Part shown: positions 1 through 40,277 of the stretch, one piece after another
Layout: every line of letters starts with the position of its first letter
Position numbering within the stretch: the first letter of the stretch is position 1
NCBI GenBank assembly: GCA_012033205.1
Contig: JAAUSO010000050.1
Coordinates: forward strand, 1 to 40,277
Direction: 5' to 3'
DNA from: Richelia sp. SL_2_1
Lineage (GTDB): Bacteria; Cyanobacteriota; Cyanobacteriia; Cyanobacteriales; Nostocaceae
Length of the DNA stretch: 40,277 nt
Made by a program: the position numbers and the translations under genes
Notes under the pieces: model-generated
What the model was told of the DNA's origin: nothing
Databases searched by the model: none
The model's input: the letters and a program-made list of their open reading frames with translations, nothing else

Positions 1-11
1 TAAACTTTTGG

Positions 12-127
12 ACCTTTAACCTTTAACCTTTAACCTTTAACCTTTAACCTTTAACCTTTAACCTTTAACCTTTAACCTTTAACCTTTAACCTTTAACCTT
101 TAACCTTTTACCTTTAACCTTTTACCT
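12..127. repeat. Heptamer tandem repeat (CCTTTAA)n
   Basis: About fifteen near-perfect copies of the 7-base unit CCTTTAA, with a few T-for-A changes near the right end (CCTTTTA). This is the short tandemly repeated repetitive (STRR) class known from filamentous cyanobacteria. Its right end reaches the stop codon of the OmpA-type gene on the minus strand. The same unit, degenerate, reappears over that gene's start at about 2382-2420. Confidence 0.95.
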
Positions 128-2434
128 TCTTCTTTCAATTTGCAAATCTTGTTCTTGATCTTCAATAATCAGGTCTATACCCCTAACATCTTTAAAGATG
201 ATTTCAGTACGTCGATCGCGGGCGAAATCGACTATATCGGTACTACCAGGAACCTTACGTTGAGATTCACCAAAGGAACGTATGGTCATTCTTTCTGGTG
301 CAATTCCTTGACGTAATAGATAATTTCTGGTAGATAATGCTCGTCGTCTACCTAATGCTTGGTTATAAGCATCACTCGCACGAGGGTCTGTATGACCTTG
401 CAGTTCGATAACAATGAATGGATATTGTTTAAGTACTTCCGCTACCCGGTCTAGTACTTTTGCACTTTCGTCACTAATGAAAGATTTATCTAAGGCAAAG
501 TGGATGTTGCGCGGTACTTGGATACGAATCGGTTCCGGTGGCGCTTCTGGTGGTGCTGGTGGTGGTGCTGGTGGTTCTGGTGGCGGTGGTGGTACTGGTC
601 TAGAAACGCACTCAGGGGGATTTATCGGGTCAATTCTCGGTGTAACATTCACCGTGGGTGGGGTATCAACGGTACCAATCATTGACGCTGCCGCAGGTTC
701 CGATGTACCGTACTTGGGGTCAGTGGCGATCGCACTAATTACATCCCCAGTTTGTACGTTTTCTAGTTGAGCGGTAAATCTACCGTCTTCCCCAGCAGAA
801 ACTATAGTTAAGGGTTCGCTTAATGCACCGTATCCGGGTTGATAAATGGCGTTTTCCCCGCGCTGATAATCAGAAAGCCGATAAATTGTAATTTCACTAC
901 CTTGATCTGCTTTACCTGTGACGGTGGCAGTTGTACCTTGATTTACAAAGGCTTTTTCGGTAAATTGGGGAGCGTTAATTGCTCCATTCCCGGTGTCTTT
1001 GCGACGATTTGAGGAGTTACGTTTGGGGTTTGGTCCGTCTCCGCGCTGAAAATCAATTACTCCGAGGTTCCCTTGACTGTTGAGGTCGATACTCAATCCT
1101 TCTAATGCCGCGAATTTATTATTGCGAATATCGTTACGTATGGCAATTTCTCTTCTACCAATATCGTTTCTAGGAAAGGCTGTAACTACTACCCCAGGTC
1201 CGGTTTGATGGTCAATTTCGTTACCAATTATTTGATGTTCGCTGCCCATGACGAAAACTGCTGCTCGTCGGAGTCTTCTACCGTTATAAGTAATTTTATT
1301 ATTTTGTACGAGTATCTTACCTTGGGGTTTGAATAAATAGACACCAGCGCCGTCGTTAGCACAAATTAAGTTACCTAGAATTTGCGAGTTATCCACAACG
1401 CCTTCAAACCTCAAAGCATCAGGCATTCCATCGATACCGTTACCGATAATAATGTTTTGCTCTACCTGTGTATTGGAGGCTCTAACTGAGGTAATAATTG
1501 CACTACCGGCATGATAAGAAATTCGATTTCTGCGAATTGTCGCACCTTGGCTATTAAATAGATAAACCCCAAAAGCGGAAATTTGATCGGGCATTCTTTC
1601 ATCGGTAGTTATGCCCAACCAGTTATTTTCAATCACCACGTTTTTCGGGGGTACGTCTCTTTCCCGAAATGGAAAGTTACTCGCTGGTGGTTTCTGTTGA
1701 CTGATATCGGGAGGAGGTAAACGGTGAGCAATGACAATATTTCCCGGTGGAGTTGTCAGAGTTGCGGGTTCGGGTTTACCGTCGTAAATCAATGCACTTC
1801 CCAATTGTTGTTTGATGGGTTCGGCATTAAAACCGTACATATTCAAACCGCGAATGGTAATATTATCCGCAACCACCGTTAAACCGCGAAATACTTCTTG
1901 TCCCGTTGCGGGTTTAATTGTCACTAAGGGAATGGGAATCTTAATTTCTGCAGTTGCGGAAGTGTTGGGATCGTATCCCGGTTGGGTACTTCCATCAATT
2001 GTTAATCCTGGTACCGCTAAATCGGGTAACACCGTTTGTAATTCTATAGTTGTGGCACCACTGGGTAAATTAAATGCAATGGTGCTGTTACCAGTTGCGG
2101 GGGTAATTTGAGCTTGTTCAGCGCTGCTGAGTTGCTGGGGGGTCAAACTTCCATTGACAACTTCAATGGCTTCGCGCAAAGTTAATTGAGCATCCGCCGT
2201 TACCGGACCATCTGCATTGCTATTTACTACCACTCGCACGGGAGTGGGTGATGGGGCAATTGGAGGAGTGGGGGTAGGAGTTTGTGCAAATACTCTCGAA
2301 GGTAAAACTCCGTTGAAGCAAGTAGCTAACCCCAAAGGCAGAACGTAAAATATTTTTTTATTCGGTAAAAGCGAACAACTCACCTTTAACCTTTGACCTA
2401 TAACCTTTGACCTTTTAGACCTTTTTTTCGACAT
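122..2434 (-). CDS. Secreted beta-helix protein with C-terminal OmpA peptidoglycan-binding domain
   Basis: A 770-residue exported protein. A basic start and hydrophobic stretch ending near residue 50 (VFAQ) form a signal peptide, followed by a Thr/Pro linker. Residues about 68-95 carry a CSLREA-like segment (LTLREAIEVV). Residues about 170-450 are repeated short N/G-rich strands (NNWLGI, GNGIDGM, NNKITYNG) typical of right-handed parallel beta-helices. An Ig-like segment follows, then a Pro-rich spacer near 620, then an OmpA/MotB domain (about 640-750) with the GHTDPRASDAYN and LGRRRA motifs that bind diaminopimelate in peptidoglycan. It probably lies in the periplasm or at the outer membrane, tethered to the wall. 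It is the last gene of the minus-strand operon, 81 bases after the barrel gene. Heptamer DNA encodes part of its basic N terminus. The substrate is unknown. Confidence 0.85.
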   Translation of the reverse strand: MSKKRSKRSKVIGQRLKVSCSLLPNKKIFYVLPLGLATCFNGVLPSRVFAQTPTPTPPIAPSPTPVRVVVNSNADGPVTADAQLTLREAIEVVNGSLTPQQLSSAEQAQITPATGNSTIAFNLPSGATTIELQTVLPDLAVPGLTIDGSTQPGYDPNTSATAEIKIPIPLVTIKPATGQEVFRGLTVVADNITIRGLNMYGFNAEPIKQQLGSALIYDGKPEPATLTTPPGNIVIAHRLPPPDISQQKPPASNFPFRERDVPPKNVVIENNWLGITTDERMPDQISAFGVYLFNSQGATIRRNRISYHAGSAIITSVRASNTQVEQNIIIGNGIDGMPDALRFEGVVDNSQILGNLICANDGAGVYLFKPQGKILVQNNKITYNGRRLRRAAVFVMGSEHQIIGNEIDHQTGPGVVVTAFPRNDIGRREIAIRNDIRNNKFAALEGLSIDLNSQGNLGVIDFQRGDGPNPKRNSSNRRKDTGNGAINAPQFTEKAFVNQGTTATVTGKADQGSEITIYRLSDYQRGENAIYQPGYGALSEPLTIVSAGEDGRFTAQLENVQTGDVISAIATDPKYGTSEPAAASMIGTVDTPPTVNVTPRIDPINPPECVSRPVPPPPPEPPAPPPAPPEAPPEPIRIQVPRNIHFALDKSFISDESAKVLDRVAEVLKQYPFIVIELQGHTDPRASDAYNQALGRRRALSTRNYLLRQGIAPERMTIRSFGESQRKVPGSTDIVDFARDRRTEIIFKDVRGIDLIIEDQEQDLQIERRR

Positions 2435-2463
2435 TGCTCACATCCTGTGACACCACATTTAAG

Positions 2464-2518
2464 TAATTCGTAATTCGTAATTCGTAATTCGTAATTCGTA
2501 ATTCGTAATTCGTAATTA
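2464..2518. repeat. Heptamer tandem repeat (TAATTCG)n
   Basis: Seven to eight copies of TAATTCG fill most of the 81-base gap between the barrel gene and the beta-helix gene. The last partial copy supplies the stop codon of the barrel gene (TTA at 2516-2518 on the plus strand). This is a second STRR family, different in sequence from the one at 12-127. Confidence 0.93.
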
Positions 2519-5500
2519 CTTTTTCAAATTGTTTATCAACTTGGTTTGAGAAGATTTGATATTGGGGATTTGAGATTGTTCTCTTCCCTCTTCCCTCTTC
2601 CCTATTCCCTCTTCCCTTCTCAACCGATTCCCCAGTTGACTAGATTGATTTTTCTTCAAGCGTTCAGTTAACTTTGTCTTGGGTTTCTCAGATTGAGAAC
2701 CATTTCTGACCAAAGGTGAAATCTCGGATTCCTGCTCTTGCTTTGGTACTGGTTTTTGCAATCCAAATCCGCCAAATAATTCGTTCAATTTCAAGCTGAC
2801 ATTGAGATATAATCCACCTTCGGAACGGTAGCCGGTAAAATCGCGGTCATCAACGCTACCAAAGGCATAACCTACACCCAAACGTAAATCTGGAGTTAGG
2901 TAATATCCACCTTCTACAGCAATCCCAAATTCGTCGAAGTCCGCATTATTGTTGGAATTTTGACCAATCCAACGTCCTTCTACGGCTAAGTCGGTACGGT
3001 AGCCCAATTTATAGGTAGCTCGTGCTTGCGCCAAATTGACTGTTCCGTCGTAGCGTTCTCTGTCAAAATAAGTTACACCGTTACGCAAAGCATATTTACC
3101 GAAAAATTCCCATCTCCAAGAAGGTGCATAAATTCCTTCTGCTGAAAATACGTGTCCGGTGGCTGTAGAACTTCCCGTAAACTGATTTTCGGGTATAGAA
3201 TCAAAATTTTGTCGCCATTCGTATTTGAGTAAGCCGTTAAATTTATCGTTAGTTGGATCGCGATAAGCTAAACCAATTTTTAAATTAGCGGTGTCTCCCA
3301 ATTCTTCAAATCTGACTCCTTCAGTACCGCCCAAATTGCTGATGTTAGAAGGTAAAAATACGTTGGCTTCACCGGCTTGCTGATAACGCACCAATGCAGT
3401 TAATGCAGGGGAAATTTTACCCGCTGCACCCGCAGAAATAAAGGTGCTATTACCTTCTTCTCCATCGCGCAATTCAAACCTACCGCTGGCTTTAAAATCT
3501 GGATTGTCGGTATATTCCAACCCGACGCTGTACACAGAACCGGAAAACAATCCTAAAGAAGATGCCGTTTGCCCAACTGCGTAATATTGCGGAAATCTAT
3601 CTCCCGCAGCAGTCGCATTAAAGATGTTTCTAAATACGTATTGATAACCCAAACTCAACCGCAATCCGGGCGCGATGGGCATTCCGTGATTAACTCCTAA
3701 TGCACCTTGTCCCTGCATACCGTTGAAGCCCGATAGTACCGAATACCGTCCGTTGAAGGTAGTATCTTTAGCTAAGTTGTAATCAAGTAAAGTATCTAAA
3801 GTGGTCAGGGAATTACCTTCTAACAAGCTGGTATCGTCAAACCATTGATGTGCCAGTCTAAAGGTGACTCCTTCAAAGGCTTGCCAATCTAACCCTAATG
3901 TGGTTCTGTTGGGATAAAGTGGGTCGGAACCGTCGATATTAGCTTCATTGAGCGCTTGAAAGGTCAAAGATGGAGTCAAAGGTACCTTCAACCGGGAAAC
4001 AATTTGCTCGGCATCGCCGCTCAACGCATTATTGATACTGTCTTCCCGCGAACGGTTGACGTATTCGACACTAGCATCTGCAAAACCAAATTTTTGTAAA
4101 ATACCCGCTCGGAAAGTCTTTAATTCGTTATCCAAAGCTTGCCCCGGACGTGCTTGGGGTTGGGGATCGAATAAATCAAAGAAGTTAACTAAACCTGTAG
4201 CAGCCCTACCAAAGTTTTCTTCCACATCATAGGATACACCTAGAGTTGTGGTATCGGTTAATTTACCCAGTAACCCCGCACCGTAACGAGTTTGTCCGGG
4301 TGAAAAGCTGAAAGTAGCGTTGTTATTAAAATTCTCTTCTACCGAACGGTAATAAGCATTTAAATTCACGCGGTCGTTTAAATTACCAATCGCTTCGACT
4401 CGATAGGCATTACCTTCTTGGTTTTGTCCGCCACCGATGTCACTTTCGGAACGAGCGTATTCACCGAGAATCTTACCCCAACGACCGAAGGAAAATTGAA
4501 AATCTGCTCCATACAATTCAAAATCGCGTGAGCCTTGATCTTCTCTCAAATAAGAACCAGCAATAAATGATTTATTATCAAAGTCTTGGGAAATGTTAAA
4601 TTGCGCTCTTGCACCGTAAATATTGCCATCTTCACCAAATTCTGGCTGGTAGGTGACAACAATTTGTCTTTGCAGAGTTGCCCCAAAAGGATTAAGTTCT
4701 GTTGCCAAAATTGGACTAAAGAGTCTAATTGTGCCTCGGTCGTAATCTATTTCGTAATCTCTACCGCGATATAATTGCTGTCTTTTAACAATAGTACCCG
4801 GACGGTTAATTTCTTCTGCTTCTAAATAAACATTCTCGCTTCCAGGAACCAACAACCGTCGCGATAAAAAGTAATTACCGCTGATTCCTATAGGCACAAA
4901 AGTATCTCGCTGAAAGCCTTCGACGTTATTGGCATACAAACCAGTTATTTGCAACGGACCAAAACTGTAATTACCTTTAAAACCGTGCAGTTGACGTGAA
5001 ATTCCACCGTAAAGCTGGGAAGGTCGAGAAAATTCCTCGGTGTTATAATCCCCCCACATGGCATAATCGGGGTCTGCTCCAGGTACTTTAGAACTGCGCT
5101 CAAACCGAGCATAAAAGCTGTCTATGGAAGGTGTCGTAGGAGTCACCGTAGAACTATCACCATAAACGGGATACTGCTGTTCGCAAAACTGAATCCCGCC
5201 AAATAAACTGTTTCTACCCTCACAATCCTGGTTAATCGGTCGCTCACTATTAAAAGCTCCAGTAAACAGCCATTCCCCTACTTTACCAGTCGCAAATACC
5301 TGAGAACTCAAATCTACCTCTGTGCCACTGCTTGCTTCTGGGTTGAGGAATTCCCTACGACTACCCCAAAAATTCGTTCCCCTCGCACCGATTCGCAGGT
5401 TGACAATACCCGTAACTAAGGAAGGTCGTAAATAGGTGGTAAATTCGACTTGGGTGTAAGCTTCTATCGGCTGGTCGATCAGTTCGTTATTAAATAGAGT

Positions 5501-6418
5501 TGTATCTCTACCGCTTTCTAAGAGAATTTCTCCATCAATTGCTCGCTCTCTCTGTCTCAGGGTAGATGTGGGTTTTTTAATTTTATGAACAGCCGCCCGG
5601 ATACGCACAGATTGAGGTTTCAATCCTGATTGCAAAGTGGCGATAAACTCACCATTGATGGCACGGGCTTGAAATCCCGGTGCATCTTTGTCTTGATCGG
5701 AACCGATAAATTTACCTGCACTGCTCGTCAGAGTTACCAAAACATCCCGAGGAATCACCTGCCCTTCTTTATTAACTATCTGTCCTCGGATTTGAATTGT
5801 CGAACGTCCATCAGCTTGGACTACCGGGTCTCCTACAGGTGAAATATCCAGTTGCACCTCACTACGACTTCTTTCGCTCCTCGCAGGTGTAGAATTCTCT
5901 TGGAGAGGATTTAAGGGTTCCGCTTGGGTTTTCTGGTCGTTAGGAGTGGTAGGAGCCTCAAATAATGAGTCTCCTTGTTGTTCAAACAAAGAGTCTGGCT
6001 GTGAACTTCCCCCAGAGTTAGGAGATACTGGAGTGTCTCCTATTTGTGCAAGATCAACTGATTGCTGTGGAGTTGGAGAAATCTCTTGAGTTTTATCCTC
6101 TTTTGATGTCTCCGCAGACAGTGAAACTTCAGAGATGGAAGGATTTGCCGGCTCTTGACTTTTTACCTCTTTTACTGTATCGAGAGCCTCTCTTAATCTA
6201 AGACTAATGTCTAATTGAGTCTTTTCATCTGACTCAGCAGCAACAGCAGCGTTAGAAGACATTGCAGAAAATCCGACAATCGCCATAACGATCGGTAAAA
6301 TTCCGGTGCCACCGAACTTTAATAAGACAGATAACATCCTATGGAAAAATTGTTTTTGGTGACGATATTTATGACTATTGCTCAATCGCACGTGAGATTT
6401 AGTTAATTTCTTAATCAT
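2516..6418 (-). CDS. Large outer-membrane beta-barrel protein with Ig-like module
   Basis: A 1300-residue exported protein. It has a long basic leader and a hydrophobic segment ending in AVAA near residue 60, then about 130 residues of disordered Q/S/P/E-rich sequence. Residues about 187-290 form an invasin/Big-like Ig module (STIQIRGQIVNKEG). Residues about 330-1240 alternate aromatic and polar strands separated by D/N/G turns (YSVGLEYTDN, LRLGVGYAFG, GGLYLNVSLKL), the pattern of a large outer-membrane barrel. No TonB box or plug was recognised. About 75 charged residues follow the last strand, although barrels normally end on it; part of this tail comes from CTTCCCT repeat DNA. The ATGA overlap with the upstream DUF11 gene shows translational coupling. 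An adhesin, an exporter of the neighbouring proteins or a structural barrel are all possible. Confidence 0.75.
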   Translation of the reverse strand: MIKKLTKSHVRLSNSHKYRHQKQFFHRMLSVLLKFGGTGILPIVMAIVGFSAMSSNAAVAAESDEKTQLDISLRLREALDTVKEVKSQEPANPSISEVSLSAETSKEDKTQEISPTPQQSVDLAQIGDTPVSPNSGGSSQPDSLFEQQGDSLFEAPTTPNDQKTQAEPLNPLQENSTPARSERSRSEVQLDISPVGDPVVQADGRSTIQIRGQIVNKEGQVIPRDVLVTLTSSAGKFIGSDQDKDAPGFQARAINGEFIATLQSGLKPQSVRIRAAVHKIKKPTSTLRQRERAIDGEILLESGRDTTLFNNELIDQPIEAYTQVEFTTYLRPSLVTGIVNLRIGARGTNFWGSRREFLNPEASSGTEVDLSSQVFATGKVGEWLFTGAFNSERPINQDCEGRNSLFGGIQFCEQQYPVYGDSSTVTPTTPSIDSFYARFERSSKVPGADPDYAMWGDYNTEEFSRPSQLYGGISRQLHGFKGNYSFGPLQITGLYANNVEGFQRDTFVPIGISGNYFLSRRLLVPGSENVYLEAEEINRPGTIVKRQQLYRGRDYEIDYDRGTIRLFSPILATELNPFGATLQRQIVVTYQPEFGEDGNIYGARAQFNISQDFDNKSFIAGSYLREDQGSRDFELYGADFQFSFGRWGKILGEYARSESDIGGGQNQEGNAYRVEAIGNLNDRVNLNAYYRSVEENFNNNATFSFSPGQTRYGAGLLGKLTDTTTLGVSYDVEENFGRAATGLVNFFDLFDPQPQARPGQALDNELKTFRAGILQKFGFADASVEYVNRSREDSINNALSGDAEQIVSRLKVPLTPSLTFQALNEANIDGSDPLYPNRTTLGLDWQAFEGVTFRLAHQWFDDTSLLEGNSLTTLDTLLDYNLAKDTTFNGRYSVLSGFNGMQGQGALGVNHGMPIAPGLRLSLGYQYVFRNIFNATAAGDRFPQYYAVGQTASSLGLFSGSVYSVGLEYTDNPDFKASGRFELRDGEEGNSTFISAGAAGKISPALTALVRYQQAGEANVFLPSNISNLGGTEGVRFEELGDTANLKIGLAYRDPTNDKFNGLLKYEWRQNFDSIPENQFTGSSTATGHVFSAEGIYAPSWRWEFFGKYALRNGVTYFDRERYDGTVNLAQARATYKLGYRTDLAVEGRWIGQNSNNNADFDEFGIAVEGGYYLTPDLRLGVGYAFGSVDDRDFTGYRSEGGLYLNVSLKLNELFGGFGLQKPVPKQEQESEISPLVRNGSQSEKPKTKLTERLKKNQSSQLGNRLRREEGIGKREEGREQSQIPNIKSSQTKLINNLKK
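2581..2620. repeat. Heptamer tandem repeat (CTTCCCT)n inside a coding region
   Basis: About five copies of CTTCCCT, one with a base change. They lie inside the 3' end of the barrel gene and encode the charged run RREEGIGKREEGREQ on the minus strand. The unit is not a multiple of three, so each copy is read in a different phase. Confidence 0.85.
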
Positions 6419-7350
6419 TGTTTACCCTCCGAAAATGCAGGCGTAACCCCAAAATTCACCCGCACCATACTTCCAGGTGATAATTTCACCAAGCGTGACG
6501 GGCTATTTGTTTCAATAAAGTATTTATTCGGAGCTAGAGAGTAGCCTGGTAAACTAGTCAAATCCAGCGCCGCTGAACGATAACCGGAAATCACATTAGC
6601 TAAAGAATACAAACCATTGGCATCGGTAACAATGCGATTACCATCATCCATGTAAATCACCGCATTCGGTATTCCAGGTTCGTTTGGCTGTTGTTCACCG
6701 TCAAAGTTTTTATCAATAAATACTCTGCCAATCAAGGTACCGCAGTCGGATAAAATCCCCGATCTAATCCGCAATCTGTGGCTTGATTGATTACTCTGCA
6801 AGCCTCCAGCTTGGGCTTGTGCTAAGTTTGTGCCGCTTCCGCGTACCGCATCTGGAGTTAGCTCAGCCGCGTAATTAACGACTAAACTTTCCCCCGGTTG
6901 TAAAGTAGCCGTCGAGTTGATTGTGACATTCGTGCCTCGACTCCCAGCATTAATACTTGGTTCGCTAAACTCCACCGCTCGATCGCCAATAGCACCCCGC
7001 AGTGACTGAGAAACAAATCGCAATCCTAACGGTAATCTATCGGTAACGCTGACATTTGTCGCTGGCGATCGACCAACATTTTCAATCCGCAATGTATAAA
7101 TTACCGTATCCCCAGGTTCCGCAGCAGCGCGATCGCCAGTTTTGAGCAACCGTAAATCTGCCGGTGAAGCACTGAGAATTACTTGATTAGAATCAACTCT
7201 TTGATCGGGTAAATTATCGGCTCCACCACTCGCAGTATTCTCGATCACTGTTTGACCAACAGTAGGTATAATTCCATAAGTAATAACACTCAAGGAACCG
7301 ATGGTTAAAAAGAGGCTTTTACGCCTTAGCCATGAGATTAAAGATATCAT
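6415..7350 (-). CDS. Exported DUF11 / SdrD B-like domain protein
   Basis: A 311-residue protein with an N-terminal signal or anchor segment (residues about 10-33). Residues about 58-190 form a DUF11 Ig-like domain: a pairing of YTLRIENVG with VTDRLPLGLRFV is diagnostic of the family. Residues about 205-290 form an SdrD B-like/CNA-B-like domain (GRVFIDKNFDGEQ, IPNAVIYMDDG, TDANGLYSL). It is the first gene of the minus-strand surface operon; its TGA overlaps the ATG of the barrel gene by four bases. In many bacteria DUF11 and SdrD-like domains sit in the same chain as a barrel or anchor, so this small protein may form a complex with the barrel. Its ligand is not evident. Confidence 0.8.
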   Translation of the reverse strand: MISLISWLRRKSLFLTIGSLSVITYGIIPTVGQTVIENTASGGADNLPDQRVDSNQVILSASPADLRLLKTGDRAAAEPGDTVIYTLRIENVGRSPATNVSVTDRLPLGLRFVSQSLRGAIGDRAVEFSEPSINAGSRGTNVTINSTATLQPGESLVVNYAAELTPDAVRGSGTNLAQAQAGGLQSNQSSHRLRIRSGILSDCGTLIGRVFIDKNFDGEQQPNEPGIPNAVIYMDDGNRIVTDANGLYSLANVISGYRSAALDLTSLPGYSLAPNKYFIETNSPSRLVKLSPGSMVRVNFGVTPAFSEGKQ

Positions 7351-9139
7351 TGGAAGGCATCAATGCAATAAATAGCTAGGTTTTCTCAAGTATTGGCTTT
7401 AACTAAAAAGCCATTTTTTCTAAAATTCAAATTCTTAACTAGTAGCCAAGAATTGTATCGCTAAAGTTCACTAAGTTATACGTAATATCGAAAAAAATTT
7501 TATTTTTGATTTCTCCTTGTGTGCAAAATGTATATTTTTTGCAATCAGAGCATATTATCAACTACTTGTCAAGATTAAAACCAGTTGCAGATAGGTTTAA
7601 ATCCCGATATTTTAATGTCCTCAAATCAAACAAGCTTAAGGGATAAACAAACGAATTAGGGCTTCTAAACTGAAAATAATTAAACCCTATTCCCAGACTC
7701 AACTAAAAATAGTCGGAAAAATGTTTCTGTGCAATCCGTAGACTAAAAACATTTTTTACTGAGTTTCTGTGAATTTATTTACGTAAATCTACGCTTTGAG
7801 ACGAGAACAAATCTGGATTATCTAGGGACGGAAATTCACCTATTCGACTGCATTTCGTCAATAGGAAAATAACCTGACTACCTGGTAAAAATTGCGATCG
7901 CAGTTGTTAATGACTCGTGGATAAAACGTGTAACTTATTCGTTAAAGGTATTACGTTTAAATTTTTATTGATTGAAATGAGAAAAATATTGTACTAACAA
8001 AGCAATAAGTGTGTTTATCTGAGTAATTTGATATCCGCCATTTAGTTTTAGGTATTAAATAAGAAATATTCATCTTTGCCTCCATTACCTTCACACCACT
8101 GTCATAAAATTGCTTAAGGTAGAGTATCCCACGTATGGGCTCTTTTTGAGTCACTAATTACATACAGACAATAATTAAAAGTTTTCAGATTAATTATTCT
8201 GTGGGTTTGCTCAGACTCCTACACAGCTGTAGAAGTATATATTTAGAGAACTCTAGAGAACTGAACCTACCATTAGTTGTGTTTGAGAGAACCTTTACTT
8301 AATCTTCAGGTTCTCATAAATTAGCATTTTAAAGATATCCTTTAGACCGTATATTCCCAATTTACAATTTCGGGACTACTCAATACCTTACTTTGCTGAA
8401 TCTTTATTTTTTTAGGTCACACTTCAGTAATATTACCCAGAAAACACTTGCAAGTAATCAGGGATGTTGTATTTTATTATGTATTTTTTTACATTACTAT
8501 TTATCAGTAATCAAACTGTTAGTGATAATACTTAAGTTTTTCTTCAGCAGTAAATAAAAGAACAAGTAAATATATGCAATAATTTTGTTGTCTATGATAT
8601 TTGATTTAAATTTAGGATTTTCTAAGCTGTTCATAATCACCAATTTTGATGAAGACTTAGTTTATTCTTTGCTTACCAAAACAGGCAGTGGGTTTCAGAT
8701 CAGTTTTTGACTGCCCTTTTGGGTTCAAAGCCCCTGAATTTATTTATGGTTTTAAAACAATATTTTTTCAAGATACGTAGTACGAGAAAAAAATGTTTTC
8801 AGGAAAAATATTTCCTAGATTAAATGTAATATATTTTACAATATTGGTTGATTTTTGTATATTGCATTTTACAAATAAGTCCGGAATGAAAAGTTTATTT
8901 TTACACTTATAGATAGTAAAAATACATAGATGCAGGTGTAATTATTTTATATAGACAGTTTATGAAGTGTCTACTACATGAGAATATTATTGTGTATTCT
9001 TTACTTCTTGTTGTCTGTTTTTACTGAAAACGAGATGAATTTAGGGAAGTCATAACATCGTCATGTTCATAACAAAAACTTATGGTGTTTTAGATTCAAT
9101 ACGGTTGAGTTAAGGATTATTAGTGGGCATTTTTTATAG
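7351..9139. other. Long AT-rich non-coding region
   Basis: Almost 1.8 kb with no convincing gene. The only open frame above 60 codons (minus strand, 7957-8154) has no recognisable features. The part next to 7350 must hold the promoter of the surface operon, but I could not assign -35/-10 boxes with confidence. A hairpin (GGCAGT/ACTGCC) lies at about 8684-8718, followed by T-rich and GGG/CCC sequence. A HIP1 octamer lies near 7892. Confidence 0.6.
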
Positions 9140-9180
9140 TTGTAGAGAGCTTAACGCCCTCCGCGTCTCTACAATTTTTT
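9140..9180 (+). terminator. Terminator-like hairpin
   Basis: A perfect 9 bp stem, TTGTAGAGA with TCTCTACAA, has a 17-base loop and is followed by TTTTTT on the plus strand. No plus-strand gene precedes it, so it either ends an unrecognised transcript from the desert or is a relic of the GTAGAGACG palindrome family seen near 30800 and 31000. Confidence 0.6.
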
Positions 9181-9187
9181 ATAGCGC

Positions 9188-9225
9188 AAAAAAATGAAGG
9201 AAGATCAGCAATTCGCGCATCTTCC
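9188..9225 (-). terminator. Candidate terminator of the 212-residue membrane protein gene
   Basis: Read on the minus strand, GGAAGAT and ATCTTCC form a 7 bp stem, followed by TTCAT and then seven T. It lies about 150 bases after the stop codon at 9376, so it could terminate that gene. Confidence 0.5.
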
Positions 9226-9375
9226 CCCACTAATAGTACGGTGATTATAATTATTTTTAATTTTCGCAATCAAAAATATAGCGAAACTTAATGTAATAAT
9301 TACTAATAATCAATCTAATATTGTAAAAACTGGTTGCGCTGTCATTCTAGAAATGCAGCGCGATCGCACTGAATG

Positions 9376-10014
9376 TTAGTAAGTATCGTCGTATTCAGGA
9401 GTTTCGATACGTCTTTCCGAGCGAGGAGGTAAAAACTCCGCACGACGTACCGGAGGAGATATGGTATGACCAGAACCATTGTAAGGATGAATCACCTGTA
9501 CTGTTCTTGTAGGACGCTGTTTTGGAGAGAATAAAGCTGAGACACCAGCAACTACAATACCACCACCAACAGTCAGCGCCATACCACCAACAGCCCAAAG
9601 TATATTAGAAGACCACCAAGCTTCTTGGGGCTGTACTACAGCTTGTTGCGCGGCATTTTGGTTTTGTTGAGCGTTTAATTGTGATTGGTAGTAAGTTTGT
9701 ATTTGAGACTGAAACTGTTGAGTTTGATTCTTCAACTGGTCGTTTTCTCGTTGAAGCATATCAAGTTGGTTTTTTTGACGTTCTAACTGCGTCCGCAACT
9801 CAACCGTATCTGAACCAGGAGGAATCTGGTTGGGATAAACTGGTAAGCCAGGATAAGTACCTGGTTGAGCCATGTAGGGTGGTGCGACTATGGGTGCTTG
9901 CACTTGCGGGGTAGCGTTAAAATTCGGCACGGAATTACCAGAACCCTTCAACAGCAAAAGAGCTGCTAGCCCAGCGACTGCAACTCCGCCAATAAATGCC
10001 ATACTTTCACTCAT
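9376..10014 (-). CDS. Two-TM protein with proline-rich and coiled-coil segments
   Basis: A 212-residue protein of unrecognised family. An N-terminal hydrophobic helix (MAFIGGVAVAGLAALLLL) is followed by a Pro/Gln-rich stretch. A heptad-patterned coiled coil comes next (LRTQLERQKNQLDMLQREN) and then a Gln/Asn-rich region. A second hydrophobic helix follows (WAVGGMALTVGGGIVV), and then a basic tail ending PEYDDTY. The topology would place the coiled coil on one side of the membrane between two anchors, a layout seen in septal or envelope scaffold proteins, but that role is only a guess. The ATG at 10014 is preceded by GGGGGA seven bases upstream; an ATG at 10029 would add five residues. It stands alone, with more than 600 bases empty on each side. 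Confidence 0.7.
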   Translation of the reverse strand: MSESMAFIGGVAVAGLAALLLLKGSGNSVPNFNATPQVQAPIVAPPYMAQPGTYPGLPVYPNQIPPGSDTVELRTQLERQKNQLDMLQRENDQLKNQTQQFQSQIQTYYQSQLNAQQNQNAAQQAVVQPQEAWWSSNILWAVGGMALTVGGGIVVAGVSALFSPKQRPTRTVQVIHPYNGSGHTISPPVRRAEFLPPRSERRIETPEYDDTY

Positions 10015-10029
10015 AGCGTTTTCCCCCAT

Positions 10030-10618
10030 AACGCGACAAAATTAAAATCATTGATAATCTATACTCTCTCACACTCATCATTTATACCTTATTCAATTCC
10101 ATATAATAACCAAAACATAAAACTTAGTACCAAGTACTTTTTTTACTACTGGTAATAGCTTTATATATTCAAAATCATATCTGTAAAATTGTCTAGTACA
10201 GATAGCTAGATCAAACATTGTTGTGATCATTTTTTCATATAAGTTTTTCTTGCGATCAATAAATATTAGTAATCAAGCATCTTTTGCCGAAATTACTCAC
10301 TAGAATCATTCTCAAGCTTGTTTGAGCGGTAAAATTACTCGGTTCTCGATACTCACGTCTAAGAAATATCGCTAACTTAACACAAAAATAATTGTCCTAA
10401 GAAAATTATGGTGAATCGAAGTAAGAATACTTATAAAATATCAATTATGTAAAAAAACTCAGTCTATATAGTTATTTCGCACGTTTGCTTAATTCTTCAT
10501 TGGCAAAGAAACCGCAATTTTATCATCTTAATATCTAAAGTAGCTTGTATATCATAGTGGATATTTTTGATTAGACATTTATCTTAATTTGGGATTTAAG
10601 TTTTGGCTAGGGGTAAAA
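10030..10618. other. AT-rich spacer, no gene seen
   Basis: About 600 bases between the two-TM protein gene and the DUF3007 terminator, both read on the minus strand. I see no open frame with protein-like composition and no strong repeat. It presumably carries the promoter of the two-TM gene near 10030-10100. Confidence 0.5.
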
Positions 10619-10640
10619 TCCCCGTTAGCTTCACCGGGGT
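10619..10640 (-). terminator. Terminator candidate of ndhL-DUF3007 operon
   Basis: On the minus strand, CCCCG and CGGGG pair around a 10-base loop and are followed by ATTTTA. It lies about 30 bases after the DUF3007 stop codon, where an operon terminator is expected. Confidence 0.6.
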
Positions 10641-10668
10641 TGAGTGTAATTACAAATGATTTTTAAGC

Positions 10669-10974
10669 TTAATGATCTTTTTGATGTTCCACCTCAGCTA
10701 AAAGTTGATCTCTTTGTTCGGGAGAAAGTTGGTCTAGCTGATGTTGCAAAAAGGCTTTTTCGTATTCTTCTCGTTGTTGATGATAGGTCATTTTATTTCC
10801 CACCGCACGAAAAACATAGCTGAGCAGCCAGCCAATTAAACCTCCAACCAATAAAACTTGGCTCCAAATACCAGCGCTAAAGCTATTAAAACCTAAAAGC
10901 TTAAAAGCTACATAAGCTAAACCACCGAAACCAAAAACGCCAAATACGATTCCAATAGCGTCAATGCGTCGCAT
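10669..10974 (-). CDS. DUF3007 family membrane protein
   Basis: A 101-residue protein starting MRRIDAIGIVFGVF, with two hydrophobic helices (about 7-28 and 36-56). A conserved GIWSQVLLVGGLIGW segment comes next, and then a charged helical tail with the MTYHQQREEYE motif. This is the DUF3007 family, conserved in cyanobacteria and plastid-bearing eukaryotes, with no established biochemical function that I know of. It lies 27 bases downstream of ndhL on the same strand, an arrangement common in cyanobacteria, often followed by trpA. No trpA is present here: the next gene downstream is the unrelated two-TM protein. Confidence 0.85.
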   Translation of the reverse strand: MRRIDAIGIVFGVFGFGGLAYVAFKLLGFNSFSAGIWSQVLLVGGLIGWLLSYVFRAVGNKMTYHQQREEYEKAFLQHQLDQLSPEQRDQLLAEVEHQKDH

Positions 10975-11001
10975 TTTTAAATATGACCTACCAATAGATG
11001 A

Positions 11002-11253
11002 TTAAACTTCAATTTGTCGTCGCCGTGGTCGAAAATTAACAAACGGTGATAGGAGCAATAAACCGGGAAAGAACAAGAACACGAGAAAATACATGAAGCC
11101 ACGTTCAAAGGAACTAACTGAGTACCAGCGAAATTTCATGTAGGTTAAAACCATGACTGGAATCACCAACAGGTAGGAACCCGCCAAAAGTAGGTACATC
11201 AAAGGTACCATGATGGTTTCGCTATTTAAATAAGTGAGTAGACTTGATTGCAT
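11002..11253 (-). CDS. ndhL: NAD(P)H-quinone oxidoreductase subunit L
   Basis: An 83-residue membrane protein with two transmembrane helices ([17 protein letters not shown] and [19 protein letters not shown]) and the family ending [10 protein letters not shown]. NdhL is a small membrane subunit of the photosynthetic NDH-1 complex in thylakoids, needed for cyclic electron flow and inorganic-carbon uptake. The first ATG (11253) has GGA about nine bases upstream. A second Met (MVPLMYLLL, 11211) would give the 69-residue length nearer the family norm, so the start is uncertain. It is first in a two-gene unit with DUF3007. Confidence 0.92.
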
Positions 11254-11545
11254 ATATTTTCCATTATTAACTGGTTGAATATATTTTCTATCATAAACTT
11301 AAGCTGGGACTCAAGGAAGTATCGCTGGTCGCAATATTCCAGAGTAGATTGTATGTTCCTAGAGTATCACAATCACCGTTTTAGATGAATTTCAAGCCTT
11401 CGGGATGTGAATCACGACTCAGATATCACAAAAGCGTCAAAAAAAAATTTGAAAAAAATGTTGGACAAAATACGTAATTAATGCTCAAATAGATGAGGAG
11501 ATATTTGCTGCTAATAGCTGATATCGACGATTCCCCAAAAAACAT

Positions 11546-11912
11546 GGGGGTGTGGCGGAATGGTAGACGCTACGGACTTAAAAAGTTGAGCCTTGTTGAA
11601 GAAATTCTACAAGTGGATGCTCTCAAATTCAGGGAAACCTAAATTTTACGTTTAAATCTTACGTAAGATATGGCAATCCTGAGCCAAGCCGAATTAACTT
11701 TGATTATTCGGAAGGTGCAGAGACTCGACGGGAGCGACCCTAACGTAATTACAGATAATTGTTTAATTATTGGTAAAGTCGAGGGTAAAGGGAGAGTCCA
11801 ATTCTTAAAACCTAATGTTTGAGAAAACAATCAAGGTAGTAGCGAAAGCTGCGGAAGAATGAAAATCCGTTGACTGTAAAATGTCGTGAGGGTTCAAGTC
11901 CCTCCACCCCCA
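11546..11912 (+). tRNA. trnL-UAA: tRNA-Leu(UAA), interrupted by a group I intron
   Basis: The acceptor halves GGGGGTG (11546-11552) and CACCCCC (11905-11911) pair, with A as the discriminator base. The 5' exon is 11546-11579 and the 3' exon 11862-11912, giving an 85-nt mature class II tRNA. The anticodon stem ACGGA/TCCGT closes a loop with anticodon TAA. The break falls between the first and second anticodon bases, the classic insertion point of the cyanobacterial and plastid trnL intron. The T-arm reads GAGGGTTCAAGTCCCTC. Confidence 0.97.
11580..11861 (+). ncRNA. Self-splicing group I intron of trnL-UAA
   Basis: A 282-nt intron with the conserved core elements in order: P (TTCAGGGAAACC, near 11628), Q (AATCCTGAGCCAAG, near 11675), R (GTGCAGAGACTCGACGG, near 11715) and S (GGAGAGTCC, near 11791). 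It ends in the expected terminal G at 11861. It has no internal ORF. The P6b region (CCGAAT...ATTCGG) is short and carries no expanded heptamers, unlike many Nostoc strains. Confidence 0.95.
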
Positions 11913-11936
11913 TTAATGTTATTTATGGTTTTGTTG

Positions 11937-11975
11937 TTGTCCCAGATGTAATTGCATTTGGGACAAAATTTTTTT
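11937..11975 (+). terminator. Terminator of trnL
   Basis: A 12-pair stem (TTGTCCCAGATG with CATTTGGGACAA, one G-U pair) has a 6-base loop and is followed by a run of seven or more T, 25 bases after the tRNA end. This is a strong intrinsic terminator. A short TATTTG hexamer repeat follows (about 11974-12000). Confidence 0.88.
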
Positions 11976-12287
11976 ATTTGTATTTGTATTTGTATTTATA
12001 TTTTGCGATGCTGAGTGTAACCAGCCATAGAGAAAATTATTTTCCTGATTTTAATAAATAAACAAGAATTAACTAATAAAGGATACGGTCGAATCCCAGT
12101 ATAATTTTCAATTTTTAACAGCGGTAATTACACAAGTGGTTGCAATATTTTTATCCTAAAACTATAAGTTTATCAAATTTATGTAAAAAATACATAAGTT
12201 TAAAATAATCAGATTGAAGCTCCTGTTTGTGAAGGATAAGCTAGTAAGAATATAAGCAGGAGACTTTTGGGTCTATATAACCATAAT

Positions 12288-13616
12288 ATGATTGTTGATA
12301 GCTTACCGATAATACAGGGTAAAAAGCATCTTCTTGACTTGAATCATAGAGGATTGGATGTGCAGGCTGCACAAGAAAAAGTTTATAGCTTTTTTGTAGA
12401 AATGGTTCAAAACCATGAACCAGAAGATGTTTTACAAGAATTTAAGAATTTATTTATAGATTGCTTAGATTCAGGTAGCTCAGATTACGAGTTAGGAATC
12501 TACGAAATTTTTGTCGGTAGTAACGAACCGGAGTTTCGTAATACTCTGAAACGGACTTGTTATATACTGATTAATAATTGGGAAAATCGTCGTCAATATA
12601 AATATATTCAACAGTTAATTGATTTATTTACAAACTATACACCCAAAACAAGTCTAACTAGTTCGAGAAAAATTAATATTTTTAGAGCTTGGTTAATAAA
12701 CTTTGTTAATAGTAAGGATTCTCAAGAGCTAAAATTATTTGCGATTAAACACGAAGACCAAAGCAAACTGCATTGGACAAATCGCTATAGTTCTTATTTA
12801 TTAATAGCTCAGTCAACGGATAAAAACAACCCTAAAGAACAACAACAAGCAGCAAAGCGTCTTTCTAAACAATTAAAAGATAAATTTAAATTTGAATTAG
12901 CAATGTATATTGCTCGTTCTCAATCTGCGGCTTCAAATGTTAATCGTTATCAAAATCCAAGTATTTTGGGGGATGAAGTTTTACGTTTGATTAAAGTACT
13001 TGTTGTTAGAAAGGGTGCATTTAGTTATGAAAATATTGCGAATATCTTTATTAAACAGACTAGGAATCAAAATTTAAAAAATTTTAAAGAAAGCTTGCTG
13101 AAGTATTTGTTATATTCTGTCATTCAACAAGATTTTATTGAAACTTTGCAACAGCAGTTATCGGAAAAATTGTTAGTGTGGAAAACAGAATATAACCAAG
13201 AAACGATTAATCAAAATTTATTGCTGAGAATTTGTAATAAAATCATTGATTATTTAACTTCAGAAAACGGGAAAGAACCCTCCCAGTTATTTACTTTACT
13301 GCTTTCTCAAGGAAATCCACTCAACTTAGTAATTGTACTGCTAAAAATAGTTTTAATTAGCAAACATTCTCGTCGTCATTTAGAAATGCGGATTGCAAAT
13401 CTGATTTGTTATTATGATATTTATCCTGAAGAAGAATGTAAGTGGGTAATTAATTTCATAGAAATATTTACGATAACGTTTGCAATTTATGCAGATAATG
13501 TGGAATACAATTTAATAAAAATGCAAGAAGATTCTGGTAGTGATGAATTACCACCAAATTTAGATACTTATCGAATATTTTCTCAACTAAAATTACTGAG
13601 AAAAGAAAATTATTAA
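12288..13616 (+). CDS. Large helical protein of unknown function
   Basis: About 442 residues, Leu/Ile/Lys/Asn-rich and mainly helical, with no signal peptide and no membrane span. Repeated helix pairs across the length (KYIQQLIDLF, LLKYLLYSVI, IVLLKIVLIS) suggest an alpha-solenoid fold. I do not recognise a catalytic motif or the family. The start is uncertain: ATG at 12288 lacks a ribosome site, while an in-frame TTG at 12267 (seven residues longer) has AGGAG four bases upstream. It converges on the flippase-like gene, and the two stop codons overlap (TAA at 13614-13616 versus the minus-strand stop at 13613-13615). The AT-rich codons match the neighbours. Confidence 0.75.
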   Translation: MIVDSLPIIQGKKHLLDLNHRGLDVQAAQEKVYSFFVEMVQNHEPEDVLQEFKNLFIDCLDSGSSDYELGIYEIFVGSNEPEFRNTLKRTCYILINNWENRRQYKYIQQLIDLFTNYTPKTSLTSSRKINIFRAWLINFVNSKDSQELKLFAIKHEDQSKLHWTNRYSSYLLIAQSTDKNNPKEQQQAAKRLSKQLKDKFKFELAMYIARSQSAASNVNRYQNPSILGDEVLRLIKVLVVRKGAFSYENIANIFIKQTRNQNLKNFKESLLKYLLYSVIQQDFIETLQQQLSEKLLVWKTEYNQETINQNLLLRICNKIIDYLTSENGKEPSQLFTLLLSQGNPLNLVIVLLKIVLISKHSRRHLEMRIANLICYYDIYPEEECKWVINFIEIFTITFAIYADNVEYNLIKMQEDSGSDELPPNLDTYRIFSQLKLLRKENY

Positions 13617-14566
13617 ATAAGACGTTCATCCAACCAAGCAAAACTAGCAGCAATAGTTTCGGCTAAAATGCTAATTAAACGATATAAGCCACTAGCAGCA
13701 ATTATCAACGCGGCGGGAAAAAAGTGCTGTAAAAGTGCGATTGCAGTTGTTTCAAATACTCCTAAACCACCTGGAGCGCCGGGAACAACTAATCCCAATA
13801 ACCAAGCAAAACTGAATGCTCCGATGATTAAAGGAATTTGACTTAGATTAATTGGTGCTATTGCATATAAGGTAAAAATAAAACCCGCACTACGCAGTAA
13901 TAGAAATCCCAATTCTCCTAATAAAGGTAGTAATGGATAACGATTTAGACTTAAAGAAACACCATTTAAATTATCTGAACTAGATTTGTTTTTCCGATGG
14001 TGTGCAAAACGAATTAATGGATTAAGAAATAAAGGGTGAAGTATAGATAGTACGACAACTAAACCGAATATTTGCCCTATTAATAAAATAATAGAACCGG
14101 ATGCCAAGGTAAATTTACTGCATAAAATTACAAGTATTAAAGCTGCTGCTAACATTAATAAGGGTTCGAGGAGTACGCTAATTGTAGCAGCACTAGTACT
14201 AACCCTAAGATTTTTTGCAGCCATAATTCTTCCGATGTAATGTCCTACATTTCCTGGTAAATATTTAGCAATATTTGTTTTGAGGTAAACTTGAATAAGT
14301 TGTATTGAACTGATTGATTGATGCAATTCTTGAAGAATCCAAGTCCATACCCACCCAGCCCAAGCGTGTGCTAACAAGGTTATTCCAGTCGCGATTGCTA
14401 AAATTGACCATCCAACTCCATCAATACGAATTGCGGCAATTTCTTGCCAATTATTTTTCAAAGCATTTGCTAAAAAAAATAACGCTCCGCCTAAAAGTAG
14501 CCAGCGTAAAACTTGTTTAATCTTTTCTTTAATTTTGCTGTTCATTTTTTTTCGATAGACTAACAT
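13613..14566 (-). CDS. Lysylphosphatidylglycerol-synthase-like (UPF0104/YbhN) membrane protein
   Basis: A 317-residue integral membrane protein with about seven or eight hydrophobic helices. The family signatures are YLPGNVGHYIGR (about residue 90), with its conserved Pro-Gly-Asn, and LVVPGAPGGLGVFETTA (about residue 265), both typical of the LPG-synthase transmembrane (flippase-like) superfamily. It lacks the C-terminal aminoacyl-transferase domain of MprF, so it is unlikely to make lysyl-PG. Members are often suggested to move lipids or lipid-linked sugars across the membrane. The start may instead be the ATG at 14545 (MNSKIKEK). It stands alone on the minus strand. Confidence 0.85.
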   Translation of the reverse strand: MLVYRKKMNSKIKEKIKQVLRWLLLGGALFFLANALKNNWQEIAAIRIDGVGWSILAIATGITLLAHAWAGWVWTWILQELHQSISSIQLIQVYLKTNIAKYLPGNVGHYIGRIMAAKNLRVSTSAATISVLLEPLLMLAAALILVILCSKFTLASGSIILLIGQIFGLVVVLSILHPLFLNPLIRFAHHRKNKSSSDNLNGVSLSLNRYPLLPLLGELGFLLLRSAGFIFTLYAIAPINLSQIPLIIGAFSFAWLLGLVVPGAPGGLGVFETTAIALLQHFFPAALIIAASGLYRLISILAETIAASFAWLDERLI

Positions 14567-14569
14567 CAA

Positions 14570-15265
14570 AAATCATATGTTAAATTAGCAAAAATTCCTA
14601 GTTTATTTGATTATTTAGTTTTTTAGGATATAAATTAATTAGTGATTTTTTGATGATAAATATTAATTTACATACACTTTATTTATTTGCATTTATTCAT
14701 AATTCATCTCAAGTAAGTTAATTTATAAATGATTAAAATTCATACTTAAATTAATATTTTCTTAACTTACATCTTGCACAGAGCCGCATAATTAACTACA
14801 TAATCAAAAATATAAATAAAAATATTACCAACATAAAAATGTCATACTTTAGTCCATTAAAATGGACTTCTGCTATCAGACTGGGACTTGCAGCTCTAGG
14901 CGGATAAGAACGAAGTCAAACAATCAGTAATTATTTTGACGATAAGTAAGTTTTGATGGTGCAAGATATGAATTAAATCACTCTTGAGATGGATTTACAA
15001 TCATATCAATTTATAACTAAATTTTTATATACTTTTATAATTATTGATGTTTAATTGGCATAATCCAGTAATAATTTGATTATTTAGTGATTATTTAGAC
15101 TTGTATCCCTCCAAAGTCAGAGAAAGGCACTATAAAACTAGTCAAAATAATCAGACTTTCGCTAGAGGAAACATCTGCTTTTTTTCATGTAATGTTGACA
15201 ATTGATAATCAAATTAAGCATGGATGTAAATCAAATGCGAGGAGAACCTAGGTGAATCGTTAAAA
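14570..15265. other. AT-rich spacer with one tiny ORF and a palindrome
   Basis: About 700 bases between divergent genes. It holds the palindrome AGTCCATTAAAATGGACT (14851-14868) inside a 22-codon ORF (14839-14907, see findings). It must also carry the promoters of the genes on each side. No longer gene is seen. Confidence 0.5.
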
Positions 15266-15469
15266 TTGCCAATTAAGAACTTAGAAAATATTAACGATCC
15301 TCAACCTGGTGGATTGATTCAACGTAGTCCAGATTTTGGTAATCGTGTTGAAGAAAGGCTTGATGCTGTGAAAGAAACTTTTGAAGAAGCTTCCAGTTTT
15401 CTCCAAGATAAGGCTCAAGAAGCAAATGCTAGACCGGAAACACAGAAAAATCCGGCTTTAGGTAGATAA
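15266..15469 (+). CDS. Small hydrophilic protein of unknown function
   Basis: A 67-residue, very polar protein. A loop-rich start with DPQPGG precedes one amphipathic helix (ERLDAVKETFEEASSFLQD). No signal peptide and no recognised family. No ATG is available after the upstream stop at 15227, so the likely start is TTG at 15266; a purine-rich GAGGAG lies 21 bases upstream, rather far. It sits 110 bases before the LEA-like lipoprotein gene on the same strand, and both encode charged amphipathic helices, so they may form one stress-related unit. That link is inference. Confidence 0.6.
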   Translation: MPIKNLENINDPQPGGLIQRSPDFGNRVEERLDAVKETFEEASSFLQDKAQEANARPETQKNPALGR

Positions 15470-15579
15470 AATTAACTTTTCAACAATTAAAGAATCAATT
15501 AATAGTTGAAATTTGGTTCTTTGTTATTTGATCAAGTAATCAATTCCTCAAACATCAAAGTAAAAAAAAGGATTAAACA

Positions 15580-16158
15580 ATGAATAAAGTATTTGTTGCA
15601 ATCAGAAAAATTCAAATTAAGCAGATTTTTACTGCTTTTGTATTAGGAACCTTGCTATTTATTACCCAAGCTTGTAGTTCTGTAGATGCGAAATCTCCTG
15701 ATTCTACCTATCGAGGAGGAATGAATCAGTATAGCGATGTAGACCCAAGAAGTAAAGGTGCGGAAGCTGCTGCAAAATTGAAAGCTAAGGGTTTGAGAGA
15801 TAATGCTGAAGTTAACCTTAGAAATCAGAAAGGAGAAAACCTCGAAGATTTCGGTAAAAATGTTAAAGAAGGTACTGGATATGCAGTAGATAGAGTACAA
15901 GATAGTGCTGAAGATTTTGCTGAAGGAACTAAGCGAGGAATGCAAAATATCAAAGAAAACACTTCTGATGCTTTTGGTAAACTTACTAATAATGCAGAAG
16001 AAGCAGCTAAAGATGCAAAATTCAGTACTCAACGTGCGGCTGAAGATGCAAAAATCAATGCTCAACGGGCTGCTACAGATGCGAAATTAAATGCTCAACG
16101 GGCTGCTGAAGATGCTGGGAATGCAGTACAAAGAACCATCAGAGATGCAGTTAATTAA
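15580..16158 (+). CDS. Lipoprotein with LEA-like 11-residue helical repeats
   Basis: A 192-residue protein. Residues 1-31 form a signal peptide ending in a lipobox-like TQAC (Cys32), so it is probably a membrane-anchored lipoprotein. The rest is hydrophilic, rich in Ala/Lys/Asp/Asn. The last part carries four successive 11-mers: AAKDAKFSTQR, AAEDAKINAQR, AATDAKLNAQR, AAEDAGNAVQR. Eleven-residue Ala/Lys/Asp repeats are the hallmark of group 3 LEA (desiccation-tolerance) proteins and of lipid-binding apolipoprotein-like helices. AAGGA lies seven to eight bases before the ATG. A role in protecting membranes under drying or osmotic stress is plausible but inferred. The N-terminal part may belong to a cyanobacterial DUF family; I am not sure which. 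Confidence 0.8.
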   Translation: MNKVFVAIRKIQIKQIFTAFVLGTLLFITQACSSVDAKSPDSTYRGGMNQYSDVDPRSKGAEAAAKLKAKGLRDNAEVNLRNQKGENLEDFGKNVKEGTGYAVDRVQDSAEDFAEGTKRGMQNIKENTSDAFGKLTNNAEEAAKDAKFSTQRAAEDAKINAQRAATDAKLNAQRAAEDAGNAVQRTIRDAVN

Positions 16159-16194
16159 TATCAGTTAATACAACTGTTTAATTAAGTTTTAATT

Positions 16195-16226
16195 GGGTAG
16201 AATCTTGAAAACCTACCCGATTTTTG
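16195..16226 (+). terminator. Terminator of LEA-like lipoprotein gene
   Basis: GGGTAG (16195-16200) pairs with CTACCC (16213-16218), followed by GATTTTT. It lies about 37 bases past the stop codon. Confidence 0.7.
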
Positions 16227-16249
16227 CTGTTACTGATTTAATAATTCTT

Positions 16250-16314
16250 AGAAGTCGGGTTTTTGGGATAATTATCTGTAAGACATTTACCACTTTCAGA
16301 AAAACCCGACTTCT
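16250..16314. repeat. Dispersed inverted-repeat element, copy 1
   Basis: Perfect 15 bp arms (AGAAGTCGGGTTTTT and its reverse complement) enclose a 35-base centre containing GGATAATTATCTGTAA. Related copies lie at 21537-21600 and 39652-39716. The size and structure suggest a REP or miniature mobile element. Here it lies between convergent genes (LEA-like lipoprotein and larC). Confidence 0.9.
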
Positions 16315-16353
16315 TGACAGTCGCAATCCTTAGAATTCGAGCTTTTAAGATAT

Positions 16354-17679
16354 TTACTTTTGTGGATTTTTTGCATACCAAGATTGTAATGCTAACCTGT
16401 GAATTTCTTGCCAGGAAATACCGTATTTTTGTGCTAATTCTGCACAGTCTGCATATTCAGGATGTACATTTGTGATAGTTTTATTTTTCATGGTTCCCCT
16501 CCAAGCTACTTTAACTTTAACTTTGCCATATTCTGTTTCTAATTGTTGAATTTCTCTTTGTAATACAGCACGTTGTTGAGTCAAGCGACGAATTCCTAAT
16601 GTGGTAGTTTCACGAAATAAAACTGTTTCACATTTCACCAAATTTTCCGGTTCACAAATAACCGTTAATAAAATTCCTGGACGAGATTTTTTCATTCCTA
16701 CAGCTTGGGTAAAAACATCAACTGCACCAACTGCAAATAATGCTTCAAATATATAACCAATTGCTTGAGGACTGATATCGTCTATTTGAGTTTCTAAAAC
16801 TGAAATATTTTCTAAATAAGGACTGGAATTATTTTGATAATTATGTTTAATATCATTCTCAAATTGATGATTTATTTTATTGTATTCAGCTATGCTACTT
16901 CTATGGAAATTAACTGGTTTTTGGATAGTTTCACCCAACCAGATACGTAAAATATTCGATATTGGTAAATCTAAATTACCCGCACCCAAACCAACTTTTT
17001 CCAAAGTCATATCTGGTGGCGAACCGAATTCTGTTGCTAAAGCTGTTACAATAGCCGCACCTGTTGGTGTGACTAATTCCCTTTCAATACCGTTGCTATA
17101 AACCGGACAATTTCGCATTTCCCATAATTTCAATACCGCAGGTACTGGTACAGTCATCATTCCATGTGCAGCGCGGACAATTCCTCCTCCAGTCGGTAAC
17201 TTAGAGCAGTATAGTAAAGGTAATCCTTGGTCATTGCTGTCAATATCCAACCAATCTAAACCCAAGCAAGTACCAACAATGTCCACAATCGCATCCACAG
17301 CACCTACTTCATGGAAATGTACCTTTTCTGGAGCAATACCATGTACAGCTCCTTCTGCGACTGCTAGCTGTCGAAATATTGCCAAACTCCAAACTTCAGC
17401 TTTTTGTGGTAAACCAGCCGATTCGATTATTCGCTCAATTTCTGGTAAATGTCGTCCATGGTGATGGTGGTGATTGTCGAGCAAATCTACATGAACTTTA
17501 GTTGCTTGCTGCAAATTGCGATTAACAAGTTCATTCCATAATTTATATTCTTGTGCAATTCCTAACTTGTTAAGATTTTCAATTAAATATTCAATACTTA
17601 CTCCCAAACTTACTAAAGCCCCCAAACACATATCACCAGAAATTCCAGTTGGACATTGAAAATAAACAATTTTACTCAT
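16354..17679 (-). CDS. larC: Nickel-pincer cofactor biosynthesis protein LarC (DUF111)
   Basis: A 441-residue full-length LarC. LarC is the CTP-dependent cyclometallase that inserts nickel into the pyridinium-dithiocarboxylate precursor of the nickel-pincer cofactor used by LarA-type racemases. The N terminus (CPTGISGDMCLGAL) is the family signature. A His run at residues 70-74 followed by GRHLPEI matches the metal-binding His-rich segment, and the HFHEVGAVDAIVDIVG motif (about 122-137) is highly conserved. The C-terminal part (LETQIDDISPQ onward) corresponds to LarC2. In lactobacilli the two parts are joined by programmed frameshift, but here they are one continuous frame. No larA, larB or larE is in the window. 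Confidence 0.92.
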   Translation of the reverse strand: MSKIVYFQCPTGISGDMCLGALVSLGVSIEYLIENLNKLGIAQEYKLWNELVNRNLQQATKVHVDLLDNHHHHHGRHLPEIERIIESAGLPQKAEVWSLAIFRQLAVAEGAVHGIAPEKVHFHEVGAVDAIVDIVGTCLGLDWLDIDSNDQGLPLLYCSKLPTGGGIVRAAHGMMTVPVPAVLKLWEMRNCPVYSNGIERELVTPTGAAIVTALATEFGSPPDMTLEKVGLGAGNLDLPISNILRIWLGETIQKPVNFHRSSIAEYNKINHQFENDIKHNYQNNSSPYLENISVLETQIDDISPQAIGYIFEALFAVGAVDVFTQAVGMKKSRPGILLTVICEPENLVKCETVLFRETTTLGIRRLTQQRAVLQREIQQLETEYGKVKVKVAWRGTMKNKTITNVHPEYADCAELAQKYGISWQEIHRLALQSWYAKNPQK

Positions 17680-17779
17680 GATTACACTTAACAGTTATTA
17701 AATTAAAATTAGAAGTTGATTTTGCTTTTAATTTTTGAATTATTTGAATTAACTTATTACATACTCAGATTTTTAGTTC

Positions 17780-18445
17780 ATGGCAAAAATTTTTACTCTC
17801 CATCCGGATAATCCCCAAATTCGTAGAATAGAAGATATTATTGCAGCGTTACAAAGTGGTGCAGTGATGCTTTACCCTACCGATACAGTTTACGCCATAG
17901 GTTGCGATTTAAATGCTAAATCGGCGGTGCAGCGAGTACGACAAATAAAACAGCTAGCTAATGATAAACCACTGACATTTTTATGCCCTTCTCTTTCTAA
18001 TGTGGCTACTTATGCTTTTGTCAGTAATACAGCTTATCGGATTATGAAGCACCTGATACCGGGAACTTACACCTTTTTGCTACCAGCAACCAAATTAGTA
18101 CCGAAATTAGTACAAAATCCAAAACGCAAAACTACTGGAATTCGAGTACCTAATAATACCGTTTGTTTAACATTATTAGAATCTCTAGGAAACCCAATTA
18201 TTTCTACTTCCGCCCATATTCCGGCTTCAGATACTGACGATGAAGAGACATGGATCGAACAAGAATCCTTATCGCGGGTAGAGTTATTTGACCGGATGGA
18301 AAATTTAGTGGATGTAATTATAGATACCGGCGAACAACCTGGTTATCAAGTCTCTACGATTGTGGATATGACTGAAGAGCAGCCAGTAATTATACGTCAA
18401 GGATTGGGTTGGGAACAAGCCGCAAAATGGATAGAAGCAAGTTGA
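17780..18445 (+). CDS. Sua5/YciO/YrdC-type threonylcarbamoyl-AMP synthase family protein
   Basis: A 221-residue single-domain YrdC-like protein. The nucleotide-site motif YPTDTVYAIGCD (about residues 32-43), PLTFLCPSL, the basic KRKTTGIRVP strand and STSAH are all present. The family makes threonylcarbamoyl-adenylate from Thr, bicarbonate and ATP for the t6A modification at position 37 of ANN-decoding tRNAs. The sequence looks closer to the YciO branch (KPLTFLCP, GTYTFLLPAT), whose members are weaker or uncertain in this reaction, so I give no symbol. It is divergent from larC, 100 bases apart. Confidence 0.88.
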   Translation: MAKIFTLHPDNPQIRRIEDIIAALQSGAVMLYPTDTVYAIGCDLNAKSAVQRVRQIKQLANDKPLTFLCPSLSNVATYAFVSNTAYRIMKHLIPGTYTFLLPATKLVPKLVQNPKRKTTGIRVPNNTVCLTLLESLGNPIISTSAHIPASDTDDEETWIEQESLSRVELFDRMENLVDVIIDTGEQPGYQVSTIVDMTEEQPVIIRQGLGWEQAAKWIEAS

Positions 18446-18922
18446 AACCATGAATGGTGTAAAAACGGCCTTTATTGCTAAGTGCGTACCGTAATTATGA
18501 ATAAACAAGCAATGCTCAAGGGTAGTGAAAAACATCGTTTCCCGATGTGGGGGGTTTATTTGCTTACAAAAATCAAAAAACCTTGTTACTTCACCTTGTC
18601 TTTTTAATTAATTTAAATACTCCAATTTCTAAATTGTCACATTCATCAAGGTAAAATGAGCATAGGTACAGCGCGGTTCAAAACCTTACATAACATAGCT
18701 TTTAAGTGATTTCAAGTATTTATACTTAGGAGTGTGACAGTAGCGTTTTGAAGAAACCCCAAGAAAGCGACACACCGGCATATCCGGAACTTACGGATAT
18801 TGCTTACATTCATAAGTGTGAGCAGCGAACAAGGTTGAGTCTTGATAGATAAAACTTTCTAACAAGGTTTTCCCAGGCTGCGAGCTATGTAATTACGGTG
18901 CAGTACCAAAAATAAAAAAATC
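18446..18922 (+). promoter_or_regulatory. Upstream region of the HetZ-related gene
   Basis: A 477-base leader with no gene. A 7 bp hairpin (ATATCCG, 18780-18786, with CGGATAT, 18794-18800) lies about 120 bases before the start codon. I could not identify a confident NtcA box (GTA-N8-TAC) or -10 hexamer. HetZ-family genes are known to have complex developmental promoters, so a long regulatory leader is expected. Confidence 0.4.
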
Positions 18923-20152
18923 ATGAAAACAAACTTTGCTAATCTACCGGAATCTACATCTGCTGTTGAAAACGAAGCTGCTAATTTACAGCCCCAGGGA
19001 AATAACCAGGATGCTAACAATGTGTTAATTCAGCAGATATGTCAAGAGTTGGAATCTCAAGTTAAAGCTACTCCTGAAACTATTCAATTAATCGCTACAC
19101 GTATAGCCAAAGAAGTAGAACGCATTTGCGAGAAAAGCTACCGCATTCAAACATCCGGACAAGTTAAATCTTGGTTATTTAGTTTAGCGCGGCATCGCTT
19201 GCAAAAATGCTTGCATTATTATCAATTAGGTTCCAGACGCGGTAGAGTAGAATTACATAGTACTCTTGGTTCTATGGTTTACCGTCATATCAGTCTTCCC
19301 GGTTGTCAGTTGGGCTTTGATGCACGTTACAACTTGATTGAAGATTTCCTCCAAGCATTCTATATCGAAGCGATTAAAGCCTTCCGTCGGGAAAACGAAT
19401 TACCTCAAGACTACACTCCCCGCACTCGCCTGCAATTAGGAGAGTACATGGCATTTACCGAACAGTATGCTAAACGTCGTATTTCCCTACCAGGCAACGC
19501 GAACCAACAGTTAATCATCCTCCGCGCTCAAGGCTTTAGCCGTCGTTTACCTCAAGAAACCACCGTTGACATGGAAATGGCTTTAGAATCTGCCAAATCC
19601 GAAGATGCAGAAGCATACCAGCGCAACTCTGCTGTTCAACAAGTGCGATCGCAAATGGTTGCACAATCGAATTTTGACCCAGCAGAAGAAGCAGAGCGCG
19701 ATCGGGTTATTTCTGAATTGATAAATTACTTGCAAATTCAAGGTCAAAGTGACTGTGTAGATTATTTATCACTGAAACTCCAAGATTTGAGCGCTCCAGA
19801 AATCGATCGGATTCTCGGTTTAACCAGTCGTCAGCGCGATTATCTACAACAGCGTTTTAAGTACCATGTAGAAAAGTTCGCCCGCACCCATAATTGGCAA
19901 TTAGTACATCAATGGTTGGGTGCAACTTTGGAACAAAAATTAGGAATGTCTTCTACTCAATGGGATGCTTTTGTCAATCAACTTTCGGAACAACAACGTC
20001 AAATGTTGGAATTGAAAAGCGATAAACAAAACGACCAAACAATTGCCAAAGCACTTAAATGTACTCCCAAGCAACTACAAAAGCGCTGGACTAAGTTGCT
20101 AGAATTAGCATGGTCTATTCGTAACAGTAATAGTGAAATTCAAGCAGGTTAA
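18923..20152 (+). CDS. HetZ-related heterocyst-differentiation regulator
   Basis: A 409-residue cytoplasmic protein resembling the HetZ family. It carries QLGSRRGRVELHSTLGSMVY (about residues 108-127), GEYMAFTEQYAKRRI, then VDYLSLKLQDLSAPEIDRIL and LTSRQRDYLQQRFKYHVEKF (about 290-330), and ends in a helix-turn-helix-like segment (DQTIAKALKCTPKQLQKRW, about 370-390). HetZ is required for early heterocyst differentiation in Anabaena and acts together with HetR and PatU. Here no patU gene follows; the next genes are DUF751 and rbfA, so this may be a HetZ paralogue (HetZ-related protein) rather than HetZ itself. Such homologues also occur in filamentous cyanobacteria without heterocysts. Confidence 0.8.
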   Translation: MKTNFANLPESTSAVENEAANLQPQGNNQDANNVLIQQICQELESQVKATPETIQLIATRIAKEVERICEKSYRIQTSGQVKSWLFSLARHRLQKCLHYYQLGSRRGRVELHSTLGSMVYRHISLPGCQLGFDARYNLIEDFLQAFYIEAIKAFRRENELPQDYTPRTRLQLGEYMAFTEQYAKRRISLPGNANQQLIILRAQGFSRRLPQETTVDMEMALESAKSEDAEAYQRNSAVQQVRSQMVAQSNFDPAEEAERDRVISELINYLQIQGQSDCVDYLSLKLQDLSAPEIDRILGLTSRQRDYLQQRFKYHVEKFARTHNWQLVHQWLGATLEQKLGMSSTQWDAFVNQLSEQQRQMLELKSDKQNDQTIAKALKCTPKQLQKRWTKLLELAWSIRNSNSEIQAG

Positions 20153-20758
20153 ATAAGTAGATTAATAATATTTAACCTACCGCCGCTTTATTTTACTTTT
20201 GCAGAATTTACAATGACTATAGATGATCGACATCAGTGCTTAAATAGTTTAAATGGTGAAAAAACTCCCAATATCCCCTACAAGTATCATAAATTAGTTG
20301 AATTAAGTTAGTTGGTTAGGGGATAAATTAGGAGGCTCTACTAAGTTGAAAAGGCAATAGGTAATAGGAAATAAAAAACTTTCTCACCTCAAAAATTAAT
20401 ATTTTTTTCAAATAAACGGTTTGGTTGAATCAGATGTTATAAATAAGTTGTAAATCGGACCTCAATTATTTCAAGTTAAGTTAATCATTCGGTGTGTTTG
20501 AGCAAAAATATTTTCAAATTGATTTCGAGATACAGTTATTCGAGAAATTTATGCGTGGGATGGGCATCCCTGCCCGTCGGAATCAGCCTCATAAAGATGA
20601 AATATGCTGTATAATAATTTTGACAAATTTACTTGCACGAAGAACCAGATAAATTTAAATTAGTTAAATTAGATCACAGATGTACCAACTATTAGATTAC
20701 AATTTATTGAGTAAGTACATCAAAAAATCTACAGTTAATAACAAGATACTCAAAAAAA
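20153..20758. other. AT-rich spacer with a small GC hairpin
   Basis: About 600 bases without a convincing gene. At 20557-20575 GGGATG pairs with CATCCC over a two-base loop, and GGGCA can alternatively pair with TGCCC. It resembles other GC-rich hairpins of the window. A degenerate AATAGGT-like repeat lies near 20345-20365. Confidence 0.5.
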
Positions 20759-20965
20759 ATGTTTGATGGTTTTTGGGATAACGTGTCTCGCTACCCCCGC
20801 TACTTGGTAACTACCGCGTTGGGTATATTTTTGAATGCGTTTGGCTGGTTAACACCAATATTTAAGCGCCCTATCACCTCGATTATTTTTATCGGAATCT
20901 TAGTGGGCATTTTCGTGTTTATTTCTTTTACCCTGCGTGCAATGCTTGGGTTAAGTACAATTTAA
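20759..20965 (+). CDS. DUF751 (Ycf33-like) small membrane protein
   Basis: A 68-residue protein starting MFDGFWDNVSRYPRY, with two hydrophobic helices (about 16-35 and 41-61). This matches the DUF751 family, related to plastid Ycf33, of unknown function and probably thylakoid- or plasma-membrane located. It lies 85 bases ahead of rbfA on the same strand, a conserved cyanobacterial order. Confidence 0.87.
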   Translation: MFDGFWDNVSRYPRYLVTTALGIFLNAFGWLTPIFKRPITSIIFIGILVGIFVFISFTLRAMLGLSTI

Positions 20966-21050
20966 TCTAGTAGGCGATTTGTGAGGGGTGTTTAACCCTG
21001 CATCAATGCCGAGTTTTTGTAGTAAAACCTCTGTTAGGAGGCTTATTTTT

Positions 21051-21446
21051 ATGGCTACTAATCGCCGCGTTTCCCGCGTTGCTGAATTAATTAAACGGGA
21101 AGTTAGCCTAATGTTGCTCAACGGGATTAAAGATGACCGAGTGGGTACGGGAATGGTGAGCGTTACTGATGTAGATGTTTCAGGTGATTTACAACACGCG
21201 AAAATCTATGTTTCAATTTATGGTACTGATGAAGCCAAAGAAGAGACAATGACTGGTTTAAAGTCAGCGACTGGTTACGTGCGTAGCGAACTTGGTTCAA
21301 GAATCCGTCTACGTCGTACCCCGGAAGTAATTTTCTTGGAAGACCGTTCAATTGAAAGAGGTAACAGGGTACTATCGCTTTTAGACAAGATTAAGAGCGA
21401 GCAAAAGCCCGAATTGCAAATAGAAACTCAGGGAGAGGGGGAGTAG
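21051..21446 (+). CDS. rbfA: Ribosome-binding factor A
   Basis: A 131-residue KH-like protein that binds the 30S subunit and helps mature the 5' end of 16S rRNA, especially in the cold. Its start ([18 protein letters not shown]), [15 protein letters not shown] and the closing [19 protein letters not shown] are the family motifs. The frame is open further upstream to 20988, but AGGAGG at 21036-21041 lies nine bases before the ATG at 21051, which fixes the start and matches the usual N terminus. It probably forms one transcript with the DUF751 gene. Confidence 0.95.
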
Positions 21447-21536
21447 TATAATTTGTTCTTTTGACATGATTCATACGTATTTATACTTAATAAATACGCT
21501 GAATCCTCAATGCAATCAAGCTTGGAGAGTTTTGTA

Positions 21537-21600
21537 AGAAGTCGGGTTTTTAGGATAAATATCTGTAATCTGAGAGAATATTTCTAAAAACTCGACTTCT
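21537..21600. repeat. Dispersed inverted-repeat element, copy 2
   Basis: 15 bp arms (AGAAGTCGGGTTTTT and AAAAACTCGACTTCT, one mismatch) enclose a centre with GGATAAATATCTGTAA. It is homologous to the copy at 16250-16314 in both the arms and the left half of the centre. Confidence 0.9.
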
Positions 21601-21825
21601 GTGATGTTTTACCTCTTGCGGACGGACTGCGATTGAGCATAACAAGTCAGGCTTTAGCTTTAACATCTAAAATTAAATCTAAAAATAAACATAAACATTT
21701 ACCAAAATATAGCTGTCAAACACCATTTGCAATTAATAAGACGGCAGAGAAAAACTCTTGCTCCGGAATTAAATGCGATGGAAGATGTTTGACAGCAGCA
21801 CAAAAAATATACACCCTGTTTTCCT

Positions 21826-22341
21826 TTAAAAATCATCCACAAGTTCGCTCAAGCGGCTGATTAAGGGGTCTTCCTCTTTATAAGGATTACTAACAGTAGA
21901 AGCAGGCATAGAAGTATTATTAAATACTTCAGAACCCTTTGATTGAGTTGGAAGTTGAACGACAGAACCTTGATTGATCATCATTGCCAACTGAGCCACT
22001 TGCTGACTAAGCTGTGTCAAATGTTGTTCCATCGTTCCCAACCGATTTGATTCCCTAGTAAAGAAACGTTCCTCAAGGTCAGCCAATTTTCTTTCCAGGT
22101 CAGCGATGTGTTCTCCCACCCCGGATGATGGTTTGGGTGTTGCTGTTGATGTTGGTTGCGGATCTGGTCGTACAGATTCCGGTACGCACAAAGCTTGCCA
22201 TAAAGCTTCTTTACAAAGGTCGCTGAAAGTCTTATCTGGCTCTGTTTCTAAGTGCCTTTCAACAACATCTAACAAGCTTTCATCCGCTACCCCTGGATTG
22301 AACGTAACAGATTTAACTACTTTTTTTGACCATTGGAACAT
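21826..22341 (-). CDS. ParR-like partner of the actin homologue
   Basis: A 171-residue protein immediately downstream of the ParM-like gene with a five-base gap. Residues 1-55 look like a ribbon-helix-helix type domain (KSVTFNPG strand, then two helices ending FSDLCKEALWQAL), as in ParR adaptors. A Pro/Thr/Ser linker follows (about 57-75), then a coiled coil (about 77-120, ADLERKLADLEERF and MEQHLTQLSQQVAQL). The tail is acidic (LISRLSELVDDF); in ParR the C terminus is what contacts the ParM filament. The start MFQWSKKVVKSV could form a short amphipathic helix. On a chromosome without iterons it may bind something other than a centromere. The assignment rests on gene order and architecture. 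Confidence 0.65.
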   Translation of the reverse strand: MFQWSKKVVKSVTFNPGVADESLLDVVERHLETEPDKTFSDLCKEALWQALCVPESVRPDPQPTSTATPKPSSGVGEHIADLERKLADLEERFFTRESNRLGTMEQHLTQLSQQVAQLAMMINQGSVVQLPTQSKGSEVFNNTSMPASTVSNPYKEEDPLISRLSELVDDF

Positions 22342-22346
22342 CAGTT

Positions 22347-23498
22347 TTAAGACCTAGAAGAGCGACTGGCAGATAATTGTGCCTCTCCATAAATATACTG
22401 CCCCAAAGCATTAGCTTCTCGGGAAGGTGCAGCTAAATGGGCATTAATTTTTGCTTCTTTGAGCAAGCGTTGAATGTCTTCCCAGAAAAATTCACCACCA
22501 CCCCCGGTAAGAATTACGTCTGTAACACGTTCTGGCAGCCATGCTAACACACGAGTGCAGATTTCGCGGGAAAACATTTCTATGAGGTTAGGAAGGAAAT
22601 CATCTAGATTGGTAGGTTTACTGGAACCTCTAGGACGGTAGAAGCGTTCACCTTTGGGCTTATTTACCGCAGCAATCAAAGATAAAGATTGACTGTCTGC
22701 ACCTTCAATTTCAGCGGCTACGAGTTCGTAAAATTTGCTCATACCAAAGTCTTCACTTTTGGAAGCTCCTCTTGCGAAACGGAAGTTATCCACCATCAAA
22801 CAATCTGTAGTTTGGTGTCCAATATCCACAATCGCAGCAGAAACTTTGGTGAAGTCGGGCGCTCCGGGTCCTTTCTTGGGCTGGGATTCACACCAGAGCA
22901 AGCTACCATAGCCTTCTGGCATTACCCAAACTTTAGTAACGTTGATTGTTACAGATTCACCACGGAAGTTCATTACGTGAGGACCAGTAACTTGAGATAT
23001 GAGTTGTGCTTTTTCTTTTTCAAATTGTTCTTGAGAAAGATAAGGAAGACCTAAGATTACGGAAATATCATCTTTAAGCTTAAAGTATCCCACACAAGCC
23101 AAAACTTTAATCAGTGCAGCTTCAACTTTTGATTGACCGACTCCTAAATCGGCTCCAAAGTCAGCTGCGAGTTGACCAACAGCATAACCATTACCTTGAT
23201 ACTCCAGCCAAAGATCCATCAAAGGATCTGTTGCACGAGCTTCAAAAACTCCTCCATGAACTTGTTCCATTGTCATTTGTTTGACATTAGAGGAAACAAA
23301 AATCACACTATTCGGCTCGCGACTGACGCTAGTTTTGGTAGAAGTCCTACCAAGGTCTACACTAAGAAGATTTTTACTCCCAGGATTAGGAGGATTGTTC
23401 AGCTTGGTAGTTGTGTTAATCGGAGTAGATGCCGTGATTCTGTTCATCGGTATCGCAGCGGCATTCATCGGGGTAGCAGCGGAAGGTTGGTCTGTCAT
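22347..23498 (-). CDS. ParM/StbA-like actin-family ATPase
   Basis: A 383-residue protein with the actin-fold nucleotide motifs. Phosphate-1 is SVDLGRTSTK (46-55), phosphate-2 is VDIGHQTTD (224-232) and the adenosine loop is LTGGGGEFF (330-338). The first 40 residues are a low-complexity Thr/Asn/Pro/Ala extension absent from plasmid ParM. ParM polymerises into filaments that push apart plasmid copies through ParR bound at parC. Here the pair is embedded among housekeeping genes, and no iterons are visible upstream (23499-24525) or between the genes. From memory, a chromosomal ParMR-derived pair in Anabaena has been reported to act as a cortical cytoskeleton affecting cell shape. This locus could be that system, which is inference. 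AGGA lies seven bases before the ATG. Confidence 0.8.
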   Translation of the reverse strand: MTDQPSAATPMNAAAIPMNRITASTPINTTTKLNNPPNPGSKNLLSVDLGRTSTKTSVSREPNSVIFVSSNVKQMTMEQVHGGVFEARATDPLMDLWLEYQGNGYAVGQLAADFGADLGVGQSKVEAALIKVLACVGYFKLKDDISVILGLPYLSQEQFEKEKAQLISQVTGPHVMNFRGESVTINVTKVWVMPEGYGSLLWCESQPKKGPGAPDFTKVSAAIVDIGHQTTDCLMVDNFRFARGASKSEDFGMSKFYELVAAEIEGADSQSLSLIAAVNKPKGERFYRPRGSSKPTNLDDFLPNLIEMFSREICTRVLAWLPERVTDVILTGGGGEFFWEDIQRLLKEAKINAHLAAPSREANALGQYIYGEAQLSASRSSRS

Positions 23499-23832
23499 GG
23501 AAATTCCTAGTTTCTACTTAGCTCTAACAAGGTATCATGCTAATCTTACAAAAAAGAATCAACTCTAATTGAGATGCGAGCAAAAATTACTCGTGTACCT
23601 CAGTAATCGACTGTTTTTGTCAGTTAACGAAGTATGAAGTCAAACAACGGGAACTAAAGTCTGTTGTAACAGCTAGAACCGTTTTGGTTTTTTCTGTTCA
23701 GGCTTTTTATGTATTCTCTCAAGAAATAAGGCTTTTTTATTATCGCTTTTACGATAAGTGCTATAGCCATACTAACTTTGTAGATTTGTTTAGACGGGTG
23801 ACAAGCTACAAAATACAAACTACTTCATAACT

Positions 23833-23888
23833 GACCGGCGAACGCCGGTCGCCTACTGCCCGCCGAAGAAAGGCGGAGTGCCGGCGAC
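23833..23888. repeat. GC-rich composite hairpin element
   Basis: GACCGGCG (23833-23840) and CGCCGGTC (23843-23850) pair across two bases. CCGCC (23860-23864) pairs with GGCGG (23872-23876), and GTCGCC (23849-23854) can pair with GGCGAC (23883-23888). It is an island of high GC in AT-rich DNA, typical of REP-type elements. Confidence 0.75.
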
Positions 23889-24276
23889 TAGATCACGCTT
23901 TTCTGAGTATGTTAGCAAACCTACTCATGTACCGCCACCATATATGTGTAAAACAGGTAAGTCAGTAAATATGTATTTGTGAATTTAAAATTACAAAGCG
24001 AAATGAATAAGCTACAGATATTTAGCCTGATACAAATACCTGCTTTGATCAAAACAGCGATCGCGGATCATAATTTGTTAATTTTTGATTTTTGACGGTA
24101 TACACAACCCCCAACAACTAGACAATGATCAAACATTAGATACATTAAGTGTCAATTTGAATTGATTGTATGCTTCATAAAAAGTGCATTATTTTGGTGT
24201 CAACAATCAAGATAAATTGACTACACTCTAAATAATTTTTATTTTTATTTTCCTAAAATTAAACATTCGTATCATA

Positions 24277-24364
24277 TATAGCAATGGTCATATTGGTTAG
24301 GACATCATCCGCCAGTTCTTAAGGCAACAGGGAAATGTCCTAAGAGTTGTGGCTACTGCTATAT
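24277..24364. mobile_element. MITE-like inverted-repeat element
   Basis: An 88-base element. Outer arms TATAGCA / TGCTATA and inner arms TTAGGACAT (24297-24305) / ATGTCCTAA (24335-24343) lie in register. TA dinucleotides at the edges recall IS630/Tc1-type target duplication. It has no coding capacity, so if mobile it would need a transposase in trans. A structured RNA is the alternative reading. Confidence 0.5.
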
Positions 24365-24525
24365 CTATGATTTTTGATCTGAACGCAAAAAAAGGAGTAT
24401 TAAGTAAGCTAATACCTACTCAATACTCGGATCGATGGCTAAAATAACGCTTAAAATTCTTAGAATACAGACTGGATACTCAAGTTCGGTGAAAATTTCT
24501 CAAATTTGTCAAATTTCCCAAATTT

Positions 24526-25605
24526 CTAAATAGTGGAACTAAAAGATTGCATTATCGGTTCCGATTGACTATCTAAAGGGTTCCAAACTTTGTCAGATAC
24601 AGCCATTTGTTCGATTAAACTAGCTAATCTCAAGGCTTTGAGAGCTTGTTCGCCACCAACTGTTGGCTGATTACCACCGCGCACGCAATTTACAAAGTGT
24701 TCTAATTCAGCCCCTAATGGTTCTACATTTGAGGTGTAAACTTTTTCAATTAAACCGTCTTGCCTGTATGTTTGTCTGTTGTCTGTTATTGAGTTAGTGG
24801 GGTATCGGTGAATCCAAATTTCATTGTTGAGGAAATCAGCTTCGGTAAATGAATTTTTGGAGTGAGCTACAATTCTACGGATTTTGCGGTGAGTGATTTT
24901 ACTAGCAGTCAAGGTAGCAACAATACCATTAGCAAATCCCAGTGTCGCAGTGACATAATCCAAATAGGTAGAGTTGGGAGTACAGGTACCGCTAGCCGCT
25001 AACTTCACTACTGGTGCAGCAGCTAATTCTAAAAGCAAGTCGATATCGTGGATCATCAAATCCAGCACTACTGAAACATCGTTTGCCCGACTTGAATAAG
25101 GACTCATGCGGTGAGCTTCTAAGGCGAGCAATTCGTCAGTTTTGATGATTTTAGTTAATTCTCCAAAAGCTGGCTTAAAGCGCTCTATATGCCCTACTTG
25201 CAAGATACAGCCAGATTCTGCTGCGGCATTAACCAAAGATTCTGCTTCAGAAATATTTGCAGCAATTGGCTTTTCAATTAGAACGTGGATTCCTGCTAAT
25301 AGGCAACTTATACCAACGGCATAGTGTAGGCGAGTGGGAACAGCAATACAAACCGCCTCAACATGAGGCAATAACTCGCAGTAATCCTCGAAAAATTTAG
25401 TTTTATATTTACTGGCGGTTTCCAAGCCCCGCTCAATATCAATATCGGCTACACCAACTAGTTCTACATCTTTCATCGAACTTAGTACACGGGTATGATG
25501 TTGCCCCATGTTACCTACACCAATCACGCCTACACGAATGGGACGTGGTTGATGGCGCTGTACGTATCCATTGTTTTCTCCCGCTGACATGCTGCTATCT
25601 TGCAC
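24526..25605 (-). CDS. Gfo/Idh/MocA family oxidoreductase
   Basis: A 359-residue NAD(P)-dependent oxidoreductase. A Rossmann fold begins at about residue 22 with RVGVIGVGNMGQHH (GxGxxG), followed by VELVGVADID, where the Asp favours NAD. The EKP motif (VLIEKPIA, about 108-115) and the dimerisation/substrate domain (DLMIHDIDLLLEL, about 180-192, with the H-x-x-D type site) are present. The family acts on sugars, nucleotide sugars or inositol; the substrate cannot be read here. The start is GTG at 25605, with GAGGAGA about ten bases upstream; ATG at 25590 is an alternative. It stands alone on the minus strand. Confidence 0.88.
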   Translation of the reverse strand: MQDSSMSAGENNGYVQRHQPRPIRVGVIGVGNMGQHHTRVLSSMKDVELVGVADIDIERGLETASKYKTKFFEDYCELLPHVEAVCIAVPTRLHYAVGISCLLAGIHVLIEKPIAANISEAESLVNAAAESGCILQVGHIERFKPAFGELTKIIKTDELLALEAHRMSPYSSRANDVSVVLDLMIHDIDLLLELAAAPVVKLAASGTCTPNSTYLDYVTATLGFANGIVATLTASKITHRKIRRIVAHSKNSFTEADFLNNEIWIHRYPTNSITDNRQTYRQDGLIEKVYTSNVEPLGAELEHFVNCVRGGNQPTVGGEQALKALRLASLIEQMAVSDKVWNPLDSQSEPIMQSFSSTI

Positions 25606-26105
25606 TCTAATTTTCTCTCCTCAACCACCAACTTTAAAGACGCTACAATTGTTGATTTTTGTACTTTTTTGCCAACAAAGCAGCAACCTAATAACCATCC
25701 AGATCGTAACCAGATGGTAACATAGAGGTTCTATTTATGAAGAATTTCAAAGTTCGTTGTGAGTTCCCGATATCCGTCTTTGTTTCGTATATCCGAGCAT
25801 TGTTAATCTTTTTTTTGAATTATTCACAAAAAAATATCATGTCTTTTGATTAACTTGAAATTTTCGTTAGTATTCGTAAATGATTGAAATTCAACCCGTA
25901 GAATTTAATCAAAAAGTCTCCGGTTTTGCAATTAAACTTCAATTTGTATAGATAAGACTGCTGTACCCGTTAGCGCATAATAGTGAAGCAATCACAAAGG
26001 TTGAAGGATGGTTAATCGTATGCAATTTAGGTGTTGCCCCTCCCTACCTCTCACCGTCAAGCTGCTAAGTATAGCCATGGCGGGAGTCTCCAGGAGGAAA
26101 GACAA
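25606..26105. promoter_or_regulatory. Divergent intergenic region (oxidoreductase / queC)
   Basis: A 500-base region between divergent genes that must hold both promoters. I looked for a preQ1 riboswitch before queC and did not recognise one. AGGAGG at 26092-26097, eight bases before the queC ATG, is the only clear signal. Confidence 0.45.
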
Positions 26106-26795
26106 ATGAAAGCTGTAATTTTATTATCAGGAGGACTTGACTCCTCCACTGTTTTATATCAAGCTTTAGCTGATGGATATGAATGTTACGCCATCAGTTT
26201 TGATTATCAGCAAAGGCATCGAAAAGAATTGCGCTCGGCGGTTTCAGTAGCCCAAAAAGCTGGTGTAACCCAACATCAAGTTGTTAAATTTGACTTAACG
26301 CAATGGGGTGGTTCGGCGCTTACAGATAATTCTATCAGTTTACCTCAAGAGCGTTCTTTGGAGGAAATGTCTGAAAATATTCCTATTACCTACGTCCCTG
26401 CAAGAAATACGATATTTTTAAGTTTTGCCGCTTCTTATGCCGAAACTATCGCCGCAGAAAAGGTTTATATTGGTGTAAATGCTTTGGATTATTCTGGATA
26501 TCCAGATTGTCGTCCCGACTATATCCAAGCGATGCAAGAGGTATTTCGTTTAGGAACCAAGCAAGGACGTGAAGGAAATCCCATTCATATTGTTACACCT
26601 TTAATCGATTTGAAAAAAACCGAAATTATTCAATTAGGTAACAAATTAGGAGTTCCTTGGGAATTAACTTGGTCTTGCTATAGCGGTGGTGATGTCGCTT
26701 GTGGAGTTTGCGATTCTTGTCGTTTGCGTCTTGCTGCTTTTGCTCAATTGGGATTGACAGACCCGGTAGAATACGCATTCAGGTCAAAGGTTTAA
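26106..26795 (+). CDS. queC: 7-cyano-7-deazaguanine synthase QueC
   Basis: A 229-residue enzyme that converts 7-carboxy-7-deazaguanine to preQ0 using ATP and ammonia, on the path to queuosine in tRNA. The PP-loop SGGLDSST (8-15) binds ATP. The Zn-binding Cys cluster is near the C terminus (CYSGGDVACGVCDSC). YVPARNTIFL and the GVNALDYSGYPDCRPDY segment are also typical of the family. The frame is open upstream to 26031, but AGGAGG eight bases before the ATG at 26106 fixes the start. The stop codon falls inside the beginning of a heptamer tract. Confidence 0.96.
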   Translation: MKAVILLSGGLDSSTVLYQALADGYECYAISFDYQQRHRKELRSAVSVAQKAGVTQHQVVKFDLTQWGGSALTDNSISLPQERSLEEMSENIPITYVPARNTIFLSFAASYAETIAAEKVYIGVNALDYSGYPDCRPDYIQAMQEVFRLGTKQGREGNPIHIVTPLIDLKKTEIIQLGNKLGVPWELTWSCYSGGDVACGVCDSCRLRLAAFAQLGLTDPVEYAFRSKV

Positions 26796-26847
26796 GGTTA
26801 AAGGTTAGAGGTTAGAGGTTAGAGGTTAAAGGTTAGAGGTTAAAGGC
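26781..26847. repeat. Heptamer tandem repeat (AGGTTAA/AGGTTAG)n
   Basis: About nine degenerate copies of AGGTTAR. This is the reverse complement of the CCTTTAA family at the left end of the window. It begins inside the last codons of queC, so AGGTCAAAGGTTTAA encodes the final RSKV and stop. Confidence 0.9.
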
Positions 26848-26854
26848 TTTCTTG

Positions 26855-26901
26855 CAACTGTCAACTGTCAACTGTCAACTGTCAACTGTCAACTGTCAAC
26901 T
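26855..26901. repeat. Heptamer tandem repeat (CAACTGT)n
   Basis: Six to seven perfect copies of CAACTGT, directly after the AGGTTAR tract. Two unrelated STRR families are thus placed side by side between queC and the convergent CorC-type gene. Confidence 0.93.
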
Positions 26902-26908
26902 AACTCTG

Positions 26909-28249
26909 TTACAGCCTTTTTAGTTGAATTTGCTGTAATCGGGGACCTGTTACTGATGCTACTGTAAATTCTATATTTTGATAGCGGAAGCTTTCATCAA
27001 TGTTGGGAATTTTTTGTAAGTGGTATAGCATAAAGCCTCCGAGGGTTTGATATTCTTTTGTTAAAGGTATATGGAGTTCTAATACTTCGTTGAGGTCTTC
27101 TAAATTTATTTGGGCTTGAACTAGAAAGGTTTGCTCATCTATCATTTTGATGAGTAGGTCATTGCTGTTTTGCGTTTCGTCAATGTCACCGATAATTTGA
27201 GCAATTACGTCTTGGATGGTTACTAATCCTACTGTACCGCCAAATTCGTCCACTACGACGACCATAGCGAGCTTTTCTTGCTGCATCATGGGTAATAATT
27301 CATTTAGGGGTGTATGTTCTGGTACGAACCTGGCAGGACGCATACAGGAATGAATTTGTGTATCTAAAGTTAATTGCCCTAATGCTAAAGGCTTTGTTAA
27401 GTCTTTAAAGTAAATGATGCCGCGAATATCATCTAAGGATTCTCCGTATATAGGGTAACAGGAATGACCATCACCTGCCATTTCTTGGAGAAAATTTCGT
27501 AAAGTTGCGTTTTTAGATAGCGCTACTATTTTACTGCGGGGAACCATTACTGCTTGTACTGTCACTTCCCCAAATTCAAAGATATTTTTTAATAGTTCTC
27601 GTTCTCTGGCTCTTAAACCAGTGGATTCTCTCTCTGTGGAAATAATTAATAGTAATTCTTCAGGAGTAACTGGTGGTCTCCAGCTTTTGCCAGTGTATTC
27701 TATACCGAATAGCCGTAACAAAAAACGAGTTGATTGATTAAGAATCCAAATAAAGGGGCTGAAAAATCTCACAATAGCTGTAACTGAAGGACCCAAAAAC
27801 CTCGCTAATTCTTCCGAATACAGCATTGCTACGGATTTGGGACACAATTCACCTAGAACTATTTGTAGATACGCTATGAAAAAAAAGGCGATCGGTATTG
27901 ATAAGGAATGAGCGAGGAAAACATTGATTGTTCTGGGTATGGGTAGAGATTGCAGCGATATATTAATCAATTCTACAATCGTACTTTCTCCAATCCATCC
28001 CAGTGCCAAACTTGAAAGAGTAATCCCTAACTGGGTTGTGGATAGCAATCTATCAATGCTACGTTGCAGCACTTCTACTGCAATCGCTTGAATATCCCCA
28101 GCTTCCACTAACTGATGTATTCGCGATCGCCGTACTGTAACCATTGAGAATTCTGCGGTGACAAAAAAGGCATTGATGGCAATTAAAAGTAAGACTGATA
28201 GCAATCTCAGCCCTACTTCCGACCAATTTAAATTATCAAGACTATTCAC
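26909..28249 (-). CDS. CorC/TlyC-type (CNNM) transporter or hemolysin-family protein
   Basis: A 446-residue inner-membrane protein. The N-terminal DUF21/CNNM domain has three to four helices (about 14-190; AFFVTAEFSMVTVRRSRI, GELCPKSVAML). A CBS pair follows at about 215-345 (VMVPRSKIVAL, YPIYGESLDDIRGII, VVVDEFGGTVGLVTIQDV), then a CorC_HlyC domain at about 360-440 (LGGFMLYHL). Bacterial members are linked to Mg2+ (CorC/MpfA) or Na+ export and were once called hemolysins. The start is GTG at 28249 (NSLDNLNW follows). It converges on queC across two heptamer tracts. Confidence 0.92.
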   Translation of the reverse strand: MNSLDNLNWSEVGLRLLSVLLLIAINAFFVTAEFSMVTVRRSRIHQLVEAGDIQAIAVEVLQRSIDRLLSTTQLGITLSSLALGWIGESTIVELINISLQSLPIPRTINVFLAHSLSIPIAFFFIAYLQIVLGELCPKSVAMLYSEELARFLGPSVTAIVRFFSPFIWILNQSTRFLLRLFGIEYTGKSWRPPVTPEELLLIISTERESTGLRARERELLKNIFEFGEVTVQAVMVPRSKIVALSKNATLRNFLQEMAGDGHSCYPIYGESLDDIRGIIYFKDLTKPLALGQLTLDTQIHSCMRPARFVPEHTPLNELLPMMQQEKLAMVVVVDEFGGTVGLVTIQDVIAQIIGDIDETQNSNDLLIKMIDEQTFLVQAQINLEDLNEVLELHIPLTKEYQTLGGFMLYHLQKIPNIDESFRYQNIEFTVASVTGPRLQQIQLKRL

Positions 28250-28416
28250 AGTCTTTTCTCACGTAAAACTCAAGCCCCACTATCCTGGATTTTTCGATGC
28301 TGTATTTTTACATTAAAGTTAAATTCAAGTTAATTTTAAGTTAAATTCAAATTATTAGCGATGAATCTAGATACTCAATGTAAAATACAGAATCTAACAC
28401 TTAATATTCCCAATAT

Positions 28417-29118
28417 CTACTTTTCTACAGGAATATTTGACACTTCCAACCGTAATTTTTGTGCTGGATAATCTGTAAGAGCTAAGGAAATTTGTTTGAC
28501 ATCATCAAGTAAAGCAGCAGGGATACTCACAGTACCATATGATGGTGGTGCATCAGAAGCTAATTCTGATGGTAAACCTTCTGTGGAAGCACTTAAAGTT
28601 CTTCCTTTATCATCAGTCACGTCTAGAAAGCTGTAAAGAAAGCGCACCGACTCATCACTTTTATTATCCATTTTTACTTTTAGCAACAAAGCGCCCCCCG
28701 AATATTCGGCTGACTGTACTGCAAGAGTTACACCTTCGCTTTCGGCTTGTATGGGAAATCCTGCTTGCAGTTTTTCTGGAGCTTCTGGTGGTTTCTCCTC
28801 TTGTTTGCGTTTGGTATCTTTCGTACCTTCTTCTAAATCATCGATTGTTTTTGATTTAGCGGCTTTAGTTTTACCTTCGATGCGTGATTTGACGATGGAA
28901 AGGATTTCTTCTTCTTTGACAAAGACTACACCTTCTTTTTCTTGACCACCAGTTGTGCCTTTCCTGGCAAACTTAGTAGTAGGACGAGTATCCGGTGCTG
29001 TGACTCCTTTAAGAGCCGCACTTCCCAAGGTAAAACCCCAAAAAGCGCTGACTGAACCAGCCCCTAACATTAGGGTTAATAAAATCAACGTTAGAAGTAC
29101 AGTAGAATTTAGTTTCAT
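28417..29118 (-). CDS. Exported or membrane-anchored protein with C-terminal Ig-like domain
   Basis: A 233-residue protein of unrecognised family. A hydrophobic N-terminal helix (residues 7-27) acts as signal or anchor. A charged, low-complexity, coiled-coil-like stretch (about 45-115) holds many Lys/Glu. From about 125 on, a beta-rich region (VTLAVQSAEYSGGALLLKVKMDN, VRFLYSFLDVTDDKGR) resembles DUF4352-type or NEAT-like Ig-fold periplasmic domains. Its partner is unknown. It is on the same strand as the CorC-type gene, 167 bases upstream, and might share its transcript. Confidence 0.7.
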   Translation of the reverse strand: MKLNSTVLLTLILLTLMLGAGSVSAFWGFTLGSAALKGVTAPDTRPTTKFARKGTTGGQEKEGVVFVKEEEILSIVKSRIEGKTKAAKSKTIDDLEEGTKDTKRKQEEKPPEAPEKLQAGFPIQAESEGVTLAVQSAEYSGGALLLKVKMDNKSDESVRFLYSFLDVTDDKGRTLSASTEGLPSELASDAPPSYGTVSIPAALLDDVKQISLALTDYPAQKLRLEVSNIPVEK

Positions 29119-29240
29119 TCTTCGGAATTAATATAGCTTTTCAATGTCAGGATTAAGCAAAAGTGTTGAAGTTTGTTTTCGATAGGAACCCAAAACTTGA
29201 TAGATATGTACTCGTGCAAAATAAATTAAACATTTCGTTT

Positions 29241-29271
29241 AGGGAGGGAAGAGGGAAAAGGGAAGAGGGGA
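29241..29271. repeat. Degenerate heptamer repeat (GGGAAGA)n
   Basis: About four imperfect copies of GGGAAGA/GAGGGAA. This is the reverse complement of the CTTCCCT family that lies inside the barrel gene at 2581-2620. Confidence 0.75.
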
Positions 29272-29402
29272 GCCTTATATAACTCACGAGTAATTATATA
29301 AATAATTTTGCGTAAGTACTTAATACTTGATAAATATTAGTTTGCACTATTTTATGATTAAATGATGTAGCGCAAAATCTGATATTTTTGATTTTTTGAA
29401 TT

Positions 29403-29420
29403 ATTTTTGTATACAAAAAT
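29403..29420. promoter_or_regulatory. Perfect 18 bp palindrome upstream of tRNA-Ile2
   Basis: ATTTTTGTATACAAAAAT is a perfect palindrome 29 bases upstream of the tRNA. It ends 12 bases before the -10 box at 29433. It covers the region where a -35 box would lie, so a protein bound here could repress or activate the tRNA promoter. Confidence 0.5.
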
Positions 29421-29432
29421 GTAAACTTACGG

Positions 29433-29438
29433 TATAAT
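29433..29438 (+). promoter_or_regulatory. -10 box of tRNA-Ile2 promoter
   Basis: A perfect TATAAT ends ten bases before the tRNA 5' end, so transcription would start within a few bases of the mature tRNA. No good TTGACA is spaced correctly; the upstream palindrome occupies that place. Confidence 0.7.
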
Positions 29439-29448
29439 GATTAATCAG

Positions 29449-29521
29449 CCAGGGTTGGCCGAGCGGTTGAGGCAACGAACTCATAATTCGTGTAAGGCAG
29501 GTTCAACTCCTGCACCCTGGA
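29449..29521 (+). tRNA. trnI-CAU: tRNA-Ile(CAU), lysidine-type
   Basis: A 73-nt cloverleaf. The acceptor CCAGGGT/ACCCTGG pairs fully, the anticodon CAT sits in the loop CTCATAA on stem CGAA/TTCG, and the T-arm is GCAGGTTCAACTCCTGC. CAT occurs in Met, fMet and Ile2 tRNAs. The ACTCATAATT context matches tRNA-Ile2 of cyanobacteria and plastids, whose C34 is changed to lysidine by TilS to read AUA. CCA is not encoded. Confidence 0.85.
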
Positions 29522-29618
29522 TTTAACAATAAATTTAATTTCCTAGATTTAGCCATTAGTTCTGCCCATCGAGAACTAATGGCTAATAAATATTTATCTA
29601 TACCTGTAATTTTCTCTT

Positions 29619-30050
29619 TTACCGATGTGGTAAGCTATCAAAGCGGAATTCAGTTCCAACTTGTAACTGAGTGGCTCTCAAACTCGGAGAACCTAATAAT
29701 GAGGTATTATAAGGATTTGGTAAATCTGGACTCCTTAAATAGGGGTCGTTGGTTGTTTGTTGCTTGAGTAAATCTTGATAAAGAATATTTACTAACTTAG
29801 CATCTCGTTCAATTTGATGTTCTGGAAAAGAATTCTTAAACAAAGAACCAGATCCAAATATCCAATCTATTTCCCGAAATAAACCTTGGTTATTGTAAAA
29901 GTCGGGATAGTTTTCGTAAAACCCCTTTTCAAATACTTCATTTGGTGTTTGATAGCTGGATGTTTCGGTTTCTGCTATGGCGATCGCCGGCAACCCAATG
30001 GTAGCAGTAAGCACTATTAACCCACTTAGGGCTTTTAAGTTTAAGGACAT
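29619..30050 (-). CDS. Small exported protein of unknown function
   Basis: A 143-residue protein with a clear signal peptide (hydrophobic 9-25, cleavage near AIAIAE). The mature part is acidic and aromatic (ENYPDFYNNQGLFREIDWIFG) with no recognised domain and no further membrane span, so it is probably periplasmic or secreted. CAGGAG lies about eight bases before the ATG. It is divergent from pyrE (110 bases apart), and its 3' end converges on the tRNA-Ile2 gene. Confidence 0.75.
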   Translation of the reverse strand: MSLNLKALSGLIVLTATIGLPAIAIAETETSSYQTPNEVFEKGFYENYPDFYNNQGLFREIDWIFGSGSLFKNSFPEHQIERDAKLVNILYQDLLKQQTTNDPYLRSPDLPNPYNTSLLGSPSLRATQLQVGTEFRFDSLPHR

Positions 30051-30160
30051 ATTAACAACTCCTGTATTTTGGTGCGAATTTTGACCGCTAACTTATCTAA
30101 AATGTCAGAACTCGCATAAGTTCAACTAGTCCGGTGTAACATAATTTTTGATGTTTTGTA

Positions 30161-30787
30161 ATGATTTATCGCGCTGAAAGTTCTACCCCAACTGGTTTAT
30201 GGGCTACTAATACTGATTTGAATCTTGTTCGTCAGCAGTTACTAGATTTATTTTGTCAATTTGCTTATCAGGAGGGAGATTTTGTGCTTTCTTCTGGAGC
30301 GCGTAGTTCTTATTACATCAATGGTAAGGAGGTAACGCTCCATCCCCAAGGTGCTTTGGCAATTGGTCGCATTGTTTTAAATATGCTACCTTTGGATATT
30401 CAAGCTGTAGCAGGTTTAACTTTGGGAGCTGATCCGATTGTCAGTGCTGTAAGTGTGGTTTCTGCTCTGGAAAGCCGATCTATACCAGGTTTGATTGTTC
30501 GCAAAGAAGCTAAAGGTCACGGAACCAAAGCTTATGTAGAAGGTCCGAATTTACCGGAAGCGGCTAAGGTTGTAGTCTTGGAAGATGTTGTGACTACAGG
30601 GCGATCAGCGATGAAAGCTGTTACCAGACTTAGAGATGCTGGTTATACAGTTAATCAAGTAATTTCACTGATAGACCGTCAGCAGGGTGGAGCGGAATAT
30701 TATCAAACCGTAAATTTACAGTTTGAATATGTGTTTTCCATTACTGATATTCAAGAAAGGTATAAGCAGATTGTAATTAAACCCTAA
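30161..30787 (+). CDS. pyrE: Orotate phosphoribosyltransferase
   Basis: A 208-residue type I phosphoribosyltransferase that joins orotate to PRPP to give OMP in pyrimidine synthesis. The PRPP loop is VVVLEDVVTTGRSA (137-150). SSYYINGKEVTLHPQG (about 49-64) and GLIVRKEAKGHGTK (about 110-123) are the substrate and flexible-loop motifs of OPRT. Length and domain are normal, with a short N-terminal extension compared with the E. coli enzyme. Monocistronic by position; a hairpin that may terminate it follows at 30795. Confidence 0.95.
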   Translation: MIYRAESSTPTGLWATNTDLNLVRQQLLDLFCQFAYQEGDFVLSSGARSSYYINGKEVTLHPQGALAIGRIVLNMLPLDIQAVAGLTLGADPIVSAVSVVSALESRSIPGLIVRKEAKGHGTKAYVEGPNLPEAAKVVVLEDVVTTGRSAMKAVTRLRDAGYTVNQVISLIDRQQGGAEYYQTVNLQFEYVFSITDIQERYKQIVIKP

Positions 30788-30794
30788 TTAATAA

Positions 30795-30821
30795 TGTAGA
30801 GACGTAGCAGTGCTACGTCTC
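30795..30821. repeat. GACGTAGCA palindrome, copy 1
   Basis: GAGACGTAGCA and TGCTACGTCTC are perfect 11 bp arms around a single G. It starts eight bases after the pyrE stop codon, so it could stop or stabilise that transcript, though no T-run follows. A second copy lies at 30987-31014. Confidence 0.8.
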
Positions 30822-30986
30822 CCCGTATTTCGGTTAGTATCGAGTCGTTTGGATTAATTTCTGCTAAATGCAATCGGCTACAGATTCTTTGTTACACAAC
30901 AGTACAACATTTCGCCATATTCAGATTACGAATTCGCGAATTGTGCGAATTGTTAAGTTACAGGTTCGTTAGCACGCAGAATCATA

Positions 30987-31014
30987 AGACGTAGCAGTGC
31001 TACGTCTCTACAAT
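30987..31014. repeat. GACGTAGCA palindrome, copy 2
   Basis: AGACGTAGCA and TGCTACGTCT (10 bp arms, one central G) are followed by CTACAAT. It lies just after the stop of thiC on the other strand, only 166 bases from the nearest end of copy 1, so the pair flanks the pyrE-thiC spacer. Confidence 0.8.
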
Positions 31015-31031
31015 ATTATTTTTGGAGCAAA

Positions 31032-32513
<1,482 letters not shown>

Positions 32514-32544
32514 TAAGTATGTGGACAAAATTAATTATATATTT

Positions 32545-32619
32545 GTCATTGCGAGTTGAACGGAGTGAAACGAAGCAATCCCAGATTCTTGCGATTGCTT
32601 CGCTGTCGCTCGCAATGAC
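32545..32619. repeat. Palindromic intergenic element (GTCATTGCGAG family)
   Basis: Outer arms GTCATTGCGAG (32545-32555) and CTCGCAATGAC (32609-32619) and inner arms GAAGCAATC (32572-32580) and GATTGCTTC (32593-32601) nest in a 75-base element. Very similar elements are scattered through many bacterial genomes. Confidence 0.85.
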
Positions 32620-32706
32620 GCAAATAATTTTGTATACCAACTTATTGAAAATAATCCTATCACTTTTTTGCTGATGGAGATAAATAGGTTAACAATTATC
32701 AATGCA

Positions 32707-32789
32707 AATGGGTAATGGGTAATGGGTAATGGGTAATGGGTAATGGGTAATGGGTAATGGGTAATGGGTAATGGGTAATGGGTAATGGG
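32707..32789. repeat. Heptamer tandem repeat (AATGGGT)n
   Basis: About twelve perfect copies of AATGGGT. Minus-strand open frames through it (repeating PITHYPL) are artefacts of the repeat. Confidence 0.96.
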
Positions 32790-32863
32790 GTGAAAAAATA
32801 TTAATAATAAGGATAAGGGAGTTTTGATGGACACGCTACGCTAATAGTCTCAAATCTTAACTT

Positions 32864-32921
32864 CAATTACCAATTACCAATTACCAATTCCCAATTACCA
32901 ATTACCAATTACCCATTCCCA
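32864..32921. repeat. Heptamer tandem repeat (CAATTAC)n up to a start codon
   Basis: About eight copies of CAATTAC (some CAATTCC). The tract runs straight into the ATG of the pseudouridine synthase gene at 32922 and leaves no room for a Shine-Dalgarno site. Confidence 0.93.
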
Positions 32922-33542
32922 ATGTCCAAGACAAAATATCGCTACATCATTTTTTATAAACCTTACGGTGTTCTCAGCCAGTTTTCTCAGGACACTCCAG
33001 AACAAAGTACTCTTCAAGATTATATTTCAATCAAAAATGTGTATCCTGTAGGACGTTTAGATACTGACAGTGAAGGTTTATTATTATTAACGAACCACGG
33101 ACAATTACAACATCGGCTTTGTCATCCTCAGTTTGGGCATTATCGCACTTATTGGGTGCAAGTAGAAGGTATTCCGGATGCAACTGCTTTACATAATTTA
33201 GAACAAGGTGTGGTAATTAAAAATTACCGTACTCAACCAGCAAAGGTACAATTATTACCCGAAGAACCACTTTTACCCGAACGCATTCCCCCGATTCGTT
33301 TTCGCAAAAATGTACCTACAACGTGGTTAGAAATGACTCTGAGTGAAGGAAAAAATCGTCAAGTCCGTCGTATGACTGCATCTGTGGGATTTCCTACTTT
33401 ACGGCTGGTACGAGTCCAAATCGCACACCTCAAATTAGATACTTTAGAATTGGGACAATGGCGCGACCTTACAAACGAAGAAGTAAAAATTTTACATAAC
33501 TTAGTATTTTCTAATAGTTCGCTGCCAAATAAAAGGGTATAA
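32922..33542 (+). CDS. RluE-like 23S rRNA pseudouridine synthase
   Basis: A 206-residue single-domain member of the RsuA/RluB/E/F family without an S4 domain, as in RluE, which modifies a uridine in domain V of 23S rRNA. The catalytic motif is GRLDTDSEGLLLLT with Asp47. FYKPYGVLSQF at the start, TYWVQVEGIP and the GKNRQVRRMTASVGFPTLRLVR segment (about 140-165) are family hallmarks. The ATG is immediately preceded by the CAATTAC tract, so translation start is probably leaderless-like or unaided. A few residues upstream could be lost or gained with repeat length. Confidence 0.92.
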   Translation: MSKTKYRYIIFYKPYGVLSQFSQDTPEQSTLQDYISIKNVYPVGRLDTDSEGLLLLTNHGQLQHRLCHPQFGHYRTYWVQVEGIPDATALHNLEQGVVIKNYRTQPAKVQLLPEEPLLPERIPPIRFRKNVPTTWLEMTLSEGKNRQVRRMTASVGFPTLRLVRVQIAHLKLDTLELGQWRDLTNEEVKILHNLVFSNSSLPNKRV

Positions 33543-33773
33543 CAACCACTCACCCCCTTAAGTCAATATTTGAATTAAAATTCGTAATAAGTAAGTTAGT
33601 TAACTAAAAAATATATTTAATCATATTAAGGTATTGAATATACCGAGAAATTCTAAATAACAAAGTGATTTATTTGACAATTTAATTTTAAAATTTTCTC
33701 CAAATACTTATGACTAAAGTTGTCTTAGAAGCTGTATAATTCTATTTTTTTATTCTTAATCAACTTATTGTTA

Positions 33774-35472
33774 ATGTTGGGGTGCATTCTTTTTATGAGT
33801 CTAAATCAGCCATTTAACTGCTATCAAACTCACCAAAAACAAAATCTTGTCTCTGCAAAATCTTCAAGCTTGGAACTTGTGCCTGAAACAACCTCGAATT
33901 TAGAAATTTACACGACGGAAGCTTTGCGTCGTATTCAAGAAGAATTGGATTGGTATCGTAATTTATATGACCAAAATCCCGGTATCAATTTTACTGTAGA
34001 TTCTACCGGAATGATTTTGTCTGTAAATCAATTTGGTGCCAAGCATTTGGGTTATTTACCCAGTGATTTGCATCAAAGATTAATTTTTAATATATTTGCT
34101 TTTTTTGAACGGGAAAAATTATCCGATTTATTGACAAGATTGTTAAAGAATTCCTCAGAAAAAGTTGAAGATGGAGAATTTTGTTTAAATTGTCCGGATA
34201 GTCAAATTATTTGGCTTAAAATCAAAGCCAGAAAATTTCTGGATAGACAGCAAAATCCCATAATTTTGATGGATTGTGAAGATATTACTGCTGATAAACT
34301 TGCTCAAGCTTCAAATCCAAAGGAAAATAGTTTACTGGAATTAGCTGCTTGCATACCAGTTATGTTGTGGATGACGGATAATCAAGGAGTGCATAACTTC
34401 TTTAATTCTTCTTGGTTAAAGCTTACCGGACGTAAAATTGAGCAAGAATTAGGCTTGGGATGGCTAGAAAATTTACATCCTGAAGATAAAAATGCATATT
34501 TATCAACTTATTCTCAAGCAATCAAAGAAAAACAAAAGTTTCAAATACAATACCGTTTAAAAAGTGCTGATGGTGATTATCGTTGGATTTCCGATAAAGG
34601 TGTACCTCGATTTTCATCTGATAATGATTTTATTGGTTATATCGGTTGTTGTATTGATATTACTGAGTGTAAAAAGCTGAAGTGGCAATTAGGGAAAGCC
34701 AAATAGCAGCACAAGCTCAATTAGAAGAGATGGAATCTCTTAACCGTCTTAAGAATGAATTTTAAGTACAGTATCCCACGAATTACGCACGCCATTAACT
34801 AATATGAAAATGGCGATTCAAATGTTGGAAATTAAGCTTGAAAAAGAACATTTACCTTCTGATACCTCTGAATCAGTTAATTGTTTGAAAAATCATTCCA
34901 AAATATCTCGTTATTTTCAAATACTAAATAATGAGTGCGAACGAGAAATCAATTTGATTAATAATTTTCTCGATTTGCAGCGACTCGATACTAATGCTAA
35001 ACCTTTGGTATTGGAAAAAATTGAAGTATCTCCATGGCTAGAACGAGTAATTGAATTATACAATACACGAAACCGTGATTGCTGTCGGCAAAGATTAAAG
35101 TTAGAGATGGAATCTCATTTACCGTCTATAATTTGCGATCCGTTCAGTTTAGAGCGCATTTTAGTAGAGTTGCTGACTAATGCTTGTAAATTTAGTCCAA
35201 TTAATCAAGAAATTATTGTCAAGGCTCAGGTAAAATCTGATTATATTCAGTTTCAAGTGATTAACACTGGCGCGGAAATTCCTGCTGCTGAATTATCGCT
35301 TATTTTTGATAAATTCTATCGGATTCCCAGTAATGACCCTTGGAAACAAGGAGGTACCGGGTTAGGATTAGCATTGGTACAAAAACTGACCAAGCATTTA
35401 GACGGATTGATTGAGGTGGAAAGCGATTCTAATCGTACAATATTTTCTATTGAATTACCTCTTGAGAGATAA
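33774..35472 (+). pseudogene. PAS-PAS sensor histidine kinase broken by two frameshifts
   Basis: The reading frame goes through three phases. Frame 1, to 34706, holds two PAS domains (NFTVDSTGMILSVNQFG; MLWMTDNQGVHNFFNSSW) and the PAC-type YRWISDKGVPRF. Near 34690 (TTAGGGAAAG) a base is missing; the continuing frame reads SQIAAQAQLEEMESLNRLKNEF and stops at 34756. Near 34760 (GAATTTTAAG) another base is missing; frame 3 then gives LSTVSHELRTPLTN with the phospho-accepting His at 34777. An HATPase follows with the N box (ERILVELLTNACKFSP), NTGAEIP, IFDKFYRIP and GGTGLGLALV, ending at 35472. Both losses would restore a typical cyanobacterial kinase. The first start may be ATG 33774 or 33795. 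Either genuine decay or sequencing error. Confidence 0.85.
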
Positions 35473-35609
35473 TTTATCGTTTCGATAACTGCTTTTTATT
35501 ATCCGTCAGATGTTTGTTCCCTAGCTAATCATAATTTTGTATTGCATATCCGGAAAATTATTCTACAATTAATTTGCCGATATTTCAAAGTTATAGTTAA
35601 TATACGTGT

Positions 35610-35866
35610 AGCTACTGAAACGGAATAATCCGGAGTAATTCGGAGTATTAACTACACCAGCCTCAGCGCGTAAGCGCTACGTTATCTCGGTTATGACACC
35701 CTAGAGGTTAGACAGCTTCAGGCTATGTCGAAGCGCGATTAAACAGTTAAACCGTTCAATTAAAAACAGTGTCGCTAGCTTAAAAAGCCTTGATAACATT
35801 GGCGAGTCAAACTTTACACTTCCAAGTGAAACTAATCATTAAGTTGATTTACACCGAAACAAAACC
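35610..35866 (+). ncRNA. Candidate omega-RNA (HEARO RNA) of IscB
   Basis: The region just upstream of iscB has no ORF but is rich in pairing. AGCGC/GCGCT closes a GTAA tetraloop (35665-35678). GCTTC (35715-35719) pairs with GAAGC (35730-35734), and GTTATC (35681-35686) can pair with GATAAC (35792-35797) at long range. IscB genes are known to carry their guide-scaffold RNA upstream, overlapping or touching the ORF start. The 5' edge and the guide segment cannot be fixed from one copy; the guide would precede the scaffold, near 35640-35660. Confidence 0.7.
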
Positions 35867-37171
35867 ATGCAAAACTACGTATTTGTTGTTGACAAGAACG
35901 TGGTTCCTCTTAACCCGATAAGACCAAAAAGAGCAAGACAGCTTTTGAATCAAAACAAAGCAGCGGTATTAAGGCCTTTTCCTTTTACCTTAATCCTTAA
36001 GCAAGAGATAAGTAACGCCAATATTCACCCACTTACTCTAAAAATAGATCCGGGTTCTAAGACTACAGGATTTGCTTTGCTCGACGGAGACAAAGTAGTT
36101 TGGCTGGGGGAATTGGAACACAGGGGTCAAAGAATAAAAGACTCACTAGAAAAACGGCGTACTATTCGCAGAAATAGACGCAGTAGGAAAACCAGATACC
36201 GTAAGGCTAGATTCTTGCATAGAACGGGTAGTATTAGACCGCTTCCCCCTAGCGTACACCATAGAGCCCTAACAGTTGAAACATGGCTTAAACGCTTTAC
36301 TCGTTTTGTTCCTATAAACAAGATCGCAATTGAGCAAGTTAAGTTTGATATGGCTAAAATGCAAAATGCAGAAATAACCGGAGTTGAATATCAACAAGGA
36401 ACCTTGTGGGGTTATGAAGTACGCGAATACCTGCTAGAAAAGTGGGGGAGGGAATGTACTTATTGCGGCAAGAAAGATGTTCCTTTGCAGATTGAACATA
36501 TAGTTCCCAAGAGTAAAGGAGGTTCTAACAGAGTTAGTAATCTGTGTTTAGCTTGTGAAGAATGTAATCAGAAAAAGGGGAATAAACCAGTAGAAGAATT
36601 TCTTAAAAACAAACTAGAAAAGTTGAAGAAAATTAAATCAAAAATGAAAACACCGCTTAAAGATGCAGCCGCTGTTAACGCATCTAGGAACAAGCTTGCC
36701 TGGATTTGTGAGTTTATAATCTCAGGAATTACAGGAAAGAGAAGCGATTGTGAGGTAGGAACCGGAGCGCAAACTAAGTACAACCGCACTAGGCTAGGTC
36801 TTCCAAAAGAACACAGTATAGATGCGGCTTGTGTCGGAAGCGTTGATACTCTAGAGTTTAGAACTTCGCAGCCGCTATTAATCAAAGCTGCTGGTCACCG
36901 AAACAAGCAGTATGTAAGGATGAATAAATTTGGCTTTCCAGCGTCAAAGCCCCGCAAGAAATACGATATAGGCTGGAAAACCGGAGATATAGCAATATCC
37001 ATAAACAAAGGTGTCAAATGTCTTGGCAGGGTGCTTATTAATGACGCTAAGCGCTTTGAAATGCCAATAAATGGGAAACGCATCTCAGGCAAATATGGTG
37101 AGTTAACTAAACTTCATCGCAGTGATGGATACAGCTACTCGTTTAGTGCGAATTACTCCGTTTCCCCATGA
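35867..37171 (+). CDS. iscB: IscB RNA-guided HNH/RuvC endonuclease
   Basis: A 434-residue IscB, the IS200/IS605-associated ancestor of Cas9. An N-terminal PLMP-type domain (1-50; VVPLNP at 12-17) comes first. RuvC-I is KIDPGSKTTGFAL with Asp61, followed by an Arg-rich bridge helix (97-116). RuvC-II is IAIEQVKFD with Glu156. The HNH domain (197-245) has CTYC, IEHIVPKSKGG with His211, and CEECN. RuvC-III is EHSIDAAC with His316/Asp319. All catalytic residues are present, so the enzyme looks active. A C-terminal PI-like region follows. No tnpA transposase is adjacent. The likely substrate is DNA matching the guide of the upstream omega-RNA. The locus lies between a decayed kinase and the PP2C gene, consistent with insertion by transfer. 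Confidence 0.95.
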   Translation: MQNYVFVVDKNVVPLNPIRPKRARQLLNQNKAAVLRPFPFTLILKQEISNANIHPLTLKIDPGSKTTGFALLDGDKVVWLGELEHRGQRIKDSLEKRRTIRRNRRSRKTRYRKARFLHRTGSIRPLPPSVHHRALTVETWLKRFTRFVPINKIAIEQVKFDMAKMQNAEITGVEYQQGTLWGYEVREYLLEKWGRECTYCGKKDVPLQIEHIVPKSKGGSNRVSNLCLACEECNQKKGNKPVEEFLKNKLEKLKKIKSKMKTPLKDAAAVNASRNKLAWICEFIISGITGKRSDCEVGTGAQTKYNRTRLGLPKEHSIDAACVGSVDTLEFRTSQPLLIKAAGHRNKQYVRMNKFGFPASKPRKKYDIGWKTGDIAISINKGVKCLGRVLINDAKRFEMPINGKRISGKYGELTKLHRSDGYSYSFSANYSVSP

Positions 37172-37232
37172 AGAACTACGTCCTGTTCGAGATTAGGTGT
37201 ATCGTCACAATTAAAATAGTTATACTTTTTAC

Positions 37233-37355
37233 ATGGTAGAACCAAAAATATCAACATTTGCTTTACCATTGGCAATGGGGGTTAATCTACCATTAATCAA
37301 CGCCGGCGTAACGATTACAAGCACAAATGAGCGGGAGTTAAGGACGCGGATATAA
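37233..37355 (+). CDS. Small ORF translationally coupled to the PP2C gene
   Basis: A 40-residue ORF beginning MVEPKISTFALPLAMGV and ending NERELRTRI. Its TAA overlaps the ATG of the phosphatase gene (TAATG, 37353-37357), the arrangement of translationally coupled genes. It has no membrane helix strong enough to call and no recognised family. It could be a true small protein, a leader peptide or the remnant of a gene cut by the IscB insertion. Confidence 0.45.
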   Translation: MVEPKISTFALPLAMGVNLPLINAGVTITSTNERELRTRI

Positions 37356-39400
37356 TGCTGATTTGCCCTCAGTGCAATTTTGAAAATCCTAATAGCAACA
37401 AATTTTGTCAAAACTGCGGCGCATCCTTAACTGAAAAGGAATGTCAACAGTGTGGTGTTTTTCTTCCCCTGAATGCAATACAGTGTCACAGTTGCGATAC
37501 GGTTTGTGCGGAAATTTGGATGGCGATCGCCATTAAAGAAGGTACGGAAGTTGTCGGAATAGACGAGGAGGAAACCCAAAAACAAGCAGTACAAGAACAA
37601 GAAGAACAAACAGAGGAACTAGAAAATACAGAAAATTTTCCTCAAGAAAGTCCTAGTTTATTTGCAACAGGTTCTTATTTAGATTCGGAAAAACGCTATC
37701 AAATGCTTGAACCATTACCAGCTTTTTTTGAAAATGCCGTTAATGCTCAAGCCTCTGTGAAAGTGATCGATTGTCAACCTTATCAAGTGTCGCCAATCAA
37801 GGCAATGTTGGCAAATCCACAATTTCACGAGTCGATAAATCCATCCGTAACGGAAACTCAAATTCCCAGCCTTGCTAAAACTTATATTGCCTTACAACCC
37901 TACTTGAATTTGGGAATTCCCTATATCCATGATGCATGGCAACTGGGGAATATGCAGGTGATTGTACTTGAAGACCGTTCTGATTGGGTTTATTTATTAG
38001 AACTATGGCAAGATGATAAAATTACATCGTTGCAGATTACACATTATTTTTATCAGATGACTCAATTGTGGGATTTGCTCGAACCGTTCAATTGTCGTCA
38101 AAGTCTTTTAGATTTAACTAATTTACGAGTTGATGAAGACCAGTCGTTAGTGTTGCAGTGTCTATACCTAGATATACGCAAAAACTCAGAATCATCCCCA
38201 GAACAAGAAAAATTACCTACAATCAAAGCTTTAGGAAAGATTTGGCAAGCATTATTTAGCCAATCCCAACGCACTCAATTTGGTCAGTTATTAGAACTGT
38301 TAGGAAATTTGGAATCGGGTAAAATTGCGACAACTGAAGAATTGCGATCGCACTTGCAATTAATTTCTCAAGAGTTGCAAGGGGAGTCGAACCAAAGTGA
38401 AGATGATTTAGAAAATGATTTAAAAAATGATTTAAAAAATAATTTGAGTCTTGATTGCTGCGAAGATGAAGATATTTCCAATCCGACAATATTACAGCTA
38501 GATGAATTAGAGCAAAGTCCAACAAAGATTGACGATACACCCACAATAGTTCTGCCGATGCAGCTAGCAAGCTTAGAAAATGCGGGGTTGACTGATGTCG
38601 GAAAACAACGCGACCATAATGAAGACTATTTTGGCATTGAAACAAAAATTCATAAAGTCGATCTGCCCAAAAGTCGAGTTGCACTAGCGCGGGGCTTGTA
38701 TATTCTTTGCGATGGCATGGGGGGACACGCAGGTGGTGAAGTTGCTAGCGAGTTAGCAGTAAGTACTTTACGGCAGTATTTTGAAGAACATTGGCAATTA
38801 GAAATATTACCTAGTGAAGAAATTATCCGCGAAGGAGTTCTTCAAGCCAATCAAGCGATTCACGAGGTTAACCAGCAAGATGCTCGTTCTGGTGTGGGTC
38901 GGATGGGTACTACTTTAGTGTTAGTGTTAATACAGGATACTCGTGTAGCGGTGGCTCATGTCGGTGATAGTCGGCTTTATCGGGTGACTCGTAAAGGGGG
39001 TTTAGAACAGATAACAGTAGACCATGAAGTAGGTCAAAGAGAAATTTCTCGTGGGGTTGAATCGAGCATTGCTTACTCTCGTCCGGATGCTTATCAGCTA
39101 ACTCAAGCTTTGGGACCTAGAGATAATAATTTTATTGCACCGGAGGTACAGTTTTTAGAAATTAATGAAGATTCGCTGTTTGTTCTGAGTTCGGATGGTT
39201 TATCGGATAACGATTTATTGGAAAAATACTGGCAGACTAATTTGCTGAATTTAATCAGTTCGGAAGCCAATTTAGAAAAGGGTGTGAGAGATTTAATTGA
39301 ATTAGGCAACCAATATAATGGTCATGATAATATTACCGTCGTACTTGTCCGAGCAAAAGTCCGTCCAAATTTAGATAGTCAAATTATGGATAATTTGTGA
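37355..39400 (+). CDS. Zinc-ribbon, pseudokinase-like and PP2C phosphatase fusion
   Basis: A 681-residue protein. Two zinc ribbons open it (Cys4/7/18/21 and Cys30/33/44/47), followed by an acidic, Gln/Glu-rich linker. Residues about 105-330 look like a degenerate protein-kinase fold: SLLDLTNLRVDEDQSLVLQ sits where kinases have the HRD...N...DFG region, but the catalytic residues are missing. An acidic spacer follows. The PP2C domain (about 410-670) has QRDHNEDYF, LCDGMGGHAGGE, AHVGDSRLYR, SSDGLSDN and GHDNITVV, that is, all metal-binding aspartates. It should remove phosphate from Ser/Thr in a metal-dependent way. The FHA gene downstream suggests a phospho-Ser/Thr signalling cluster. Confidence 0.85.
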   Translation: MLICPQCNFENPNSNKFCQNCGASLTEKECQQCGVFLPLNAIQCHSCDTVCAEIWMAIAIKEGTEVVGIDEEETQKQAVQEQEEQTEELENTENFPQESPSLFATGSYLDSEKRYQMLEPLPAFFENAVNAQASVKVIDCQPYQVSPIKAMLANPQFHESINPSVTETQIPSLAKTYIALQPYLNLGIPYIHDAWQLGNMQVIVLEDRSDWVYLLELWQDDKITSLQITHYFYQMTQLWDLLEPFNCRQSLLDLTNLRVDEDQSLVLQCLYLDIRKNSESSPEQEKLPTIKALGKIWQALFSQSQRTQFGQLLELLGNLESGKIATTEELRSHLQLISQELQGESNQSEDDLENDLKNDLKNNLSLDCCEDEDISNPTILQLDELEQSPTKIDDTPTIVLPMQLASLENAGLTDVGKQRDHNEDYFGIETKIHKVDLPKSRVALARGLYILCDGMGGHAGGEVASELAVSTLRQYFEEHWQLEILPSEEIIREGVLQANQAIHEVNQQDARSGVGRMGTTLVLVLIQDTRVAVAHVGDSRLYRVTRKGGLEQITVDHEVGQREISRGVESSIAYSRPDAYQLTQALGPRDNNFIAPEVQFLEINEDSLFVLSSDGLSDNDLLEKYWQTNLLNLISSEANLEKGVRDLIELGNQYNGHDNITVVLVRAKVRPNLDSQIMDNL

Positions 39401-39524
39401 ATAATTGATAATTAATGATTAATTATCTGGTTTTAGCTATAGGTGGGTTTTCGCAATTCAATATATATAAGCTAAAAAGCGTTTAAGAAAGTATATTCAA
39501 ATTTTATTCAAGTCGCCGGTATTG

Positions 39525-39595
39525 TAGTGCGGGCATTCCTTCACGGAGTTTACCCTTGAACGAAGTGAAGGGTTCGAGGGCAAGCCTGCCCGCTA
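39525..39595. repeat. GC-rich nested hairpin
   Basis: A two-level hairpin: outer GCGGGCA/TGCCCGC and inner ACCCTT/AAGGGT, with the loop GAACGAAGTG. The GGGC/GCCC core is shared with the smaller hairpin at 20557-20575, suggesting related REP-like sequences. Confidence 0.7.
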
Positions 39596-39651
39596 GAAAA
39601 AGACAAATTAAATGCGCGACAATTTATAAACGTCAGTTCGATAAAGCTTTA

Positions 39652-39716
39652 AGAAGTCGGGTTTTTGAGCTGAAATATGAGTAAAACCAGATAATCATCA
39701 TGAAAACCCAACTTCT
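39652..39716. repeat. Dispersed inverted-repeat element, copy 3
   Basis: Arms AGAAGTCGGGTTTTT and GAAAACCCAACTTCT (two mismatches from perfect pairing). The size is the same 65 bases as copy 1, but the centre has diverged more, so this copy is probably older. Confidence 0.8.
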
Positions 39717-39853
39717 CACCTCACGTATAAATATTTTTGCATCCCTACTTACCTAGATAATCTGTGCTTAAATTAAGACATTATTGATAAGTTCAAGTTT
39801 TTTTGTTTTTCTCTTTATCACTCATCCTTCATAATTTATAGTTCCTAAGCATC

Positions 39854-40207
39854 GTGATTACTCTAACCCTATTAGAAGCACAAAACAAAACCCCGCTAAA
39901 AGATTGGTGCTTTGATGAATCTTCGGTAATTCGGGTTGGAAGAGCGGCAGATAATGATATTGTTCTCGATAATAATTTAGTTTCTCGATATCATTTAGAA
40001 CTGAGAAATAACAATCCTAAAGGTAATGTTGATGATTGGGAAATTATTAGCAAGGGTACCAATGGTACTTTTTTAAATGGTGTTTTAGTTACTCGCATTC
40101 AGTTAACGGGTAATTGTTTGCTGCAATTAGCACGGGGTGGTCCGATTTTGAAAGTCGAACTTTTACCTGAACTACAACAGCAACCGACATCTGCAAAAAA
40201 GCTGTAG
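39854..40207 (+). CDS. FHA-domain protein, apparently frameshifted from a zinc-ribbon tail
   Basis: A 117-residue forkhead-associated domain that binds phosphothreonine. VGRAADNDIVLD, LVSRYHLELR (Ser/Arg/His contacts) and GTNGTFLNG are the core FHA motifs. The frame stops at TAG 40205-40207, but one base more in the A6 run at 40195-40200 would continue the protein as KKAVAAPTSCTHEGNSPD and then CIYCGKP to the window end, a zinc-ribbon start like that of the PP2C protein. So this is a truncated or misread FHA/zinc-ribbon protein. The start is GTG at 39854. It follows the PP2C gene and probably reads its phosphorylated partners. Confidence 0.85.
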   Translation: MITLTLLEAQNKTPLKDWCFDESSVIRVGRAADNDIVLDNNLVSRYHLELRNNNPKGNVDDWEIISKGTNGTFLNGVLVTRIQLTGNCLLQLARGGPILKVELLPELQQQPTSAKKL

Positions 40208-40277
40208 CTGCACCTACAAGCTGCACCCATGAAGGAAACTCCCCCGATAATCTATTTTGCATTTATTGCGGTAAACC

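What the first reader, a model, noticed from the sequence alone, without database searches (positions are those of the whole stretch)
35610..37171. Complete-looking IscB locus with its omega-RNA, without a transposase
All RuvC and HNH catalytic residues are intact (Asp61, Glu156, His211, His316/Asp319), and a structured non-coding region sits directly upstream. No tnpA lies within 3 kb on either side. A standalone, intact IscB suggests either recent movement in trans or a domesticated nuclease. The PLMP motif is PLNP here.
Basis: partly seen in the sequence, partly recalled or inferred. Interest (0 to 1): 0.7.

Follow-up and report, generated by a model that had tools for sequence, protein, structure and literature searches.

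The report
Recently inserted IscB element without transposase
This is a small mobile DNA element carrying an intact RNA-guided DNA-cutting enzyme and its guide RNA; it sits in one cyanobacterium but is missing from the same spot in two close relatives, and its guide matches that empty spot, which makes it a well-preserved example of a known kind.

Summary
Window 35867-37171 is an intact 434-aa IscB (guided_IscB 418.9 bits, cutoff 175). The RNA upstream is HEARO/omega-RNA at 35606-35817: 76.9 bits, below Rfam's gathering score of 83, but E 2.9e-15. None of the genome's 12 Y1-transposase matches is on this contig.

Two same-genus genomes carry the empty site in 94-97% identical flanks. The element is therefore a precise 1598-bp insert, most likely 35606-37203 (3-nt junction ambiguity), holding only omega-RNA plus iscB. 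The 16 nt left of it, the presumed guide, occur exactly once here and once in each of the two relatives, at the empty site. That fits a site-retention nuclease on a recently moved element, not domestication. The same genome holds a second, 350-bp insert with omega-RNA alone, also absent from both relatives.

Lack of tnpA is ordinary: 0 of 60 related iscB genes had a listed Y1 gene within 3 kb. PLNP is ordinary too (14 of 35; PLMP 0 of 35).

One oddity: the two ends share an inverted motif, where 18 of 49 comparison relatives show direct copies; no mobilising enzyme was found.

Verdict: new member of a known kind, modest interest.

The parts
35606..37203 (+). the mobile element: a 1598-bp insert holding only omega-RNA and iscB (junction ambiguous by the shared trinucleotide CGT: from 35605-37202 to 35608-37205)
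   Evidence: empty site in G002 (L031) and G001 (L032); start at 35606 chosen because HEARO position 1 and the P1 stem begin there and because the C218 omega-RNA element begins exactly at HEARO position 1
35590..35605 (+). presumed 16-nt guide, host DNA directly left of the element
   Evidence: position 5' of the scaffold as in OgeuIscB (PMC9640706 passages); exact match once in this genome and once in each of G001 and G002, at the empty site
35606..35817 (+). omega-RNA scaffold (HEARO)
   Evidence: RF02033 76.9 bits, E 2.9e-15, below gathering 83; RNA fold z -1.81, 11 of 200 shuffles fold as well
35606..35611 (+). 5' strand of the P1 / guide-adaptor stem, pairs with 35652-35657
   Evidence: 6 of 6 pairs; stem kept with a different sequence in relatives
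35652..35657 (+). 3' strand of the P1 stem, followed by CAG
35618..35643 (+). left-end palindromic motif, two tandem versions of CGGARTAATYCG; part of a 10-bp hairpin with one mismatch at 35624-35649
35867..37171 (+). iscB, 434 aa RNA-guided endonuclease (PLNP motif, RuvC-I D61, RuvC-II E156, HNH H211, RuvC-III H316/D319)
37148..37163 (-). right-end inverted copy of the left-end motif, inside the last codons of iscB
37204..37209 (+). right flank that follows the guide target in the empty site; presumed position of the target-adjacent motif (GTCACA if the element ends at 37203)
   Evidence: the motif itself is inferred, not tested

Best explanation
An intact IscB/omega-RNA element of the IS200/IS605-associated OMEGA kind, in a cyanobacterium of the Rivularia group. 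It carries no transposase and was inserted recently between a sensor-kinase gene and a PP2C-phosphatase gene. Shown: a precise insert, an intact nuclease gene, a HEARO-type RNA at its left end, and a left-flank 16-mer identical to the empty site of two congeners. Inferred: the RNA is transcribed, uses those 16 nt as guide, and directs IscB to cut chromosomes that have lost or never had the element, so that repair from a filled copy restores it; the filled site is spared because the guide match is followed by the element's GTGTAG instead of the flank's GTCACA. Inferred: a transposase in trans moved it, since it encodes none.
For: guided_IscB equivalog score far above cutoff; catalytic residues intact; HEARO hit over the full model; P1 stem kept by different sequences in relatives; empty site identical in two congeners; guide exact at the empty site only; third-codon-position excess of differences against the nearest relative, 140/91/247 over 428 codons, 268 of 428 residues identical, as expected under purifying selection; related tnpA-less elements are multicopy in G006, G068, G096, G011, G071 and the g93 genomes; 12 Y1_Tnp matches elsewhere in the genome.
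Against: The HEARO score is below the gathering cutoff and the single-sequence fold is only mildly more stable than shuffles (z -1.81). No expression data. No Y1 element of the genome shares the ends convincingly. The flank GTCACA does not fit the NNRR motif of OgeuIscB. Insertion after divergence is the simpler reading of presence in one and absence in two species, but loss by clean excision in both others is not excluded. The AlphaFold model was too poor to use (mean pLDDT 43.5).
Confidence: 0.85

Rival explanations
1. A domesticated nuclease kept by the host for its own use (defence or regulation), no longer mobile.
For: Single iscB copy in the genome; the seven other protein matches are short HNH-only stretches. 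The ORF is intact and no transposase is present.
Against: Absent from the same site in two congeners with 94-97% identical flanks; G002 shows no IscB-length match at all (best E 3.9e-10); the element still has defined ends and the guide still matches its own insertion site. Guide matches with up to two mismatches elsewhere are no more frequent than for the reversed pattern (12 against 20 in G000).
Confidence: 0.05
2. A decaying, immobile remnant: the element arrived once and neither moves nor cuts any more.
For: HEARO below cutoff; no canonical end hairpins; single copy; no partner transposase identified.
Against: No stop or frame break, all listed catalytic residues intact, P1 intact; the ends also differ from the canonical form in multicopy relatives of the g93 clade, so they need not mean decay.
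Confidence: 0.12
3. The insert did not transpose here but was brought in, or copied back, by recombination with DNA from another strain (homing without transposition).
For: A guide identical to the empty site is what homing needs. The window flanks are not markedly less similar to the congeners near the insert (whole 1.5-2.2 kb arms 94-97%).
Against: No donor with the same insertion was seen: the nearest IscB element is 62% identical and lies elsewhere. Homing needs a first transposition somewhere.
Confidence: 0.1

Closest known systems
IscB / HEARO OMEGA systems (OgeuIscB, KraIscB-1, MG35-1)
   Same: PLMP-type domain, split RuvC with inserted HNH, Arg-rich bridge segment, HEARO-type RNA 5' of the gene with the guide at its 5' end; standalone without tnpA as in most HEAROs (PMC9755519 passages)
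   Different: PLNP for PLMP (common in cyanobacteria); shorter than OgeuIscB (434 against 496 residues); RNA scores below the Rfam cutoff; flank does not fit NNRR
cyanobacterial iscB-only elements of G006, G068, G096, G011 (canonical ends)
   Same: 1.60-1.72 kb, omega-RNA plus iscB only, no tnpA listed nearby, no target duplication seen
   Different: several of those carry hairpin copies in direct orientation at both ends; the window element has an inverted motif instead
nearest relative: G039 element (L011/L081, 62% identical IscB)
   Same: sister in the tree (100/99), same motif AAACGGAATAAT in the left end and inverted in the right end
   Different: different P1 stem sequence (GGGAGA/TCTCTC against GTGTAG/CTACAC); different site; no empty site available
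TnpB of IS200/IS605 elements (site-retention by guide-directed cutting)
   Same: guide taken from the flank, target is the empty site (PMC11870625 passages on TnpB)
   Different: different nuclease family and RNA; RNA at the left end instead of the right; retention itself not tested for this IscB

Membership tests
IscB (RNA-guided endonuclease) | full-length match to the curated IscB model | tested here: met
   NF040563 418.9 bits, cutoff 175, profile 1-314 of 314
IscB (RNA-guided endonuclease) | split RuvC residues and HNH histidine | tested here: met
   D61, E156, H316, D319, H211
IscB (RNA-guided endonuclease) | N-terminal PLMP motif | tested here: inconclusive
   PLNP here; PLNP in 14 of 35 and PLMP in 0 of 35 cyanobacterial IscBs aligned, so the motif is looser than its name in this group
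IscB (RNA-guided endonuclease) | C-terminal wedge and TAM-interacting domains | tested here: inconclusive
   residues 325-434 present but the AlphaFold model was too poor (mean pLDDT 43.5) and sequence matches stop near residue 324-327
HEARO / omega-RNA (RF02033) | covariance-model match at the family cutoff | tested here: not met
   76.9 bits against 83; E 2.9e-15 over model 1-211
HEARO / omega-RNA (RF02033) | P1 guide-adaptor stem at the 5' end of the scaffold | tested here: met
   6 of 6 pairs in the window; 10 of 21 elements pair fully at 6 of 6 with six different stem sequences; the 11 g93 elements reach 4-5 of 6 with the starts I assigned; swapped-strand control pairs fully in 32 of 186
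HEARO / omega-RNA (RF02033) | located directly upstream of iscB on the same strand, guide at the 5' end | tested here: met
   35606-35817 before iscB at 35867; guide match
HEARO / omega-RNA (RF02033) | RNA is expressed and bound by IscB | not testable with these tools
   no transcript data
IS200/IS605-type element (IscB-bearing) | precise insertion without target duplication | tested here: inconclusive
   precise insert, but the shared CGT could be a 3-bp duplication or chance; canonical relatives show none
IS200/IS605-type element (IscB-bearing) | subterminal hairpins repeated in direct orientation at both ends | tested here: not met
   direct similarity p 0.273, inverted p below 1/400
IS200/IS605-type element (IscB-bearing) | Y1 tyrosine transposase in the element | tested here: not met
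   none on the contig; absent from nearly all relatives too

The most novel reading that the evidence does not exclude
Some cyanobacterial IscB elements, this one among them, have given up the direct IS605-type end hairpins for inverted ends that evolve in concert, left with right. They would then be moved by an unidentified enzyme, or by a Y1 transposase reading the two ends on opposite strands; and the left-end motif would serve both as transposition signal and as the first hairpin of the guide RNA.
Probability: 0.15. Interest if true: 0.55.

Novelty: new member of a known kind. Interest (0 to 1): 0.3.

Why it matters
The pair of filled and empty alleles in close relatives is a natural test case for the idea that IscB exists to hold transposons in place: the guide, its exact target and the motif position can be read from the genomes. 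The omega-RNA-only insert in the same genome shows that the RNA part moves without iscB too. If the inverted ends are real transposition signals, they point to an unrecognised way of moving IscB elements. Otherwise the locus is ordinary.

Tried and rejected
Domestication: rejected on the empty sites. PLNP as a sign of divergence or decay: rejected.

Search for the trans-acting transposase: window and C218 ends were compared with the 12 Y1 loci of the genome (60 shuffles each, the best six per query printed). The lowest p values were 0.02 and 0.05 for the window right end, 0.12 for its left end and 0.03 (three loci) for the C218 left end; no locus stood out for both ends of one element, and 48 comparisons make such values expected. 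Pattern AAACGGARTAATNCGG with up to one mismatch in five genomes: exact only at the left ends of the window and G039 elements; the one-mismatch hits elsewhere were not followed. Left-end pattern of the g93 clade in four genomes: of 30 fetched loci, the matches with 0 or 1 mismatch were IscB elements except one with another insertion after the left end (L157) and two in which the stretch read N; no tnpA-bearing element was seen, but not every listed hit was fetched.

Empty site for G039: its genus holds no other genome. Structure prediction: mean pLDDT 43.5 from six sequences, not used, no fold search made. MAFFT alignment of ten omega-RNAs did not align the P1 strands and was not used for pair counting. 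Two papers wanted, Kapitonov 2016 and Altae-Tran 2021, are not held; what I say of KraIscB-1 as an IscB is recalled, apart from its naming. Searches for print on inverted IscB ends showed nothing on it in the listings; that covers only the held library.

Full report
What was checked. The window is one contig (C68) of a 7.55-Mb draft genome of 359 contigs. The ORF 35867-37171 encodes 434 aa and is open. It matches the curated IscB model at 418.9 bits (cutoff 175), Pfam RRXRR and HNH, and solved IscBs (best TbaIscB 9k30, E 6.9e-39; OgeuIscB 7xht, E 5.3e-23).

The RNA. The default Rfam scan reports no HEARO. With an E-value threshold, HEARO RF02033 matches 35606-35817 over its whole length, 76.9 bits, E 2.9e-15, six bits under the gathering score. 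The single-sequence fold is only mildly better than shuffles: z -1.81, 11 of 200 as good. Better support comes from the first stem: the first six bases of the element (GTGTAG) pair fully with CTACAC at 35652-35657, followed by CAG. Ten of 21 elements show full 6-bp pairing with six different stem sequences; the 11 elements of the g93 clade reach 4-5 of 6 with the starts that I assigned. Swapping strands between elements gives full pairing in 32 of 186 trials, since many stems are alike. Of 20 related loci scanned, 14 have a HEARO over the cutoff, and the nearest relative (L011) does not, so a weak score is a trait of this branch and not only of this copy.

The ends. A search of 60 relatives with the right flank found two congeners, G002 and G001, whose match begins at the same base. 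Alignment of the whole region shows both flanks at 94-97% identity and nothing in between: both read ...GTTATAGTTAATATACGT followed by CACAATTAAAATAG. The insert is 1598 bp. CGT occurs at both junctions, so the boundary can slide by three bases, or CGT is a 3-bp duplication. I place the start at 35606 because HEARO position 1 and the P1 stem start there, and because another element of the same genome begins exactly at HEARO position 1 with no ambiguity. The insert contains the RNA and iscB and nothing else.

The guide. The 16 bases before 35606 (GTTATAGTTAATATAC) occur exactly once in this genome, once in G001 and once in G002, in the latter two at the empty site. G004 has one mismatch at the homologous place. 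With up to two mismatches there are 12 sites in this genome, fewer than the 20 of the reversed control pattern, so those are chance. In the empty site the match is followed by GTCACA; in the filled site by the element's own GTGTAG. The first is not the NNRR motif of OgeuIscB (PMC9640706, passages); relatives' right flanks vary, and I did not derive a motif.

A second insert. The genome's other HEARO (135.1 bits) lies at C218:206-425 with no iscB match and no Y1 match on that contig. Both congeners lack bases 206-555 there, so it is a 350-bp omega-RNA-only insert that ends directly before the sequence ATGACTTTAGAGG, the apparent start of an scpB-like gene (the gene name is my reading of the translation, not a call). 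Its two ends show direct similarity (p below 1/400) like canonical elements, unlike the window element.

Transposase. The genome has 12 Y1_Tnp matches, some fragmentary, none on C68 or C218. In 21 genomes scanned for Y1 (listing truncated), 0 of 60 iscB genes spanning at least 378 aa (window included) have a listed Y1 gene within 3 kb, and 1 of 60 within 10 kb. So iscB without tnpA is the normal state in this group; PMC9755519 says the same of HEARO nucleases in general (passages). Several genomes hold multiple copies with shared ends and different flanks: three in G006, near-identical sets in G068, G096, G011 and G071, and many in the g93 genomes. They move, or moved recently, without their own transposase.

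End architecture. In the window element the left end (35618-35643) and the reverse complement of the right end (37148-37163) share GAAACGGARTAATYCG (inverted p below 1/400, direct p 0.273). In G039 the shared piece is AAAACGGAATAA. In the g93 clade it is another motif around GGTAATTCCCGGTA, lying outside the gene at the right end. With ends set by hand, 12 of 13 elements of these two groups pass p 0.05 for inverted similarity, against 2 of 8 others. With fixed windows and no hand-set ends, 10 of 15 pass for inverted (one of them, L131, through its flank) and 1 of 15 for direct; of the 49 others 3 pass for inverted and 18 for direct. Many of these are near-copies and not independent. On a tree of 56 IscBs the window and G039 are sisters (100/99), the g93 clade is elsewhere, and the label needs three changes, 0 of 500 shuffles as low. 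In the window and G039 the right-end motif lies in the last codons of iscB, so protein constraint may explain part of it. I take this as a real but small observation.

How it most likely works. Shown: insert, intact nuclease gene, HEARO-like RNA, guide identity with the empty site. Inferred from work on IscB and TnpB (PMC9640706 and PMC11870625, passages): the RNA takes its guide from the left flank, IscB cuts the empty site, and repair from a filled chromosome puts the element back. Inferred: a transposase acting in trans made the insertion. Differences from the nearest relative are concentrated at third codon positions (140, 91, 247 over 428 codons; 268 identical residues), as expected if the protein has been kept functional.

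Verdict. Its first reading, recent movement in trans, is largely borne out; its second, domestication, is not; its surprise at the missing tnpA and at PLNP is misplaced. It is a new member of a known kind with an unusually clean filled/empty pair. The end architecture is the only part that might be new.

Noticed in passing
G000:C218:206-555 (locus L045): 350-bp insert with omega-RNA only (HEARO 135.1 bits), no iscB or Y1 match on the contig, absent from both congeners, directly before an apparent scpB-like start.
   Followed up: yes
window 33729-35469: The PAS sensor-kinase region is split into two open frames (325 and 237 codons), while the two congeners have a single frame of 594 and 581 codons. 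Gene break or sequence error not told apart.
   Followed up: partly
window 11545-11913: tRNA-Leu(UAA) with a group I intron (Rfam 11570-11817; ARAGORN with introns), found by ARAGORN only when introns are allowed.
   Followed up: no
window 32422-32519, minus strand: TPP riboswitch upstream of thiC, ordinary.
   Followed up: no
L157 (G238): The left end of an IscB element is followed after about 60 bases by unrelated sequence without an IscB match; perhaps an intron-like insertion into the omega-RNA. Not identified.
   Followed up: partly
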